Shown piece after piece: positions 1 through 60,549 of a stretch of 60,549 bases of DNA; the first letter of the stretch is position 1; each line of letters opens with the position of its first letter. Both the position numbers and the translations under genes were made by a program. The notes under the pieces were generated by a model. That model saw only the letters and a program-made list of their open reading frames with translations, was not told the origin of the DNA and searched no databases. This stretch comes from a virus. The stretch is taken from positions 1 through 60,549 of the IMG/VR virus record IMGVR_UViG_3300044638_004051; one strand, 5' to 3'.

Positions 1-194
1 GCGGCGTAAATGCACTACGTTCTATTGTCAACTACAATAATTCGGGTTGGACATTAGATAAGAATGGCACTTATTCGGCCCCGTACCCGTATGGCTTGAC
101 TAAGACGCTTACGATGAACCCCGGCGACTATATCGTTGACCTGCGCGCGTCGCGGTACAGCGGCGGATACACCGGCACAATCACAATCACATGA
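1..194 (+). CDS. C-terminal end of Fn3-domain virion protein (5' cut by window edge)
   Basis: The frame is open from the window edge, with codons starting at base 3 and a TGA stop at 192-194. It encodes 63 residues rich in Gly, Ser, Thr and Tyr, ending in YTGTITIT, as in the beta-rich tips of phage tail or surface proteins. The last gene of the window (60012-60549) is open in exactly the frame that continues here. I therefore read this as its C-terminus in a circular genome, giving a joined protein of about 243 aa. It is followed by the sulfotransferase-like gene. Confidence 0.7.
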   Translation, partial: GVNALRSIVNYNNSGWTLDKNGTYSAPYPYGLTKTLTMNPGDYIVDLRASRYSGGYTGTITIT

Positions 195-202
195 GGCGAA
201 CA

Positions 203-727
203 ATGAAGGGCGCAAAAATCACACTGCCGAACGACCGGCGATTCGCGCTTGTCCCGCGCAGCGGCAGCTATGCGATCATATGGCAGGCTATCCCGGCTGC
301 CGACCGCACACCCGGCGACGGGTGGCATCCGATCAACGCGACCACCGACACTATCGGCTCGCCTCTCCAAGCAGACGAACCAGCGGGGGGTCTGTGCTGC
401 CTCGTCCGCGATCCAGTGGAGCGGTTCCGTTCTGCGTGTGCGCGTCAGGGAGTGAGCGTCGAGGAAGGGCTGGCGCGACGGGACTCTGACGTTCACTTCT
501 GGCCGCTCGACAGCATGGGGCTGCTGACCGAAGGGGTCACGCACTTCGCGTTCCCGGCGCAGATCGACGCATGTGCGGAATGGCTGGGGCTGGAGACTCC
601 AGTGCCGCAACTCAACGCGGAGGCAGAAGAGGGTAAGCCCGCCCTGACGGCAGAGGAGGAGGCAGCGGTTCGTGCGGCATACGCCGCCGATGTGGCACTG
701 TGGGAATCGCTGAACTCGCAGCCATAA
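203..727 (+). CDS. Sulfotransferase-like protein
   Basis: This 174-aa protein has the landmarks of small PAPS-dependent sulfotransferases, which transfer sulfate to hydroxyl or amine groups. PRSGS at residues 18-22 fits the 5'-phosphosulfate loop. RDPVERFRS at 69-77 fits the 3'-phosphate motif (R...S). DVHFWPLD and a C-terminal LN...LTAEEEAAVRAAYAADVALW segment match the family tail. I chose the ATG at 203 because GAGG lies just upstream; the in-frame ATG at 191 lacks a ribosome site. It sits between tail genes, so the substrate could be a host surface or virion component (inference). The protein is shorter than most sulfotransferases. Confidence 0.65.
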   Translation: MKGAKITLPNDRRFALVPRSGSYAIIWQAIPAADRTPGDGWHPINATTDTIGSPLQADEPAGGLCCLVRDPVERFRSACARQGVSVEEGLARRDSDVHFWPLDSMGLLTEGVTHFAFPAQIDACAEWLGLETPVPQLNAEAEEGKPALTAEEEAAVRAAYAADVALWESLNSQP

Positions 728-744
728 GCAGACAGAGGAACAAC

Positions 745-2364
745 ATGGCAGAGCCACAGCCCAACTATCTATCTGGCGTCAATCAGGCCCGGCAAGCAGG
801 GCGTACTGCTCGACGGAAGCGCACGGAGGACATGCTGACTCCGCTAGACAGCGCAGCCGCCATGGACCGTCTACAGGGCGTGGACGTTGGCGACTTCAGC
901 GGCGTTATGGACACTCCATCGGTGAACATCATCCCGGCCCTCATCGGCAATCGGCGGGGTGGTGGCGGGGGCGGATACTCATCTCCGCAGGAGGATGACT
1001 CCGACGAGCCGCAGGACGGCTATATCACCCAAGTCGGATGCCCGAACGGCCAGTGCGGCGTTCGCTCCTATGCTCCGATGGCCGCTCCAACAACGGTGTA
1101 CTCGACGCCTAGCTCGTCCACCGTCTACTCGACGCCCATGTCTTCGCCTATGGCGACCACCGTGTCCTCTCCAGTGGTCACGTCTACCACCACTTCTGCG
1201 AAGCCAGCCAAGCCCATGACGCTCAAGGAGCGCGGCGAGGCAATGGTCAACGATGGCTTGGCCCAGTCTGGCTCCATCCCATATGACGCTCCAGACAGCC
1301 AGCCTGCAAGAGCCGCACTTGCCACGCAGGACGCGCGCCTCAAGGTTCTGGCTGGCGAACGCATGCTCGCCCGTGATGCCCGCGAAAAGGCTGATGAGAT
1401 CAACAAGGTTAACACCGGGCGAATGCTTGATCAGCAGGACATCCAAGTCGCTGCTGATGCTGCCGAGAAGTATTCGCAAGCCAAGGTCAATGATGCGACT
1501 GCGGCCATGGCGCAGGACGGCAACTCTCTCGACTACCACCAGCGAATGAACACGCTGCTGCGCCGCACTATCGAGGGAGGCGAGTCGCCAGCCGACTACG
1601 CTGCCGCCCGCTTGGTCGCTGACACCAACACCATGGCGAAGCCGAATCTTGGGCGAGGCGAACCCGGCGCACCACCCACGATCCTTCAGCCGAATGTTGC
1701 ACTAAAGCCGCTGGATGAGCGGTATCGTGAGTACCTTCGCATCGGCACCGCAGGACATGCCATTCACATGTTCTTGCAGTCATCGCAGTTTCACGAACGC
1801 ATGACTGCCCGCCCCAGCGACGAGGTCCGCATGGCTCGCACCGCTGGCATGGTTGGGAAAGACAACGAAGGCAAGCCGGTCGAGTTCAATACTGATCAGT
1901 TGTATGACCCTGATTTCAGCAAGACGCACAACGAAGCACTTCGACGCTCGACCACTGCCATTGCCAATGGCTACGGCCAAAGCGGATTGCTTGGCAGAAG
2001 CTGGTACGAAGTCAGCACCGCACTCAACAGCGACGTGCTGGCTCCGTTGCAGAGGTTTGTGACCGAGCGGTACATCACCTCAGAGGCTGGGCGAATCAGC
2101 CAGCTGCCGGAAGAAGCGCAGGCCGATGCGATTGCCGCCGTGCGAGACCGAGCATCCAACGACTCTCTTGCTTACTTCCGGTTTATTGAGGCGGACATTG
2201 CAATAGCCAATGCCAAAGCTGGTGGCGGCGATCCTATCAACCCAGACCGGGTGAAGGGGTCATGGTTCCCTTCGTCCAAGCCCGATGTTGCACCTTCGCC
2301 CGGTGCGCAAGCAACCCCCCCAGCCGCCTCTGAACTGCCACGGTTCCATCGCGGAGACATGTAA
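745..2364 (+). CDS. Putative virion protein with CPNGQC motif and Ser/Thr/Pro linker
   Basis: This 539-aa protein was not recognised as a known family. The N-terminus is basic (RQAGRTARRKR), followed by a short Gly run, a CPNGQC motif, and a Ser/Thr/Pro linker with repeated VYSTP units. The C-terminal two thirds look largely alpha-helical and charged, and the tail is Pro-rich. The ATG at 745 has AGAGGA eight bases upstream. Its stop overlaps the next start (TAATG), so the pair is translationally coupled within the virion operon. A role in the capsid or as an internal virion protein is inferred from position only. Confidence 0.6.
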   Translation: MAEPQPNYLSGVNQARQAGRTARRKRTEDMLTPLDSAAAMDRLQGVDVGDFSGVMDTPSVNIIPALIGNRRGGGGGGYSSPQEDDSDEPQDGYITQVGCPNGQCGVRSYAPMAAPTTVYSTPSSSTVYSTPMSSPMATTVSSPVVTSTTTSAKPAKPMTLKERGEAMVNDGLAQSGSIPYDAPDSQPARAALATQDARLKVLAGERMLARDAREKADEINKVNTGRMLDQQDIQVAADAAEKYSQAKVNDATAAMAQDGNSLDYHQRMNTLLRRTIEGGESPADYAAARLVADTNTMAKPNLGRGEPGAPPTILQPNVALKPLDERYREYLRIGTAGHAIHMFLQSSQFHERMTARPSDEVRMARTAGMVGKDNEGKPVEFNTDQLYDPDFSKTHNEALRRSTTAIANGYGQSGLLGRSWYEVSTALNSDVLAPLQRFVTERYITSEAGRISQLPEEAQADAIAAVRDRASNDSLAYFRFIEADIAIANAKAGGGDPINPDRVKGSWFPSSKPDVAPSPGAQATPPAASELPRFHRGDM

Positions 2365-2699
2365 TGAGCGCGCTCATCCCAGCAATCATCAGTCTTATCT
2401 TGAGCCGACGCGGCGGAGGTGGTGGCGGAGGTGGTGGTGGTGGATACCGTGGCGGCGGCGGTCGCGGTGGCTACCGAGGTGGCTACCGTGGTGGCTACCG
2501 TGGTGGCGGTCGCCAACCCAAGTCCATTGAAGAAGTGAGCAACGATCACTGGCGGAAGCAGATTTACAAGGGTGCGCTAGAGAACGATTTCGAGAAGGAG
2601 CTTTCGTCCATCGACAAAGGCGAGAACGATGCGGAGCCTACTAGCTATGTCAAAGGCATCGCAGAACTGAAGGCCGACCTGCTAGGTAGGGGGCGTTAA
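2364..2699 (+). CDS. Small Gly/RGG-repeat protein
   Basis: This 111-aa protein has three parts. The first is a hydrophobic helix (SALIPAIISLIL). The second, residues about 17-50, is a run of eleven Gly followed by reiterated RGGY units. The third is a charged helical C-terminal half (SIEEVSNDHWRKQIYKGAL). RGG/RGGY tracts elsewhere bind nucleic acid or self-associate; here that is inference. The start overlaps the upstream stop (TAATG), and the next gene begins the same way. A hydrophobic anchor plus Gly-rich tether recurs in that neighbour, so the two may be paralogous in architecture. Function unknown. Confidence 0.65.
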   Translation: MSALIPAIISLILSRRGGGGGGGGGGGYRGGGGRGGYRGGYRGGYRGGGRQPKSIEEVSNDHWRKQIYKGALENDFEKELSSIDKGENDAEPTSYVKGIAELKADLLGRGR

Positions 2700-3331
2700 T
2701 GCTTGGACTTCTTGGCGGACTCCTTGGCGGCGGGTTAATGGGCGGCATGATGCGCCGTGGTGGCGGCGGCGGCGGGGGCGGAAGCTCGATGCCGACCTAT
2801 GCTGCGCGTGCGCCACAGTCCGCCCCTGACGCCCCCGAGCCACAGGAGCCATCTGGGCAGACGAAGGCCCAAGATCCGCAGCAGCAGGCTCCGCAGCAGC
2901 CGCCAGAGCAGGCTATGTCGCAGACCGCCGCGACAGAGGTTGCCAAAGGCCAGCCTGTACAGCAGCAGCAGCAGAAAAGCCCAGTGGCTGGACTGCTGGA
3001 TGATGCGCCCACATCGAAGCCGCCGCCCGAGCCGGGCGATGACCGACCACCGGAAGCTCCGATGGTCGCCAACCGAACGGAAACCCCTAATCCTGTCGCT
3101 CGACAGCAAGACGAGCAGATGGGGCAGGTTCCGCGACTTGAGACGCCGAGCCTTCTTGGCAACCAGCTACTGGACTCTGGCACCAACCGTCAACGGTTTG
3201 AGTATCAGGAAGGGATGCCAGCCAAGCAGCTTGACACATCCGGCTCCGACTGGACTCCGCCGATGGGGCTTTCGTATCAGCAGCCGACTACCGTTGCCGG
3301 TAGCGTTCCCGCTCGCAAATACAGGATGTAG
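2699..3331 (+). CDS. Gly-rich, Gln/Pro-rich protein
   Basis: This 210-aa protein starts with a Gly/Leu/Met hydrophobic stretch (LGLLGGLLGGGLMGGMM), then RR and eight Gly. A long low-complexity region rich in Pro, Gln and Glu follows, ending at KYRM. No enzyme motif is visible. It is coupled to the preceding RGG protein by a TAATG overlap and lies two bases before the 1244-aa virion protein. It probably belongs to the particle or its assembly, and the Gly-rich N-terminus could insert in or cross a membrane during ejection (inference). Confidence 0.6.
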   Translation: MLGLLGGLLGGGLMGGMMRRGGGGGGGGSSMPTYAARAPQSAPDAPEPQEPSGQTKAQDPQQQAPQQPPEQAMSQTAATEVAKGQPVQQQQQKSPVAGLLDDAPTSKPPPEPGDDRPPEAPMVANRTETPNPVARQQDEQMGQVPRLETPSLLGNQLLDSGTNRQRFEYQEGMPAKQLDTSGSDWTPPMGLSYQQPTTVAGSVPARKYRM

Positions 3332-3333
3332 CA

Positions 3334-6300
3334 ATGGACCCGCTATCCATTCTCGCATCCTCACCTGCGCGTGCGCAGCTAATGCGTGCCACTGGCATGC
3401 TTGGCCCATCTGGCTATCGGCCTGATCGCGACAGCATGGATGACATGCCTGTTGCTGAACAGGACACCATGCTGGCTGCGATGCAGCGGCAGGCGGGCGG
3501 CGCGCTTGGGGCGATCACGACCGCTCTTGATACGCCCGGTGCCATCGGCCGAGGCTTGCTCACTGGCGATCCCACCAGCGGCTTCTCGTTTGACGAGGAC
3601 CGCCGCGTAAGTGGTGCGGAGATGCTGGAGAAGGCTGGCGTTCTCGGCAAGGATGCCAACCCATACTACCGCGCGTTTGCGGGGCTGGCTGCGGAAGTCG
3701 CGACCGATCCGTTGGCCATCGTGACAGGGCCACTCAGCACCCTGTCCAAAGCGGGCAAGGCCGCAAAAGCCGCAGGCATTCTCAACAACGCATCCGATGC
3801 CGCCCTTGCTGCGATGGGCATCGACAAAGCGCGTGGCGCACTTGCTACCGGACGAAACGCCTACCAGTTCCTTGGTGACCTTCTTCCAGCGGGTAAGGCA
3901 ATAACGAAAGAGAATGCCGCCTATCGCCCGCTGGTTGGGCCGCGAGTTGCTCGATCAAACGTCACGCTTGAGCAAACGATCCAAGCGTCCACCGATCCAG
4001 TCAAAGCACTGGAAGACGTGCAGCGTTATCTGAAAAAGCAGGGCGTTGATTACGACTCAGTCAAGGGGCAGAAACTTGGTGGTGCCTTTGGCATCAACTA
4101 CTTCAATCTGCACGACCCGATAGTCTTCAATCCACAGAACCCGCTGGTACAGAAGTCGCTCGACCTGCTCGATGCGGGCGGGCAGATGGCACGGTGGTCG
4201 CCTCTGTCCCGTACTGCCAGTGCGTGGTTCGATCAACGTGTAGGCGGGCGCAGCGGATCGTACGATCAGCTGATGAACCTCCGACACTGGGATGACTTGC
4301 AGGCGGAGAAGGCTGCGGCCCGAACGGTTGCATCGCAACACACCCGACTTGTCACCGGCACCGTGTTGTCAGATGAGGCACAGCGGCTGCTTGGTGCTGA
4401 CACGCTGAACTCTCCACAGGGCGGCGACTTCCTGACACGCATGTATGAGAACGTCCCGACTCAGGGCGACATGCGGCTGCGATCTGCCATCGGGGCCGAG
4501 ACCACTGACAAGATTGTCGATAGCTTCAACAAGTTCCGCGATGACATTCGTTCCCAAGCCAAGGACTTGGGCATGGTCAGCCGCAGGATGAAAGACCCGT
4601 ACGGCGTGGAGTGGCTCCCTCGACGCGGGCAGGAAGGAAAGTTTGGCGACTACGGGAGTGGGCTGTCCCAGAACGCCTACTACACCCGCTCACTAGAGAA
4701 CGAGATTCGCAACAAGAATCTTATGACTCCGGGGGGCACGGTTGACCTGCGGCAGATCACGCTGCTTCCGAAGGTTCAGCAGTTCGTCCGCGAGGGTGAG
4801 AAGAGCGGTCTGTCCGTTGCTGAAGTGGGTGCCGAGATAAAGCGGTTCCTCGATTACAAGCACGGTGCCGACACCCCAGAAGCCCGAGCGTACCTCGCCA
4901 AGATCGGCGTGCAATACGATCCTCGCGTCACACCGTTCAAGACGTTCGTGCCGCAACTCGACGCGCAGGGCAAGGCTATCACAGAGGCCGTGCTGGACGA
5001 GGCAGGCAACCCGAAGATGCGCATGGTCCGCACGAAGCGCGGCACGGTGCGGATCGACAAGGCGACCGGCAAGCCTCTCATGCAGCCGAAGACCCGCACT
5101 GTCTTTGACGAGAAGCAGGTCATCTCCCAAGGGCAGGCAGAAGGCATCGCTCGCGTCTACATGCGCAAAGACCCGAGTCTGCCCGCCGACATGCCATTCT
5201 TTAGCGAGCATCCGCTGGCCCCTATCGCTCGCGCTGCAACCGCTCAGGCAACAGCCCGTGCTAACGCTCGCACCGTATACCAGAGCCTTGCCGAAGCAGC
5301 AGAGTTTGCAGGCGACGGTGCCTTTGCCAACTCTCTCCCCGGCACCAATCGTAAGCCGCTCGACCGTGCGTTGACAGAGATCGCACAGAAGACCGGATTG
5401 CAGACGCTGTCTTCCGGCAACCCATCGAACTCCGTTGTCAACATCCTCAAGCGGCAGATCGCCGCGATCAACAACCAGTCTCCCGATGCGGTGAACCTCG
5501 CCCAGTGGTCTGTGCCAGAAGTTGTGGTCAACCGCCTGACTGCGGTTCACGACTTCTACTCCAAGCCACGCGCCCAAGAGGAAGTCGCGGGCATCTTCAA
5601 CGCTATCGGCCAAATATACAAAGGCTTCCTGCTTGCTTTCCCAAGTCGCTTCACACGCGATATCTATAGCAACGGCTACCAACTGTGGACGCTAGGTCGC
5701 AACCCGCAGGATGTGGTGTACGGCATTCGCACCGCACAGAAGATCGTGTCCGGTGATACGAAGGCCGCTGCCGAGCTTCTTCGTCAGCTGCCCGGCAACA
5801 CCAAGCTGCCGGACCAAGCGGTGCTGTCGCGGATGCAGGATGACGTGGCTCGCACCGGCATCCTTCAGACACTCGCATCGAGCGATCTGCTGACTTCCAA
5901 TCGCACGGCTGACCTCAACAGCCTTGTGCCCGGTATGAATCCGCAGCGGGCGGGCGACTTCATCAAGGAGCTTGTGCCGGACGGCTCACGCAATCCGCTT
6001 CAGATGGCGCAGGACTACTTCACCTTCAAGGGTGTACAGATTCCGTACGCCCAGAAGCTGCCTGCTGCCGAGACACGCAACGCCGTACTCAACGCCTCGC
6101 AGAAACTCAACGACTACACCGACAGCGTCTCTCGCCTTGGTGGCATGATCATGCTCATGCGGCAGGGCGTGTCTGCTGACGAGGCGGCACGACGTGTCAC
6201 AGAAGCTCTCGTTGATTACTCAAGCTTAACGCCCGTGGAAAGGTCCGTTTTTAAAGCGATTTTTCCGTGGTGGAGTTACGCGAGTAGGTCAGGTGCATAC

Positions 6301-7068
6301 GCCGTCAAGGAACTGCTGACCAATCCCGGCGGCGCGTATGCCCAGACGGTGCGTGGGTTCAACCGACTGCAAGAGTCCGACGAGAACACCTACGTGCCCG
6401 AGGCTCTGCGGCAGCAATTCGCCATTCGCATTCCAGACGAATACAAGCAGTATCTGGGGCTGGGTAAGACCGGCAACACAACCTTCCTACGCGACATCGA
6501 TATCCCCGGCTTCGACACTCTGTCACTGTTCTCGCCCGGCCCCGGCATCTATCCGACCGTCAAAAGCACATTCGCCAATCTGGCGCAGCAGACCAACCCG
6601 CTCCTCCAAAACCTGACCGAGCTTGCGTTTGACCGCGACCTGTTCTCGCGCCGCCCACTGCAACAATCAGACAACGCGCTCGACCGCATCTATCGAGAGT
6701 TGAGCGGATCGAAGACCAACATGAATCCGGTGCTGCGGCAGGCCATCGACCTGATCCCCGGCCCGCGTATCTCCAGCGTGATCAGTCCGCTTGTGGACTC
6801 TCGCGTTCCCGACATGCAACAGCGTGTCGCCAAGATGCTGATCAACAGCTTGACAGGCGTGAAGGTGCAGGACGTGGACCCGCGTTATCAATACTCAGAC
6901 GCACGCCGCTTGCTAGCCGAAGAGTTTGGCGACTTCGCCCGGGACTACACCGAGAGCTACATCCCGAAGGACGTGTTGCCGCAGGTTCCGGCAGAGCTAC
7001 TGCCGAGGTACGAACTATTCCGGTCGCTTGGCAAGAGGCTGCGTGACGAGAGGAAGGCACAGAAATGA
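3334..7068 (+). CDS. Large virion protein, candidate internal/ejection protein
   Basis: This is a 1244-aa protein. Around residues 960-1000 it has a DYSSLTPVERSVFKAIFPWW type segment that I associate with large phage internal or polyvalent proteins. Earlier, near residues 760-800, it has FPSRFTRDIYSNGY. The rest is mixed helical with no visible catalytic motif. Its size, its place after the tail genes and its coupling to small virion genes fit an inner-core or DNA-ejection protein of a podovirus. That role is inferred, not demonstrated. The stop overlaps the next gene by four bases. Confidence 0.6.
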   Translation: MDPLSILASSPARAQLMRATGMLGPSGYRPDRDSMDDMPVAEQDTMLAAMQRQAGGALGAITTALDTPGAIGRGLLTGDPTSGFSFDEDRRVSGAEMLEKAGVLGKDANPYYRAFAGLAAEVATDPLAIVTGPLSTLSKAGKAAKAAGILNNASDAALAAMGIDKARGALATGRNAYQFLGDLLPAGKAITKENAAYRPLVGPRVARSNVTLEQTIQASTDPVKALEDVQRYLKKQGVDYDSVKGQKLGGAFGINYFNLHDPIVFNPQNPLVQKSLDLLDAGGQMARWSPLSRTASAWFDQRVGGRSGSYDQLMNLRHWDDLQAEKAAARTVASQHTRLVTGTVLSDEAQRLLGADTLNSPQGGDFLTRMYENVPTQGDMRLRSAIGAETTDKIVDSFNKFRDDIRSQAKDLGMVSRRMKDPYGVEWLPRRGQEGKFGDYGSGLSQNAYYTRSLENEIRNKNLMTPGGTVDLRQITLLPKVQQFVREGEKSGLSVAEVGAEIKRFLDYKHGADTPEARAYLAKIGVQYDPRVTPFKTFVPQLDAQGKAITEAVLDEAGNPKMRMVRTKRGTVRIDKATGKPLMQPKTRTVFDEKQVISQGQAEGIARVYMRKDPSLPADMPFFSEHPLAPIARAATAQATARANARTVYQSLAEAAEFAGDGAFANSLPGTNRKPLDRALTEIAQKTGLQTLSSGNPSNSVVNILKRQIAAINNQSPDAVNLAQWSVPEVVVNRLTAVHDFYSKPRAQEEVAGIFNAIGQIYKGFLLAFPSRFTRDIYSNGYQLWTLGRNPQDVVYGIRTAQKIVSGDTKAAAELLRQLPGNTKLPDQAVLSRMQDDVARTGILQTLASSDLLTSNRTADLNSLVPGMNPQRAGDFIKELVPDGSRNPLQMAQDYFTFKGVQIPYAQKLPAAETRNAVLNASQKLNDYTDSVSRLGGMIMLMRQGVSADEAARRVTEALVDYSSLTPVERSVFKAIFPWWSYASRSGAYAVKELLTNPGGAYAQTVRGFNRLQESDENTYVPEALRQQFAIRIPDEYKQYLGLGKTGNTTFLRDIDIPGFDTLSLFSPGPGIYPTVKSTFANLAQQTNPLLQNLTELAFDRDLFSRRPLQQSDNALDRIYRELSGSKTNMNPVLRQAIDLIPGPRISSVISPLVDSRVPDMQQRVAKMLINSLTGVKVQDVDPRYQYSDARRLLAEEFGDFARDYTESYIPKDVLPQVPAELLPRYELFRSLGKRLRDERKAQK

Positions 7069-7466
7069 GCGCGATCATCCGACTCGCAAAGACGCTGTAC
7101 GGCCCGCAGAAGTACGGCGAACTGTCCGAAGAAGCTGGCCGCGTGAAGGCGGAGTACGTTGGTGCTGGCGGCAGGCCGGAGGACGTGTACTCGCCAGAGA
7201 GGATCAGCGCACTGGCTAATGGCGGTCCACTGGCCCTGCTGCGTGAAGAGGGCAAGCTGCGTTCCGATGGCACCGTCGCCGCTCCCTATGTTCCGACCGG
7301 GCTGGCACTCGCCACAAACATGATTGAACCCGCTGCCGTGCCTGCCGTTGTTAATGCAATGCGTAACGGAATAAACACGGTGAGCAGTGGACGTGATCCG
7401 GAAACGGGCCAAGGGTTTGCTATTGGGCGTGCGCCAGATGGAAGCGTGAAGAAGGTGATGGGATGA
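7065..7466 (+). CDS. Hypothetical protein in virion operon
   Basis: This 133-aa protein was not recognised. The N-terminus is charged and helical (IIRLAKTLYGPQKYGELSEEAGRVKAEY). The C-terminal half contains a small-residue stretch (ALATNMIEPAAVPAVVNAM) and a GRDPETGQGFAIGRAPDGS turn-rich segment. ATGA overlap with the large protein upstream and a further ATGA overlap with the gene downstream place it firmly in the virion operon. Confidence 0.6.
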   Translation: MSAIIRLAKTLYGPQKYGELSEEAGRVKAEYVGAGGRPEDVYSPERISALANGGPLALLREEGKLRSDGTVAAPYVPTGLALATNMIEPAAVPAVVNAMRNGINTVSSGRDPETGQGFAIGRAPDGSVKKVMG

Positions 7467-7729
7467 GCGACGTGATCCGCAAGCTGAAGAAGGGGGCGTG
7501 GACACGCACAGAAGGGAAAGACCCGGATGGCGGTCTGAACCAGAAGGGCAGAGATAGCTACAACCGCGAACACGGTGCGGACTTGAAGGCACCGCAGCCA
7601 GAGGGCGGGCCGAGGCGGGATTCTTTCTGTTCGCGGATGCAAGGCATGAAAGAAAAGCTGACTAGCGAGAAGACAGCGAACGATCCTGATTCGCGAATCA
7701 ACAAATCACTCCGCGCGTGGAAGTGCTAA
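7463..7729 (+). CDS. DUF6321-like small phage protein
   Basis: This 88-aa protein matches a phage family I recall as DUF6321. It has the order KKGAWTRTEGK, DGGLNQKGRDSYNRE, then RRDSFCSRMQGMKEKL and a C-terminal LRAWKC. The conserved Gly-Gly-Leu-Asn, Tyr-Asn-Arg and Phe-Cys-x-Arg-Met positions are all present. Members occur beside structural genes in many tailed phages. Function is unknown to me. It overlaps both neighbours by one to four bases. Confidence 0.75.
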   Translation: MSDVIRKLKKGAWTRTEGKDPDGGLNQKGRDSYNREHGADLKAPQPEGGPRRDSFCSRMQGMKEKLTSEKTANDPDSRINKSLRAWKC

Positions 7730-7992
7730 TGAGCGACGTGATACGTGCAGTGCGTGGCGGCTGGACTCCTCCTCCGCGTACCAATTCATTCGACGTGCGG
7801 GCCGACCTGCCGCGTGATACCTACTCGTTCTTGCAGAACCAGATCGAGAGCCAGCAGCGGCAGGCGCAGAACAACGTCAACCGCACGATCCGTTCCGGCA
7901 ATCTCAACGCTGCGCCGCGTGCCGAGACTGCCTCACCAATCCGCATGCCAGTCATGCTGCCGACCACCATCATTACCCTCCCTGTTCCGTAG
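7729..7992 (+). CDS. Hypothetical small protein
   Basis: This 87-aa protein opens SDVIRAVRGG, close to the SDVIRKLKKG opening of the preceding gene; this may reflect local duplication of the 5' end. The middle is Gln/Asn-rich (NQIESQQRQAQNNVNRTI) and the end hydrophobic (MLPTTIITLPVP). The start is the ATG in a TAATG overlap with the upstream stop. No family recognised. Confidence 0.5.
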   Translation: MSDVIRAVRGGWTPPPRTNSFDVRADLPRDTYSFLQNQIESQQRQAQNNVNRTIRSGNLNAAPRAETASPIRMPVMLPTTIITLPVP

Positions 7993-8000
7993 GAGTGCCA

Positions 8001-8264
8001 ATGTCCAGCGGCTACAACCAACCGTTCGACGCCACGACCATCAGCCGCATGAACCAGCCGCGACCGAAGGGGCCGGATGACGTTGTCGTTCACAACCCAT
8101 TCCAGATGCAGCTTGACGCCAATCCGGAGTTCGCCCGCCCGGCCAGCGGTGGCGGCAACATTCGCGACCTGATCAACAGGCTGCGGCAGCGACCGACGCA
8201 AATGGCACCGCCCCCCCAGCAGCAGGCTCCAGCCGAGCCGAAGTCCGTGCTGCGAAGGGAGTGA
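8001..8264 (+). CDS. Hypothetical small protein, last gene of virion operon
   Basis: This 87-aa protein has a helical segment (IRDLINRLRQRP) and a Pro/Gln-rich tail (APPPQQQAPAEP). AGGAG at 7991-7995 places the start at ATG 8001 rather than the in-frame GTG at 7995. It ends 11 bases before the stop of the convergent integrase gene, so the late transcript would run into int antisense unless it terminates. No obvious terminator hairpin lies between them. Confidence 0.55.
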   Translation: MSSGYNQPFDATTISRMNQPRPKGPDDVVVHNPFQMQLDANPEFARPASGGGNIRDLINRLRQRPTQMAPPPQQQAPAEPKSVLRRE

Positions 8265-8275
8265 TGCTCTATCTA

Positions 8276-9136
8276 TTACCGGATCGGCGGCGGGCCAGCC
8301 GGAACGTCGAACAGCGAGGCGTCTAGGTAGTGCCTGCCAGCCAGCATTGGATGACTGTGCTGAAGATAGCGAGTAGCTGCGCCGGGCTGATCTCGCTCGA
8401 CATAAGTCGCGCAGGATCGACGCAGCCATTTGCACGAACCGCCGAAGCCGTGCCTGTCAAGGAACGCCCGCCACGTCTTGATCGCCCTGCGCCGTGTCAG
8501 TGCCCACTGGAACAAGGTGCCATCGGGTGATCGCGATAGCAGTGCATTCACTGTTTCGTCTGTTGTGTCAGACATCTTCCTCACAAGTGCCTTGCCAGTC
8601 TTTCCCGCCGTGGTGCTGATGCAGCCATTTCGCACATTCTGGGCAGTCAGGCCAAGCACGTCACTGAATCGCAGACCTGTATCAAAAGCGATACCGATCC
8701 ATGCTGGCAGCACGTCGCACCTCCGCAAGGTGGACACTCCGCCAAGCAGAGTCTCGTCGCGTTCTGCCGCCTCTAGCATGCGGACCAGATCGAGCATCGA
8801 CCATGCCTGTGGCGGAGCCTGCTTGGCACGCACCTTCCTGATACGCACTGGAAGGGTTTCGGTCAGCCCTTCTTCAAATGCGTATCGCCACAACGTCAGC
8901 AGTTCTCTGCGGATATTGGATGCTGTTGTGGGTCCGACTGTTAGCGTTCCGATAAATCGGTTGACGCTTTCCGGTTGGAGTTGACAGATTTTTTCAAGCC
9001 CATTAGCTTTGGACTTCCGTACAGTTCGTCGCAAGGATTCGACGTATCGAGGACTGCATTCCCGTGAAGCAACATAGGCTTCAAGCAGTTCGTCAAGGTG
9101 CATCTCAACGGTGTGTATCAAGGAGGATTGAATCAT
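8276..9136 (-). CDS. int: Tyrosine-family site-specific integrase
   Basis: This 286-aa recombinase would integrate the phage at the tRNA-type attP 160 bases behind it. The N-terminal half is an all-helical core-binding (SAM-like) domain. The catalytic domain shows Arg156 (TGLRFSDVLGL), Lys179 (TTAGKTGK), Lys-Trp-Leu-Arg-Arg at 236-240, the QHSHP box at about 259-263 and nucleophile Tyr270 (GRHYLD). The usual His of the H-x-x-R box is replaced by Lys236. The start at 9136 follows a clear AGGGGAG; an upstream in-frame ATG at 9214 lacks one. It is transcribed away from attP and the recombination operon. Confidence 0.93.
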   Translation of the reverse strand: MIQSSLIHTVEMHLDELLEAYVASRECSPRYVESLRRTVRKSKANGLEKICQLQPESVNRFIGTLTVGPTTASNIRRELLTLWRYAFEEGLTETLPVRIRKVRAKQAPPQAWSMLDLVRMLEAAERDETLLGGVSTLRRCDVLPAWIGIAFDTGLRFSDVLGLTAQNVRNGCISTTAGKTGKALVRKMSDTTDETVNALLSRSPDGTLFQWALTRRRAIKTWRAFLDRHGFGGSCKWLRRSCATYVERDQPGAATRYLQHSHPMLAGRHYLDASLFDVPAGPPPIR

Positions 9137-9201
9137 CGGTGGCTCCCCTTTCTGCGGGCCACCTTGCCCCCAATTCGTAGCCCATATCCCTATGGACTCA
9201 A

Positions 9202-9220
9202 TAGCTCTAAACAAGAGCTA
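9202..9220. promoter_or_regulatory. Perfect 7-5-7 inverted repeat between int and the nuclease gene
   Basis: TAGCTCT and AGAGCTA are separated by AAACA. It lies in the divergent intergenic region, 66 bases before the integrase start and 45 before the nuclease start. It is a plausible operator or arm-type recombinase/excisionase site. No T-run follows on either strand, so it is not a terminator. Confidence 0.5.
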
Positions 9221-9253
9221 ACTGCTTGCCCCCCCATGTAGAGGAAGGAGTTA

Positions 9254-9265
9254 ATGGTTTCCTAA
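9254..9265 (+). other. Three-codon mini-cistron ahead of the nuclease gene
   Basis: ATG GTT TCC TAA follows GGAAGGAG (9243-9250) at good spacing. Its stop overlaps the nuclease ATG at 9265 as TAATG. The strong ribosome site therefore serves this M-V-S peptide, and the nuclease would be reached by re-initiation. Seen directly; its use in vivo is inference. Confidence 0.4.
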
Positions 9266-10164
9266 TGGTCAGGATAGAAAATCCTGACTGGACGCAGCAC
9301 CGGCTTCATAAGCCGGGTGTCGCCGGTTCAAGTCCGGCCGCTGCTATTCCAGTCACTGTTTCCTACGAGCCAGCGAAGGACTACCACCGCTGGCCCGAAA
9401 CATCATGCAGTCAGCTGAAGACCCTACGCGAGTCTTCACTTGAATTCTACTGGCGATACGAGGTAGGGGAAGCCCCGCCCAAAAGTAGTGCCAGCCTCGA
9501 CTACGGCACTTTGCTCCATACGTGGGCAGAGTTGGGCGACGAGGAATTCTGGCAGCGCGTCTCTGTTGCAGCGGACACTCTGGTAACCGCGACAGGGGCA
9601 TTCTCAAAGAAGGCGGACGAGTGGATCGCGTCACTCGATCCACGCCTGATCCCCATCTCCCCGGCTGATCGCGACAAGCTGCGTGCGCAAACTCGCGAAC
9701 TGCTCCGCAATCCCGAAGTGGCGGAGATCATCGAGCGGACAGTGGACCGCGAGTTCAATGTCCGCTGGCCGTGGAATGGCCACCCTGTCCGCGCTCGCTG
9801 CGACGGACGCACTGACGAGTTTCTCTTCGACTGGAAGACCACTCGCGATAAGTCGCCACAGAACACATGGTGGCGCAGTGCGATTGAATTCGGCTACCAC
9901 CTGCAATCCGCCATGTATGCGGAAGCAGGTGTGGCAATGGGCATGCCACTGCATCGCATGCGTTTCATTGTCACCAGCACTGTGTGGCCCCACGAATGCT
10001 TCGTGTGTGTGATGCCACAGAAGCTCATCGACATCGGTAAGGCGCATTGCGAGCGTCTGCTGGATGAACTGCAAACCCGCCGTGAGTGGGATTGCTGGCA
10101 CCGTCTGGACTCACAGGAGGTCTGTGAGTTGCGCGTCCCTGATTACGCCATGAAAGGAGCATGA
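9265..10164 (+). CDS. PD-(D/E)XK exonuclease, RecB/RecE-like, partner of ERF
   Basis: This 299-aa nuclease has His85 in a YGTLLHTW segment, Asp180 in RCDGR, Asp189-Trp-Lys191 (LFDWKTT) and Gln214 (GYHLQSAMY), the H-D-D-x-K-Q order of RecB-type nucleases. It would resect double-stranded DNA ends for the annealing protein that follows with an ATGA overlap. The start is odd. Residues 11-28 are encoded by the tRNA-derived attP core, and no in-frame ATG follows the core, so the ATG at 9265 is the best choice. Integration would separate this start from the body of the gene. Confidence 0.85.
   Translation: MVRIENPDWTQHRLHKPGVAGSSPAAAIPVTVSYEPAKDYHRWPETSCSQLKTLRESSLEFYWRYEVGEAPPKSSASLDYGTLLHTWAELGDEEFWQRVSVAADTLVTATGAFSKKADEWIASLDPRLIPISPADRDKLRAQTRELLRNPEVAEIIERTVDREFNVRWPWNGHPVRARCDGRTDEFLFDWKTTRDKSPQNTWWRSAIEFGYHLQSAMYAEAGVAMGMPLHRMRFIVTSTVWPHECFVCVMPQKLIDIGKAHCERLLDELQTRREWDCWHRLDSQEVCELRVPDYAMKGA
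9269..9287. promoter_or_regulatory. Second perfect 7-5-7 inverted repeat flanking attP
   Basis: TCAGGAT and ATCCTGA are separated by AGAAA, ending nine bases left of the tRNA-like core. It has the same 7-5-7 geometry as the repeat at 9202-9220 but a different sequence. It may be a core-type integrase site or an RNA hairpin in the first codons of the nuclease gene. Confidence 0.45.
9296..9346 (+). other. attP: attP core: 3' part of a tRNA-Met(CAU) gene
   Basis: The sequence folds as a tRNA 3' half. Anticodon arm 9300-9316 is CCGGC-TTCATAA-GCCGG with a CAT anticodon. The variable loop is GTGTC. The T arm at 9322-9338 is GCCGG-TTCAAGT-CCGGC. Positions 9339-9345 give the 3' acceptor strand CGCTGCT plus discriminator A. 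No matching 5' acceptor strand or D arm is present upstream, so it is not a functional tRNA. A tRNA 3' fragment beside int is the classic form of a phage attachment site. Integration would restore the host tRNA and displace the nuclease start. Confidence 0.82.
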
Positions 10165-10958
10165 TCATGCCGCAGATTGGTTCGTTCGTAACCCTCCTCT
10201 ATCGCGAGGAATCCCGCACCACTGGCGAGCTTATTGCCGCTGTGTGCAAGGCCCAGCTGGAGTTTGCCCCGATCACCCTCGATTGCGAGGGGCGTCGTGG
10301 TGGCGAGGCGTACAGGTATGCCTCGATCCAGTCGATTCGCCGTGGCATCCAGCATGCCATGTCTCGTCACGGCTTGCTGATCCATCACGTCTACGGCTTC
10401 TCCGATCAGGGGGAGCATGTGGTCACCGTGTTGCGTCACAGCAGTGGCGAGTACATCGCGTCCACCAGTCGTATCGCATTCCGCGAAGACGCGCAGGAGC
10501 AGAAGGCACTGAAGACGTTGCTGTGCCGCACGGCCATCGAAGGGCTGCTGGGCATCGTGACTGAAGAGGACGATGACGCGCAGTCAACCACGATTGAAGT
10601 GGACTCTGCCAACGTCAAGCAGCAGGCCAGCAATCTCGCCATGGCCAAGGCCGCGATCCTCTCCGCAGGCTCGCCTGCTGCATTGGAACGCTATGCCGAG
10701 TTGGCGAAGACCCGGCTGGCGGAGGGTGCGTTGTCGGTTGACGGCGCAGCGGAGATCGAGCGTTTGATCGAGGAACGGAAGAAGCACCAAAAGAAGGAGG
10801 TGGCCAGTGCTGACGGTAAAGGAACTGCTGGAGATCAAGGCACGGATGCTGCTCGCAGCGGAAGCGTGTCATCGGATAGTCGAGTCGCAGGGCGAGCCGC
10901 TGGAGTTGGACGCGGAGACGCACCTGCTGGTGTCAAGCGCGATGCACAGCCTGCGTGA
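10161..10958 (+). CDS. erf: ERF-family single-strand annealing protein
   Basis: This 265-aa protein fits the ERF family of recombination mediators, which anneal complementary single strands. The core shows AYRYASIQSIRRGIQHAMSR, then VTVLRHSSGEY and EQKALKTLLCRTAIEGLLGI, in the usual order. The 5' nuclease neighbour completes a two-component recombination system. The last roughly 60 residues are low-complexity Ala/Gly/Ser/Asp. They are encoded in DNA that also encodes the start of the next gene (152-nt out-of-frame overlap). Confidence 0.85.
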   Translation: MIMPQIGSFVTLLYREESRTTGELIAAVCKAQLEFAPITLDCEGRRGGEAYRYASIQSIRRGIQHAMSRHGLLIHHVYGFSDQGEHVVTVLRHSSGEYIASTSRIAFREDAQEQKALKTLLCRTAIEGLLGIVTEEDDDAQSTTIEVDSANVKQQASNLAMAKAAILSAGSPAALERYAELAKTRLAEGALSVDGAAEIERLIEERKKHQKKEVASADGKGTAGDQGTDAARSGSVSSDSRVAGRAAGVGRGDAPAGVKRDAQPA

Positions 10959-11283
10959 GGACGCGCGGACTGTGCTTGCAGAAGTGGACATCCTGCGTGG
11001 GATGGCCACGGACTCGTTTGACCACATCTTCAAGGAGGAGACAGAGCATGGACGTTCTGGCTATGTGGCAAAGCCTCGACCACAAGAGGCTGTCGCTGGT
11101 GGCGATGGAGAACCAGCTGTCGCAGCAGCAGTTAGTGGCCCTGTTCGACCAAGCGGGGCTGACGGGGAGACAACCCGCCGACCCCGGGCCAAGCGAAATC
11201 GCCGCCGCAACAGCGGTGATTCGCAGCGAGTGGACTCCGCAGGTCGAGCAGAGCCGGTGGATAGCGGCACGGAAAACGCTTAG
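10807..11283 (+). CDS. Hypothetical protein overlapping erf
   Basis: This 158-aa protein uses a GTG start preceded by AAGGAGG. The N-terminal about 80 residues are a regular amphipathic helical domain (LTVKELLEIKARMLLAAEACHR). The C-terminal half is disordered and Arg/Gly/Pro-rich. The first 152 nt overlap the erf tail and the last 236 nt overlap the next gene, each in another frame. The N-terminal part is the convincing region; the tail may be tolerated read-out of the next gene's DNA. Confidence 0.6.
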   Translation: MLTVKELLEIKARMLLAAEACHRIVESQGEPLELDAETHLLVSSAMHSLREDARTVLAEVDILRGMATDSFDHIFKEETEHGRSGYVAKPRPQEAVAGGDGEPAVAAAVSGPVRPSGADGETTRRPRAKRNRRRNSGDSQRVDSAGRAEPVDSGTENA

Positions 11284-11293
11284 TCACTTCTAG
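11048..11293 (+). CDS. Small helical hypothetical protein
   Basis: This 81-aa protein starts at an ATG with GGAGG 11 bases upstream. It is helical (MWQSLDHKRLSLVAMENQLS, then QQLVALFDQAG) and ends SRWIAARKTLSHF. It lies wholly within the overlap with the previous gene except for ten bases, and sits 14 bases before the helicase gene. No family recognised. Confidence 0.55.
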   Translation: MDVLAMWQSLDHKRLSLVAMENQLSQQQLVALFDQAGLTGRQPADPGPSEIAAATAVIRSEWTPQVEQSRWIAARKTLSHF

Positions 11294-11307
11294 GGAGGGA
11301 TCGCAGG

Positions 11308-12882
11308 ATGCAAGGCTCACTTTTCACGGACGAATTCACGGAGGTTCGGACGGTTGTTCCCAAGCCATACCGTCCGCGTCCGTACCAGATCGAGGCTGCG
11401 GAACGTGCAGAGACTGCTCTTCAAACGGCAGACATGTGCGGCCTGTACCTCGCCACTGGCACGGGCAAAACGGAGATCGGAGCCTTGCTTGTGCAGCCTG
11501 TCAAGGATGACGGTGTGCTGTATATCGCCCCTCGCAGGGAGCTAGTTGTTCAGACGGCTGACCGACTAACCCTGCGAGGGGTGGACTGCGATATCGAGAT
11601 GGGAACGCGGCGCAGCTACAAGCCAGTCACTGTGGCTTGCTACCAAAGCCTTCAGAGCAACCGGAGGTTTGAGCGTTTCCTTGGAACGAAGAGGCGAGTG
11701 ATCGTTGACGAGAGCCATCTCAACTACAGCGAGGCAGCACTGAAGATGCTGGCTCAGTTTCGTTCGTGGGGTTCGCAGGTGATTGGCATGACTGCCTCCC
11801 CTCCCCACAAGAAGAACGTGGTGCTGGCCGATCACTTCGGTGAAGCCGCATATGTGTATGACTACCAGCAGGCGGCTGCTGATGCGTACCTCACCAACTG
11901 CAAGATGCACCTGTGCGTGCTGGAAGACCTCGACCTGACAGGCTTTCGTGCGACGTTTGGTGGCACGGACCCGGACTTCAATCCCACCCGCGTTGCCCGC
12001 CTGATGGAGAAGAAGGCTGTCGTTGCTGGGATATGCAACATGGTAGCGGAGTTCTGGGAGAACCAGCCCAGTGTGGTCTTCTGTGCCAGCATCGATCAGG
12101 CAGAGCTAGTGCGTGATGACCTGTGGAGCCGTGGCATCCAAGGCTCCATCGTCCACAGCAAGATGGACGATGACGAGCAGCGGCTGCACCTCAATGACTT
12201 CATGTCCGGCAAGTCGAACCTCGTTATCAACGTGGGCATCTTGACATTGGGGTGGGATGCCCCGCATGTCAGGAAACTTTTTATCGCGAGGCCGACCGCT
12301 TCCACCCAACTGTATACGCAGATTTTCGGGCGCGGCACCCGCTGCTTCCCGCCCGGTGTGATCGACGGCATCGACACTGTGGAGGGGCGGCTTGCTGCGA
12401 TAGCAGCCTCGCCAAAGCCCTTCTTTGAAGTGTTCGACATCACCGATGCGTCGAGGCACAACGATCTGAAGACGGCTCTCGACGTGATCCGGCCAAGCCT
12501 CGATGACCGCCTGATGAAGCGGATCAGGAACCGCACGCAGCGCGGCCCCATCGCACCCAAGGAACTCGATCCGATCATCATTGAGGAGAAGCGGGCACTC
12601 GCTGCCGAGCAGGCCGCTATCGACGCACTGGAGATGCGGAAGCGTGGCAATGTCCACGTCAGCGGTCAGGTGGTCGCCTACGAACGGGACACGTTCGCTG
12701 ATGCCGAGACCAACCACCGCAAGAAGGTTGTTGATTTTTGGTGGATGCCATACGGCCGCTTCAAGGGGAGGGGCTTCAAGGCCATCCACGCTGAAGCACC
12801 GTGGTATCTGCCGTCGGTGCTGCCCCATGTGAAGAACGAGGGGCTGGCTCGCAACATCCGCAAGTTTCTTTCGGCTCGTTAA
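11308..12882 (+). CDS. DEAD/DEAH-box superfamily 2 helicase
   Basis: This 524-aa ATP-dependent helicase has a Q-like motif (RPRPYQ, residues 23-28), Walker A ATGTGKT (49-55), motif II DESH (135-138), motif III TASP (163-166) and motif VI QIFGRGTR near residue 340. It resembles the phage SSL2/UvsW-like group that remodels branched DNA or starts strand exchange. It closes the recombination operon. AGGGAGG lies 13 bases before the ATG. No primase or polymerase accompanies it, so a repair or recombination role is more likely than a replicative one. Confidence 0.9.
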   Translation: MQGSLFTDEFTEVRTVVPKPYRPRPYQIEAAERAETALQTADMCGLYLATGTGKTEIGALLVQPVKDDGVLYIAPRRELVVQTADRLTLRGVDCDIEMGTRRSYKPVTVACYQSLQSNRRFERFLGTKRRVIVDESHLNYSEAALKMLAQFRSWGSQVIGMTASPPHKKNVVLADHFGEAAYVYDYQQAAADAYLTNCKMHLCVLEDLDLTGFRATFGGTDPDFNPTRVARLMEKKAVVAGICNMVAEFWENQPSVVFCASIDQAELVRDDLWSRGIQGSIVHSKMDDDEQRLHLNDFMSGKSNLVINVGILTLGWDAPHVRKLFIARPTASTQLYTQIFGRGTRCFPPGVIDGIDTVEGRLAAIAASPKPFFEVFDITDASRHNDLKTALDVIRPSLDDRLMKRIRNRTQRGPIAPKELDPIIIEEKRALAAEQAAIDALEMRKRGNVHVSGQVVAYERDTFADAETNHRKKVVDFWWMPYGRFKGRGFKAIHAEAPWYLPSVLPHVKNEGLARNIRKFLSAR

Positions 12883-13198
12883 TGGGGTAGCCACTGGCGC
12901 ACTGCTATTGACAGAGCCTTAGAACTCATCGCACACGCCGCAGTTTGATCTTCTCGTTGGAATCTGCGGCCAAGAAATCAAACATCCACCGAGCCTAAAC
13001 AAAGCCAGCCTATCGCTGGAGCGGCTAGTCCGCACAAGTCAGACCAAAGCAGCACGAAGACCTGTAGCCGTACCGGCGGAGCAGGCAACTGTGAGGCTCG
13101 CCCTAATAAGGCTGTGGAGGTTCAAGGCACATCGGATGCCAGAGGCAGGGTCGCCCCCCTACCTCACAGGAACCGGGTCTAGCTACATGGAGGAAATC
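12883..13198 (+). other. 316-bp non-coding region with pseudoknot-like structure
   Basis: No convincing gene is present. It starts with the GCTATTGACA motif (12904-12913). GCCGCAG (12937-12943) pairs with CTGCGGC (12964-12970), while GTTTGAT (12943-12949) pairs with ATCAAAC (12977-12983). The two pairings interlock as in a pseudoknot or a switch. CCAGC-CTATC-GCTGG forms a further hairpin near 13005-13019. TGTGAGG near 13090 can pair with CCTCACA near 13172. It could be a structured leader of the 13199 gene or a small RNA. Confidence 0.4.
12904..12921 (+). promoter_or_regulatory. GCTATTGACA motif, copy 1
   Basis: GCTATTGACA is followed by GAGCCTTA. It matches the motifs at 13496 and 29169, which also carry CTTA seven to eight bases after TTGACA. 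A sigma-70 -10 box is not present at normal spacing, so the role (operator or non-standard promoter) is open. Confidence 0.35.
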
Positions 13199-13474
13199 AT
13201 GGCTGATGGGACGATCACGTTCGGAAAGTACGTTGGCTATCTGGCTTCCGAGGTTCCGCTGCAATACCTGATCTGGGCATCGAGCAGCCTCGCATCTCCG
13301 CCGCAGTGCGTGATCGATGAACTGAAGCGTCGAGCCGACATGCACGGCAGCAGGGACTCTGTCGAGGCAGCGGCAGCGGTGTCATCTCTTCTCTTCAAGG
13401 GCAGCACCAAGAAGGGCAAGAGGAGGAAGGGCAAGTGGCTGCGGCAGAAGATCGCCAAGCACTACCAGCGTTAG
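13199..13474 (+). CDS. DUF3820-like small protein
   Basis: This 91-aa protein opens ADGTITFGKYVGYLASEVPLQYLIW, which fits the short FGKYKG...EVP..YL.W signature I know from DUF3820-type proteins. The family is linked to exonuclease C-termini and phage nucleic-acid modules. The C-terminus is strongly basic (KKGKRRKGKWLRQKIAKHYQR), consistent with nucleic-acid binding. I chose the ATG at 13199 for its TGGAGGA site; the frame is open further upstream but without a credible start. Confidence 0.65.
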   Translation: MADGTITFGKYVGYLASEVPLQYLIWASSSLASPPQCVIDELKRRADMHGSRDSVEAAAAVSSLLFKGSTKKGKRRKGKWLRQKIAKHYQR

Positions 13475-13495
13475 TCCAGTACCTATCCCGGTAGT

Positions 13496-13513
13496 GCTAT
13501 TGACACGTTCTTA
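13496..13513 (+). promoter_or_regulatory. GCTATTGACA motif, copy 2
   Basis: GCTATTGACA-C-GTTCTTA lies 46 bases before the start of the zinc-ribbon gene. It is nearly identical to the copy at 29169. No -10 hexamer lies 16-18 bases downstream. Confidence 0.4.
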
Positions 13514-13550
13514 AAACGAAAGAAACCCAGTTAACCCCAAGGAACATGTG

Positions 13551-13895
13551 ATGAAAGCGAGCATGGTGTTTGGCTCCGTGACGGTGACCGCAGAGGGAGA
13601 GGCAAAGGAAGTTTTCACGGAACTGGCTTCCGCCGCCGAGGTGTTCGGCCAGTCGGTCTGCGGTGCGTGCGGATCGGAACTGACCACGCCTGTCGTTCGT
13701 GAGGTGGACGGCAACACCTACTACGAAATGCGGTGCAACAGCTGCGGCTGCACGCTGGGCTTCGGCCAGCGGAAGAGCGACGGTGCCCTCTATCCCCGCC
13801 GCAAGGACAAGAACGGCAACTGGATGAACAACCGTGGCTGGGCTGATCACCGGCAGAAGGCGACCTCCTCCACCGCTAGCGAGCAACCATTCTGA
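13551..13895 (+). CDS. Zinc-ribbon phage protein
   Basis: This 114-aa protein has an N-terminal beta-rich segment (FGSVTVTAEGEAKEVFTELA) followed by a two-CxxC zinc ribbon (CGAC...CNSC) and a FGQRKSDGALYPRR stretch. I recognise it as a recurrent hypothetical family of phage recombination regions. A nucleic-acid or protein-binding role is likely but unproven. The ATG at 13551 follows AAGGA; a GTG one codon earlier is in frame. Its stop overlaps the next start (TGATG). Confidence 0.65.
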   Translation: MKASMVFGSVTVTAEGEAKEVFTELASAAEVFGQSVCGACGSELTTPVVREVDGNTYYEMRCNSCGCTLGFGQRKSDGALYPRRKDKNGNWMNNRGWADHRQKATSSTASEQPF

Positions 13896-14449
13896 TGATC
13901 AACATCCACTCGCAACCGCTTGTCACAGTGCCCGACTTCATAGCGGACGGCTGTGCTGATCTGTGCAAAGACGGCTCAGAGATGCAGGGCATGTTCGATG
14001 ACATCGCGCATGGAGTCTACGACCGCATCGGCGTCGTGTCTTATGCGTGGATGGAATCAGATGGCGACATTCCAGACATCGTGGGCTGGGCCACTGTGAC
14101 CGAGTGGGAAGTGGGCGACGAGATCAGGGTCCAGCTACAGGTCGCTGTGTCTGAACCCTATCGGCGCAAGGGGTTGGCCACTGCGTTGTGCGTGTGCCTG
14201 ACCCATGACATGCCGCACTCGATCACCTCTTCTCGCCTGTGTGTGTTCAGTGATGAGGTGATGCGGATCGCACGGAAACTGGGATGGCATGCACGCCAAT
14301 ACAGATCGGTGGACGATGGCTGGATCGGAGTTGCAGAGACTGATGGGCGAGACATCGGAACCGGGCCTGACGAAGAACGACTACATGCTGATGCACCAGA
14401 GGTGCGCGGTGTGCCATTGGCCAGCGAGCAGGCCGGGGAGGAGACTTGA
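13895..14449 (+). CDS. GNAT-family acetyltransferase
   Basis: This 184-aa protein has a recognisable acetyl-CoA binding motif A: a beta strand QLQVAVS followed by EPYRRKGLATALC, which contains R-x-K-G-x-A. Residues about 60-140 form the fold, ending ARKLGWHARQY. Substrate unknown. The last about 40 residues are acidic and disordered, and their DNA also encodes the start of the HNH gene (134-nt overlap). Confidence 0.7.
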   Translation: MINIHSQPLVTVPDFIADGCADLCKDGSEMQGMFDDIAHGVYDRIGVVSYAWMESDGDIPDIVGWATVTEWEVGDEIRVQLQVAVSEPYRRKGLATALCVCLTHDMPHSITSSRLCVFSDEVMRIARKLGWHARQYRSVDDGWIGVAETDGRDIGTGPDEERLHADAPEVRGVPLASEQAGEET

Positions 14450-14735
14450 ACTGCATCACATCGTTGGCGGCAGCGGTCGCAAGGACGTGCCGGATGGCAG
14501 CAATTGGCTGTGCCTCTGCGGGCGATGCCATCATGCAGTACATGATCGGCTCCCCGGATATGGAGAGTTGCCGAAGGGAGCCATACTTCAGGCAAAAGCG
14601 GATGAGGACGGGCAGGTCGATGCTGCGAAGCTCGCGTCCCTCAAGCACCGCAAGGCGTTGCCCTACGATCAATGCCAGATACCCGATCAATTCCTAGCGG
14701 ACAGACACAGGAGGGGCGGAGACCCATGGCCATAA
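14316..14735 (+). CDS. HNH endonuclease
   Basis: This 139-aa protein carries a zinc-bound HNH motif: CAVC (30-33), LHHIV with the catalytic His pair (47-48), Asn63 and CLCGRCHHAVH (about 66-76). It would make nicks or breaks using a metal ion. It may be a free-standing homing-type nuclease or a DNA-processing enzyme. The start is uncertain: ATG 14316 has GGTGG upstream, but ATG 14343 and 14385 are also in frame. It overlaps the GNAT gene and the next nuclease gene. Confidence 0.75.
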   Translation: MAGSELQRLMGETSEPGLTKNDYMLMHQRCAVCHWPASRPGRRLELHHIVGGSGRKDVPDGSNWLCLCGRCHHAVHDRLPGYGELPKGAILQAKADEDGQVDAAKLASLKHRKALPYDQCQIPDQFLADRHRRGGDPWP

Positions 14736-15193
14736 ACAGTCGGAGAAAAGGCTGCGTAGGAGAAGTCACCGCGTGCCATGATCTCAAGGCAATGTTCGGA
14801 TGGAACGCGCACCGCACCCAGCAAAGGACTGGCTGGTCAGACGGCAACTCGCCCGACATCGAAGTCGATCAGACTCCCGACATTTTCTGGGAGATCAAGC
14901 GGTGCGAAAAACTCTGTCTTCCCCGTGCGTTGGCACTGGCTGTGAAGCAGGCTGGCCGTCGCTGCCCAGTAGTCATGCACCGACCAAACCGCAGTGTCAA
15001 CGGGTGGATGTTGACCCTCCGGTTGGAAGACCTATCGAGGCTCGTCCATGCCTACCAACGTGCCGTTGACTCCGACTCTTCGGCAAGCAGTCAGGTGGCT
15101 GCGGAAGAACTTCCCGACACGAATGCCGGTGACCGTGAAGCTGCTCGCAAGTCAGCCCGGGTTGCACGGCCTGTGCCAAGTGCGAAGAGGTAG
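14726..15193 (+). CDS. PD-(D/E)XK resolvase-like endonuclease
   Basis: This 155-aa protein has the phage resolvase-like order: NSRRKGCVGE (Glu13), SPDIEVD (Asp44) and FWEIKR (Glu56, Lys58), then CPVVMHRPNRSVNGWML. These residues form a metal-dependent nuclease site. Such proteins often cut branched DNA before packaging, though the exact substrate cannot be read from sequence. GGAG lies nine bases before ATG 14726. The C-terminal about 45 residues are disordered and overlap the next gene for 146 nt. Confidence 0.75.
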   Translation: MAINSRRKGCVGEVTACHDLKAMFGWNAHRTQQRTGWSDGNSPDIEVDQTPDIFWEIKRCEKLCLPRALALAVKQAGRRCPVVMHRPNRSVNGWMLTLRLEDLSRLVHAYQRAVDSDSSASSQVAAEELPDTNAGDREAARKSARVARPVPSAKR

Positions 15194-15362
15194 GGCGACG
15201 ATCACGATCACGCTCGACACAGACACTGTCATGTTGGAAAGCCTGCTTGAGGAGTGGGTGCATGTGCTGCGGTTCGATTGCCCGGTGCCATGCGAAGACG
15301 ATCACGATCAAATTTTCTGGGCCATTCTGGGTTTAGTCACAAAGAAGTGGAGGGGTGAGTGA
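15048..15362 (+). CDS. Zincin-like protein with degenerate HExxH
   Basis: This 104-aa protein resembles small phage proteins with an LLHEWAHxL metal-binding helix followed by a second His. Here the helix reads SLLEEWVHVLRFD, so the first His is Glu, and a later DDHDQIFW supplies His. A catalytic zinc site is therefore doubtful. Its first 146 nt overlap the resolvase-like gene. The ATG has GAGG ten bases upstream. Confidence 0.5.
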   Translation: MPTNVPLTPTLRQAVRWLRKNFPTRMPVTVKLLASQPGLHGLCQVRRGRATITITLDTDTVMLESLLEEWVHVLRFDCPVPCEDDHDQIFWAILGLVTKKWRGE

Positions 15363-15835
15363 TGGGGTTTGAGGAAGCCAATGCGACGATCAGGGCAGCA
15401 GTTCACAACCGGCTGGATGCCACGCCCAAGGACGATCCCAAGATGGTGGGATACGCACCGCAACAAGAGGACCGGCTGATCGAGCAGTTCTTGAATAAGT
15501 TCAACGAGGCAAGCGAGAAGTGCGTGACGAGGAAGCCGCACCCCGTGTCGGAGAAGTTCTTCGCCCTGCTTGAAGAGCTTGAAGCACTTCATGGAAGCAA
15601 GTCCGCCGACTACGGGAGCGAGACCGATCCGCTGGCGAACATCCGGCAGGGTGCCGAGTTCGTGAACATCGAGGCGTGGCGTGGTTGCTTGGTGCGGATC
15701 GCGGACAAGGTGCAGAGGCTGCGTACCTACTGCCGCACCGGGCGATTGGTACACGAAGGCGTGCGCGATACCTTGCTCGACCTCGCCAACTACAGCCTGC
15801 TTGCCATCCTGTTGCATGAGGAAGTGAATGACTGA
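15362..15835 (+). CDS. DUF1599-like protein
   Basis: This 157-aa protein has a C-terminal domain with LHGSKSADYGSETDPLANI, then VRIADKVQRLRTY and VHEGVRDTLLDLANYSLLA. This matches the pattern I recall for DUF1599, a family linked with nucleotide modification and MazG-like helical folds. The conserved D-K-x-x-R and D-T-L-x-D-L-x-N-Y groups are intact. It may act on nucleotides (family-based inference). A GTG immediately before the ATG is in frame; I chose the ATG. Confidence 0.65.
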   Translation: MGFEEANATIRAAVHNRLDATPKDDPKMVGYAPQQEDRLIEQFLNKFNEASEKCVTRKPHPVSEKFFALLEELEALHGSKSADYGSETDPLANIRQGAEFVNIEAWRGCLVRIADKVQRLRTYCRTGRLVHEGVRDTLLDLANYSLLAILLHEEVND

Positions 15836-16148
15836 TCCACTGGATCAGGCAATCGAGGCGTCTCTGGCCGAGCGCAACCCGCAGGAAATAGCTGGCGCGT
15901 ACCAAGCCATCTGTGGGATGATGCTGCTGAATTCCGCCCTCGCCATGCGGCGGCGGATATGCACACGGAACGAGAACGCCTTAGAAAAGAATGCCGCCAA
16001 ACGCTGGGTATCCGGCTGCGACGGGGTGCTGAAGTTTGACGAGTGCTGCGAAGCTCTCGACATGGATGCAGCTTGGACGAGGCGTGCGTTTGCTGAACTG
16101 GGGTCGCCCATAAACAAGGCGAACCCAGAGGGACACTCTCATGCCTGA
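15828..16148 (+). CDS. Hypothetical protein
   Basis: This 106-aa, mainly helical protein contains paired Cys (SGCDGVLKFDECCEALDMD) and a C-terminal WTRRAFAELGSP that could be a recognition helix. I do not assign a DNA-binding role on that alone. It overlaps the DUF1599-like gene by eight bases and the next gene by eight bases, so it is translationally linked to both. Confidence 0.5.
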   Translation: MTDPLDQAIEASLAERNPQEIAGAYQAICGMMLLNSALAMRRRICTRNENALEKNAAKRWVSGCDGVLKFDECCEALDMDAAWTRRAFAELGSPINKANPEGHSHA

Positions 16149-16482
16149 CTCTGACTACCTCTCGCAGATCGGTGCGTACATCTCGCAGGCCCGGGAAAAG
16201 GCCCGGGACGGCATCTCGATTGCGGACCTTACCTCCCTGACCTTGGATGGCATGCGGCTTGCCATCGGCCTGCTCGACCGGCTGGAGATGCCGGGTGCCG
16301 ACAAGAAGGCCGAGGTGCTGAAGCTGGTCAGCTACTTCTTCGACAGCTTCGCAGACGCCTGCGTGCCGTTCGCAGCCAAGCCCATCTGGTGGCTGGCCAA
16401 GCCCGCAGTCCGTGCCCTCGTCCTGTCTCTGGCATCCGGTGCGGTCGAGTCGCTGCTGCCCATGGTGCGAGGTGTGGCATGA
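16141..16482 (+). CDS. Hypothetical protein of membrane/secretion cassette
   Basis: This 113-aa protein has a helical N-terminal half. Its C-terminal hydrophobic region (CVPFAAKPIWWLAKPAVRALVLSLASGAV) could associate with a membrane. It is the first of five tightly overlapping genes leading to the papain-like protease, so a role in export or lysis is possible (inference). It overlaps the next gene as ATGATG. Confidence 0.5.
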   Translation: MPDSDYLSQIGAYISQAREKARDGISIADLTSLTLDGMRLAIGLLDRLEMPGADKKAEVLKLVSYFFDSFADACVPFAAKPIWWLAKPAVRALVLSLASGAVESLLPMVRGVA

Positions 16483-16733
16483 TGACGATGCTCCTCCTCG
16501 CTGCCGCCGCTGCCGTCCTCCTCTGGCCTGCCCCCAAGCAGGACAGCCCCTACGCTAGCCTTACCGTGCCCAGCGTCCCGCCGCCGCAGCCAAAAGAGGC
16601 CAGCTACATCGAGGCTATCGCCGCCCTTCAAGTAGTGCGGAAGCGTCTGGCCGCTACCGACCAGTTGTCGGAGCCGCAGGTCGAGGCTGTCAACGTACTG
16701 ACGCTGGCCCTAGTGGCAGGGGGCGAGAAGTGA
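16479..16733 (+). CDS. Small protein with N-terminal membrane segment
   Basis: This 84-aa protein begins MMTMLLLAAAAAVLLWP, a single transmembrane or signal segment, then a Pro-rich spacer (SVPPPQPKEA) and a helical tail. The layout is that of a membrane-tethered periplasmic protein, comparable to spanin-type or protease-accessory proteins, without a lipobox. The start was chosen at the coupled ATG in the upstream stop. Confidence 0.55.
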   Translation: MMTMLLLAAAAAVLLWPAPKQDSPYASLTVPSVPPPQPKEASYIEAIAALQVVRKRLAATDQLSEPQVEAVNVLTLALVAGGEK

Positions 16734-16735
16734 AC

Positions 16736-17191
16736 ATGGGCCGAGAAGTCCGGTACTGGCTGGCCGCTGCCCTGCTGGGGATTGCGTTGGCAATCAACGT
16801 GTCCTCGTTCAGTGGGCCGCGCCCGCAGGTAGAGCCGGGGAGTCTCGACCTGACAGCCGCCTTTGTCGGCCCCACCGCAGGGGCGGACGCCTCTTTGCTA
16901 GCCGCCATGGCGGACGAGGTGGCGAACGTGATCGAGTTCGATGGGAAGCAGAGCAAACCGATGCTCTCCACCGGGCACCAGCTTGATCAGCTGCGTACCA
17001 GAACAAGGGAGTTCCTGATGAGGGGCGAGTCGCTGGGAGATCGACAGCCCAAGGTCAGGCAGATTGTTGGGGAGTATCTGGAGGCCAAGCTAGGCCACAG
17101 TGGAGGGGAGATCACCGCTGCACAACGCGACTCATGGGTAGCCGCGTATCGTGACATCGCGAGGTCTGCCCGCCATGCGCTATCTCGCTAG
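16736..17191 (+). CDS. Membrane-anchored helical protein
   Basis: This 151-aa protein has one N-terminal membrane helix (YWLAAALLGIALAINVSS), then a linker and a long helical domain containing LDQLRTRTREFLMRGESL and REIVG-type helices. It was not recognised. The ATG at 16736 has a GGGGCGAG-like site upstream. It overlaps the start of the protease gene by 17 nt, suggesting the two are made together. Confidence 0.55.
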   Translation: MGREVRYWLAAALLGIALAINVSSFSGPRPQVEPGSLDLTAAFVGPTAGADASLLAAMADEVANVIEFDGKQSKPMLSTGHQLDQLRTRTREFLMRGESLGDRQPKVRQIVGEYLEAKLGHSGGEITAAQRDSWVAAYRDIARSARHALSR

Positions 17192-18200
17192 GCTTGTCGC
17201 AGCGGGCATCCTGATAGCCCTTGCTTTCGCCGCCTATCAGGCAGGGCGACAGCAGCCCCAACGCTACGGCTACATGCCGGACCCAGCCGGGGCCAAGCGG
17301 TTCTCTCAGACGCTGCCGCACCCATCGTTCGCTGCTGCCGCCCCCGAGGCCATGGCCAAGGCCAAGCCGCAGGACGTGTACCTGTGGCGGGCCATGCAGG
17401 CAGCACACAAGGCACGGTATGGCACGCCGTGGCAGTGCAGCAACCAGCGTGACGTGGGTTCGTGCGTTGCCCACGGTGCAGCCCATGCAGTCTTCTGCTC
17501 CGAGGCTGTGGCGTGGTCGCAGGGGGAGCGTGACGAACCACCCCTCCTGACGCATCAGGGCGCGGTATACGGGGGTTCACGGGTCGAGGCGAGGGGGAAG
17601 CCGGGCGACGGGGCCAGCCCGTACGGGGGCTATTCAGACGGCTCCACGGGGTATCACGCCGCGAAGTGGTTGAGAGAGTGGGGTGTGATCCACAAGAAGC
17701 CATACCCCAGCCGGGACTGCACGGAGAGCAACCCGGATATCGAGCGTGAGATGGGGGCGTACGGGTGCGGCGGCAAGGATGACCGTGGCAGGCTCGATGC
17801 CGAGGCCAAGAAGACTCCATGCCTGCATGTGGCACAGGTCTCCACATGGGATGAGCTAGTGGCGGCGATCACCTCCGGCCACCCCGTGACAGTGGCTTCG
17901 TCGCAGGGGTTCTCCAAGCGACTGGATCACCAATCGTTCGACACACCCAGCACGATGTGGATGCACCAGATGTGCATCATAGGTCTGCGCGTAGATCGAG
18001 AGGGCGCGGCCATCGTGAATTCATGGGGGAACTACCTGACCTACACGGCTCCCCGCTACCCGGCAGACCTGCCTGATGGGGTCTTCTGGGTGGACCGCCG
18101 TGTGATCGAGCGGATGCTGGCGGCTGGCGATAGCTGGGCAATCAGCGAAGTGCAGTTTGCTTATCGAGATATCAACCACAACAACTGGCTGGGCGAATGA
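17175..18200 (+). CDS. Membrane-anchored papain-like (C1) cysteine protease
   Basis: This 341-aa protein has an N-terminal membrane anchor (LARLVAAGILIALAFAAY), a linker of about 50 residues and a papain fold. Gln91 and nucleophile Cys97 lie in NQRDVGSCVAHGA, His264 in MWMHQMCIIG and Asn282 in IVNSWGNY. All four papain catalytic positions are present. Papain-like enzymes are rare in phages. Next to small membrane proteins and with no lysozyme or amidase recognised in the genome, it is a candidate for cutting a proteinaceous cell envelope during lysis, or host or virion proteins (inference). Confidence 0.85.
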   Translation: MRYLARLVAAGILIALAFAAYQAGRQQPQRYGYMPDPAGAKRFSQTLPHPSFAAAAPEAMAKAKPQDVYLWRAMQAAHKARYGTPWQCSNQRDVGSCVAHGAAHAVFCSEAVAWSQGERDEPPLLTHQGAVYGGSRVEARGKPGDGASPYGGYSDGSTGYHAAKWLREWGVIHKKPYPSRDCTESNPDIEREMGAYGCGGKDDRGRLDAEAKKTPCLHVAQVSTWDELVAAITSGHPVTVASSQGFSKRLDHQSFDTPSTMWMHQMCIIGLRVDREGAAIVNSWGNYLTYTAPRYPADLPDGVFWVDRRVIERMLAAGDSWAISEVQFAYRDINHNNWLGE

Positions 18201-18430
18201 TGAACATGAGAATGCTGATCCTCGTTGCGATTGTTGCGTTCGCTGTTGGCCGCTCGATGAGCGAGCCAGAGCCACGCCCCTCCCCCATACACGACCGCCC
18301 GGTGCTGCGGATACTGGTGCGTGTAGCCAAGCTGGGGCTGTGGGCGTTGGCGTTTGCCGAGCCAGCCCCGCATGAGCATCAGCATGTCCAGCATTCGCCC
18401 GATGCAGTCGATCACTTCCGGAGTCTGTGA
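18197..18430 (+). CDS. Small membrane protein, holin candidate
   Basis: This 77-aa protein has two possible membrane segments, MLILVAIVAFAVG near the start and VLRILVRVAKLGLWALAFA in the middle. A His-rich hydrophilic tail follows (APHEHQHVQH). Length, two hydrophobic helices and location just after the protease fit a holin-like role, but no specific family is recognised. The start overlaps the protease stop. Confidence 0.5.
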   Translation: MMNMRMLILVAIVAFAVGRSMSEPEPRPSPIHDRPVLRILVRVAKLGLWALAFAEPAPHEHQHVQHSPDAVDHFRSL

Positions 18431-18594
18431 TGCACTGGCTTATCTCGGTACTCACTTGGTTATCTGCCGACCCGGTTGCGCTCGACACTAGCGTGCCACG
18501 GGCAGCGGCTGCATCGCAGGTGGCGTACGCCACGTTTGCGAAGGATGGGGGGAAGGCTTGTCCGACAGGTAACTGCCCGCCCACTCGCAGGTAA
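18430..18594 (+). CDS. 54-aa secreted or anchored peptide with CPTGNC motif
   Basis: This small frame begins at the ATG overlapping the previous stop (TGATG) and ends at TAA 18592-18594. The N-terminus, MHWLISVLTWLSADPVAL, is signal-like. The C-terminus carries ACPTGNCPPTRR. A CPNGQC motif also occurs in the 745-2364 virion protein. Coupling on both sides supports a real gene. Function unknown. Confidence 0.55.
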   Translation: MHWLISVLTWLSADPVALDTSVPRAAAASQVAYATFAKDGGKACPTGNCPPTRR

Positions 18595-18597
18595 TGG

Positions 18598-19113
18598 ATG
18601 ACACGCCGCCTTACGCCCAAGCAACAGGCAGTCGCAGAGGCTGCGCTGCGATACGTTGCCCCGTCTATCGCCGTGTTCGTGCGCAGAAACCCAGACCTGC
18701 GTGCCACGATCAAGCGCGTCGATATGGACAGCGTTGCACAGATGGCGGTGTGCATGGCAGCGTTCACCTACAATCCGGCAAAGAGCCAGCCCACCACGTA
18801 CTTCGGGAGTGCGATCAGACACGCACTCTATCGGGCTGTGTTGAACCAGCAGAAGCTGGATGGGAGATACGTTCCGGTCGAGAAGATACTGGAACCACAG
18901 CCGCACATCGCCCGCACCCGGCAAGAGATGCGGGCGATGCGTGCGCTGCGGTCCCTGTCGGCGTATGACCGGACGCTATTGGAAGACAGGCTGATCGAGC
19001 AGGTCACGCTGGAGCAGCTGTCGGTGGAGCAGCACTGCGATCCTCGCACGATTAGCAAGCGAGTGAAGCAGGCGGTCGCAAAGCTACGCTCGATTGAGGG
19101 CGATCTGCCCTGA
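18598..19113 (+). CDS. Phage sigma-70-type sigma factor
   Basis: This 171-aa protein resembles compact sigma factors. A region 2-like part near residues 55-85 holds YNPAKSQPTTYFGSAIRHAL. A region 4-like helix-turn-helix near residues 135-165 holds LEQLSVEQHCDPRTISKRVKQA. It could redirect host RNA polymerase to phage promoters, for example the GCTMTTGACA motif (hypothesis). The last 30 bases overlap the convergent serine recombinase gene. Confidence 0.72.
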   Translation: MTRRLTPKQQAVAEAALRYVAPSIAVFVRRNPDLRATIKRVDMDSVAQMAVCMAAFTYNPAKSQPTTYFGSAIRHALYRAVLNQQKLDGRYVPVEKILEPQPHIARTRQEMRAMRALRSLSAYDRTLLEDRLIEQVTLEQLSVEQHCDPRTISKRVKQAVAKLRSIEGDLP

Positions 19114-19878
19114 TGACCACAGCCGCTGGAAGTCCTTGCGGTTGGTGATCATGGGGTAGCCTGCCTGCCTCGCCCGCAATGCCCATCGCACGGTATCGGG
19201 TCCGGTGAATCGCCGGATTGTCTTGCCGGTGAACCGGCCCCGGTCCTCTTCGTGCATGAACCACAAGGCAATGTCATCGAGGGACTGGCCTTCGTCATGC
19301 TGGGTCTGCATGAAGTCGATGACGCCACGCTCGTACTCGTTCACACGGTACGCCTTCTGCTGGCGGGTGCCGACCTGCTTCCACCCCACTGGCGACGAGC
19401 GAGAGAACGGAAGCCCGCTCTCCCGCTTGACCTGATTGTCACGCTTCATCTTGCGTGAGACCATGCGTCTGTACATGTGGGCATAGAGAACCATGTTGCT
19501 CTCCAGCATGTCGTACAGTTCCGCATCACCGTCCAGCCCAGACAGATCGGGCAGGTCGAGGATCACACGCTTCACCCCCTTGCGATCCAGCTGGTCGAGC
19601 GTTACGAACCCGTCTGTCTTGTTGCGGAACAGACGGGACATGTCCGCCACGACAAGGTAGTCGCCCGGCTGAAGGGCGAAGTACACCTGCCGCCCGTCAG
19701 GTCGCTCCGAAAAGATCGAGCCGCCCGACTCTGCCGGATCATAGAAGAACCCGGCCCACTCCACCCCCTTCTTAGCAAGGTGGGTATCGTAATAGTCACG
19801 GCAGGTCTTCTCCTGTACCTCCCGTGTCATCCCCTGTTTGGCGGTCGAATGCCGACCGTAGGCGTAGCACTTAGGCAT
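19084..19878 (-). CDS. Serine recombinase (resolvase/invertase family)
   Basis: This 264-aa protein has an N-terminal resolvase domain with nucleophile Ser10 in AYGRHSTAKQG and an ADMSRLFRN segment where the family has DRLxRLxR. A helical middle (VLYAHMYRRMVSRKMKRDN) and a short recombinase-type C-terminal DNA-binding part follow. ATG 19878 follows AAGGAG. It is much shorter than large phage serine integrases. A tyrosine integrase is also present, so this enzyme more likely resolves, inverts or mobilises DNA, though it could be a second integrase. It overlaps the convergent sigma gene by 30 bp. Confidence 0.85.
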   Translation of the reverse strand: MPKCYAYGRHSTAKQGMTREVQEKTCRDYYDTHLAKKGVEWAGFFYDPAESGGSIFSERPDGRQVYFALQPGDYLVVADMSRLFRNKTDGFVTLDQLDRKGVKRVILDLPDLSGLDGDAELYDMLESNMVLYAHMYRRMVSRKMKRDNQVKRESGLPFSRSSPVGWKQVGTRQQKAYRVNEYERGVIDFMQTQHDEGQSLDDIALWFMHEEDRGRFTGKTIRRFTGPDTVRWALRARQAGYPMITNRKDFQRLWSSGQIALNRA

Positions 19879-20188
19879 TGGGGTCTTCTCCTTTCCGTGT
19901 CTTGCGAACACGATCCGCGATGGCTTCGTTGAACACAGTGTCCCAATACTTCTTATGCCACGCATCGAAAGCGGCGATCATCTGCGTGCGATTGCTGGGG
20001 TCAAGCTCCTCCCACATGTAGTCGAAACAGAACCGCTGCATCTTGTTGCGGAATACCCAGTAACAGTTGCCGCTCTGCGCAATGTAGAGCCACCCCTTTC
20101 CCTTGCCGGGCAACCGCCAGCGGTAGATCAACTCCTCAATCTCCCCATTGGGCAGTCGGTACACGATGCGTTCGTTCACCTTTCCCAT
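19871..20188 (-). CDS. Hypothetical protein upstream of serine recombinase
   Basis: This 105-aa protein is rich in aromatic residues (YRWRLPGKGKGWLYIAQSGNCYWVFRNKMQRFCFDYMWEEL is one region) with a basic end (VRKTRKGEDPNA). It overlaps the recombinase start by eight bases and the preceding gene's stop by one base. I chose the ATG at 20188. No family recognised; it may be a partner or directionality factor of the recombinase (weak inference). Confidence 0.5.
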   Translation of the reverse strand: MGKVNERIVYRLPNGEIEELIYRWRLPGKGKGWLYIAQSGNCYWVFRNKMQRFCFDYMWEELDPSNRTQMIAAFDAWHKKYWDTVFNEAIADRVRKTRKGEDPNA

Positions 20189-20718
20189 CAGGCCACCGCT
20201 CCTTTCTTCGCGTAGTATGCTTGCTTCTTCCGATACGCAGCCAGCTTGGTCTTCGCCAATGCGAGCTTGCGTTCCCACTCACGCACCTTCTCGTCCGCTT
20301 CTTCCGCCCGACGCTCGATCAGCGTCAGCGGTTTCTTGCGTTCATACCTTCGCTTGGGCGGGGGCATCTGGGCAAGTAGGTCATACTCCGCAGCATGCTG
20401 GCGGAGATCGTTGACCCAGTCTTTCTCAAACTTCCGCCGATGCTCGTCACTGGTGTAGCAATACTGCACTGCCATCAGCAGCAGCGAGGACACGTCCTTG
20501 TCGGCAAGCGACTTGTACGAATCCACCTTCCCGCTTGTGGCCAGCGTGGCGAACAAGCGGTCGAGTATCGGCCGTGTCATTAAGGAGCCGCCCCAGTACG
20601 CGGGGTCCATCCCGCGCTTGCGACAGCGATCAACGTGCCGTGCATATGCACGGTCGAGGGACTGCTTGAGTATCCGCAGAATGTTCTGTTGAACTTGAGT
20701 CAGTGGTGGCTTTGTCAT
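20188..20718 (-). CDS. Hypothetical coiled-coil protein
   Basis: This 176-aa protein is helical throughout. The last about 60 residues form a charged coiled coil (ERRAEEADEKVREWERKL) ending in a basic patch. The ATG at 20718 follows GGAGA and lies two bases after the stop of the 24-aa micropeptide. Function unknown. Confidence 0.55.
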   Translation of the reverse strand: MTKPPLTQVQQNILRILKQSLDRAYARHVDRCRKRGMDPAYWGGSLMTRPILDRLFATLATSGKVDSYKSLADKDVSSLLLMAVQYCYTSDEHRRKFEKDWVNDLRQHAAEYDLLAQMPPPKRRYERKKPLTLIERRAEEADEKVREWERKLALAKTKLAAYRKKQAYYAKKGAVA

Positions 20719-20720
20719 GG

Positions 20721-20795
20721 TCAGTTCTCCGAACGACATGAAATGAGGGACATGAACACCAGAGCAGCGATGAATGTGACAAGGTCAACCGGCAT
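20721..20795 (-). CDS. 24-aa single-pass membrane micropeptide
   Basis: ATG 20795 is preceded by AAGGAGG at ideal spacing, stronger than most ribosome sites here. The peptide has a hydrophobic core (LVTFIAALVFMSLIS) and a CRSEN end. It overlaps the VWA gene stop by 11 nt in another frame. It may be an accessory or regulator of the AAA+/VWA pair, a toxin or a lysis modulator; none of these can be told from sequence. Confidence 0.5.
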   Translation of the reverse strand: MPVDLVTFIAALVFMSLISCRSEN

Positions 20796-22035
20796 AGGTG
20801 GGCACCTCCTTCGTGAGGTCGATCACCTTCGCCCACGCTGGCGGAGTCGAGTAGCTGGACCGTCGCACCAAAGCGATGATCAGCCTCGCCCGTGTGCGGT
20901 GGGCAGGCCAGTCGGTTTCCCCGTCAGTGACCAGCACAATCGCATCGGGACGCTGCTCGCGATCCTCGTCCTCGATTGCCTTGGCCATGTCGGTTCCGCC
21001 GTAGCCCTTGAACTCCCACTGCGACAGCGATGTGATCCGCTTCGCATCTTGCAACCGGCTGTCGAATGCCACGACACGGGGGCGATGCACCTTGCGTAGA
21101 CCGTGGGCAATCACAGTCAACGCACGGCTCTCGGTCCCAGACATGGAGCCAGACGTGTCGATGATGATCGAACACTCCGGAGCCAGCCGCACCACGCCAC
21201 GCTTGCGTGGGGTATCGGCCTGCTGCCTGCGGTTCAAGCGACGGTAGGTGTATTCCTCCGTGCCGATAGGCGAGGCAACCGACTTGGATACCACCGTCCG
21301 CAACTGATCGAACGGATCAGGCTGCGGATGCAGCCGGGCCTTGAGCGACTTGACCACCTCCCCCGGGACTGACCCGGGAGAGGATGACTCCAGCTGCTCG
21401 ATCTTCTTCTCTGCCTCACGCAGGCAGTGATCCACCATCGCATGCTCGACCGCAGACACGGGCTTCTCATACGGGCGTGGCACACCGTCGCTGTTGCTGC
21501 CCGCCTTGGCTGGATCGAGCGGGTTGCCGCCGTCTTCCTGCGGTTGTTCCGGTGTGTGCTGGAACAACAACCCGTAATACTGCTCGACCGTCATGCCCCG
21601 CACCAGTCCGGGGATGGAGAGGTAAGCGGTCTTCGTATCAGGGATGCAGCCGTCGATACGCACGATGCCGGACGGTTCGTCCAGACCGTGGTGCCTATCG
21701 AGCAACTGCTGGACAACCAGATCGGCGGCGAGATTCCACACATACCGCTCTCGCTCTGTCGCCTGTGGCACCGCCGCCTTGAAGCGGCGGCAGTGCGACA
21801 GGACAACGTGCATAACCTCATGCAGTAGGCAGTACGCCACCTCCATCGGAGTGAGCGAAGACATGAACTGCTCGTTGCAATACAGACGGTTGGCCTGATC
21901 CACTGCCATAGTTGGTATGGCTGTGGTCTCCACCGTCCGCATCATCGAGAAGACGTGGGTGAGGTAAGGCACCCACGTCCGAAGCCGCAGCTTCGCCTTG
22001 GTCAGCAGTCGCTGAACTGTGGTGAGAGTCTTCAA
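20785..22035 (-). CDS. Zincin/VWA-domain protein, partner of MoxR ATPase
   Basis: This 416-aa protein combines an N-terminal metallopeptidase-like helix with HEVMH at 72-76 and His81, and a C-terminal VWA-like domain with the MIDAS motif DTSGS (293-297) and a later GYGGTD. This is the DUF2201/VWA-like architecture usually paired with a MoxR AAA+ ATPase, as here. The start is a TTG inside the ATPase stop, with GGAGGT upstream. Such pairs act as metal-dependent chaperones that remodel partner proteins; the target in this phage is unknown. Confidence 0.82.
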   Translation of the reverse strand: MKTLTTVQRLLTKAKLRLRTWVPYLTHVFSMMRTVETTAIPTMAVDQANRLYCNEQFMSSLTPMEVAYCLLHEVMHVVLSHCRRFKAAVPQATERERYVWNLAADLVVQQLLDRHHGLDEPSGIVRIDGCIPDTKTAYLSIPGLVRGMTVEQYYGLLFQHTPEQPQEDGGNPLDPAKAGSNSDGVPRPYEKPVSAVEHAMVDHCLREAEKKIEQLESSSPGSVPGEVVKSLKARLHPQPDPFDQLRTVVSKSVASPIGTEEYTYRRLNRRQQADTPRKRGVVRLAPECSIIIDTSGSMSGTESRALTVIAHGLRKVHRPRVVAFDSRLQDAKRITSLSQWEFKGYGGTDMAKAIEDEDREQRPDAIVLVTDGETDWPAHRTRARLIIALVRRSSYSTPPAWAKVIDLTKEVPTYAG

Positions 22036-23123
22036 GCGGCACCTCCGATCTGGGAAACGAGCTTGCCGTACCGGGACAGCAGGTTCTTGGGAACACGGTA
22101 ATCCTTGTAGGTGTTGGTGATCTCGTTGAGAACCGGGCCGACGCAGTCGAGCATCCCGTTCTCACCCATCTCGATCAGCACCTTGACCGCCCCGTCCATA
22201 CGCTTCGACGCATGGTCATCGGACAGCGTTTCCAGAATCCCGCACGGCAGGAAGACCAGCTGATCGACACGGTCACCCGTGTAATCGATGGTCGCCTTGC
22301 CATCCACCACTTCGGCCGGATCGTACAGGTCTTTCGCAGCGATGCTCTGCATCAACTGCCCGGCACCCGCACTACCGACCATGCCAGTCGCGATCTGATT
22401 GATCACGTCGCCGTCTGCCTTGACCTTGTCCGCACCGGCGAGGCACCGGGCAAGGTTCGTCCACTGACGCAGCGAGGGAAACGCCCGCTCGTCATCGGGG
22501 ATACGCTTGCATCCACGCAGGGCAGGCTGACGCTGGAGCAAGTAGCCGACACGCCGCGTCCACTTCGGAACGTACGACGAGTAGTCGCCCACAATCGGGA
22601 AGTTGGTGGGCAACTTGAACTGCCCGCCGTTAAGCATGCCCTCGATCCACGAATCGAATGGGATTTCCCAGTCGTGGTGGTACAGGCGGTTCAACATCGA
22701 CGGCTCCAGCGGGCTGGAGTTGGGCGCGAGTTCCGGCGGATTCGCAGCGGCCACCCGGATAGTGGACGGGTGGAGAACCAGATCACCCACCCTGCCCTCG
22801 TTCAGCAGGGACAGGAGAGCAGGTCGCATTGACTGCGGGGCAGTGGTCAACTCATCAAAGATGATGCCCCACCCCGGCTGGGTCATGCGAACCAGCCACT
22901 CCAGATGCACCATGCGTGCGATGCCAGACTTCTTGTCGATGTCCGGCATGCCGCCCACGTCTTCCGGCATGTGCTGCGAAGGGATGAAGACGAACGGCTT
23001 GAGTCCCATCGCACGGATGAGAGCCTCAAGAAACGCCGTCTTGCACTCGCCCGTCCCGCCCCAAGCAATGCCCGGGACACCGCACTGAATCGCAATAAAC
23101 AAAGCCGCATTCAAGCAATCCAT
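22032..23123 (-). CDS. MoxR-type AAA+ ATPase
   Basis: This 363-aa protein has a variant Walker A GGTGECKT (22-29), Walker B IIFDE (87-91), a sensor-type AAANPPE segment and Arg-containing C-terminal helices, consistent with the MoxR clade. It is translationally coupled to the VWA/zincin gene, as in host MoxR-VWA chaperone systems. ATG 23123 has AAAGG upstream. A hairpin with a T-run separates it from the gene before it, so its level may be set separately. Confidence 0.82.
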   Translation of the reverse strand: MDCLNAALFIAIQCGVPGIAWGGTGECKTAFLEALIRAMGLKPFVFIPSQHMPEDVGGMPDIDKKSGIARMVHLEWLVRMTQPGWGIIFDELTTAPQSMRPALLSLLNEGRVGDLVLHPSTIRVAAANPPELAPNSSPLEPSMLNRLYHHDWEIPFDSWIEGMLNGGQFKLPTNFPIVGDYSSYVPKWTRRVGYLLQRQPALRGCKRIPDDERAFPSLRQWTNLARCLAGADKVKADGDVINQIATGMVGSAGAGQLMQSIAAKDLYDPAEVVDGKATIDYTGDRVDQLVFLPCGILETLSDDHASKRMDGAVKVLIEMGENGMLDCVGPVLNEITNTYKDYRVPKNLLSRYGKLVSQIGGAA

Positions 23124-23142
23124 GATTGCAAACCTTTCAAGA

Positions 23143-23171
23143 AAAAATGAAACCCACCTAGCCACGGTGGG
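23143..23171 (-). terminator. Hairpin plus T-run between 23183 gene and AAA+ gene
   Basis: On the minus strand CCCACC-GTGGCTA-GGTGGG is followed by TTTCATTTTTTC. It lies between co-directional genes, so it is a partial terminator or attenuator. Confidence 0.55.
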
Positions 23172-23182
23172 CAATCGAACAA

Positions 23183-24079
23183 TCAACCAGCGAAAGCCTT
23201 GAGTGCTTCCGCCCCGATCTTTTCGCGAGCAACCTGCGCTGCCTTCGCAACACGGGTGAACGCCTTGCCAAGCAGGGACTTGTTCGCCTGCATGGTTTCT
23301 TCAGCAGCGATCCACTGTTCCAGCCGCGTCTGCTGCCCGTTGCTGCGTGGCTTGGCACCACGTTGACGCATGTCTTCCGCGTCCTCGATCATGCCGTTGA
23401 ACACGGCCATGCTGCGCCGCTCCAACTCGCCACACACATGGGTGATCAACTCGCGGTTGACCACGGGCTGGAACCGCACGGTCTGCATGACCACGCCATG
23501 CCCAGACAGGGCAGAAGCCACGGTCTCGTACGCCGTGACAGAATCGGTGGGCATGTACCACACCACGCCTTCGTCACGCAGGAGAAACCCGTGCGATGCC
23601 TTGACCAGACCAGAGATAGCGTTGGTCAAGTCGTTGGCCGACACGAACTCGCACTGTTCACGCCAGCAGGCATCAGCCAGCTGGTTGATGGAGTTGCGGT
23701 GCTTCGCAATGGTGGGGCAGGACTTGCTCTCGATGTCGAGAATCTCGACGGCATAGCTGCCATCGTTCTGGCGCAGCACACCGAGCGAGAACAGGAACGG
23801 CAGGTCATTGCGTGTCTCGCCCACGATGAACCGCCTGACCTCGCACCCCACGGCATCCGACCGCCCGGCCAGACCCATGTACTTCACCTTGCCCCAGTCC
23901 GCCTCGCCGTGCGATGCGACGATCTCGCCAGCCGCACGATGCAGGGCACCGTAGTGATCGACCTTGGGCAGGAGATGCGTCATCCCCACCGTGTCGAACG
24001 CCTTCTCCGCCACGCCACGGGGAACACGCTTGCTCCCCCAGAACACGATCAAATGGTCACTCGTCAACTGCTTCGTCAT
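23183..24079 (-). CDS. Hypothetical protein linked to MoxR/VWA pair
   Basis: This 298-aa protein was not recognised with confidence. The N-terminal half has beta segments (HLIVFWGSKRVPRGVAEKAF, then FIVGETRNDLPFLFSLGVL). The C-terminal about 80 residues are helical and basic. It is first in the transcript that continues to the AAA+ and VWA genes and may supply their substrate or adaptor (inference). Upstream are the shared CATCACAACAAGGAG leader, TTGACA and the polypurine repeat. Confidence 0.6.
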   Translation of the reverse strand: MTKQLTSDHLIVFWGSKRVPRGVAEKAFDTVGMTHLLPKVDHYGALHRAAGEIVASHGEADWGKVKYMGLAGRSDAVGCEVRRFIVGETRNDLPFLFSLGVLRQNDGSYAVEILDIESKSCPTIAKHRNSINQLADACWREQCEFVSANDLTNAISGLVKASHGFLLRDEGVVWYMPTDSVTAYETVASALSGHGVVMQTVRFQPVVNRELITHVCGELERRSMAVFNGMIEDAEDMRQRGAKPRSNGQQTRLEQWIAAEETMQANKSLLGKAFTRVAKAAQVAREKIGAEALKAFAG

Positions 24080-24127
24080 GACAGCAAACTCCTTGTTGTG
24101 ATGGGCACCCGTTCAACATGCCCCCGT

Positions 24128-24137
24128 TGTCAAGAGC
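24128..24137 (-). promoter_or_regulatory. GCTCTTGACA motif in leader of the 23183 gene
   Basis: On the minus strand GCTCTTGACA lies about 48 bases before the start. It follows CGGTGCTG, which also precedes the related motif at 25122-25131. Both leaders then share CCCATCACAACAAGGAG before the start codon. Confidence 0.4.
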
Positions 24138-24151
24138 AGCACCGCGCCGCT

Positions 24152-24176
24152 CCCCCTTACCCTTCCACCCCCTGCC
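24152..24176 (-). repeat. Polypurine leader repeat, copy 1
   Basis: Minus-strand GGCAGGGGGTGGAAGGG followed by TAAGGGGG. It directly follows the T-run of the terminator at 24177-24233 and precedes the 23183-24079 gene. Confidence 0.75.
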
Positions 24177-24233
24177 AAAAAACACCCCGGCCCCCGGGAA
24201 ACCAGCGGAAAACCACTGGGCCGGGGGCCGGGG
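24177..24233 (-). terminator. Strong intrinsic terminator
   Basis: A 13-bp GC stem (24185-24197 with 24221-24233), with a possible inner CCAG/CTGG pairing, is followed on the minus strand by TGTTTTTT. It would end the short transcript from 25095-24257 before the 24079 gene. Confidence 0.85.
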
Positions 24234-24256
24234 TAGACACTGTCCTGACACTCTGA

Positions 24257-24538
24257 TCAGCGTCGGCTTTTCTTCGCCTTGCGATAGGCGTCACCGTCGT
24301 AGGTCAGCGTCATCTGACCGTCCTTGAATTCGCACTCGATGTGGCACTGGTGCAACAGTGCGTTGACCGCCCCAGTCAACACGTAATCCTCGTCCGTGTC
24401 GTACCCATTACGCACGGCATGGGTTGCCGCCGTAACGAGGGACAGAACTGCAATGGTTGGCAGTTCGGGATGGTGCATGTCCATCATGCAGTTGCACTTA
24501 GGCATACGCCGCTTGGTCTTCTTGGTCTTCGTCGCCAT
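24257..24538 (-). CDS. Hypothetical small protein with CxC and His-rich motif
   Basis: This 93-aa protein has a very basic N-terminus (KTKKTKRRMPK), then CNCMMDMHHPE, a possible metal site. A helical middle (AVLSLVTAATHAVRNGYDTD) and a beta-hairpin-like end (CEFKDGQMTLTYDGDAY) follow. AAAGGA precedes ATG 24538. Last gene before the terminator. No family recognised. Confidence 0.55.
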   Translation of the reverse strand: MATKTKKTKRRMPKCNCMMDMHHPELPTIAVLSLVTAATHAVRNGYDTDEDYVLTGAVNALLHQCHIECEFKDGQMTLTYDGDAYRKAKKSRR

Positions 24539-24551
24539 CACACAAATCCTT

Positions 24552-24743
24552 TCAGTGAGGAATAACTACCGTCTGCTCGATCTGCTCCAGCCGTGCAGCC
24601 AAACGCATGGCCGCGTCATACCGGACGGAGTGATCGTCTGGGCCACCCCAGATCAAGTCACTGTCATTGCACAACTCATCCATTGCTTCCTTCAGCAAGA
24701 AGAACTCCTGCGAAGACAGCATCAACGTGATCAGCCTGTCCAC
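24552..24743 (-). CDS. Hypothetical 63-aa protein (GTG start)
   Basis: A small helical acidic protein (SSQEFFLLKEAMDELCND, then AAMRLAARLEQIEQTVV). The GTG start overlaps the upstream TAG stop and GGAGGG lies just before, so it is translationally coupled. Function unknown. Confidence 0.5.
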   Translation of the reverse strand: MDRLITLMLSSQEFFLLKEAMDELCNDSDLIWGGPDDHSVRYDAAMRLAARLEQIEQTVVIPH

Positions 24744-25018
24744 TAGTTGTGACCCTCCAGTTGTTCACGCAACTCATCCGCCGTAAGCCCCTCCTCCGTG
24801 AAGCAATCCGCGTTGCCACGCTCATCACTGGAATACCCATTCCAGTAGGCGTAACTCACCTGCTCATTCCCGACACGCCCACCGCGCACCACGATCACAT
24901 CGTCCTCATGCCGATGCGTCTCGCTAACCGCAAGGGCGAGGTCATCCACATCCATGCCATGAATGCGGTCAATCAACACCTGACGCGCCTCTTCGTCACA
25001 CATTTCACGAACGTCCAT
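24743..25018 (-). CDS. Hypothetical 91-aa acidic protein
   Basis: An acidic protein with a helical N-terminus (VREMCDEEARQVLIDRI), a central beta stretch (DDVIVVRGGRVGNEQVSYAYW) and an acidic C-terminal helix. ATG 25018 follows AAAGGA and overlaps the micropeptide stop. The small size and acidity would fit an anti-host decoy protein, but nothing specific supports that. Confidence 0.5.
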   Translation of the reverse strand: MDVREMCDEEARQVLIDRIHGMDVDDLALAVSETHRHEDDVIVVRGGRVGNEQVSYAYWNGYSSDERGNADCFTEEGLTADELREQLEGHN

Positions 25019-25095
25019 CACTCACATCCTTTCCGTAAGAGTTCAAGAACAATACGAACCACAAGAAACAGAAGCTCCATCTCGCGATCATTCAT
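25018..25095 (-). CDS. 25-aa hydrophobic leader micropeptide
   Basis: ATG 25095 follows AAGGAGG at ideal spacing. The peptide is MNDREMELLFLVVRIVLELL plus a short basic end (RKGCE), with an amphipathic or membrane-seeking core. Its stop overlaps the next start (TGATG). It opens the operon directly downstream of the GCTATTGACA motif and may be a leader peptide or a small effector. Confidence 0.5.
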   Translation of the reverse strand: MNDREMELLFLVVRIVLELLRKGCE

Positions 25096-25121
25096 CACGC
25101 ACCTCCTTGTTGTGATGGGTA

Positions 25122-25131
25122 TGTCAATAGC
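25122..25131 (-). promoter_or_regulatory. GCTATTGACA-type motif in leader of the 25095 operon
   Basis: On the minus strand TATTGACA follows directly after the 13-bp hairpin at 25130-25170 and is followed by CCCATCACAACAAGGAGG. The ribosome site begins too close for TTGACA to be a -35 box of a normal promoter. Confidence 0.4.
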
Positions 25132-25170
25132 AACGGGGGTAGCCAGCACCGTGCCGACTACCCCCGTTGC
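25130..25170. other. 13-bp perfect hairpin between 25191 gene and micropeptide operon
   Basis: GCAACGGGGGTAG (25130-25142) pairs with CTACCCCCGTTGC (25158-25170), with a 15-nt loop. No T-run follows on either strand. It may be a factor-dependent terminator, an RNA processing site or an operator. Confidence 0.6.
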
Positions 25171-25190
25171 ACACAGGAAATCAAAAAGAA

Positions 25191-25652
25191 CTACTTGCTC
25201 GACTTGACCTCGACCTTGCTGGCAGCACCGAGTTGGCGGAGCAGTGCCTTGGCAAGGGCTTCGTAATCTACGGTCACATCGTCAACGTCGATCTCCAACT
25301 CACGGGCAACGTCAGACAGATCGAAGTGCCCCGCCACTTCAGACGCTTCCATGTGGCTCGCCACTTCGTAGTAGTCAATCTCGACATGCTGTGCGATGTC
25401 CTCGCTGTCGAGATGCTCGGCAATGTCCGATGCACTGACGCTAGTGTGCTTCGCCACATGGGTGTACAGATCGTCGGTGTCGATGTTGTCAAAGATCGCT
25501 CCGTAATCGAGATGCTCGGCCAGCTTCTTGACGTTGACGCGATCAGCGATTGCCTGCGCCATCCACTCCTTCGCCGTGTCACTCTTGAGAATGGCAGCGG
25601 CAATGGCGTTGATGATCGGGGTAGCAATGCGGGCAATGAACTTGGCAAACAT
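25191..25652 (-). CDS. Hypothetical protein with internal about 10-residue repeats
   Basis: This 153-aa protein starts with an amphipathic helix (FAKFIARIATPIINAIAAAI). It then shows successive units of the form xxVAxHxxxxDIA: THVAKH, DIAEHLDS, DIAQHVEI, EVASHMEA, EVAGHFDL, DVARELEI. The units look like short helices with spaced His and acidic residues. I recall similar repeats in marine phage proteins of unknown role. CAGGAG precedes the ATG, and the polypurine repeat lies upstream. Confidence 0.6.
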   Translation of the reverse strand: MFAKFIARIATPIINAIAAAILKSDTAKEWMAQAIADRVNVKKLAEHLDYGAIFDNIDTDDLYTHVAKHTSVSASDIAEHLDSEDIAQHVEIDYYEVASHMEASEVAGHFDLSDVARELEIDVDDVTVDYEALAKALLRQLGAASKVEVKSSK

Positions 25653-25706
25653 GTGAACTCTCCTGTGTGTGAGCTTGGCCCCAGCTGTCTGACCGGCGGC
25701 GGCTCA

Positions 25707-25730
25707 CCCCTTCCCTTCCACCCCCTGCCC
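25707..25730 (-). repeat. Polypurine leader repeat, copy 2
   Basis: Minus-strand GGGCAGGGGGTGGAAGGG then AAGGGG. It is preceded by a GC-rich CCCAGC...GCTGGG pairing and leads into the 25191-25652 gene. Confidence 0.75.
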
Positions 25731-25809
25731 AGCCCGGCCGCTGGCCGCTGGGGTAAGGCAGCGCGGGCGCGTCGTTAACGCATTCATTCACGTCATGCGG
25801 CCCGCACTA

Positions 25810-25825
25810 CAGCCCTGACGCTACG
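25810..25825 (+). repeat. CAGCCCTGACGCTACG element, copy 1
   Basis: An exact match to the copy at 27844 and close to that at 26765. Here it stands in non-coding DNA and may mark the end of a lost gene cassette. Confidence 0.6.
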
Positions 25826-25916
25826 CCCTGCGTGAGTTCGGGCTAACGCTTCAACCGCGCTGACCTGACTGTCGTAGTCATTCGTTCATTGCACGGAATG
25901 AGAAGCCGCCGCTGCC

Positions 25917-25938
25917 CGGGGGGTGGAAGGGGTGGGGT
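25917..25938 (+). repeat. Polypurine leader repeat, copy 3
   Basis: GGGGGGTGGAAGGGGTGGGG, followed by AGCCAGCCG, eight to nine variable bases and GGTGGGCATCTCAACAAGGAG before the 25985 start. The layout after the repeat matches copy 4. Confidence 0.75.
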
Positions 25939-25984
25939 AGCCAGCCGCTTGTGCTGGTGGGCATCTCAACAAGGAGACAGTGCA

Positions 25985-26764
25985 ATGGCTCGTCCGAATG
26001 GTGTGGTTCTCTACCGTGGCTATGGGTTTGACGGCACTCCCATCGTGGCAATCGCGGTGTTCGGTGAAAGCTCCAACTCCAAAACCGGGGGAATGATTCA
26101 AGTCCACATCCTGTGCGACAACGGTCAATCCCCTGTCGAGGCAGTGGTATCCGACGCAGACACTGCCATCTGTGATGGGTGCGTGTTGAAGGGCATCGCG
26201 TGGAAACTGCGTGGGTGCTACGTCAACGTGGCGACTGGTCCCGGTGCAGTCTGGCGGTGCTACATCGACGGCGGCTACCCGGACTACCAGCGTGCCGTGC
26301 ATGACGAGTATTTCGTGGGACGTGAGATCAGATGGGGTGCATATGGCGAGCCAGTGCTGATCCCACTGTCGATCATCTCGCACATCTGCGACCTGTCGAA
26401 CGGATGGTCTGGCTACACGCACCAGTGGCGGAAGGCTCGATACCGTCCGTATCGCCGGTACTTCATGGCGAGTACGCACACCATCGAGGACTGCCGGGAA
26501 GCCGTGAGTCTGGGATGGCGGTTCTTCAAGTCCGCCAACCAGCACACTGCCGAGGACATTGCCGCATTGCAGGCGATCACCCCCTGTTTCAACTGCCCCG
26601 CCAGTAAGGAACAAGGCCATCGGTTGCAGTGCTACCAGTGTCTGGCATGCAACGGACTTGAAACCCTGTCGGCCAACTACGCACAGCGTGCGTCAGTGTG
26701 GATCGACACGCACGGTGGGCTGGGCGTGATGCACACGTCGAAGCATCTGCCAATTCTCAACTGA
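25985..26764 (+). CDS. Cys-rich hypothetical phage protein
   Basis: This 259-aa protein has several Cys clusters: ICDGC, then CYVNV, and near the end CFNCPAS and CYQCLACNG, suggesting zinc or iron-sulfur binding. Other conserved-looking segments are SSNSKTGGMIQVHIL and CDLSNGWSGYTHQWR. I recall similar proteins of unknown role in phages of high-GC bacteria. The ATG at 25985 has AAGGAG upstream inside the shared leader. Confidence 0.6.
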   Translation: MARPNGVVLYRGYGFDGTPIVAIAVFGESSNSKTGGMIQVHILCDNGQSPVEAVVSDADTAICDGCVLKGIAWKLRGCYVNVATGPGAVWRCYIDGGYPDYQRAVHDEYFVGREIRWGAYGEPVLIPLSIISHICDLSNGWSGYTHQWRKARYRPYRRYFMASTHTIEDCREAVSLGWRFFKSANQHTAEDIAALQAITPCFNCPASKEQGHRLQCYQCLACNGLETLSANYAQRASVWIDTHGGLGVMHTSKHLPILN

Positions 26765-26797
26765 CAGCCCCAACGCTACGCCCCGTGACATACGGGG
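26765..26797 (+). repeat. CAGCCCYRACGCTACG element, copy 2, with hairpin
   Basis: CAGCCCCAACGCTACG starts at the base after the stop of the 25985 gene and runs into the hairpin CCCCGT-GACAT-ACGGGG (26781-26797). Confidence 0.65.
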
Positions 26798-26827
26798 TAA
26801 CCGCGTAGTCCACGGCAAACGGGTAAT

Positions 26828-26869
26828 GCCCGGCCACTCACGCACCACAACGTATGTGGGTGGCCGGGC
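26828..26869 (+). other. 10-bp hairpin before polypurine repeat
   Basis: GCCCGGCCAC (26828-26837) pairs with GTGGCCGGGC (26860-26869), immediately before polypurine repeat copy 4. The same hairpin-then-repeat order occurs at the other copies. Confidence 0.65.
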
Positions 26870-26870
26870 C

Positions 26871-26893
26871 GCAGGGGGTGGAAGGGTGAGGGT
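26871..26893 (+). repeat. Polypurine leader repeat, copy 4
   Basis: GCAGGGGGTGGAAGGGTGAGGG, followed by GGCCAGCCG and GGTGGGCATTTCAACAACAAC, then GAAGGAG and the 26946 start. Confidence 0.75.
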
Positions 26894-26945
26894 AGGCCAG
26901 CCGGATGTTCCGGTGGGCATTTCAACAACAACGAAGGAGTGTCAC

Positions 26946-27299
26946 ATGACACACGCAGACGCAGTTCGCATGGTTCGTGGCAAGACCAACAAGACCAGCC
27001 GCAAGATCGGCAACAACACGTACGGAATCATTCACGACAACGGCGACGTGGGCATTGTGCTGCATAGCACGGAAGTGGTGACCATCCACGCGGACGGCAC
27101 GTATACCCTGCGATCCGGCGGGTGGCGGACAGTGACCACGAAGGATCGCATCAACACGTACTGCCCCTACCGTGTGACGCAGCGCAAGGGCGAGTGGTCC
27201 GTGTCTTACTGGAATGGCCACTCTCACAGCGACAGCATCGAGTTTGAAGACGGCATGTGCGTCAGTCACGACATGTTCAACCAGTTGGTCAACGCCTAA
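26946..27299 (+). CDS. Conserved hypothetical phage protein
   Basis: This 117-aa beta-rich protein has NNTYGIIHDNGDVGIVLHST, then EVVTIHADGTYTLRSGGW and RTVTTKDRIN. I recognise this pattern from hypothetical proteins of many phages and plasmids of high-GC bacteria; function unknown. GAAGGAG precedes the ATG. Confidence 0.65.
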   Translation: MTHADAVRMVRGKTNKTSRKIGNNTYGIIHDNGDVGIVLHSTEVVTIHADGTYTLRSGGWRTVTTKDRINTYCPYRVTQRKGEWSVSYWNGHSHSDSIEFEDGMCVSHDMFNQLVNA

Positions 27300-27327
27300 T
27301 CCCACACTCACAGAAAGGAACACTGCG

Positions 27328-27852
27328 ATGACACACGAAATCGAGCGATTCAATGTGGGCAATGTCACTGTCGTGATCACCCATGATCCCGATCCCCTCA
27401 ACCCGAGAAAGGAGTTCGACAATGCCGGGACAATGGTGTGCTTCCACAGACGCTATGCGTTGGGAGACACGCACGACTTCGGCACACCCGATGACTTCCG
27501 CACATGGCGGGCGGAGAACGAAGGCGACATTGTCGCGATCATGCCACTGTTTCTCTACGACCACAGTGGCCTGACAATGCGGACCACTCGCTTCGATTGC
27601 CCGTGGGATAGTGGGCAAGTGGGCTGGATTTACCTAACCCGCCAACGGCAGGAAGAGTGGGGCATTGCAGACCCCTCCGCCACACTCACGGTTGAAGTGG
27701 ACACATACGACGAATACCTGCAAGGGAGCGTCTATTGCTTCAGCATTGTGCAAGACGGGCAAGACGTTGACGGATCGTGCGGATACATCGGGCTGGATCA
27801 CTGCCGCACAGAGGCACGGCACACGGCCGAAGGGTACGCCTTGCAGCCCTGA
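27328..27852 (+). CDS. Conserved hypothetical mobile-element protein
   Basis: This 174-aa protein contains PLFLYDHSGLTMRTTRFDCP, then WDSGQVGWIYLTRQ and YDEYLQGSVYCF. This order recurs in phages and conjugative elements in a family of unknown function. AAAGGAA precedes ATG 27328. The stop lies inside the CAGCCCTGACGCTACG element. Confidence 0.68.
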   Translation: MTHEIERFNVGNVTVVITHDPDPLNPRKEFDNAGTMVCFHRRYALGDTHDFGTPDDFRTWRAENEGDIVAIMPLFLYDHSGLTMRTTRFDCPWDSGQVGWIYLTRQRQEEWGIADPSATLTVEVDTYDEYLQGSVYCFSIVQDGQDVDGSCGYIGLDHCRTEARHTAEGYALQP

Positions 27853-27885
27853 CGCTACGTCGTGCGAGTTCGCGATCATCGCGAA
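27844..27885 (+). repeat. CAGCCCTGACGCTACG element, copy 3, with palindrome
   Basis: The 16-mer spans the stop of the 27328 gene. It is followed by the near-perfect palindrome TTCGCGAT-C-ATCGCGAA (27869-27885). Confidence 0.65.
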
Positions 27886-27919
27886 TTGCTCGACACTATA
27901 TGCAAGAAGATTCCCCCCT

Positions 27920-27970
27920 CCGTTGTCACGGTGCCCATCCGGACAACGGCAGGGGGTGGAAGGGTAGGGG
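27920..27970 (+). repeat. Hairpin plus polypurine leader repeat, copy 5
   Basis: CCGTTGTC (27920-27927) pairs with GACAACGG (27942-27949). CAGGGGGTGGAAGGGTAGGGG follows at once (27950-27970), upstream of the 28029 gene. Confidence 0.75.
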
Positions 27971-28028
27971 TGTGGCAAGCTGGCAACGTCGCCAGCCCCA
28001 CGGGTTCATTGTTTGAAAGGGTTACACC

Positions 28029-28487
28029 ATGGCCGCGAAGACGAAGACTGCGACGAAGACTTTCACGGAAGCCGATTTTGAGGCTGAAATCGCACGACGG
28101 CTGGCGGAGAGGGAGAAGTCTGCGAAGGCCGCGAAGGATGCGGCAAAGGCCGCGAAGGATCGTCCGGGTTTGAATGCCATTCCCACGACGGAAGCGGACA
28201 CGGAAAACAACGTGTTGGCCCGGTGTGTGTACAACACGGGGGACCACGCCATTCACGGCACGGCCGTCATGGTCAACCACGACGGGAAGCATCTCCCGCG
28301 ATTCGGGCTGTCTGTCCGTGGCATCTTCCGGATTCCGGGGGACACGGACACTGACGCGGAACGGCTGGTTTCCGCGATGGTGGCAAAGGCCGAACACGCT
28401 CCGGCCATGCTCGCCATGCTCACCAAAGCCTACACCGCCGCCGCGAAAGGCCACACCTTCCGCGTGAAAGAGAAGGCCGCGAAGTAG
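28029..28487 (+). CDS. Ala/Lys-rich hypothetical protein
   Basis: This 152-aa protein has an N-terminal charged coiled coil with AAK repeats (EREKSAKAAKDAAKAAKDRP). A compact domain (NVLARCVYNTGDHAIHGTAV, then FGLSVRGIFRIPGDTD) and a helical basic tail follow. AAAGGG lies upstream, and a strong terminator follows the stop. Heavy AAG/GCG codon use reflects composition. Function unknown. Confidence 0.6.
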   Translation: MAAKTKTATKTFTEADFEAEIARRLAEREKSAKAAKDAAKAAKDRPGLNAIPTTEADTENNVLARCVYNTGDHAIHGTAVMVNHDGKHLPRFGLSVRGIFRIPGDTDTDAERLVSAMVAKAEHAPAMLAMLTKAYTAAAKGHTFRVKEKAAK

Positions 28488-28494
28488 TCGCACG

Positions 28495-28525
28495 AATCCC
28501 CCGGGGAAACCCGGGGGATTTTTTT
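28495..28525 (+). terminator. Intrinsic terminator after 28029-28487 gene
   Basis: A GC stem ATCCCCCGGG / CCCGGGGGAT with GAAA tetraloop is followed by seven T residues. It ends the accessory transcript from 25985. Confidence 0.92.
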
Positions 28526-28933
28526 ATGTACCTACCTACTGGTGTACAAACGTACAGTATGGAAACAGGCGGCACTCTTTCATTCCCCACCCGCCACCAT
28601 GCGGCGAGTGATGGAACCTTCGACCCGGACGTAAGTGGCTGGCAGCAAAGGAGTTACGACAAGCCCACCCCGTCCACCCCCCAATCCATACATATATATA
28701 TATATGTCCCGCTCTTGGATTTTTTCCAGATTTGCAAAGGGGCAACAGCACCGTCTCGCAGCCCCCTGCTGCACCGTTTCGCAGCCGCTGTTGACATGCT
28801 GTCCATAACTAGAGCAGCAGGCTAGAGAGCATCCGGCAACCGCTACCGGCCCCGTGGCTCTGGCCGTGCAAGCCCGAGGCGTAACGCAGCCCGACAACGG
28901 CTTGGCGACGAGGTGGACCGGGCAGTGGCATAC

Positions 28934-28965
28934 CAGCCCCGGGTGGAGCGATCCGCCCGGGGCTG
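28934..28965 (+). other. 10-bp hairpin CAGCCCCGGG/CCCGGGGCTG
   Basis: A perfect stem with a 12-nt loop in the large non-coding region. It is followed by TGCTGTTCC, so the T-run is weak and terminator function is uncertain. Confidence 0.5.
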
Positions 28966-29168
28966 TGCTGTTCCCAGTGACTACTCCGCAGTCCGCCAGC
29001 CACCACCCCCTAGAGATTCTGCCCAAAGATTTCTCTGGCTGCGTGTCGCAAGTGCCCTGCTACCAGCGTGTTCCAGATTCCAGAACGAGAGAGAAAGTCA
29101 TTCTTGTAGCTGTGCAGTTTGGTAAAGGTTCTGAATAACAAGCCTATCCCAGTAACCATCCCCGTAAC

Positions 29169-29186
29169 GCTCTTGACAGGTTCTTA
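29169..29186 (+). promoter_or_regulatory. GCTCTTGACA motif, copy 3
   Basis: GCTCTTGACA-G-GTTCTTA ends 11 bases before the start at 29198. It matches the copy at 13496 in both halves and in spacing. Confidence 0.42.
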
Positions 29187-29197
29187 CGCTGGGGGGC

Positions 29198-29836
29198 ATG
29201 GGCCTAGACATCCTTACACCGAAGGGACAGGAGACGGTCGCTCAACTAGAGCGGGCGGTCTCTCTCTGGCACGGGCACCGGACCAACCGGATGTACGTTG
29301 CCACCCCTGCTGACGAGCCTGCCTCTGTAGATGCCGTCCTAGCGGATGGCGAGGGGGTTGTGCGGGCGGTTGTCGAGACCAAGTGCCGCAGCAACATCAG
29401 CTTGGAGGGGTTCCGCACCACCTTCAAGAACGAGTGGCTTGTCACGATGGACAAGCTGACAAGGGCGTGCCGGGTGAGCGAGATGCTGTGCGTCCCGCTG
29501 GTGGGCTTCCTCTATCTGGTGGACGAGGACGTGCTGCTCGTCCAGAAGCTGACCGACTCCAAAGGCCAGTTCTGCGTGCCTTTCCGGTGCGACAACACGG
29601 TGACGCAGAAGACCGTGAACGGAGGGGAGATTGTCAGAGCCAACGCCTACATCGACATGTCCAAGTGCCGGGTCTACGAACGAAGACCCTCTGGTGCGGT
29701 TGCATCGGGAGTACCGGGAGGAGTGCATCCGGCTGGGGAAGTATCGCCCCTTCAGTCCGGAGGAACTTCAGCAGGCCGAGGCCCGGCACAAGGCACGGTG
29801 CGACCGAATCCCGAACCAGCCCACACGAAAGCGTAA
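29198..29836 (+). CDS. PD-(D/E)XK nuclease-like protein
   Basis: This 212-aa protein has Glu12, Asp45 (ASVDAVLAD) and Glu60-x-Lys62 (VVETKCRS), the D...ExK order of PD-(D/E)XK nucleases. LEGFRTTFKNEWLVTMDKL and a VPLVGFLYLVDEDVLLVQ strand pair follow. It could cut DNA in phage metabolism or host takeover; the substrate is unknown. The last about 50 residues are Gly/Pro/Ser-rich and share 206 nt with the next gene in another frame. Confidence 0.65.
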   Translation: MGLDILTPKGQETVAQLERAVSLWHGHRTNRMYVATPADEPASVDAVLADGEGVVRAVVETKCRSNISLEGFRTTFKNEWLVTMDKLTRACRVSEMLCVPLVGFLYLVDEDVLLVQKLTDSKGQFCVPFRCDNTVTQKTVNGGEIVRANAYIDMSKCRVYERRPSGAVASGVPGGVHPAGEVSPLQSGGTSAGRGPAQGTVRPNPEPAHTKA

Positions 29837-29864
29837 GCACCCTCCGAAAGGTACGGCTGACTGA
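29631..29864 (+). CDS. Small basic hypothetical protein overlapping nuclease gene
   Basis: This 77-aa protein has a helical centre (LVRLHREYREECIRLGKYRP, then SPEELQQAEARHKARCDR) and a basic end (PTRKRKHPPKG). The first 206 nt lie inside the preceding nuclease gene. Its regular helical pattern, compared with the disordered other frame, supports it as the conserved one here. The stop overlaps the next start. Confidence 0.55.
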   Translation: MSEPTPTSTCPSAGSTNEDPLVRLHREYREECIRLGKYRPFSPEELQQAEARHKARCDRIPNQPTRKRKHPPKGTAD

Positions 29865-30070
29865 TGACCATGCCATACGAGCGTTACCGCGCCATCCACA
29901 ATACACGCGAGTTTCTGATGGATTTGCTCGATCCACGCAAGACTCCTCGCGTACCGAAACCAGTCCGCCAAGCGGCGGCTCGATGCTTGCGGCACTACCC
30001 CATGTCTCACGACATGGAACAGGTGGCCCGCAAGTGTCCGGCGACGTTTGGCACTGGCAAGTGTGATTAG
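29864..30070 (+). CDS. BPSL0761-like small protein
   Basis: This 68-aa protein reads MTMPYERYRAIHNTREFLMD, then PRVPKPVRQAAARCLRHYP. This is the layout I recall for the BPSL0761 family, small proteins found on phages, plasmids and islands. Function unknown. The ATG overlaps the previous stop. Confidence 0.7.
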   Translation: MTMPYERYRAIHNTREFLMDLLDPRKTPRVPKPVRQAAARCLRHYPMSHDMEQVARKCPATFGTGKCD

Positions 30071-30102
30071 GACCGACCCCAGCCAAGGAAGGAAGGATTC
30101 GT

Positions 30103-30402
30103 ATGCGTTGGTTTGTTCTTGCGTCTCTGCTTCTGACTGCGTCCGTTGCCAGTGCCGATAGCACCTACTATCGGTCTCGCACGGTCACTGTCTTCCGCTC
30201 CGCTCAGGAGGATGCGGATGACATGGCTCGGACTGGCGTTCTCCGCCACCGGGGCTGTTCGTCGTACGAAGGCGTAGGTTTCTCGACCGTGTCGGCCGAT
30301 CACGCCATTCGCAACTGCTGTTTCTGGGGCCAGCGGAAGGTCAGGGAGGTCGCGGTTGCTCGCGGCCCGCGTGGCTGGTTTGCCTGCGTCCGCTACTGGT
30401 GA
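30103..30402 (+). CDS. Small secreted Cys-containing protein, planctomycete-type
   Basis: This 99-aa protein has a clear signal peptide (RWFVLASLLLTASVASADS). The mature part holds a conserved-looking block, GCSSYEGVGFSTVSADHAI, then CCFWG and RGWFACVRYW. I associate this block with small secreted proteins of planctomycetes, so it may be a gene acquired from the host. Exported Cys pairs could form disulfides. AAGGAAGGA precedes the ATG. Confidence 0.65.
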   Translation: MRWFVLASLLLTASVASADSTYYRSRTVTVFRSAQEDADDMARTGVLRHRGCSSYEGVGFSTVSADHAIRNCCFWGQRKVREVAVARGPRGWFACVRYW

Positions 30403-30419
30403 TGTTCATCCCGGTTTCC

Positions 30420-30448
30420 GCAGGGTTCCGGTCCACCAAAAACCCTGC
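30420..30448 (+). other. Hairpin before 30473 gene
   Basis: GCAGGGTT (30420-30427) pairs with AACCCTGC (30441-30448), followed by TTTCC. It may be a weak terminator of the secreted-protein transcript or a leader structure. Confidence 0.4.
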
Positions 30449-30472
30449 TTTCCATATTCGCGAAAGAAGAAA

Positions 30473-30994
30473 ATGACCAAGCGAGACAGCCAGTTGCGTG
30501 AGTACGCCAGCGAGGCAGCGGACATCGTCACCCGGCTGCGGGACCGGGCCTACTCGTTCAAAGCCCCCGATCCTTTGTTGGAGGAAGCGGCGGATGAGAT
30601 CGAGCGGCTGCGGCAATTTGATAGGTTGCAGCCTATCGAACCCGCCGCCGCTACACCCGCCACGCACGCTACACCGGGCGATGGTAGCTTGCAGGGCGAG
30701 GGTACATTGCCCCACTCGTATCGGGACAACGACGAAAAACGTGGCGTATCTGATACGAAAAGGGGGCCTGTGGCGTGGGCAATCCTTCACTTAGACCAGC
30801 AGTACGTCAGTCTTCTGCGAGAGATGGCAGAGGCTCACAATGTGTTTGCTGCGCCGATTGTACCGCTCTACCGCTCGCCCACGCTCACCAACGAGGAGCG
30901 GGAGGCGGTTGAGGCGGCAATCTCGTCCGAGTATTCAAGAGGCGCGTGGCACTGGGCAGACACGCTCCGCTCGCTGCTGGAGCGTCTCCAGTGA
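30473..30994 (+). CDS. Conserved hypothetical phage protein
   Basis: This 173-aa protein has two parts. The N-terminal helical part has SEAADIVTRLRDRAYS and LEEAADEIERLR. The C-terminal part begins VAWAILHLDQQYVSLLREM and continues VPLYRSPTLTNEEREAVE. Both halves occur as separate phage hypothetical modules in my experience, so this may be a fusion. AAAGAAG precedes ATG 30473. Confidence 0.6.
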   Translation: MTKRDSQLREYASEAADIVTRLRDRAYSFKAPDPLLEEAADEIERLRQFDRLQPIEPAAATPATHATPGDGSLQGEGTLPHSYRDNDEKRGVSDTKRGPVAWAILHLDQQYVSLLREMAEAHNVFAAPIVPLYRSPTLTNEEREAVEAAISSEYSRGAWHWADTLRSLLERLQ

Positions 30995-31209
30995 TCACTC
31001 GCATCCACATCAATCAGCACATCATCCGCGCCAATAAGAAGCATGGGCTTAATGAGGCACCCATCTCAATAAAGCGAGGCGGGAAAGTCATCAAAGCGAA
31101 CGAGGTAGAGGTACACGGACCATGCACCGTTGTGTATAGTCCCTGCAAGCCTCTGTCGTGCGGTGCCCGGGTGTGGATCGAGACCACGGCAGACATCACC
31201 ATCAAGTGA
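30991..31209 (+). CDS. Small conserved phage protein (GTG start)
   Basis: This 72-aa beta-rich protein has ITRIHINQHIIRANKKHG, then EVEVHGPCTVVYSPCKPLSC and GARVWIETT. It is a common small phage family of unknown function. The GTG start overlaps the previous stop as GTGA. Confidence 0.65.
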   Translation: MITRIHINQHIIRANKKHGLNEAPISIKRGGKVIKANEVEVHGPCTVVYSPCKPLSCGARVWIETTADITIK

Positions 31210-31216
31210 GGTAGGC

Positions 31217-31483
31217 ATGAGCATCATCAGCAAAGGTCGGAAGTATGAGTGCATGGGTGGCCCTCTGTGTGGAACACGGGTGCCAGCACATGCAGATGAC
31301 GGCATGTACACGGTGGACGATCACGGCAGGCCGCACTTCTACCGCCTGATCCGTGTGATCAGACCTCCGAACGAGGTGGCAACCTACTACCACTACTTCG
31401 GAAGCAACCGTGCGGTAGCGGAAAACGCCCATCCGACACTGCGGCCACACGAACGCATGTTCCGCGCACGCAAGCGCAAATAG
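31217..31483 (+). CDS. Hypothetical 88-aa protein
   Basis: It contains ECMGGPLCGTRVPAH, then DHGRPHFYRLIRV and YYHYFGSNRAVAEN, ending in a basic tail (ERMFRARKRK). The compact beta pattern resembles other small phage proteins of unknown role. GAGGTAGG precedes the ATG. A terminator follows. Confidence 0.55.
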   Translation: MSIISKGRKYECMGGPLCGTRVPAHADDGMYTVDDHGRPHFYRLIRVIRPPNEVATYYHYFGSNRAVAENAHPTLRPHERMFRARKRK

Positions 31484-31520
31484 CTCCCTCTCGACCTAGC
31501 CGCCTAGCCAGCGGCATGTG

Positions 31521-31567
31521 CGGCCCCCGGCGTCTTATCCTTTCAACGCCGGGGGCCGTTTCTTTTT
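31521..31567 (+). terminator. Strong intrinsic terminator before virion module
   Basis: A 12-bp stem (31521-31532 with 31547-31558) is followed by TTTCTTTTT. It separates the accessory operon from the virion genes. Confidence 0.92.
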
Positions 31568-31575
31568 GCCCATAA

Positions 31576-31603
31576 GTAAGAAAGACAGTTTGTTCTTTCT
31601 TAC
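31576..31603 (+). promoter_or_regulatory. 10-8-10 perfect inverted repeat at start of virion module
   Basis: GTAAGAAAGA and TCTTTCTTAC flank eight bases and end directly before AGGAG of the 51-aa gene. The repeat could be an operator for the late module or an RNA hairpin limiting access to the ribosome site. Confidence 0.55.
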
Positions 31604-31614
31604 AGGAGACAGCC

Positions 31615-31770
31615 ATGCCAAGGGGCGTGCCGAAGAGCGACGGGCAGAAGATTGGCGAGAAATTCGATCTGGAGTACCGCAAGATGAAGCGGTCTCGCAA
31701 GGACGAGCGAGCGGCCAAGAAGGGCTGCAAAGATTGCGGCTGCAAGGGCAAATGCACCTGCGGGAAGTAG
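31615..31770 (+). CDS. 51-aa basic Cys-rich protein
   Basis: The ATG follows AGGAG at good spacing. The protein is basic (KMKRSRKDERAAKKG) and ends KDCGCKGKCTCGK with five Cys in 11 residues plus one just before, a likely small zinc knuckle. As the first gene of the virion transcript it might bind nucleic acid or regulate late expression (inference). Confidence 0.6.
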   Translation: MPRGVPKSDGQKIGEKFDLEYRKMKRSRKDERAAKKGCKDCGCKGKCTCGK

Positions 31771-31773
31771 GTC

Positions 31774-32145
31774 ATGGGCGGCACGGCCACAATCGAAGAA
31801 CTGCAACGGTACGTGTGGGAGTTGCTGCCCACGCGGAAGCTCGCGATTGACCGCGAAATCGCTAACGACGCGATCATCGTTGCCGTACAGTGCTGGCCTG
31901 TCGAGGTACTGTCGCAGGCCGCAGTGGGATCGCAGGAGTGCGTGCAGGCGTTGAACTCGCTTGTCAATGACATCCGCCGCATGCTGTCCTGCATCTACGG
32001 TGCCGACCGCTTCATGGCTTACTGGACTGTTGGGTTGCGCACCCTGATACCGAATGCGGTCGAGATCATCTACGACTGGTGGAGAAGGCGGAAAGACAAC
32101 CGGGCCAAGATCATTACGTGGCGAAGGAAGTGGGTGGTTGAATGA
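31774..32145 (+). CDS. Hypothetical protein
   Basis: This 123-aa mainly helical protein has a moderately hydrophobic middle and a basic Trp-rich end (YDWWRRRKDNRAKIITWRRK). It starts three bases after the stop of the Cys-rich gene and overlaps the ADP-ribosyltransferase gene. It was not recognised. A membrane or DNA contact is possible from the C-terminus. Confidence 0.5.
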   Translation: MGGTATIEELQRYVWELLPTRKLAIDREIANDAIIVAVQCWPVEVLSQAAVGSQECVQALNSLVNDIRRMLSCIYGADRFMAYWTVGLRTLIPNAVEIIYDWWRRRKDNRAKIITWRRKWVVE

Positions 32146-34901
32146 GCGAACTAGCACGAAAGCTAATCCGTGCATACCACGGTAGCCCGCACAGCTTTGA
32201 CAGGTTTGACGCCAGCAAGATCGGGTCTGGTGAGGGTGCGCAAGCATACGGGCACGGGCTGTATTTTGCTGGTAACGAAGACATCGCGAGGTATTACCGC
32301 GACAAGCTGTCACCTGCTGGCGAGCCAAATGTAGAGGTTGGCGGCAAGCCAGTAGAGGGAGGCGGGCAACTGGGATTTGAGGCTGTATTTGGATACCCGC
32401 AAGCAGACGGCGCGCCTTTTCTGGCAGCAGACCCGTGGGCCGGGATTCCCACAAGAGACAAAGCAATTCGATTTCTCAAGATGGGCGCATTCGGAGGGGA
32501 TGACATACCAACAGAACGAGCATTCGACACGGCAAGGGGCTTGATATGGTCGCCGGAAATCAACGGCGGAAATCCTGCGCCGGAATACGAGCAGTCGCTC
32601 TTGCGCGAACTAGACAGGCTGCAAGCAGAAGGCGCACAGCTAGCATGGCCGCAGTCTGGGCACATGTACGAAGTTGCGCTAGACACAGACCCAGATCAGC
32701 TGATTAAGGGCGATCTTCCTGTGAAGTGGCAAACACCTCAAGTGCAGGAAGCGTTAAAGGAGTTGGGTTACAGGACAAGCAACGGGCGAGGCGAGCGCGG
32801 TGGCTTGCAGGCGTACAACAACGTAGTCACTAAGGCGGAAAACAAATTTGCGACCGAGGGCGCGATGCCTAGGGATATCGCGGCGGCATCGCGTATGGCG
32901 AAAGATTCCGTAACCAGAGACATGGTGGACATGGGAATAAACGGAATCCAGTATTTGGACAACACATCGCGCCGCAAGGGCTATGGCTCCAGCAACTACG
33001 TGATGTTTCCCGGCACGGAAGAAATGATCCGCATCATTCGCAAATACGGTTTTGTTCCACCGGCATTGGCCGCAGCAGGTGCAGCAGGTCAGGCGCAGGC
33101 CGGATCAGACCTCGACGCTGCGATGAAGGGCATGCGTCAGGCAAATGCCACGGGACGAGCCGCTGCCGCAAACGGAGCCAACCCGAGAGAAGCCAACGCT
33201 GCCGCTCTGGCGAGCTTCGTGCCAGAGTCCACCCGCAGCGGCCAGCCTCTGTCGCAGTACCTTGGCAGTTTGTCGGAGCAAGACGCTGCCATGACGCCGC
33301 GTGGCATGTACGCCACGGCAGTGCAGGACTCGATGACCGCCCCTGTCATATCCGTGTCGGCAGCGGCGCAGGTGCTGGGCGACAAATCCGTTTCGGATCG
33401 TTATCAGGGTGGATATCTAAGCCCAATGGATTTTGCTCGCGAGCAGAGCCTGCAAGAGTCGCGTGCGCTGTTTGAGCAGCGAAAGGCGGCAGGCCCGTTC
33501 CCTCCCGGTGCAGAAGAGGCGTTCGTCCAGTGGTCGCAGCAGCAGGCCGACAGGCGAGCCGACAGTGTCGCGGGTGTGCTGGCTGGTACGTACGCGACAC
33601 GGAACCCGGCAATCAACCAAACCGCTGGTCAGCTGCGGCAGCTTGTGGCCATGCACACCCCCAATCAAGAGTTCGCACAGTTTGGCGGCAGGACAGCGGC
33701 CGAGGACAAGCAGGCCCGGCAGCAGTACGGCTCTGATGCGGAATGGCGGCTTACGGAAGGCGGGCAGAAGAACTACGACGCACAGCGTGTGGCGGAGTTG
33801 TGGTCCGCTACGCAGGATGACTACACCCCTGCTAGCACCATGTCGCAGGTCGCAAGAGCAGTTGGTGGCGGCGTAACAAAGGCATACGACGCCATGGTTC
33901 CCGGCAGCATTCCCAAGGCTGGGCAGGCATGGAAAGAAATGGGGATGATCAACCAGCCGGACGGGAAGTACGAATATGCTGCACGTCTGTATGACCGAGG
34001 TGCGCAGCACCCGGGCAACGTCTACACGGCAGAAGGCTTGCCGAAGTACGGCACGGTAGACCCAACCACGGCGGCTGGGCTTGGAAACGCCACGGCTCTC
34101 AACCAGTCCTTCCCTCTAGCGGCGTGGTATCAGCAGGTCGGCGCGCCGATCCGTGAGGTAGCCAACTGGATGGGCAACGACCGCGAGTACGGTGACCCGA
34201 ACATGGTCCGCAACCTGCGTGAGCTTCGGGCCGGATTTAATCGCGTGACCCCGGTTGTCCCTGACGGCGTGGACCCGCAGGCGTTCCAGACGATGGGCCA
34301 GAAGCTGTCCGGTGCAGACCAACGCTTGTCAGGATGGACATCGGCGTATGGTGGCCCCGCATTTGCCGACGCTTACAACGCCACGTTGGGCAAGGTCACA
34401 GGCCAGATGGATCGCACGTACCTGTCGCCTTTTGCCCAGACAATGGCGGAAATCCCGGCGGAGATCGTGGGCGACCCTGTCAACGCCGCATTCAACGTCG
34501 TTCTCCCGGTGGCCAGCGGAATAAAGGGAGCCATAACCGGCGGCATAGCTGGCGGCGCACGGCAGGCCGCGATGCAGGGCGGCGGCTCTCTGATTCGGAA
34601 GCTGGCATCTGCGCCCAAGCGTTCGCTCGATGACATCATCGAGGAGAACGTCGAGGGGCTAGGTTTTGGCAGTGCCGTTGCTGGCATCCAGTCCTACTTC
34701 TCTCCAGAGAAAAAGAACCTCCTGATGGGAGAGGCGGACCCGAATGACCCGGGGTATGACAAGAAGCTGGAAGAGGCATCAGTGCAGGCACGCACTGAAC
34801 AGATGGATGCGGCGCGGGAGTACGGTGACGCGGTTGGCCGCAAGTCACCGAAGCCAACCCTGAAGACGCCAATGCCGCAGACGTTCATGCTGACTCGATA
34901 A
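32142..34901 (+). CDS. Large virion-associated protein with N-terminal ADP-ribosyltransferase domain
   Basis: This is a 919-aa protein. Residues about 8-300 resemble the polyvalent-protein ADP-ribosyltransferase (ART) domain: AYHGSPHSFDRFD with His13, GHGLYFAGNEDIARYY (38-52), YEVALDTDPDQLI, and SSNYVMFPGTEEMIRII near 285-300. The domain would move ADP-ribose from NAD to a host target. The remaining about 600 residues are Ala/Gln-rich and helical, typical of internal virion proteins. The placement suggests delivery with the DNA (inference). Confidence 0.72.
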   Translation: MSELARKLIRAYHGSPHSFDRFDASKIGSGEGAQAYGHGLYFAGNEDIARYYRDKLSPAGEPNVEVGGKPVEGGGQLGFEAVFGYPQADGAPFLAADPWAGIPTRDKAIRFLKMGAFGGDDIPTERAFDTARGLIWSPEINGGNPAPEYEQSLLRELDRLQAEGAQLAWPQSGHMYEVALDTDPDQLIKGDLPVKWQTPQVQEALKELGYRTSNGRGERGGLQAYNNVVTKAENKFATEGAMPRDIAAASRMAKDSVTRDMVDMGINGIQYLDNTSRRKGYGSSNYVMFPGTEEMIRIIRKYGFVPPALAAAGAAGQAQAGSDLDAAMKGMRQANATGRAAAANGANPREANAAALASFVPESTRSGQPLSQYLGSLSEQDAAMTPRGMYATAVQDSMTAPVISVSAAAQVLGDKSVSDRYQGGYLSPMDFAREQSLQESRALFEQRKAAGPFPPGAEEAFVQWSQQQADRRADSVAGVLAGTYATRNPAINQTAGQLRQLVAMHTPNQEFAQFGGRTAAEDKQARQQYGSDAEWRLTEGGQKNYDAQRVAELWSATQDDYTPASTMSQVARAVGGGVTKAYDAMVPGSIPKAGQAWKEMGMINQPDGKYEYAARLYDRGAQHPGNVYTAEGLPKYGTVDPTTAAGLGNATALNQSFPLAAWYQQVGAPIREVANWMGNDREYGDPNMVRNLRELRAGFNRVTPVVPDGVDPQAFQTMGQKLSGADQRLSGWTSAYGGPAFADAYNATLGKVTGQMDRTYLSPFAQTMAEIPAEIVGDPVNAAFNVVLPVASGIKGAITGGIAGGARQAAMQGGGSLIRKLASAPKRSLDDIIEENVEGLGFGSAVAGIQSYFSPEKKNLLMGEADPNDPGYDKKLEEASVQARTEQMDAAREYGDAVGRKSPKPTLKTPMPQTFMLTR

Positions 34902-34937
34902 ATCCTGCTTAGGCCGCGCTGCGCTCGTCGCCATACT

Positions 34938-34960
34938 TTCTCCTGACCTGTACAGGAGAA
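34938..34960 (+). promoter_or_regulatory. Hairpin covering the scaffold ribosome site
   Basis: TTCTCCTG (34938-34945) pairs with CAGGAGAA (34953-34960), which contains the AGGAG for ATG 34966. Folding would hide the ribosome site. It may time or limit scaffold synthesis. Confidence 0.55.
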
Positions 34961-34965
34961 CACGT

Positions 34966-36000
34966 ATGAGCGACGATCAAGTCGAGGTTCCGGACTCCGC
35001 ACCAGTTGATTCCGCCCCGGTATCCGAGCCGGTTGAGCAATCTTCTCCGGTCGAGCAGCCCCAGCAGCAGGAAGTCTGGGGCCACTTCCGCTCGATGCCA
35101 GAGTTCCAAGGGCAGGATGACACTGCGATTGCCCAGCGTCTGTACCACGCCATGCAGCGTGAAGAGGCAGCGGCGCGGGCACTTCAGCAGTACCAGTCCC
35201 TTGTCCCGGTCGCGCAGGACTATCTCCAGAACCGTCCGGACTACGAAGCGTGGAAGGCGTCTCGGTCCCAGCAGCAGCAGCCTTCCCAGCCGCAGGCGCA
35301 GGCCAAGCAGCCAGAGCAGCACGCTTGGTGGAACCCGCCGCAGGTCAAGGACTCATACAAGCGGTATCTGACCCGCGACGAGAACGGCCGCGAGGTCATT
35401 GACCCCAACGCCCCGCTCGATGCGAAGGCAGCGTTGCAGGACTATCAGGACTACCGGGCCACGTTTGCCCAGAAGTTCCTCGACAATCCGGAGCAGACGC
35501 TTGGCCCCATGGTCGAGCGTGTGGCTGTCGAGCGGGCGGAAGCCATCGTTGAACAGCGTCTCCAGCGGATGCAGGACGAGCAGTACGTGTCCGGTTTGGA
35601 GCGGGAAAACAAGGATTGGCTGTACGACGAAAAAGGCAATGTCTCTGCGGAAGGCATCGCGGTCCAGAAATATATAGGAGACGCTAAGAGTCTTGGCATC
35701 TCCGGGGCACAGGCCCGCTGGGACTACGCGACGAGGATGGTTGAACGGGACTTGCTCCTCGCCAACCTTCGGCAGTCGCAGATTCAGCAGCAGCCCATGC
35801 CGCAAATGCAACCGCCCGTACCACAAGTACAGCAGAGACCAACGGCAGAGCAGCAAAACATGGAGTTCCTGCGACAGCAGGCCATGCGAACTGCGAGCCA
35901 GAGGTCAGTGACCACTGCAACTAACGCACGAACCCCTCAGAAGCCAATGACCTTTGAAGAGCGGCTGATGGCAGCTGCTCAAGAAGAAGGCTTGCTTTAA
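34966..36000 (+). CDS. Capsid scaffolding protein
   Basis: This 344-aa protein is acidic, Gln/Pro-rich and without fixed-domain signatures. It has an N-terminal PVSEPVEQSSPVEQP tract, helical coiled-coil centre and a C-terminal helix (FEERLMAAAQEEGL) typical of the capsid-binding end of scaffolds. It lies directly before the major capsid gene, the usual position. A hairpin covers its ribosome site. Confidence 0.75.
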   Translation: MSDDQVEVPDSAPVDSAPVSEPVEQSSPVEQPQQQEVWGHFRSMPEFQGQDDTAIAQRLYHAMQREEAAARALQQYQSLVPVAQDYLQNRPDYEAWKASRSQQQQPSQPQAQAKQPEQHAWWNPPQVKDSYKRYLTRDENGREVIDPNAPLDAKAALQDYQDYRATFAQKFLDNPEQTLGPMVERVAVERAEAIVEQRLQRMQDEQYVSGLERENKDWLYDEKGNVSAEGIAVQKYIGDAKSLGISGAQARWDYATRMVERDLLLANLRQSQIQQQPMPQMQPPVPQVQQRPTAEQQNMEFLRQQAMRTASQRSVTTATNARTPQKPMTFEERLMAAAQEEGLL

Positions 36001-36021
36001 AACGCAGGAGATACTGAACAC

Positions 36022-37173
36022 ATGGCCAGTCCCACCGATTGGAGCCGGGTAATTGCCACGACCATCGTCAACCATCTTCGGGAAACTGAAGAGGCGACGT
36101 TTCGTAAGTTCAAGGTCTTTGCTGCTCTGGAGTCGAGCGGCAACGTGATCATGAACCAGTCTGGCCGAGGCTTCGACTGGAATGTGCGCTTCAGAAACGC
36201 GCCTGTGACCGGGAATTCTGGTGACACGCCGAGGACGTTCAGTCGCATCAACATGTGGAAGCGGGCCGAGCTTCCGTGGCGCGGCTTCACGACCACCGAT
36301 TCGATCTACCGTCGTGAAATGCTGGAGAACCGTGGCCAGCAGGCTCTCTGCGACGTGGCAGGGAAAATGGCCGAGCGGTTGCAGGAATCGCTGGAGCAGC
36401 ACCTGTCGTACCAGCCTTATCGTGACGGCAATCAGTCCGGCTTTGAGAACGACTTCCACGGCATGGAATCGTTCCTTGGCTACAACGGCACGGTGAGTGA
36501 AGCCGGTGGCGCGTTCGATCAGCGAGCGGCCAACACGGCAGATCGCTACGGCTTCCCGTCTGACAACTACGCCGGTCTCTCGACGCAGCTGGGCTTCTAC
36601 GGCGGCGGTCGCATCGGCTCTGGCAGCGGCATCTGGCCGAACGTACCTGTAGACCCAGAAGTGGATTTTTACTCGCCCCTCGTAATCAACTACAACGCGA
36701 CCTCGCTCAACAGCCTGTCGCCCGCTAAGGGCAACTGGAGGGTGAACTGCGTCCAAGCGATCCGCGAAGGTCTCCACGGTTGCAAGCGCAACGACACGAA
36801 GGAGTCGCAGATCGACATGGTTGTTCTGGATCGGCAACTCTACATCCAGTTCCTCAACCAGTACAACGACAAGGAGCGGATCGCGATCTCCAAGGAGAGC
36901 GGTCTCAAGGCCATGGGCTTCACCGATGTGACGACCCTCGATGGCTGCGAGGTCACAAGCGAGTACGCCGTTCCGGCAGGCCGTGGCTACGGTCTCTCGA
37001 TTGGCAACATGGAACTGCGTTGCCTTGAGAATCAGCTGATGGTCGCAGAAGGCCCATTTTTCTCGGAAGAAACGCAGTCATACAGGTACGCCTGCTCGAC
37101 TCTCGGCAACTTCCGTTTCCGTAGTCCGAGGAATTTCTTTGCCCTCGCTCCCATCTCCGCTGAAACCAACTGA
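36022..37173 (+). CDS. Major capsid protein
   Basis: At 383 aa it has the expected size and place for an HK97-fold or podovirus capsid protein, between scaffold and a decoration-like protein. It starts MASPTDWSRVIATTIVNHL and contains globular mixed segments (FGRGFDWNVRF-like, NMWKRAELPWRGF, VLDRQLYIQFLNQYNDKERI, FRSPRNFFAL). No specific motif defines the family, so the call rests on context and composition. AGGAG precedes the ATG by 12 bases. Confidence 0.8.
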   Translation: MASPTDWSRVIATTIVNHLRETEEATFRKFKVFAALESSGNVIMNQSGRGFDWNVRFRNAPVTGNSGDTPRTFSRINMWKRAELPWRGFTTTDSIYRREMLENRGQQALCDVAGKMAERLQESLEQHLSYQPYRDGNQSGFENDFHGMESFLGYNGTVSEAGGAFDQRAANTADRYGFPSDNYAGLSTQLGFYGGGRIGSGSGIWPNVPVDPEVDFYSPLVINYNATSLNSLSPAKGNWRVNCVQAIREGLHGCKRNDTKESQIDMVVLDRQLYIQFLNQYNDKERIAISKESGLKAMGFTDVTTLDGCEVTSEYAVPAGRGYGLSIGNMELRCLENQLMVAEGPFFSEETQSYRYACSTLGNFRFRSPRNFFALAPISAETN

Positions 37174-37191
37174 TAAGGAGTTGTTCCACAC

Positions 37192-37776
37192 ATGAGCAGC
37201 ATTTTCTCTGATCCCCTGTTCCGGCGTGGTACGACGCTCCTCTCTGGCGAGACGATCGAGTACACGGACGTTGCCAACACAATTCCGCTCGCGGGCGGCG
37301 AGGTGGTTGGTCAGGTCAAGGTGTTCCAAGATGTACGCCCGACCGGCGATGGGCGGAGGTTTAGCAACAGGCTCGTCTACTGTGTTGCGGCCCGGTACAA
37401 GGGCACCACGGTGAACGACGCCTCGACGGTTGCCGGGCAGGTTGTCCTGTTCGACTCCGCCAATCCGCTGATCGAGTTCACCAACTACCTGACGCAGGCC
37501 ACGCACACCGCTGGTGCGTCCTACGGCGTGCTGGACGAGTACCTTACCGGCCAGCTGCGGAAGGATGACATCGTGTGGGTGGTGGTGAAGGGTCCGACTT
37601 CGGCCAAGCAGACGGCTGCTGCGATCAATGCTGGTGTGGGCGTCGAAGCCTCGACCACGGCCGGTTCGATCCTGACTCGCAACACCGGCACGCTGATTGG
37701 CCAGCAGATCGCTGGGGCCAACTCCGCTGCGGCTGTCGGCCTGACGCGAATCAACCTGATCAACGATTCGATCTGA
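37192..37776 (+). CDS. Capsid decoration/stabilisation-like protein
   Basis: This 194-aa beta-rich protein, high in Gly, Ala, Thr and Val with no catalytic signature, follows the capsid gene after 18 bases. AAGGAG precedes the ATG. Segments such as RFSNRLVYCVAARYKGTT and KDDIVWVVVKGPTSAKQTAA fit small head-decoration proteins. A hairpin after its stop may reduce read-through into the terminase genes. Confidence 0.6.
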   Translation: MSSIFSDPLFRRGTTLLSGETIEYTDVANTIPLAGGEVVGQVKVFQDVRPTGDGRRFSNRLVYCVAARYKGTTVNDASTVAGQVVLFDSANPLIEFTNYLTQATHTAGASYGVLDEYLTGQLRKDDIVWVVVKGPTSAKQTAAAINAGVGVEASTTAGSILTRNTGTLIGQQIAGANSAAAVGLTRINLINDSI

Positions 37777-37804
37777 TCGGACTCTGAAATCAGAAACGCC
37801 TCTG

Positions 37805-37833
37805 ACAGCCTGCTGGGGAACCCGGTGGGCTGT
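37805..37833 (+). terminator. Long hairpin after capsid genes
   Basis: ACAGCCTGCTGGG pairs with CCCGGTGGGCTGT over 13 bp including three G-U pairs, with a GAA loop. The following T-rich stretch is interrupted (TATGCTTT). It probably attenuates transcription from capsid into terminase genes. Confidence 0.55.
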
Positions 37834-37847
37834 TATGCTTTACAGGC

Positions 37848-38558
37848 ATGAACACTCGTACATGCTCGATCTGTGGCAACGAGAAGCCCCTGACGCAGGA
37901 CTTCTTTCGTTGGCGCGTACAGGAAGGCAAGGGCTATTTCACGGCAGAGTGTAAGGAGTGCATCAGCAAGGCCAAGAAGATCAGCAAGGCCAAGGCTGAA
38001 GAGCGGCGCAAGCAGCAACTCCAGAAGGTCGAGTCGCTGGGCGTGGATGCGTTCATCCGTGCCACGCAGCATGGCGGCTCCAACATCCCGCACACGGCCG
38101 AGGTGGTCGAGCGTGTGTTTGGATACTTCGGCGGCGTAGGCGGGTTCTCAGCCGTCCTCGTCAAACAATACTGGGACAGTCCGCCGGGTGGCTCTGCCCG
38201 TAACCGGCTGCTGGAGACCATGTGTCGGCTTGTCACCAAGAATGTCGAGTCCGGCGGGGCCAAGAAGCCGTTGCAGTTGTGGAGCGAGGATGAGCTTGAG
38301 CAAGAGCTTGAGCAGCGTATGGCGGAGGCAGTTGCAAACTTCAAAGGAGTGACAATCGATGCCGAAGAAGACAAACCAAAACGGCTCCCACAAAAAGAAG
38401 CGTCACCCGAAAGCATCCCCCCCTCAGTTGCCGCCGCAATCAGGGATCACGAAGTATCAGCGAGACTCCTTAAAAGAACTGCAAAGCGAGCTTCGGGACA
38501 GGAAGCTGGAGGCTCTCCGCCTGTACCGCCCGAACCCGAATCAGGAGAAGATACATGA
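37848..38558 (+). CDS. Putative small terminase with N-terminal zinc ribbon
   Basis: This 236-aa protein has two CxxC pairs (CSICG and CKEC) at the N-terminus, then a basic helix. A helical domain around VVERVFGYFGGVGGFSAVLV and ARNRLLETMCRLVTKN, and an acidic helix, follow. It lies directly before the large terminase, the normal place for the DNA-recognition subunit. The zinc ribbon is unusual for that role. The last about 65 residues are disordered and share 200 nt with the terminase gene. Confidence 0.6.
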   Translation: MNTRTCSICGNEKPLTQDFFRWRVQEGKGYFTAECKECISKAKKISKAKAEERRKQQLQKVESLGVDAFIRATQHGGSNIPHTAEVVERVFGYFGGVGGFSAVLVKQYWDSPPGGSARNRLLETMCRLVTKNVESGGAKKPLQLWSEDELEQELEQRMAEAVANFKGVTIDAEEDKPKRLPQKEASPESIPPSVAAAIRDHEVSARLLKRTAKRASGQEAGGSPPVPPEPESGEDT

Positions 38559-40083
38559 GTGCCGAGCGTCTGAAATTCTGGTCATCGGTGGCAACCGATC
38601 TGGCAAAAGCCTTTCGACGTTTGTGGAAGACGCGCGGTGCGTGACCAACCAAGACCCCCACGGAAAGTACCCAAAGGAAGGCATTCTCGTCATTGTCGGA
38701 AAGGACTGGAAGCACATCGGTCTTGTGTGCGCGCCCCTTCTCTTCCGCGCCGGTGCCTTCCGCATCATCAAAGACGAGAAGACTGGCGAGTGGAGAGCGT
38801 ACGACCCCGTCAACGACGCTCACCGCAAGGCGGAGACGAAGCCCGCCCCGCCGCTGATCCCGCCTCGTCTGGTGAAGTCAACGAGTTGGGTTCTGAAGTC
38901 AGCTAACTACATGCAGTATTGCAAGCTGCATACGGGCTGGGAGATTCACTTCTTCTCATCAGAAGGCGATCCCGTACAAGGCTTTCAATGCGACCGTGCC
39001 CACATTGACGAGGACGTTAACAACGAAGGGTGGGTGCCAGAGCTTCAAGCACGACTGGTTGATCGCAAGGGAGTCTTTTGCTGGTCGGCTATGCCCCATT
39101 CGACCAATAACGCCTTGTTGGGTCTGAAGGAACGCGCCGACGCGAGCGAAGAGGCACTGGGAGACAAGTCGCACATCCGGCAGTTCAAGCTCCGCATGCT
39201 CGACAATCCGTTCCTCGATACGGAAGAGAAGAAGAAAAGCATCGAGCGGTGGTCGGCTCTGGGCGAAGACGTGCTTCGCATGCGTGCCGAGGGCGACTTC
39301 ATCACCGACTCCGTACTGTGCTATCCCAACTTCGATATCCGCATCCACGGCATGGACCGGGCCGAATTGCCGGAAGGTCAGATACCGCACAACTGGTGCC
39401 GCTACGCAGTCATTGACCCGGGCCACGCCGTGACGGCTGTGCTGTTCTGCGCCGTGCCGCCGAACGGGGACTACTGGCTGTGCTACGACCAGCTGTACCT
39501 CCGCCAGTGCAACGCCACGATCTTCGGAGACGAGTTTGCCAAGCGGGTCAGGGACTGGCATTTCCATGCGTTCATCATCGACGCGCACGGTGGCCGGTTG
39601 CGTGACATCGGCTCCGGACGGCTCCCGGTCGAGCAGTACACCGAACAGCTGCTGACGAGAAACATCCGCAGCCAGATCACAGGCTCCAGTTTTCTTGCTG
39701 GGTGTGATGACATTCCGGCGAGAACCGAGGCTACCCGAACCGCCCTGCACATACGCCCTGTCGGCACGCCGCAACTGCGGGTGCTGCGGAACTCATGCCC
39801 CGATCTGGAGCGTGAGTTGAAGCGATACAGGAAACAGGTGAACTACGTTAGTGGAACGGCCATCGTGACAGACAAGCCGAACACCAAGGGCGAGGTTCAC
39901 TTGTGCCAGTGTCTTGAGTACCTCTGCGCATACCGCCCAAAGTATCACGCGCCGCCGATCCGAAATGGCGAGCCTGATCCGTGGTGGGTCAAGTGGCAGC
40001 GTGAGCGCAAAAAGCGGCTGGGGGAAGGTGGTCCCGGCTATGTATTCTTGGGACCAAACGGAGGACGAGCCAGTGATAACTGA
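38359..40083 (+). CDS. terL: Terminase large subunit
   Basis: This 574-aa packaging motor has Walker A GGNRSGKS (77-84) after LVI, an FQCDRAHIDEDVNN segment as Walker B region near 215, and an RNase H-like nuclease part beginning RYAVIDPGHAVTAVLF near 350 with a later IIDAHGGRLRD. The N-terminus is very basic. AAAGGAG precedes ATG 38359, which lies inside the previous gene. It pumps DNA through the portal and cuts concatemers. Confidence 0.93.
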   Translation: MPKKTNQNGSHKKKRHPKASPPQLPPQSGITKYQRDSLKELQSELRDRKLEALRLYRPNPNQEKIHECRASEILVIGGNRSGKSLSTFVEDARCVTNQDPHGKYPKEGILVIVGKDWKHIGLVCAPLLFRAGAFRIIKDEKTGEWRAYDPVNDAHRKAETKPAPPLIPPRLVKSTSWVLKSANYMQYCKLHTGWEIHFFSSEGDPVQGFQCDRAHIDEDVNNEGWVPELQARLVDRKGVFCWSAMPHSTNNALLGLKERADASEEALGDKSHIRQFKLRMLDNPFLDTEEKKKSIERWSALGEDVLRMRAEGDFITDSVLCYPNFDIRIHGMDRAELPEGQIPHNWCRYAVIDPGHAVTAVLFCAVPPNGDYWLCYDQLYLRQCNATIFGDEFAKRVRDWHFHAFIIDAHGGRLRDIGSGRLPVEQYTEQLLTRNIRSQITGSSFLAGCDDIPARTEATRTALHIRPVGTPQLRVLRNSCPDLERELKRYRKQVNYVSGTAIVTDKPNTKGEVHLCQCLEYLCAYRPKYHAPPIRNGEPDPWWVKWQRERKKRLGEGGPGYVFLGPNGGRASDN

Positions 40084-40387
40084 ATGGAAAATGCCGCAGC
40101 CAAAGATTGGCGACATCGTGCTGTTCAGCAAGGACTACCAGACTTTTGCCAATCCTGTCGTGGGATTCGTGATGAAAGAACCGGGTGCTTCGACCATAAG
40201 CATCCTGACGTTCACGCCGACCGGGTATTCGATGGTGTACGACAGTTGCCATCATCGGGACGATCCGGCCTTGCAACACGATCACGGGTGGCAGGACTTG
40301 GGAGCGTGGGATTTTGCCCCATCGACCCTGACCATCCGCGAGTTAACAGCGGAGCCAACCAGTGGCCGAAAGTCTTCCAAGCAGTAA
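40040..40387 (+). CDS. Small protein between terminase and portal
   Basis: This 115-aa protein has ITEWKMPQPKIGDIVLFS, then PVVGFVMKEPGASTISILTF, a small beta-barrel-like pattern that I recall next to terminase genes in related phages. The start is uncertain: ATG 40040 has GAAGGTGG upstream but overlaps terL by 44 nt; GTG 40073 and ATG 40091 are alternatives. Function unknown. Confidence 0.6.
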   Translation: MYSWDQTEDEPVITEWKMPQPKIGDIVLFSKDYQTFANPVVGFVMKEPGASTISILTFTPTGYSMVYDSCHHRDDPALQHDHGWQDLGAWDFAPSTLTIRELTAEPTSGRKSSKQ

Positions 40388-42383
40388 CCCGCTTCGCCAG
40401 ATAGCCACGACGTGGGTCAAGAAGCTGAAGGCAGCGGAGAAGTACAAAAAGCCCTTCTCCGACGATGCCAAAGAAGCATCTCTTTTCTACGACGGTGACC
40501 ACAACTGGATGTGGCGTGACAGCTACGCCCGGGGTGAGCGCGGGTACAACTCCAGCATTGCGCCGCCTTCTTTCCGTATGCAACTCAACAAGGTGTTTGA
40601 GTTGGTGGAAATCTTCGCGTCCGTGATCTACCACCGTAATCCGGTGCGTACCGTCACAGTGATGCAGCCGCCCGACCTGCCTCTCTCGCAGATGGGCCTC
40701 GACCAGCCGCTTGGCCCAGACGGCATGCCCAGCCCCGAACAGATGGAGATCATCCAAGCCGTCAAGGCCGAGCAGGCGCAGCGTGAAGAGCGTGGCATGG
40801 CGGCGAAGCTAATCGAGTCCTACTTGAACTGGACCCCGCAGGAACTCGATCTCAAGCGTCAGGCCCGCAAGGTTGTGAACGAGGCGATGATCAAGGGGGC
40901 GGGCATTTTCTGGACCGAGCTTGTCACCGTTGACACGTCCGGCGACCAGTCCATTCCGCCGATGCGGATGGTTGGTTCGTTCTACGATTCGGTGGACAAC
41001 CTCCTGATCGACCCTGATTTCGACAACGAAGATGACATGCTGTGGTGCGCTCGCAAGTGCGTTCGCCCGCTGGACGAGGTGGCCGCAACCTACGGCATCC
41101 CGCCAGAGGACTTGAAGAAGCACCTCGACGGCCAGAACCCTTCGCTGCGGAAGGAGCCACAGGGGAAGAAGAAGAAGGACACCACCAACCACTTGGTGAC
41201 CTTCTACAAGATTTGGTCGAAGACGGGCATGGGCGACAGGTTCAAGGATAGCCCGAAAGAGAACAAGGGCGTCTTCGATACGGTTGGCAAGTATTGCTAT
41301 CTCGTCATCTGCGAAGGTGTTGAGTACCCGTTGAATCTTCCTCCCGCAGTCATGCAGGAGGAGATCGATCCGCAGCTTGGTGTGCCGACGAGCGTGCTTA
41401 CTCGCGTGGCGTGGCCGATTCCATTCTTCTGCGACCCACACGGCTGGCCGTTCACGATGCTGGCATTCCACCGCAAGCCGGGGTATGCGTGGCCGGTCAG
41501 CCACATTCGGCCTGCGATTGGCGAGTTGAGATTGTTGAATTGGTGCTTCAGCTTTCTTGCGACACGCATTGCAACAAGCTGCGAAACCATCGTGGCGGTT
41601 CAAAAAGCGGCGGACGAGACGATCAAGGAGCAGCTGCTTGCTCCCAGCGAGGGCGGGTTCAAGATTATTGAACTGTCCGAACTGCTTGGCCGCAGAGTGG
41701 AAGACATCGTTTCTGTCTTCCAGATGCCGCAAGTCACGAAGGACTTGTGGGACATCATCTCCGCCATCTTGGACGAGTTTGCCAAGCGCACGGGTTTGTC
41801 CGAACTCGCATTCGGTATGACCCGCCAGTCCTTCCGATCAGCCGCCGAAGCGCAGATCAAGAACGAGAACATCAGTATTCGTCCGGACAACATGGCGAAC
41901 GAGTTGGAAGACTGTATGAGTCTTCTCGCTCGCCGCGAAGCACTGGCCGCTCGCTGGTTGCTTGAGCCGCAGGACGTGGCCCCGGTGCTTGGAATGATCG
42001 GCGCGTCAGGCTGGGCACAGTTCATCAGCCGCCGGGACTTGGTGAGCCTGACTCGCGAGCTTCTGTATCGCGTCGAGGCAGGCAGCGCACGCAAGCCAAA
42101 CAAGTCCTCGCGTGTCGAGCAGATGCAGATGGCGGTGCAGACACTCGGCCCGATCCTGTCGAACCTTGCTGGCACTGGCGTGACCGAGCCTTTCAACGCC
42201 TTGATGAAAGACTGGGCAGATAGCCTCGACATCGACTCCGCACCATACCTTCTTCCGCCTCCTCCCCCGCCCTCGCCCCCTCCTGCGCCGCCCGGTCTCC
42301 CCTCCCCTCCGGAGCAGGCAGCGGAGGGGGCGGGTGGGCCACCGCTCCCACAGGTTCCCGGTGAACTCCAGCCGCAGGCGTAA
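40362..42383 (+). CDS. Portal protein
   Basis: This 673-aa protein forms the dodecameric DNA channel at one capsid vertex. The order of segments fits portals of podoviruses: FRMQLNKVFELVEIFASVIY, a QARKVVNEAMIKGAGIFW stretch, IDPDFDNEDDMLWCARK, and a long C-terminal helical region (LSELAFGMTRQSFRSAAEAQ). The end is a run of Pro (PPPPPPSPPPAPPG). A GTG start with GGAG upstream overlaps the preceding gene. Confidence 0.88.
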   Translation: MAESLPSSNPLRQIATTWVKKLKAAEKYKKPFSDDAKEASLFYDGDHNWMWRDSYARGERGYNSSIAPPSFRMQLNKVFELVEIFASVIYHRNPVRTVTVMQPPDLPLSQMGLDQPLGPDGMPSPEQMEIIQAVKAEQAQREERGMAAKLIESYLNWTPQELDLKRQARKVVNEAMIKGAGIFWTELVTVDTSGDQSIPPMRMVGSFYDSVDNLLIDPDFDNEDDMLWCARKCVRPLDEVAATYGIPPEDLKKHLDGQNPSLRKEPQGKKKKDTTNHLVTFYKIWSKTGMGDRFKDSPKENKGVFDTVGKYCYLVICEGVEYPLNLPPAVMQEEIDPQLGVPTSVLTRVAWPIPFFCDPHGWPFTMLAFHRKPGYAWPVSHIRPAIGELRLLNWCFSFLATRIATSCETIVAVQKAADETIKEQLLAPSEGGFKIIELSELLGRRVEDIVSVFQMPQVTKDLWDIISAILDEFAKRTGLSELAFGMTRQSFRSAAEAQIKNENISIRPDNMANELEDCMSLLARREALAARWLLEPQDVAPVLGMIGASGWAQFISRRDLVSLTRELLYRVEAGSARKPNKSSRVEQMQMAVQTLGPILSNLAGTGVTEPFNALMKDWADSLDIDSAPYLLPPPPPPSPPPAPPGLPSPPEQAAEGAGGPPLPQVPGELQPQA

Positions 42384-42889
42384 TGCCGACACGCGAGCAG
42401 AAGCGCAAGCACAACCTCTGGACCCGCTACCGGGTTACTCCGGAGGAATACGACGCCTTGCACGCTCGATGTTCTGGGCAGTGCCAGATATGCGGCTGCA
42501 CATCGGGAAGACTGTGTGTTGATCATTGCCACGACACACACAAAGTGCGTGGTTTGTTGTGCAGTACGTGTAACCGGGCAATAGGTCTGCTGGGTGACAC
42601 TGCTGAAGACTTGAAGCGAGCTTGGGAGTACCTCGATGGACAGCGACGATCTTCCGTGGGACATCAAGGCGGCGGCACCAGACGTGCAGTCGCACTATCG
42701 AAGAATGATCGTGGCGGGCGTGCAGCCTCGCGCGGCAGAGATGTTCGCTCTCCAGCAGCCGCCCGGCGTGAAGGGCACCGACAGAACCCTGATGCAGGGC
42801 CGATACAACAACGAGCAGTTCGACCAGATGCCGCCCGATCAGGCAAAGAAAATGCTTGCCGACGCCAGAAAGGCCGGAATCAACCCTAG
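42383..42889 (+). CDS. Endonuclease VII-like HNH nuclease
   Basis: The first about 88 residues match recombination endonuclease VII: zinc Cys pairs CQIC (34-37) and CSTC (60-63), catalytic DHCHD (47-51), VRGLLC, Asn64 and AIGLLGD. The enzyme family cuts branched DNA ahead of packaging. The final about 80 residues are Arg/Gly-rich and disordered, and 254 nt here also encode the next gene in another frame. The conserved unit ends near YLDGQRRS. Confidence 0.85.
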   Translation: MPTREQKRKHNLWTRYRVTPEEYDALHARCSGQCQICGCTSGRLCVDHCHDTHKVRGLLCSTCNRAIGLLGDTAEDLKRAWEYLDGQRRSSVGHQGGGTRRAVALSKNDRGGRAASRGRDVRSPAAARREGHRQNPDAGPIQQRAVRPDAARSGKENACRRQKGRNQP

Positions 42890-43181
42890 CGGCAAATACT
42901 ATTGCTCTGGCCTAGCGGACAAGCGTGGCGCAGCCGACCCGGGGGCGTGGATCGACAGCGTTGCGGAAGTGAAAAAGGTTGCGGCGATGCGCAACCTGAC
43001 AGTGACCGGGGCCGTGCAGCACCAAGGCATCCCGCAGCCACGCCCAGAATCCGCACCTCTTAGCGAGCGTCTGACGCGGGAAATGATGCGGGTCGAGAAG
43101 AAGCTCCACCCGACCATGAAAAAGGGTGAGTTGCGTGAGTTGGTAGTCAGCAAATACGGACGCAAGAGAAAAGGCAGATGA
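42636..43181 (+). CDS. Hypothetical protein after portal
   Basis: This 181-aa protein begins inside the endonuclease gene. Recognisable parts are SHYRRMIVAGVQPRAAEMFA, then GINPSGKYYCSGLADKRGA and VEKKLHPTMKKGELRELVV. GINPSGKYY-type segments occur in phage head proteins I cannot name precisely. A role in head completion is possible. The end is basic. It overlaps the adaptor gene by four bases. Confidence 0.6.
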   Translation: MDSDDLPWDIKAAAPDVQSHYRRMIVAGVQPRAAEMFALQQPPGVKGTDRTLMQGRYNNEQFDQMPPDQAKKMLADARKAGINPSGKYYCSGLADKRGAADPGAWIDSVAEVKKVAAMRNLTVTGAVQHQGIPQPRPESAPLSERLTREMMRVEKKLHPTMKKGELRELVVSKYGRKRKGR

Positions 43182-44440
43182 ACACTGCGCAGGACATTGT
43201 TGCCTACATTCTCGCGTCCACTGGCGGCGGCGCGCAGGACGGGGAACACCACGCTGTGCGGCAGGCTGTCATCCACGGCGTGCGGGAAGTCATGCAGTGC
43301 CGGAATTGGCTATGGCACACACGCACGGGATCGTTTACGACGAACCAGATCAGCACACCGGGAACGATCACCGCTGGTAGCAATGTCATCAACGTCGCCA
43401 GCGCAGAAGGCTTTGTCCCCGGGCGGATGGTGAACATCTCGGCATCGTACTTCCCAACACCCGTGCGGATCGCATCTGTCTCTGGGAATGCTGTCACGGT
43501 GGACGTGGCAGCAAACCAGTCCGCCAGCGATGCCATCATCCAGCCCCAAACCTACTACGACCTGCCGCTCGATCTCAAAGACATCGACACGCTCGTCACA
43601 AACACTGTCGGTACTTTGCACTGCTACCTTACGCCACAGGAGTGGCAGAGGCTTGAAATCAACACCCGTGGCGCAGGGGAGCCGTACTACTACACGGTGA
43701 TGAAGTCTGATACTGACCCAAACAGGTATCAGATTCGCTTTGTTGGAGTGCCTACCAACGCAACGGTGGTTCACTACTCCTACCGCATTAGGCCCGCGCC
43801 GATCAAATACATGGGTTACGAGCGGCTGTGCCGACAAGGCACAGTGTCGCTCTCGTTCCCAAGTTCTCGCCCCACGGTTATTGGCGACGGCACTGCTTTC
43901 CCGCAGGATTCGGCAGGTGCCTTCATTCGCTTCGGCGCAGCTGGGATGGATGCCGACCCACAGGGATCAACTGTGCCGTATGTGGTCGAGCGACGAATCG
44001 AAGCATGGTTGTCGCCCACCAAGCTCGTTGTTGGCGCAGTCATGCCGACTCATGGGTTCCCGCACACAGACAGCTATAGCGACGTGTCCCTTGACGGCGG
44101 CGTAGTCGGAGGGACATCTAACAATGGCGAAACTATTGACGCCAGCACGCTATACACCAGCGATGCGCTGGAGCTTCCGACGAAGACTAAGTACGCAATT
44201 ACGCATCCGGTTGATGCCTCTCCGCAGATGTACACCGCGATCCTTAGTGCGTGCGAGATGTGGTACGCCCGCGTGGCAGGTAAGCCTGCGGACGCGGCTA
44301 TGGCTGCATTCAACCGAGACCTTCGCATTGCGATGGAAAACGACGTTGTTGCGCCGCGATCCGGTCGCCCAATCTCCACGCATTATCCAACGCCCCGCTC
44401 GATGGGATGGCACTCGCAACTTGCGCCTGATATCGAATGA
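43178..44440 (+). CDS. Head-tail adaptor-like protein
   Basis: This 420-aa protein has an N-terminal helical part (IVAYILASTGGGA, VRQAVIHGVREVMQCRNWLW) resembling phage adaptor subunits that dock on the portal. Beta-rich insert domains follow, and a C-terminal helical repeat (MYTAILSACEMWYARVAGKP) similar to the N-terminal fold. It stands between portal and the nozzle-like tail gene, the expected place. Confidence 0.68.
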   Translation: MNTAQDIVAYILASTGGGAQDGEHHAVRQAVIHGVREVMQCRNWLWHTRTGSFTTNQISTPGTITAGSNVINVASAEGFVPGRMVNISASYFPTPVRIASVSGNAVTVDVAANQSASDAIIQPQTYYDLPLDLKDIDTLVTNTVGTLHCYLTPQEWQRLEINTRGAGEPYYYTVMKSDTDPNRYQIRFVGVPTNATVVHYSYRIRPAPIKYMGYERLCRQGTVSLSFPSSRPTVIGDGTAFPQDSAGAFIRFGAAGMDADPQGSTVPYVVERRIEAWLSPTKLVVGAVMPTHGFPHTDSYSDVSLDGGVVGGTSNNGETIDASTLYTSDALELPTKTKYAITHPVDASPQMYTAILSACEMWYARVAGKPADAAMAAFNRDLRIAMENDVVAPRSGRPISTHYPTPRSMGWHSQLAPDIE

Positions 44441-47400
44441 AAATACGCCAGTGGCTTGGATACAACGAAGATGCTTCGCAGTATCTACTGCGGCCGGGTG
44501 AGCTTCGCACGCTCAACAACTTGCAGGCCCGCCGCCCCGGCATGCTGATCGCCCGCAAGGGACTGGTGAAAATCTACGGCAAGTACGATGACGAAGCTAT
44601 CTACGGCATCTACCGCCGGGCCACCATACTGGGCAATCCATCTGACTTCCTGTGGCTCCAGAAGGTTCTGATCGAGCGGGAGCTAACGGCGGCGCAGCTG
44701 GCTGCGAGAGAGTCGCTGTATGAGTACGTGTGGATGATCCGGCGGATCGAGGCATACCAGTCTCGCGTCATTGCCACGCTCCCCATTTCTCCCGATGGCC
44801 TGACGAGCATCTCCAACATGTCCGTGTCGGAGGACCGGCACGGCAGGATGTTCATGTTCTTCGGCCACGGCATGCGGCCGAAGATTTACCGCCCCACCGA
44901 CCTTGCCAACGTCGCGTTGGACATGGGCCTCGACCCCCCGACATCGGCCCCGTCTGTGCTGCCGTCCGGTGGCGGGTTCTTTATCGAAGGCGTCGATGTT
45001 CGCAGCGGTGGCGGGTCTTACTACGAACCACCCGAGCTAACGATTGTTGGTGGCACCCCAGATCGCCCGGCCAAGCTGAAGGCACTGGTGCAATCCGGCA
45101 ACGTCATTGGAGTCAGCATTGTTGATGGTGGGTCCAACTACAAGACCACTCCGTCAATTGCTGTATCGTCCACCAAGATAGGCACGGGCTTTCGTGCGAA
45201 GGGCAACGTAAGCGCAAGTGCGAGAACCATCGAGGGGTTCTCTGACACGGACTCCGGAACGATTACCGGAACTGCGGCTATCTCGACAGAGACCTACGGC
45301 GCGACAAACGGCACAACGGGCAACAGCATTCTGTACCGCTCGCAGCCTGTCGCCGCCAAAGAGAAGGTGGTTTCAAGCAGCGGCGCGACGATGACGCTCG
45401 CCAGCGTGACTAATATCTCCGTTGGCGACATCGTAACCGTGTACCCCGGTGCCGCGCCGTTTACCACGACCACGGTGACGGTGACTGCCGTGGACACCAC
45501 GGCTCGCACGGTCACCCTGTCGCATAGCACGTTCGCCCCTGTTGCGAACACGTACTACGAAGCCACCTTCAAGAGGGCGGCTTCAATTGCTCAGGCACCT
45601 GCCGAGTATGACTCTGCCCGCCGCAGGTTTTACGCCACGATCCCGCTGGCCTCGTCATCTTCTGGTAAGGACGCTCAGGCCACGCTGGAGTTCAGTCCGA
45701 CTCCTCTTGGCTTCGGTCTCAACACCGCATCCAACTCGTCTATCGCCCTGACCAACCAGAACTTCCAGAGGAACAAGAACGAGAACGGCACCTACTCGCC
45801 ATACCTCTATGGCGAGTTTTGGTCTGGGTCTGACTTCAACACCAAGGGAAGTGCAGAGAACGCACGGTACGGCGGATTGCAGGCCAGCGGCTCTCGCTTC
45901 GTCCGAGGCTTCTCTGGGTCTGTTGGCGGGCGGCGCGCCGACGTGTACTGGCCTGACTACTCAAAGATCAGCGTCTGGTTCTGCACGGGCGTGTATTCCA
46001 ACGACTTGAGTCAGTGGACTCGCGCCGATGTTGAGGTAACGAACGAGCCTATCGCTGGAACCGAGAGCTTCGCGAAGGTGCTGAAGTTCCGGCTGCGCCC
46101 CACACGCCGGGCGAAGACCGTAAAGAACCTTGGGCTGTCCAAACTCGCGACCGTCTACGAAGACTACGATGATCTCCCTGACGCTGTGGCACCAGAGGTG
46201 AAGCTCTACCTACGCGAATGCCCAGAGACGTGGGTGGCAGAAGGAGCGAACTGCCTTCCAACCACGGTCAAGGAAGCACAAGCGGATCGCCGCCGATGGT
46301 GGGTGCCGGGCACCAACGTGCCGCGCCCCATCGTGGACATCGTTCCGGAAGGCGGAACGCTCGACGCTGGAGCAGTGACGATCACCGACCCCGGCAGCGG
46401 ATGGCAGAACGCAACCTTGTTTGCGTTTCGCATCTATCAGGCTAATGCGTACGCCCAGTACACGGACTACAACACTGCTGTTGTCGAAGACTCTGTACGG
46501 CGCGGCCATAGCCTCTACGAAGCTGGCAATCGCTTTGTTGAGTTTCGATTGAGAGCCAACACGCCAGACACGAACACGCCTCACGGACCTCCCAGCTTTC
46601 TTGTCACGCCCGCACAGGTTTCTATCCCCGGGTCCGGCTACGCCAGCGGGTCCACTGGCTCGATCACGCTCTTGAAGCGGGCGCAGTCTGGTGAGGTTTC
46701 ATCTGCTGTCGCGGCCCAAACCATTACGTGGACAGCCGAGGTTGTCAGCACGCTTTCGGCAGCCAGCACAGGCTCGATAGCGTCCATCACGATCCTCAAC
46801 AAGGGGCGAAACTACTTCGCCGCCCCAACCATTTCTGTGCGTGGCGGCGGCACGGGATACGGCTTGTCTGTGCAGCCAACCGTAGTGGATGGTCGGATTG
46901 AGTCGCTTCAGATTCTCGACCCCGGGTCTGGCTACACCTCATCTCCAGAGTTGTACACCAGCGCACAGTCCGCGCAGCTAACTCCCGTCATGCGTCCTGC
47001 AATGCGGGGCAAGTACAGGTGTGCGTACAGGTTCGCGGACAGGAGCGAGACCATCATCAAGACGGTAACAGGGCGGCTTGGCGATTCCGCCACCACGCTC
47101 ACCCTGTCGGATGCGTCAGGCATCGAACCGGAAATGGTGCTGGAAGCGAACAAGCTGCCTCGCAACGCACGGATCAAGAGCGTGAACGGCACGCAGGTCG
47201 AGATCAATCAAGAGATCACCAGCCTGCCAGCCAACACCGATATCACTATTACGGTACGCGATTTGACAAAGCCGGTTGCGTACAGCGACCTGTCGCCCAT
47301 CACCGACGTTGACGCCGGGCCGAACGACGAGCGAGACAGTTCTTCTGTGCTGACGTGGTCGCTGACCGGCGTAGCTCCTCCTCCCCGGGCCGACGTGGTC

Positions 47401-49500
47401 GAGCTATGGCGTACCAGCGCGGACCAGTCTCTTGTGTTCTATCGCGTTGAAGCGTACGGCATCCCCGTAGAGAACGGCGTGCAGATTGTCGGCACAGACA
47501 CGCTGACCGACGAGGAACTGTTTGACCCTGACCGGCCAGCGTACGCCGCGATGCCTGTCGTTCTCCCGAACGGAGCCGTCAATGCGTACCGCTTCGGCAA
47601 GCCACGCCGCGACATGTCGGTGGCGGTCGCCTTCCAAGATCGTTTGTGGATGGGAGTCTCCACCAGCGGCGACGGTGCGAACACGCTGTACTACTCTGAA
47701 TTTGACGAGTTTGAATCCACGCCTGACGTGAACGAACTCCCCATCCAGAACAACACGAAAAGCACCGACGTGCTGACCGCTCTGGTTCCGTTTGGCGCAA
47801 TGCTGCTGGCCATGCAGCACACTCACACCTATAGCCTGTCTTACAACACCGACCCGGCTGTTGATGCCACGATCCAGATGATGAGCCATCGCGGGTGCCT
47901 GCATCAGCGTTGTTGGGATATCCATGAGAACATCCTCTACTCCGCAGACGAATCCGGCATCTACGCCATGGCTCGCACGGGCGAGGTGGTTGATATCAGC
48001 CTTCCGATCAGAGACTTCTTCGTCAGCGAGTTGCTGGACTTCAGCAAGCGGGAAACCTTCTTCCTGCAAGCTGATCCTCGCACGCACATTTTGAGGTTCT
48101 TCTGCACGCTGAAATCCAGTGGCACGGACACGCCTTCGATTGCGTTGTGCTACGACATCCAAGCCAAGACGTGGTGGACAGAGTCCTACCCAAACAGTCT
48201 GACAGCCGCCTGCACCGGAAGGCCCGGCGATGCTCGCATCAACACGATCCTGCTGGGGGCGGTCGATGGCAACCTGTATGAGATCGACAGCGATAGCGAT
48301 CACGCCAATGATCCGATCACAGACTGCTTCGTGACCGAAGGCGGCTCCGGGTATTACGAAGCCCCAAAGATTACGTGCCCCAACTGCGAAGGTGCCACCG
48401 TGCAGGGGGTGGTGAGCGAAGGACGGCTGGTCGATGTGATCATTCAGAACGCTGGCTGGGGCGCATCGTGGGGTATCGGCCTGCTAGCGGAAAACGGCGA
48501 GACCATCTCCGCACTCAATGGCCGGGCCATACAGGGGGCCGACTACACGGCAATCAAGCTCGACATCGGCGCACCGGAAGATGGCGGGACGCAGGCTGTC
48601 GCGTACGCCAACTTCGGCGTCACGCCTCGCGTGTACCGGCAGACCACGGTCGCGGCTGGAGAATCATTCGTGCGGCTTCTCCCCCCTGCCCTGCCGGGGC
48701 TGGAGCGAGAGTTCAACTTCCTCCTGTGCGACGAAACAGGCGGCACGCTGCTCACGCAGGCCAATGCAGAGATCACCACCGAAACGCCGCCGGTCGAGCT
48801 CGGAATGGAAGCGATTGGCGACTACATCCCATTGAATGCCTTCGTGTCTCGCATTGACGGTCGCGACGTGTACCTCCAGCACCCTGATGGCACACCTGCA
48901 ACCATCTTCTATGGAGAGCCACGCACCAATGCGGCAGGCACGCCATCTGACTATCTGGAGAACGGCGGCACGCAGCTGACGGTCACATTCCGAAAGCCGT
49001 ACAGAACACACGTCCCGTTCCGGATGGTTTCTGGCTGCATGCAGCTGGCCAATGAAGACAACTCACGCGGCGGCGACGGCTTGGTGGATCGCTCTGTCAC
49101 GCTCGTTTACACGCCAACAGACGGTGACAAGACCATCGAGGTGATCGAGCGATTTAACGGCAGGTCCGAGATGCGGCCCAACATCATGCGGCGAGACCGT
49201 GGCGGGCCGGGTGGATTCATTCACAGACAAGACAGTGCCAGCACGGCTCTCAACACCAGCCGCACGGCTACCACCCGTGGCTTCTCGACCGGCGTGGCAA
49301 AGGCCAAGTTTGCCAGCCGCGTTCACACCGACCTGACTGGGGAAGACCAGCACCTACAGGTCGAACTCTACGCACGGCCCGAGCAGGCCAGTCAGTGGAA
49401 GCGCACGAACTACTGGGCACCAGACAAAAGCATCAAGACTGGACAGCCGTTTGTCATGCACACGCTGACCATCAACGGAGTGGCCGAAGATGGCGAGTGA
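44437..49500 (+). CDS. Giant tail nozzle/hub-like protein with GSGY repeats
   Basis: This is a 1687-aa protein. The N-terminus and a region near 1070-1190 (DRLWMGVSTSGDGANTLYYS, then HTHTYSLSY and DESGIYAMA) follow the beta-propeller pattern of T7 gp12/P22 gp10-type nozzle proteins. Inserted between are several short modules of the form hxxGGSGYxxxPxhxh, at GGSYYEPPE, GGSNYKTTPS, GSGWQN, GSGYASG, NYFAAP, GSGYTSSPE and GGSGYYEAP. These resemble structural repeats of tail proteins. The size is roughly twice the usual nozzle, mostly through these insertions. Confidence 0.75.
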   Translation: MKIRQWLGYNEDASQYLLRPGELRTLNNLQARRPGMLIARKGLVKIYGKYDDEAIYGIYRRATILGNPSDFLWLQKVLIERELTAAQLAARESLYEYVWMIRRIEAYQSRVIATLPISPDGLTSISNMSVSEDRHGRMFMFFGHGMRPKIYRPTDLANVALDMGLDPPTSAPSVLPSGGGFFIEGVDVRSGGGSYYEPPELTIVGGTPDRPAKLKALVQSGNVIGVSIVDGGSNYKTTPSIAVSSTKIGTGFRAKGNVSASARTIEGFSDTDSGTITGTAAISTETYGATNGTTGNSILYRSQPVAAKEKVVSSSGATMTLASVTNISVGDIVTVYPGAAPFTTTTVTVTAVDTTARTVTLSHSTFAPVANTYYEATFKRAASIAQAPAEYDSARRRFYATIPLASSSSGKDAQATLEFSPTPLGFGLNTASNSSIALTNQNFQRNKNENGTYSPYLYGEFWSGSDFNTKGSAENARYGGLQASGSRFVRGFSGSVGGRRADVYWPDYSKISVWFCTGVYSNDLSQWTRADVEVTNEPIAGTESFAKVLKFRLRPTRRAKTVKNLGLSKLATVYEDYDDLPDAVAPEVKLYLRECPETWVAEGANCLPTTVKEAQADRRRWWVPGTNVPRPIVDIVPEGGTLDAGAVTITDPGSGWQNATLFAFRIYQANAYAQYTDYNTAVVEDSVRRGHSLYEAGNRFVEFRLRANTPDTNTPHGPPSFLVTPAQVSIPGSGYASGSTGSITLLKRAQSGEVSSAVAAQTITWTAEVVSTLSAASTGSIASITILNKGRNYFAAPTISVRGGGTGYGLSVQPTVVDGRIESLQILDPGSGYTSSPELYTSAQSAQLTPVMRPAMRGKYRCAYRFADRSETIIKTVTGRLGDSATTLTLSDASGIEPEMVLEANKLPRNARIKSVNGTQVEINQEITSLPANTDITITVRDLTKPVAYSDLSPITDVDAGPNDERDSSSVLTWSLTGVAPPPRADVVELWRTSADQSLVFYRVEAYGIPVENGVQIVGTDTLTDEELFDPDRPAYAAMPVVLPNGAVNAYRFGKPRRDMSVAVAFQDRLWMGVSTSGDGANTLYYSEFDEFESTPDVNELPIQNNTKSTDVLTALVPFGAMLLAMQHTHTYSLSYNTDPAVDATIQMMSHRGCLHQRCWDIHENILYSADESGIYAMARTGEVVDISLPIRDFFVSELLDFSKRETFFLQADPRTHILRFFCTLKSSGTDTPSIALCYDIQAKTWWTESYPNSLTAACTGRPGDARINTILLGAVDGNLYEIDSDSDHANDPITDCFVTEGGSGYYEAPKITCPNCEGATVQGVVSEGRLVDVIIQNAGWGASWGIGLLAENGETISALNGRAIQGADYTAIKLDIGAPEDGGTQAVAYANFGVTPRVYRQTTVAAGESFVRLLPPALPGLEREFNFLLCDETGGTLLTQANAEITTETPPVELGMEAIGDYIPLNAFVSRIDGRDVYLQHPDGTPATIFYGEPRTNAAGTPSDYLENGGTQLTVTFRKPYRTHVPFRMVSGCMQLANEDNSRGGDGLVDRSVTLVYTPTDGDKTIEVIERFNGRSEMRPNIMRRDRGGPGGFIHRQDSASTALNTSRTATTRGFSTGVAKAKFASRVHTDLTGEDQHLQVELYARPEQASQWKRTNYWAPDKSIKTGQPFVMHTLTINGVAEDGE

Positions 49501-50179
49501 CATCGAGAAGAGCCTGATCGACGGTGGACTCACGCCCGCCGCCGCCAAGGTGATTGCCAACGCTCTGGGCAACGTAGCCACTGGACGAACCAACATTGGT
49601 CGCCAGCTTGCCGATGCCACGCCCGCCGACCGCATGCGGATGGTCGATGCGGACACCCGGCGTTACCTGCTGACGAACCTCGACTACCCAACCGATGACC
49701 CGTTCCGCAGTCGCATTCGCAACACGGCTTCCCAGTTCACCCCTCGCACCTCGCCGCACCCGTACCAAGACAGCCAGCCTGCTTCAGCAAATCCCACTCT
49801 CTCTACCCCGAACGTGAGCGGCGGGCCGTTTGTTTCAGTATCCACCTCAACAGCGAACGAAGTGGCTCAGGCTGGTGTGACGCTGAATGTTAAGAATGCC
49901 GGTGGCCAGCATGCTCGCTTGAATCCTGCTACCGGAGAGGTTGAAGCGGTTCCCATCCGAGTCGAGATCGAGCCGCAGGGATTTATGGAGGGGGCCGTGG
50001 AAGAGACCCCGCAGGGCACCGTGATCAAGCTGCGACTGATTCACCCCATGTTTGCCAACCAAGTCAAGGTCTGGCTGACCGATGGCACAGGCGCGACGGT
50101 TGGTGCGCGCCGAATCAACGCCACGAACAACGGTCCAGCAGGGCCGTTCCTTTTTCTATACGGGTGGACTGACGATTAG
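49490..50179 (+). CDS. Tail-associated virion protein
   Basis: This 229-aa protein has a helical N-terminal part (SLIDGGLTPAAAKVIANALG), a Ser/Thr/Pro linker and a beta-rich C-terminal domain ending GPAGPFLFLYGWTDD. It overlaps the nozzle-like gene by 11 nt. It probably decorates or extends the tail. It was not recognised further. Confidence 0.55.
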   Translation: MASDIEKSLIDGGLTPAAAKVIANALGNVATGRTNIGRQLADATPADRMRMVDADTRRYLLTNLDYPTDDPFRSRIRNTASQFTPRTSPHPYQDSQPASANPTLSTPNVSGGPFVSVSTSTANEVAQAGVTLNVKNAGGQHARLNPATGEVEAVPIRVEIEPQGFMEGAVEETPQGTVIKLRLIHPMFANQVKVWLTDGTGATVGARRINATNNGPAGPFLFLYGWTDD

Positions 50180-50255
50180 GTGCCGATTTTTGCAGCCGCT
50201 GACCAGAAACGATGGATAGAGACACGCTGCGCTACACATAGCCACGGTTTTGTTC

Positions 50256-50825
50256 ATGCCCCCACCTCCTCAAGTAGGCGACTGGAAGCCATACAAAGGC
50301 GGCAAGCCGCCTGATCCGCCACCCGCTGGGCGCGGCCCGGTCGCAGGCTACACCAACCCACGCTTCCCATCAGTTGGGCCTTCCAAGGTGGCCGTTCCCG
50401 CTGGTGGCTATCAGTCGATTATCTCGACTGCGCCGCCGATTGACGCTGGCCAGCGGAAGCAGATCGCCAATGTCACCGCACCATACACATCCAATCGTCG
50501 CACCGCTGGCGACCAGTCCCGCAGTGCCTTTGCCCGCGCACTGACCGACACAAGCTCCAACGCTCTGACTCGCGGGACCGACCAGTTCAACACCGACTAC
50601 CGCAAGCAGGCAGAGAAGTCACTCAGCGAAGACATCCTCGCGCAGCGGCAGAATGCCACCGACCGCTTCAACATGGACATGTTCAAGGACATCTTCGACG
50701 TTGATACCTCGACGCGCTACACGGAGGGGATCAAGGACGGCAGTCAGATGTTTGAGACCGAGAAGCGAAACGAACAGGCCAAGCGTACCGCCATGATCAT
50801 GCGCATGATCGGGAGTCTGTTGTAA
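50256..50825 (+). CDS. Virion protein, possibly internal
   Basis: This 189-aa protein has a Pro/Gly-rich N-terminal third (PPPQVGDWKPYKGGKPPDPP) and a helical remainder (FARALTDTSSNALTRGTDQF, then ERNEQAKRTAMIMRMIGSLL-like end). The start is weakly supported: no clear ribosome site, and a TTG two codons earlier is in frame. The stop is coupled to the next gene by TAATG. In podoviruses genes here often encode internal core proteins. Confidence 0.55.
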   Translation: MPPPPQVGDWKPYKGGKPPDPPPAGRGPVAGYTNPRFPSVGPSKVAVPAGGYQSIISTAPPIDAGQRKQIANVTAPYTSNRRTAGDQSRSAFARALTDTSSNALTRGTDQFNTDYRKQAEKSLSEDILAQRQNATDRFNMDMFKDIFDVDTSTRYTEGIKDGSQMFETEKRNEQAKRTAMIMRMIGSLL

Positions 50826-51337
50826 TGTTCTCATCCACTCCATCAACAAACCCGGCCACGCAGTACCGTACCAACAACACGTACTCGACCACGTTCACCG
50901 GGCCGATCAAGCGCGATCCGCAAAACTTCAACGTCGCGCGCAACGAGTCGATGGCTCAGGCCGCGTATCAGGGCGACACTCGCCAGTTTGGGCAGCAGGC
51001 CGGTAAGGGTGTTGCGGCTGGCGGGAAGATGCAGGCGTACCGGGCCGGGATCATGGGCGACTCCGAAGCCAGCAAGGCGTACGCGCAGGCCCAGCAAGAA
51101 CAACTCAACAAGTTTTCCGACACCGCGTCTGCTGACCTCCAGTTCCAAGAGCGTCTCTCTGGCGAGCGCGGATGGGTGCGAGACCTGTTGCTCGACCGCG
51201 ACCAGACGCTCAACCGCGAACGCATGTCGGCTTACAAGCGATTCGTTGACGTGAACCTTGGTGACTACGAACGCAAGATCAAAGAGGCTATCGCGGCGGA
51301 GCGGCGGAAGACTGAAATCCTTGGCGGCTTAATTTGA
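50825..51337 (+). CDS. Virion protein, possibly internal
   Basis: This 170-aa protein has an N-terminal low-complexity Thr/Asn segment and a long helix-rich body with Ala/Gln (AYAQAQQEQLNKFSDTASAD, then YERKIKEAIAAERRKTEIL). That composition is common for proteins ejected with the genome. It is coupled to the previous gene. Not recognised. Confidence 0.55.
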   Translation: MFSSTPSTNPATQYRTNNTYSTTFTGPIKRDPQNFNVARNESMAQAAYQGDTRQFGQQAGKGVAAGGKMQAYRAGIMGDSEASKAYAQAQQEQLNKFSDTASADLQFQERLSGERGWVRDLLLDRDQTLNRERMSAYKRFVDVNLGDYERKIKEAIAAERRKTEILGGLI

Positions 51338-51345
51338 GGTGCAAT

Positions 51346-51663
51346 ATGCAGATCGATCTCGGAAAGAATCCATTCAAGAAGTTCACGAAGAGCGCGCTGG
51401 TTGAAATGCTGGAGGACGCGATCCTGACCGAAAAGGAACGCTCGCTCCCCATGCACAAGCGCGGTCAGAAGCCCGCCGTCGAGAAGGACGATGCCACGGA
51501 AGAGGCTGATGAAGAGCGTGAAAAGCTGGCCGACTTGGCCGAAGAGAAGAAAGGCGCACCGGCCCCCGTCGAAATGGATGACGAAGACATGAGCGAGGAA
51601 GCCATGGAATCTATCGAGTCCAAGGTGGCTGACAAGAAAGCTCCGAAGAAGAAAGCCAAGTAA
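51346..51663 (+). CDS. Small acidic protein
   Basis: This 105-aa protein begins with a basic helix (GKNPFKKFTKSALVEMLED). Its centre is strongly acidic (DDATEEADEEREKLADLAEE and MDDEDMSEEAMES) and it closes with a Lys-rich end (DKKAPKKKAK). Such charge segregation suits a scaffold- or chaperone-like role for the neighbouring virion proteins (inference). ATG 51346 follows GAGG. Confidence 0.5.
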   Translation: MQIDLGKNPFKKFTKSALVEMLEDAILTEKERSLPMHKRGQKPAVEKDDATEEADEEREKLADLAEEKKGAPAPVEMDDEDMSEEAMESIESKVADKKAPKKKAK

Positions 51664-53615
51664 TGGCCGAGTCCGTAATCCGACAGCTTCAAGCGTCTCG
51701 CAAGTTCGACACGCTGCGAGTGCCGAAAGGGTACGACCAGAATGTCGGCGTAGACAAGAAGTTTGTGTCCGAGGGCGATCCGCTTCCATCGGACATGAGC
51801 AGTCTTGAGGCGGAGGTGCTTGGGCGTGCGCCCAAAGGCAAGGTGGTCGAGCAGGTCGGCATCCGCGAACCGGAAATTGTCGAGAAGGCTGGCTTCGACC
51901 TGATCGCCCGCTTCAAGAAGGCTGAAGACTCGCTTGGCGAGGACAGGACATCTCTTGATCCTCTGGCCGAGCATGTCTCTACCGTGGCTCGCGAGATGCG
52001 TGGTGGCGACGGTGGGTCGCCTGCCGTGTCGGCCGACGTTGCTGCGGCCCTGCTGGCTATCAAGCCGCAGACGCGAGACATGATCCTGCGCCGTGCTGGC
52101 AACCCTCCTGAGTTTGAGTCGCTTCGTCAAAGCGGTCTGGCGGACGTGCCCAAGGAAAAGAAGCTGACCAACGATCTGGCTCTGGCTGGTGGTCGCGCCC
52201 GTGTTCGCGAAGAAGAGGCGGACTTAGCTCGCCAGACATCGGCAGAGCGATTGCCACTGATAAAGCGCGACAGTTCTGTGATGGCACTGCCGGACAAGAT
52301 GAGCAAAGGCGGTGAGTTGGTTAAGTCCAGCAAGAGATACAAAGAGTTTAAGATCGATGATCAATCGCCGCTGGACGAGAAGGGTCCGCATACTCTTGCG
52401 GAAGAACGTCGAGCGCAGATAGCGGAAGAGCTTCGTGCGAAAGGCAAGACCGACAAGCAGATCGAGAAACAGATCGCAACCCGAGTCCCCGACCCGTCCA
52501 CGCAGAAGCTGACGGAAGGCCAGAGGCGCGCTCTTAATGCTCTGGCTGGAGACCAGATTGCAGAAGCCAAGGCCATCGAGAAGAAATACGACTCCGGTGC
52601 GAGGCTCCCGCAGCAGGTGCGGCCGGGGGAAGAGCCGCCTGTGCTGAAACGCACGAACGCTACTCCCGCCCGCAAGCCAACCCCCGCACAGGCTCGCATT
52701 CTTGAGGCTGCGGCCAAGGGCGACAAAACCTTAGAGGAGCTTGCCAAGGCAGCTGGCGCGAAGCCGGACGCAGTACGGCGGCTGCTGCGCAGCGGGCGGC
52801 TCGCCTACGCAGGTGAAGTGCGGGTACTGCCGAAGGATCAGCAGCTGCGGAAAGGCACGGACCCAAACTATTGGACGGCTAAAGACCGCAAGTCCGGCGT
52901 CCCAAACGTGGCCCGCACAGTTGACTATCGAAACAAGGGGCAGGCGACACGCGCCCTACAGCGTCTCTACGAACTGACCGCCCCCCAAACTGCTTTGACC
53001 GAGCAGGGTGCGCCCGTACACTTAGCCGCCGACAACACCTCGACCATCGACATGGACTCGATGTTTCCATGGTGGCGGATGCGGTTTGCCGACATGGATG
53101 ACAACGGCAAGATCGTCTATCCGAAGCAGCTTCCCAGTGCGGAGTTCATCACCGGCCTAATCGAGTCAAGGCTGAAGGTCACAGACCCCAAGTTTTTTGA
53201 TCGAGTGCTGCCGCTTATTCGACGCTCTATCGAAGCCGCGCCGGACCAGCCGAATCCTTTCACGGAAAGCGCAGGAACTACCGCTCATCAGTATTCCCAG
53301 ATGGTGATGCTGCCAAGCCCGTCATTCCAGAAAATGATGAAGCAGGCGGTTGAGGAGAGAACCTCCGCCACGCCCGTCTATCGGCCTACCGCAGTCGATT
53401 ATCACATGCGGTATCCGATCTACGGCCCGCGCGCTGTGGATCGGCCGGATGTAGAGGCTCCCGAGCGTCATCCGTTCAAGGGCGAGAAGCCGTCCGACAA
53501 AGCAAAAAGCCAAGTGCAAAAGCTCCGCGAACTGCTTGGCAAGCCCGGTTTAGAGGATCAAGGGTCCATATACAGGATGCCCGCCAACTCCCCTATGAGA
53601 GCCTTACTGGCCTGA
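51663..53615 (+). CDS. Large virion protein with helix-turn-helix-like segment
   Basis: This is a 650-aa protein. It has charged helical N-terminal and central parts. A segment near 350-375 (LEELAKAAGAKPDAVRRLLR) looks like a small helix-turn-helix but may simply be a helical hairpin. The C-terminal third is more globular (STIDMDSMFPWWRMRFADMD). It is coupled to the acidic protein by TAATG. Position suggests an internal virion or ejection protein. Confidence 0.55.
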   Translation: MAESVIRQLQASRKFDTLRVPKGYDQNVGVDKKFVSEGDPLPSDMSSLEAEVLGRAPKGKVVEQVGIREPEIVEKAGFDLIARFKKAEDSLGEDRTSLDPLAEHVSTVAREMRGGDGGSPAVSADVAAALLAIKPQTRDMILRRAGNPPEFESLRQSGLADVPKEKKLTNDLALAGGRARVREEEADLARQTSAERLPLIKRDSSVMALPDKMSKGGELVKSSKRYKEFKIDDQSPLDEKGPHTLAEERRAQIAEELRAKGKTDKQIEKQIATRVPDPSTQKLTEGQRRALNALAGDQIAEAKAIEKKYDSGARLPQQVRPGEEPPVLKRTNATPARKPTPAQARILEAAAKGDKTLEELAKAAGAKPDAVRRLLRSGRLAYAGEVRVLPKDQQLRKGTDPNYWTAKDRKSGVPNVARTVDYRNKGQATRALQRLYELTAPQTALTEQGAPVHLAADNTSTIDMDSMFPWWRMRFADMDDNGKIVYPKQLPSAEFITGLIESRLKVTDPKFFDRVLPLIRRSIEAAPDQPNPFTESAGTTAHQYSQMVMLPSPSFQKMMKQAVEERTSATPVYRPTAVDYHMRYPIYGPRAVDRPDVEAPERHPFKGEKPSDKAKSQVQKLRELLGKPGLEDQGSIYRMPANSPMRALLA

Positions 53616-53618
53616 CCA

Positions 53619-55130
53619 ATGTCACAAGCATCTGTACGCAAAGCGTTCATCAAGACATTCGGCCTGCCGTCTGACGGCAAGACGTTCTTGGCTGATTACG
53701 ACGGCAACGTCCAGAACCTGTCTGGCTTGCAGGTCGCCATTGACGAGAAGGGCGATCCCGAGCTTTCCGCGTTTTGGGACAGCCTGCTGGAGAAGAGCGA
53801 CGGCACCACCAAGGGGCTGGCCAGCACCATCCACGGCGAACTGTACCCGGGTAAAAAGAGCGGGATTCGCAACAAGCAGCCTGACGCTGCTCCGGAGAAG
53901 ATGGAAGGCACCACGATGCCTGCATCCAGCACTGCGGACAGCGGCACTCTTGGCCCCACTCCGTATGAGAGTCTGTCTGACGCCGACAAGCAGAGGCTCA
54001 CTGCCGGTGGGTTCCCTGCTTCTGACATCGGCGGCTGGACTGCGGACGATCTTCAGCTGACCCTTAATACACTGGATAAGCAAACAAGCAAGGGCAAGAG
54101 CAAGGGCAGGCAACCTGCTGCGCCGCCAAAGCAAGCAGCCGCTGCAACTACCCCACCTGCTGCTGCCACTCCTCCAGCTGCCGCTCCGCCGCAGCGTCCG
54201 GTGCCGACTGACCCCAACGATCCTATCCCCGGTGCGATGGGCATCACGCAGTCTGACCTCGATGCCGTCAACGACCCGATCCCCGGCCCTCTGGGTGCGC
54301 TTCAGCGTTACGGCCTGACACGCGAAGACGCTCTGCGATACGCGGACTCAGAAGAGATGCTTCCGGCAGGCATCATGGGAGAGCCTAGCGAACCGCCAGC
54401 GATGGACATGGGCCGACTTGCCGCTGCTGCTACGCCGTCGCCAATGCCATCACCAGCTGTTGTCTCTGATGCGGCTGCTCCATCCATGCCCGCGCCAGTA
54501 GACCCGCTTGGCGGCATGACCGCTGACCAGATTCTGCAAGCACTTGGTGCGCTCGACTACGCACCGGAGCAGTCCGTGACGCCGATGAGCGTCACGCTTC
54601 CAGACACATTTACGCCGCCTGCCACTCCGCAGTCTGGGATACTTGCTGGCCTGACGGGGGATGATTTGTCCTACGGTCCCGGCAATAGGCCGCAGCCCAA
54701 GAACCCGTGGACTAGCACCGCTGGCATGGAACCTGAACCAGTAGGCGGTCCCACGCTGCCGCCGCCGACACCCACGGAGACTTCTGCTGCTGGACCGTAT
54801 CGACCAGTGACCAGCCGGGTTGATGCGTTCATGAAGGCTCGCGGGCTTGAAGGGATGAACACCGGGGCAATCACGAAGCCCATGGATTTCGTGATCCGCA
54901 ACTCGCCATGGATTGTCCCCGCTGCTGTTGGTGCTTACGGTCTGAACAAGATGTTTGGCGGCAGTAGTACGCCGCCGCAGACAACGGACGAAGCCACCAT
55001 GCAGCAGCTTGAGCAGATGCGCGACCAAGCCCGCGCCAACATGGAAGCTACGTTTGGTGGCATGTCGCCGCCTACGCAGCCCATGCAGCCCCAGCCCAAG
55101 CCGCAACGCCCGACAGGCCGCTCGCTTTAG
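53619..55130 (+). CDS. Ala/Pro-rich virion protein
   Basis: This 503-aa protein has a helical N-terminal region, an Ala/Pro low-complexity linker (around residues 165-195), repeated NDPIPG units (NDPIPGAMG and NDPIPGPLG) and further Pro/Ala-rich stretches. A short hydrophobic helix (NSPWIVPAAVGAYGLNKMF) precedes the C-terminus. The hydrophobic segment and flexible linkers fit a protein leaving the capsid during infection (inference). Confidence 0.55.
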   Translation: MSQASVRKAFIKTFGLPSDGKTFLADYDGNVQNLSGLQVAIDEKGDPELSAFWDSLLEKSDGTTKGLASTIHGELYPGKKSGIRNKQPDAAPEKMEGTTMPASSTADSGTLGPTPYESLSDADKQRLTAGGFPASDIGGWTADDLQLTLNTLDKQTSKGKSKGRQPAAPPKQAAAATTPPAAATPPAAAPPQRPVPTDPNDPIPGAMGITQSDLDAVNDPIPGPLGALQRYGLTREDALRYADSEEMLPAGIMGEPSEPPAMDMGRLAAAATPSPMPSPAVVSDAAAPSMPAPVDPLGGMTADQILQALGALDYAPEQSVTPMSVTLPDTFTPPATPQSGILAGLTGDDLSYGPGNRPQPKNPWTSTAGMEPEPVGGPTLPPPTPTETSAAGPYRPVTSRVDAFMKARGLEGMNTGAITKPMDFVIRNSPWIVPAAVGAYGLNKMFGGSSTPPQTTDEATMQQLEQMRDQARANMEATFGGMSPPTQPMQPQPKPQRPTGRSL

Positions 55131-55147
55131 TCACAAGGATTTAGCTC

Positions 55148-56299
55148 ATGCCAGATGCCGTAAAGATCAGCGAACTGCCGCCGCTCTCGTCTGTACAACC
55201 GGGCGATATCCTGCCCATCGTTGATGAGGCACTCACCCAGACATTCAAGGCTACCGCTGGGCAGATTGCAGGCATCGGTGGCGGGCCTCCCGGCGACGGG
55301 ATGGTCACAACGCCCAAACTGTTCAACGGCGCGGTGACCTACCCAAAGATTCAGCCGGTGACAGCCGACCGTTTGCTTGGCCGTGCCACTGCCGGGACTG
55401 GCGTTGTTGAGGAAATACCATGCACGGGTTTCATGCGTGGTGTGCTTGCCGCCGCTGACTCCGCCGCCGCTTGCTCTGCCATTGGTGCGCTGACCTCAAC
55501 CGTAGACGCCTCGTTCACTGGTCCGGCCAAGTTTGCGGACGGCACGGCTGCTGCACCATCTATCACGAACATTGGCGATACCAACACCGGGATGTTCTTC
55601 CCTGCCGCGAACACCATCGGATTCTCAAACGATGGTTATGAGCGACTGCGGCTAGGTGAAGACGGAACGCTGTACGCCAACTTCCCCGGAACCTCGATCA
55701 GCACTGAACTGCGATCTGCCTACATGGGCAGGGCGTGGATCAACTTCGATGGGACTGGTGGTGGGTCGCAGACGATTGCCAATCAGCATCTCATCTGCCA
55801 GCGATACGTTGGAGTATGGGGCAGTCTTCTCGATGACGCATCTACTCGCAGCAGGATTCAGACGCTTGAGTCTGGGTACGGAAACACACTGACCTTTCCG
55901 GCGAACTACACAATCGGAACAGAAAACCGGACGAACTACACATCGCCGGGCGACAACACGCACTTCCGATGGAACGGCTCCGCATGGGTTTCGGTCCCCG
56001 CCTCAACAGGTAGCTGGATCGGGCAGGTAGTTCTTACCAGCACCTCGCCCGTCACTGTTCGCAACGCGGGCAATGTGTCCAGCGTCACGCGGTCTGGCGT
56101 TGGCACATACATCATTAACTTCTCGGCCGCGATGCCGGATGCCACTTACGCCGTGGCTGGAACATGTGTGACTGGTGTTGTCCGCATCACCAGTGTTGCC
56201 GCGAGTTCAGTCCAAGTGCAGGCGGTCACCCTTGGCACTACTGCTGCAAACCCCGCCGCTTTTGACGCCTCTCAGATTCACCTAATTGCAATACGGTAG
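55148..56299 (+). CDS. Tail fibre protein
   Basis: This is a 383-aa protein. The N-terminal part is KISELPPLSSVQPGDILPIV followed by VDEALTQTFKATAGQI, a common start of phage fibres. The middle has APSITNIGDTNTGMFFPAAN and GFSNDGYERLRLGEDG, a repeat type seen in many tail fibres. The C-terminus is Ser/Thr/Val-rich and beta-like. A similar NTGMFFPA-type motif returns in the 709-aa fibre as STGLWFPAAG-like sequence. It binds host or forms the fibre shaft. Confidence 0.8.
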   Translation: MPDAVKISELPPLSSVQPGDILPIVDEALTQTFKATAGQIAGIGGGPPGDGMVTTPKLFNGAVTYPKIQPVTADRLLGRATAGTGVVEEIPCTGFMRGVLAAADSAAACSAIGALTSTVDASFTGPAKFADGTAAAPSITNIGDTNTGMFFPAANTIGFSNDGYERLRLGEDGTLYANFPGTSISTELRSAYMGRAWINFDGTGGGSQTIANQHLICQRYVGVWGSLLDDASTRSRIQTLESGYGNTLTFPANYTIGTENRTNYTSPGDNTHFRWNGSAWVSVPASTGSWIGQVVLTSTSPVTVRNAGNVSSVTRSGVGTYIINFSAAMPDATYAVAGTCVTGVVRITSVAASSVQVQAVTLGTTAANPAAFDASQIHLIAIR

Positions 56300-56303
56300 C
56301 CAA

Positions 56304-56561
56304 ATGAACCAGCTGATTGTTTACCCGTGCGATGGCTCGCTGGCCGTTGTATACCCGTGCGCGGACTGCGGATTGCCCGTGAGCGAGATCGCTCGCAAGG
56401 ACGTTCCTGCTGGAGTGCCTTATCTGATCGTCAACGCGAGCGATCTACCAGAGGATCGCACGTACCGCGATGCGTGGACGGCTGACTTTTCACAGCCAGA
56501 CGGTATCGGCATTGGGGCCGATGCGTGGTTTGCAGAGCGGGCCGAACAGGAGAATAACTGA
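56304..56561 (+). CDS. Small tail-fibre-linked protein
   Basis: This 85-aa protein contains CADCG and DLPEDRTYRDAWTADFSQPD, then GIGADAWFAE. The DRTYRDAWTADF motif occurs in small phage proteins next to fibre genes, often called tail assembly or chaperone-like. It overlaps the next start by one base. A TTG further upstream was rejected in favour of ATG 56304. Confidence 0.6.
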   Translation: MNQLIVYPCDGSLAVVYPCADCGLPVSEIARKDVPAGVPYLIVNASDLPEDRTYRDAWTADFSQPDGIGIGADAWFAERAEQENN

Positions 56562-56905
56562 TGGGCATCGTTACTGTGGACCCTGCCAAGAAGGCGGCGA
56601 TTGACCGGGCGACGGCAATGCGCGAAGTGGATGCGTGGTTTCAGACCAAGCTCGACGCCGGGTACACGGCGGATGGCGGCTACGTGCTGGGCCTTAGCGA
56701 TCCTGACGTGACGTTGCTCACCGGCAACTTTGTCTTGGCAAAAGAAGCAGCAGCCCTTGGTGCGCCCATTCCCCCCGTGATTGATAAGAACGGTGGCGTT
56801 CACGCCGTGAGCAGCATCGAAGACCTCACCACACTCATGCTTTCCTATGGGCAGTATCGGGCAACTCTCTCGTCAGAGTACGCACAGCGTAGGGCCGCTA
56901 CCTAA
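56561..56905 (+). CDS. DUF4376-like tail fibre accessory protein
   Basis: This 114-aa helical protein has AIDRATAMREVDAWFQTKLD, then a GLSDPDVTLLTGNFVLAKEA stretch and VSSIEDLTTLMLSYGQYRAT. This fits the helical pattern I recall for DUF4376 near fibre genes, probably fibre assembly. It is coupled at both ends by one-base overlaps. Confidence 0.55.
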   Translation: MGIVTVDPAKKAAIDRATAMREVDAWFQTKLDAGYTADGGYVLGLSDPDVTLLTGNFVLAKEAAALGAPIPPVIDKNGGVHAVSSIEDLTTLMLSYGQYRATLSSEYAQRRAAT

Positions 56906-59034
56906 TGGCACGACAACAGCAACGACGCGGGACAGCTGCTGCGCTCGCCGCCGCCAACGAACTTCCGTTGGCTGGGCAGATTTACGTTGAGTATGTCGAT
57001 GCGAACACATACCGCATAAAGGTCGGCAACGGTACGCAGCGATACAACGATCTGCCTTATCTGTCTTCCAACCCCGGCATCTCGGAGGTGGCCGGACTGA
57101 CTGCCGCACTTGCGGGCAAGCAGGCAGCTGGCAGCTACGCGGCACAGTCTCACTCGCATGTCGCGGCGAACATCAGCGATTTTGCGAGCGCGGTGACCAC
57201 GGTTGCACCACCCACTGTCGATGCCAGCCTGCTAACCACAGGCACTTTGTCTGCCGCACGGCTCCCGGCATCAGTAGTCCTCACCACCGACAGCCGTCTG
57301 TCTGACGCCCGCACGCCTAGTTCGCACACGCACGGAAACATCACCAACGCCGGTTCAATTGGGACAACGAGTGGACAGATTGTTGTTACGGGCACCAGCG
57401 GCGCGCTGACAACCGCCGCGCAGATTTCCGCATCGAGCGTGTCTGGCCTTGCTACGGTAGCCACCACAGGAAGCTACAACGACCTTTCCAACAAGCCAAC
57501 GATTCCAGCGGCGTACACGCTGCCCAACGCAACGACTACAACGCTGGGTGGTGTGATAGTTGGCACCGGGCTTGGGGTATCCAGCGGGACGGTAAGCGTA
57601 ACTTACGGCACGGCAGCAAGCACTGCATGTCAGGGGAATGATGCCCGCTTGTCGGATGCTCGCACCCCTCTGACGCATGTCCATGCTGCATCGGACATCA
57701 CCAGCGGCGTCATTGCCGCTGCCCGGTTAGGTACTGGAATAGCGGATAGCACTACGTTCCTTCGTGGCGACGGCACTTGGCAAGTTGGCACGGGCGGCTC
57801 TGGCTCTGGAATAACGCAAGCCGACGCCGATGTGAGGTACGTCAACACGGCTGGCGACACCATGACCGGCAACCTGACTGTGTCTGCGACAGGCGACCGG
57901 ATTGTCGCCGTCACCAGCACAAGCGCGGGCAGTGCGTCCATTAACGTAACTTCTGGCGCAAACGCTGGGCAGTTGTCGCAATTGGGAACGACACTTTACG
58001 CCACGAACTATGCGTCCGGCGGAATCATGGCCTTCACTCAAGCGGGTGCGGGAACCATTCGCCTTCTGGTGAACAATATCATTGCCCTGAGTGCGACCGA
58101 CACGACACTCACTACACCCGGCTCTGTCGGCATCGGCACGACTGCGCCAACAACCAAGTTGCATGTGTCCGACACTGCTGCTGCACCGCAACTCTTGGTG
58201 ACCTCTGCCAACACCAGCACCGGGGCTTTGTTGTTTGGCGATACCGATAGCAATACCAGCGGTCGCGTCCAATACAACCATCAGTTTGATGTGCTTCAGT
58301 TCTTCGCTGCGGGATCGGAACGGGCGCGCGTCACTAATGTGGCCTTCTATGTTGCCCCCAGCGGCAGCGCAACGCAGCCGTGTATAGCCTCCAGCAGCGA
58401 CGGTGGCACAGGGCTGTGGTTCCCTGCCGCAGGAACAATTGCCGTTTCCGCTAGCGGCGTCGAGCGTCTGCGGATCGACAGCACTGGCATCACCACTCTT
58501 TCAGGTGCGCTCACGGCACAGGGTGCTGTAACAGGCACCACGCATATCTCCACCGGCGGCAGAAGCCTGTTCACGGCTGGACTGACCACTGACGCCCTGT
58601 ACCCCATCGGTGTACGGCAGCAGGGGGGCGGGTATGTCTACCTTGGTGCGACTGACGCCACCGCAACCCCCGGCATGCAGATCAGCAGCGCGGGTGGTGG
58701 AGCGATGATCTCCTGCACCAACGCGGGGGCCGTCAGCATCCCCGGCAGCTTGAGCGTTGCCGGAAACGCTGTGGTGGTGACAAATGATTTTCGACTGACG
58801 GATGCCCGCTCGCCGCTAGCGCATGTCCACGGCAACATCACCAACGCCGGGGCCATCGGCTCGACCAGCGGCCAGATAGTTGTCACCGGGGCCAGCGGTG
58901 TGCTGACAACCGCAGCGACAATCGCCGCTGCATCCGTAAGCGGTTTATCCGCCGTCGCCACAAGCGGCAATTACAACGACCTGACCAACAAGCCGTCTGC
59001 CTCGTCGCGTGCTTTGATATTTGCCCTTAACTGA
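56905..59034 (+). CDS. Long tail fibre with duplicated SHTH-type shaft segment
   Basis: This is a 709-aa protein. The N-terminal part (ANELPLAGQIYVEYVDANTY) is a fibre attachment type. The shaft holds DSRLSDARTPSSHTHG, a related DARLSDARTPLTHVHAASDI and, near the C-terminus, DFRLTDARSPLAHVHG. Residues about 128-200 and 625-700 are a clear duplicate (NITNAG.IG.TSGQIVVTG... through NYNDL.NKP). H-x-H pairs in fibre shafts can bind metal ions. It recognises the host or supports the tip. Confidence 0.82.
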   Translation: MARQQQRRGTAAALAAANELPLAGQIYVEYVDANTYRIKVGNGTQRYNDLPYLSSNPGISEVAGLTAALAGKQAAGSYAAQSHSHVAANISDFASAVTTVAPPTVDASLLTTGTLSAARLPASVVLTTDSRLSDARTPSSHTHGNITNAGSIGTTSGQIVVTGTSGALTTAAQISASSVSGLATVATTGSYNDLSNKPTIPAAYTLPNATTTTLGGVIVGTGLGVSSGTVSVTYGTAASTACQGNDARLSDARTPLTHVHAASDITSGVIAAARLGTGIADSTTFLRGDGTWQVGTGGSGSGITQADADVRYVNTAGDTMTGNLTVSATGDRIVAVTSTSAGSASINVTSGANAGQLSQLGTTLYATNYASGGIMAFTQAGAGTIRLLVNNIIALSATDTTLTTPGSVGIGTTAPTTKLHVSDTAAAPQLLVTSANTSTGALLFGDTDSNTSGRVQYNHQFDVLQFFAAGSERARVTNVAFYVAPSGSATQPCIASSSDGGTGLWFPAAGTIAVSASGVERLRIDSTGITTLSGALTAQGAVTGTTHISTGGRSLFTAGLTTDALYPIGVRQQGGGYVYLGATDATATPGMQISSAGGGAMISCTNAGAVSIPGSLSVAGNAVVVTNDFRLTDARSPLAHVHGNITNAGAIGSTSGQIVVTGASGVLTTAATIAAASVSGLSAVATSGNYNDLTNKPSASSRALIFALN

Positions 59035-59042
59035 AAACACTC

Positions 59043-59417
59043 ATGGCAAACCCTAACCTCAACACAGCCACCACCGTCACGGCGGCAAATAACTCTGTAC
59101 TGCTGACCACCACCGCTGAAACACAGCTTCTCTCCAACCCTGCTGGAAGCGGCAAGTTGATGCAGATTGATGGCTTGTGGGCGGCGAACGTCTCTGCCTC
59201 ATCTGGGTCAACGATTACGGTCACGCTGTACCGAAATGCGACCAATACTGGAACCGCGTACCGGATCGCTTCAACCGTCAACATCGCGCTCAACTCGACG
59301 CTCGCAGTCATCACTAAAAACAACGGCGTGACGCTCATGGAGGGGCAGTCGATCTATGTCACTCCCAGCGTTGCCAATGTGCTGGCGGTCAACATCTTCT
59401 ACAAGGAATTCAGTTGA
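59043..59417 (+). CDS. Small beta-rich virion surface protein
   Basis: This 124-aa protein is all-beta in pattern (GSTITVTLYRNATNTGTAYR, then GVTLMEGQSIYVTPSVANV). The EGQSIYV segment matches the EAGDSLLF segment of the gene at 59656, so the two may share a fold. It is likely a fibre-tip or capsid decoration protein. It is coupled to the next gene by TGATG. Confidence 0.6.
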   Translation: MANPNLNTATTVTAANNSVLLTTTAETQLLSNPAGSGKLMQIDGLWAANVSASSGSTITVTLYRNATNTGTAYRIASTVNIALNSTLAVITKNNGVTLMEGQSIYVTPSVANVLAVNIFYKEFS

Positions 59418-59656
59418 TGAAGCCGAGTAGAAAGTTCGCGCTCGACGGCGAAGCTAAACCCAATCCTTCCAACCGAAGCGGCTGCTTTCAGCTTGACGGC
59501 GACCCAGAGGAGGACGGGAGGCTTGGACTCAATCCTTTCGTTGGACTGTGGACAGGACTCGCCACCCTCGATGCGATCACTACACACCTTCCTCCATCTA
59601 ATGCACTCGTCCCGTTTTATTTCGCTGACACATTGCCGTTTTACTGGAGCAAATAA
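59417..59656 (+). CDS. Small hypothetical tail-region protein
   Basis: This 79-aa protein has a polar N-terminus (KFALDGEAKPNPSNRSG) and a more hydrophobic C-terminal half (GLWTGLATLDAITTHLPPSN, then LPFYWSK). No family recognised. It is coupled to genes on both sides. It might be membrane-active, but the hydrophobic stretch is short. Confidence 0.45.
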   Translation: MKPSRKFALDGEAKPNPSNRSGCFQLDGDPEEDGRLGLNPFVGLWTGLATLDAITTHLPPSNALVPFYFADTLPFYWSK

Positions 59657-60012
59657 TGCCTGCCCCCGATCTCGCACGACCCGCAAAGGTCGAAGCCAAG
59701 ATGCAGATGATCAAGCCCGCCAACGCAGCCGTCCAGACGGTGCTGACCTGCCCAGCGGACTCTGTCATGAGGGTGCGAACCATCTATGTAGCCAACAACA
59801 CCGCTGCGGCACAGACGTTTAATCTTTACATCCGTCGCAGTAGCGTTGACTTCTTCCTGCACACGGGCGTGACCGTCCCGCTCCGCAATCTGTTCAACGC
59901 AACAACGGTCGATGACGCCCTGTATCTGGAAGCAGGCGACAGTTTGCTCTTCAATCAAGCGGCAACCTCTGCGGCCCTAACCCTGTTTGTTGGTTACGAA
60001 CTGGTGACCTGA
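59656..60012 (+). CDS. Small beta-rich virion surface protein
   Basis: This 118-aa beta protein has RVRTIYVANNTAAAQTFNLY, then LYLEAGDSLLFNQAATSAAL, resembling the 59043 protein in layout. It probably forms a trimeric or ring-like surface component of the tail. The stop overlaps the next start. Confidence 0.6.
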   Translation: MPAPDLARPAKVEAKMQMIKPANAAVQTVLTCPADSVMRVRTIYVANNTAAAQTFNLYIRRSSVDFFLHTGVTVPLRNLFNATTVDDALYLEAGDSLLFNQAATSAALTLFVGYELVT

Positions 60013-60549
60013 TGCCAAAGGCAAACTACGGATTCAAGGGCGGCGGGCTGACGCTCGCGCAGGCTATCGAAGCCGGTGCGTCTGTGTCCTCGCAGGAGTA
60101 CGGCTACTTCGTGCAGCTTGGCGGCGTGACCCCGCTCACTCCCCCCGGCGCGCCGACCGGCCTGACGGCCACTCCCGGCAACGCACAGGTCGCGCTCGCA
60201 TGGACAGCCCCGTCATCCGCAGGAAGCAGCGCAGTGACGGGCTATGAGATCGTCTATGTGGCGGATAGCGGTAGTGAGGTGACTGTCTCCGCTGCTGGCA
60301 CTAGCGCGACCATCACCGGCCTGACCAACGGCACGACCTATAACTTTTCCGTATCCGCGCTCAACGCTTCGGCTGGGGCCGGTACGCCCGCCAGCGTCAG
60401 CGGCACGCCTGTTGCGTCCAATCCATTCACCGGCTTCGCGCGCCCCACCGACAACTATGGCGGCAGCGTTGGGGTCCAGCCGTGGCCCGCCACTTGGTCC
60501 AACACAAGCAACTCTTTCACACGCACAACCTTCCAAGGTTATTCTCCTT
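60012..60549 (+). CDS. Fibronectin type III domain virion protein (3' cut by window edge)
   Basis: 179 codons are visible. An N-terminal segment (GGLTLAQAIEAGASVSSQEY) is followed by one Fn3 domain, about residues 37-130, with the typical PTGLTATPGNAQVALAW strand, GYEIVYV, ATITGLTNGTTYNFSVSA and closing GTP. Fn3 domains in tails aid weak carbohydrate or surface binding. The frame is open at the last base and continues in register at base 1 if the genome is circular. Confidence 0.82.
   Translation, partial: MPKANYGFKGGGLTLAQAIEAGASVSSQEYGYFVQLGGVTPLTPPGAPTGLTATPGNAQVALAWTAPSSAGSSAVTGYEIVYVADSGSEVTVSAAGTSATITGLTNGTTYNFSVSALNASAGAGTPASVSGTPVASNPFTGFARPTDNYGGSVGVQPWPATWSNTSNSFTRTTFQGYSP

Follow-up and report, generated by a model that had tools for sequence, protein, structure and literature searches.

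An attachment site copied from a tRNA gene lies within a RecE-like exonuclease gene of planctomycete phages, and integration probably parts the gene from its start

What becomes of a phage gene whose 5' coding part contains the very site at which the phage integrates? The question is raised by a viral record 60,549 bases in length (the whole stretch of DNA that was analysed, hereafter the window), in which a partial tRNA gene is read as protein at the beginning of a recombination nuclease, next to a divergent integrase. The features of this locus, from left to right, are the following.

8276-9137, minus strand: tyrosine integrase gene, divergent from exo (PHROG_1, E 1.7e-16)
9243-9250, plus strand: GGAAGGAG, candidate ribosome-binding site for exo, left of the core (from sequence)
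9254-9265, plus strand: mini-ORF ATG GTT TCC TAA (from sequence)
9265-10164, plus strand: exo, RecE-like (exonuclease VIII) PD-(D/E)XK nuclease (profile matches, predicted structure)
9267-9289, plus strand: 9-bp hairpin immediately 3' of the exo ATG (fold z -2.3)
9285-9292 and 9348-9355, no strand assigned: inverted repeat TGACTGGA / TCCAGTCA flanking the core, candidate integrase site
9296-9346, plus strand: attP core, equal to the 3' part of host tRNA-Met(CAT) and translated in the exo frame as LHKPGVAGSSPAAA (exact host matches)
10161-10958, plus strand: Erf-like single-strand annealing protein (ERF, 1.2e-8; PHROG_2324, 1.7e-19)

The exo product matches PHROG_412 over residues 32-297 (E 4.7e-41) and scores above cutoff for both DUF3799 and PDDEXK_1 of Pfam, the nuclease homology setting in between residues 32 and 47 in the Pfam and PHROG comparisons. 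Its structural model (mean pLDDT 78) has E. coli RecE as the top Foldseek match in the PDB (3h4r, E 2.1e-11, TMt 0.76). Profile and modelled fold alike assign the protein to the RecE / exonuclease VIII family, with a predicted nuclease activity. Residues 1-27, which comprise the leader and the core-encoded part, are disordered in the model (pLDDT <50), and the folded domain begins right after the attP core. Downstream follow the Erf-like annealing protein and then a helicase; the erf start overlaps the exo stop as ATGA, and a second erf ATG at 10167 is preceded at about 8 nt by an AAAGGAG of its own. The window integrase falls slightly below the cutoff of Pfam Phage_integrase and has no match in the phage collection, and relatives of it occupy the same place in every core-bearing locus with enough sequence on that side.

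The start region of exo is compact. The ATG best spaced from GGAAGGAG is that of the mini-ORF at 9254 and not the exo ATG at 9265; because the mini-ORF stop overlaps the latter as TAATG, exo is probably initiated by re-initiation or across a longer spacing. Scans of window positions 9050-9420 for sigma-70 promoters and terminators gave no match. In 14-17 of 21 loci checked, the candidate integrase start sits on the same CATG as the exo ATG, on the opposite strand, so that the ribosome site of either gene falls within the coding sequence of the other (L062, L064, L066, L068, L138, L142, L148, L154, L133, L134 and L136; further L137, L139 and L143; possibly also L073, L125 and L127). Other tRNA-Met lineages have a hairpin similar to that of the window, though of different sequence, in the first ~35 nt after the exo ATG, and in the lineages with a shared CATG one of its arms, on the minus strand, resembles an integrase ribosome site by eye (e.g. 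GGAGAG). From this resemblance the post-ATG hairpin may control integrase translation.

The sequence-only reading of this DNA had placed the core at 9296-9346 within the 5' coding part of the nuclease gene, as residues 11-28, and so it lies: the 51 nt match a host tRNA-Met exactly and in frame, and they contain its anticodon arm, variable loop, T arm and acceptor strand. An exact scan with 42 nt of the core found 21 contigs, mostly from Planctomycetes assemblies. Twenty are host-genome contigs identical to the window over at least 51 bases (9296-9346), ARAGORN calls a tRNA-Met(CAT) in 20 of the 21, and the remaining contig, L005, is itself a prophage junction. An exact tRNA-Met match of 51 nt is not due to chance. 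In the window ARAGORN finds no complete tRNA because only part of one is there, and Rfam yields only a sub-threshold tRNA and chance miRNA matches. The segment thus joins the two properties looked for in an attP, identity to part of a host tRNA gene and an adjoining integrase.

How widespread is this arrangement? Single-sequence searches of viral contigs with exo and integrase returned a near-identical contig only, and relatives were gathered by means of the core pattern and alignment-based searches. A gene-blind scan of the viral collection with a 31-nt piece of the core hit ten viral contigs, each within an exo gene and in the identical reading frame, with a divergent integrase just left of the core wherever the contig reaches far enough. 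Altogether 25 distinct core-bearing viral exo genes were obtained, whose products are down to about 30% identical; their cores derive from the 3' part of tRNA-Met (14), tRNA-His (7) or tRNA-Gly (2) and from the 5' half of tRNA-Gly (2). The tRNA-His core occurs exactly in 22 genomes of the order searched, and a tRNA-His was called in all six of those checked; the tRNA-Gly cores were recognised by the sequence itself, Rfam giving no match there. In L125 and L127 the core upstream of exo is the 5' half of tRNA-Gly(CCC) rather than a 3' part, and after integration phage DNA would therefore lie on the promoter side of the restored tRNA. The viruses with an attP inside exo are a family infecting freshwater Planctomycetes. 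The tRNA parts read as LHKPGVAGSSPAAA or VAGSSPVSH in nuclease N-termini are an in-frame signature that aids the finding of attP sites and of hosts of uncultured phages. Two further observations concern the family. A AACCCCCC motif recurs between exo start and core in the leaders of L128, L133, L147, L129, L068 and others. Integrases of the same family lie beside partial tRNA-Arg-like or tRNA-Val-like sequences in L226, L227 and L228, where exo was not found nearby; judging by sequence, these are possibly attR remnants at further tRNA targets.

In all 25 genes an ATG upstream of the core opens a reading frame that continues across it into the rest of exo. The spacers between core and domain measure 29-73 nt and keep a constant phase within each tRNA type (L071, missed by the spacer pattern, was examined separately). 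In every one of the 25 genes the leader from ATG to core lacks stops in the exo frame; the other two frames are open in 9 and 2 leaders, and shuffled sequences would give 8.5. The tRNA-Gly part of L074 is 1 nt longer than that of L071, and 1 nt fewer directly after the core restores the frame (CGCTTTTTC in L071 vs CGCTTTTC in L074). Constant phase, open leaders and the offset 1-nt change together indicate that translation of exo crosses the core when the phage DNA is free. Constraint on the coding content of the leader itself appears weak, its pN/pS being mostly 0.4-1.0 and only weakly below 1.

If the core is read through, the nuclease depends on a start to the left of it, and alternatives to the right are scarce. 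That no in-frame ATG follows the core in the window, as had been claimed, is borne out: the first ATG, GTG or TTG is TTG 9511 (codon 83), and before it the exo frame has only TTG 9226 and ATG 9265. In none of the 25 core-bearing exos does the spacer from core to domain contain an in-frame ATG. The tRNA-His core and some tRNA-Gly cores include an in-frame GTG, and in L073, L133 and L154 a TTG or GTG occurs in the spacer; none of these codons has an obvious ribosome site, and weak starts at them are possible.

Both products of integration were found in host assemblies, in different genomes and in relatives of the window's phage. In L097 (from G027) a complete tRNA-Met (7007-7082, minus strand) is fused in frame to the body of exo; the exo frame is closed upstream by a TAG in the D-arm of the tRNA, and past the core it offers no ATG, GTG or TTG before codon 162 of 302. 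L097 is the attL form, and it bears out the expectation that the nuclease body would come to lie directly behind an intact host tRNA. The complementary attR form is L005, from another assembly, where integrase, a short leader and the core are followed by host DNA matching the sequence 3' of tRNA-Met in other hosts; the predicted move of ribosome site and ATG to the other end of the prophage is thereby seen in a relative. The search for lysogens that the sequence-only reading had proposed was thus answered by attL and attR in relatives, and none was found of the window's own phage. An order-wide genome search for exo returned one tRNA-fused lysogen, the other matches having ordinary starts, and a second core copy was not found in the genome of L097. 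L005 has two related tandem integrases at its attR end (1600-2472 and 2746-3666). In L221 (G039:C19, about 1818-11575) the tRNA-His core is duplicated, and its copies, ~9.7 kb apart, flank an unrelated integrated element; a profile search finds in it neither an integrase of this family nor exo.

The junctions of L097 and L005 show that integration removes the exo start, and the physical claim that integration separates exo from its start is strongly supported at the level of sequence: the identity of the core, its frame, both junctions in relatives and the lack of usable starts can be read directly from the DNA. The mechanism that we propose on this footing runs as follows. The attachment site would derive from the 3' part of the host tRNA-Met and be kept coding within the disordered tail of exo. 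On free phage DNA translation would begin left of the core and continue across it into the nuclease. A crossover in the core would send leader, ribosome site and ATG to attR together with the integrase, so that the candidate ribosome site GGAAGGAG is removed from exo, and would leave at attL a restored host tRNA fused to a nuclease body devoid of a start. As this body has no start, synthesis of the nuclease would be limited to the non-integrated genome: exo would be available before integration, after infection, and again after excision, and absent from the lysogen. That exo is beheaded by integration and made only from the non-integrated genome is our favoured reading, and we hold it with good though not full confidence. 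From it we infer that lysogens do not translate exo, and that a nuclease processing DNA ends would thereby be kept inactive in lysogens and become available again upon excision. Whether erf is silenced together with exo, through lost coupling or transcriptional polarity, is uncertain, because erf has a ribosome site of its own.

Why the genes should be laid out in this way is a separate matter, and here the evidence points less clearly in one direction. Selection for an off-switch as the cause of the layout would seem to have about even odds. Head-to-head integrase and exo, often starting on one CATG, could form a compact two-gene switch, in which integration leaves the integrase together with its leader and structurally disables the nuclease, excision re-creates its gene and lysogens that make the nuclease are disfavoured; the DNA from start to core would then serve at once as integrase 5' region, attachment-site arm and exo N-terminus. 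We would give this account an equal chance of being right or wrong. It would explain why the layout outlasted changes of the target tRNA, namely because nuclease-making lysogens were disfavoured. A more prosaic account, somewhat doubtful but with a real claim, is that the layout is a by-product of packing: integrase and exo stand head-to-head without spare DNA, attP has to adjoin the integrase, it therefore falls inside exo, and loss of the start is tolerated rather than selected. The CATG that the two candidate starts share puts leader, integrase 5' region and attP on the same DNA and leaves attP no other place; the site falls within a disordered tail, and conservation of the frame requires no more than a need for exo in the free phage form. 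Yet an ATG with a ribosome site downstream of the core would free exo from this dependence, and 0 of 25 genes have an in-frame ATG there; the layout also survived target-tRNA changes on the exo tree, and relatives without a detected integrase mostly start near the domain.

The start-distance statistics behind this last point are rough: two duplicates were wrongly counted among the loci without an integrase, and the exos of mycobacteriophages are extended at the N-terminus. Within core-bearing lineages of the exo tree, L061, L069 and L076 have an ordinary ATG nearby, and no integrase was detected in the stretch examined and no tRNA core recognised. In L072 (3201-3953), and at the same place in L075, an endonuclease-VII-like gene (PHROG_1035, 7.3e-9) lies between the tRNA-Gly core and exo and now carries leader and core; the exo ATG overlaps its stop as ATGA, so that exo can still depend on a start left of the core. 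A piece of the old core, CTCGCCCGCTTTTC, persists at the exo start beside the inserted gene in both. An exception is L129, where an integrase adjoins, the exo ATG is nearby and no tRNA core was recognised. An attachment site was likewise not recognised in L060, L135, L141, L147 and L155, which have an integrase.

Two other explanations would undo the favoured reading itself rather than its cause. That lysogens go on translating exo, from a weak, non-canonical or internal start after the core, is unlikely, even though the folded domain lies wholly after the core, GTG occurs inside tRNA-His and some tRNA-Gly cores, and the window has ATT 9346 and CTG 9415 in frame, the only such codons between core and TTG 9511. 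Against it stand L097, with nothing of the ATG/GTG/TTG kind until halfway through its exo, and the leaders, kept open in frame in every lineage. In addition, tRNA transcripts are processed at the 3' end of the tRNA, and a transcript entering exo through the tRNA would be cut there. The reading of the tRNA-like segment as an RNA mimic that regulates from within the exo mRNA, and not as an attachment site, has next to nothing in its favour beyond its stable fold (most of 9285-9352 pairs, z -4.2): the segment is exactly identical to local host tRNAs, an integrase adjoins it, one version of the core is a tRNA-Gly 5' half, and the actual junctions in L097 and L005 contradict the idea.

If the favoured reading is true, a working exo gene exists in the free genome only, and a temperate phage gates a recombination gene by the topology of its DNA instead of by a repressor. 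Integration-dependent gene control would then extend from repressors to recombination functions. We found no description of an attP inside an exonuclease gene in the open-access literature, which is limited evidence of novelty. The nuclease shares its domain with the RecE / exonuclease VIII family (PHROG_412; closest solved fold 3h4r), but unlike that family in general its core-bearing members have a leader and a tRNA-encoded tail before the domain. T7-like cyanophages, aquatic as well, have an integrase and a tRNA-derived attP; according to PMC8776855 this attP, which matches tRNA-Leu, lies downstream of the integrase gene, whereas here it lies inside a recombination gene. The transfer genes of Tn916 need circularization, with transcription across the joined ends, according to PMC6540685, citing Celli and Trieu-Cuot (1998). 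The likeness is that genes required only after excision acquire their upstream signals only through the joining of the att ends; unlike in Tn916, the join here falls inside a coding sequence and would supply the start codon, present only in the attP form. Another close parallel is integration-dependent immunity in mycobacteriophages BPs and relatives, which have attP inside the repressor gene and, as PMC4557955, citing Broussard et al. (2013), relates, lose 33 C-terminal residues of the repressor on integration, the truncated form being made in the lysogen. In both systems attP lies within a phage ORF whose product is altered by integration, here as read from the sequence of L097. However, the gene that holds attP in our phages encodes a RecE-like nuclease and not a repressor, and since the start is lost where the mycobacteriophage repressor has its C-terminus shortened, the nuclease should vanish. 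The present case thus differs from the known ones in the gene concerned, the end affected and the action on the start codon.
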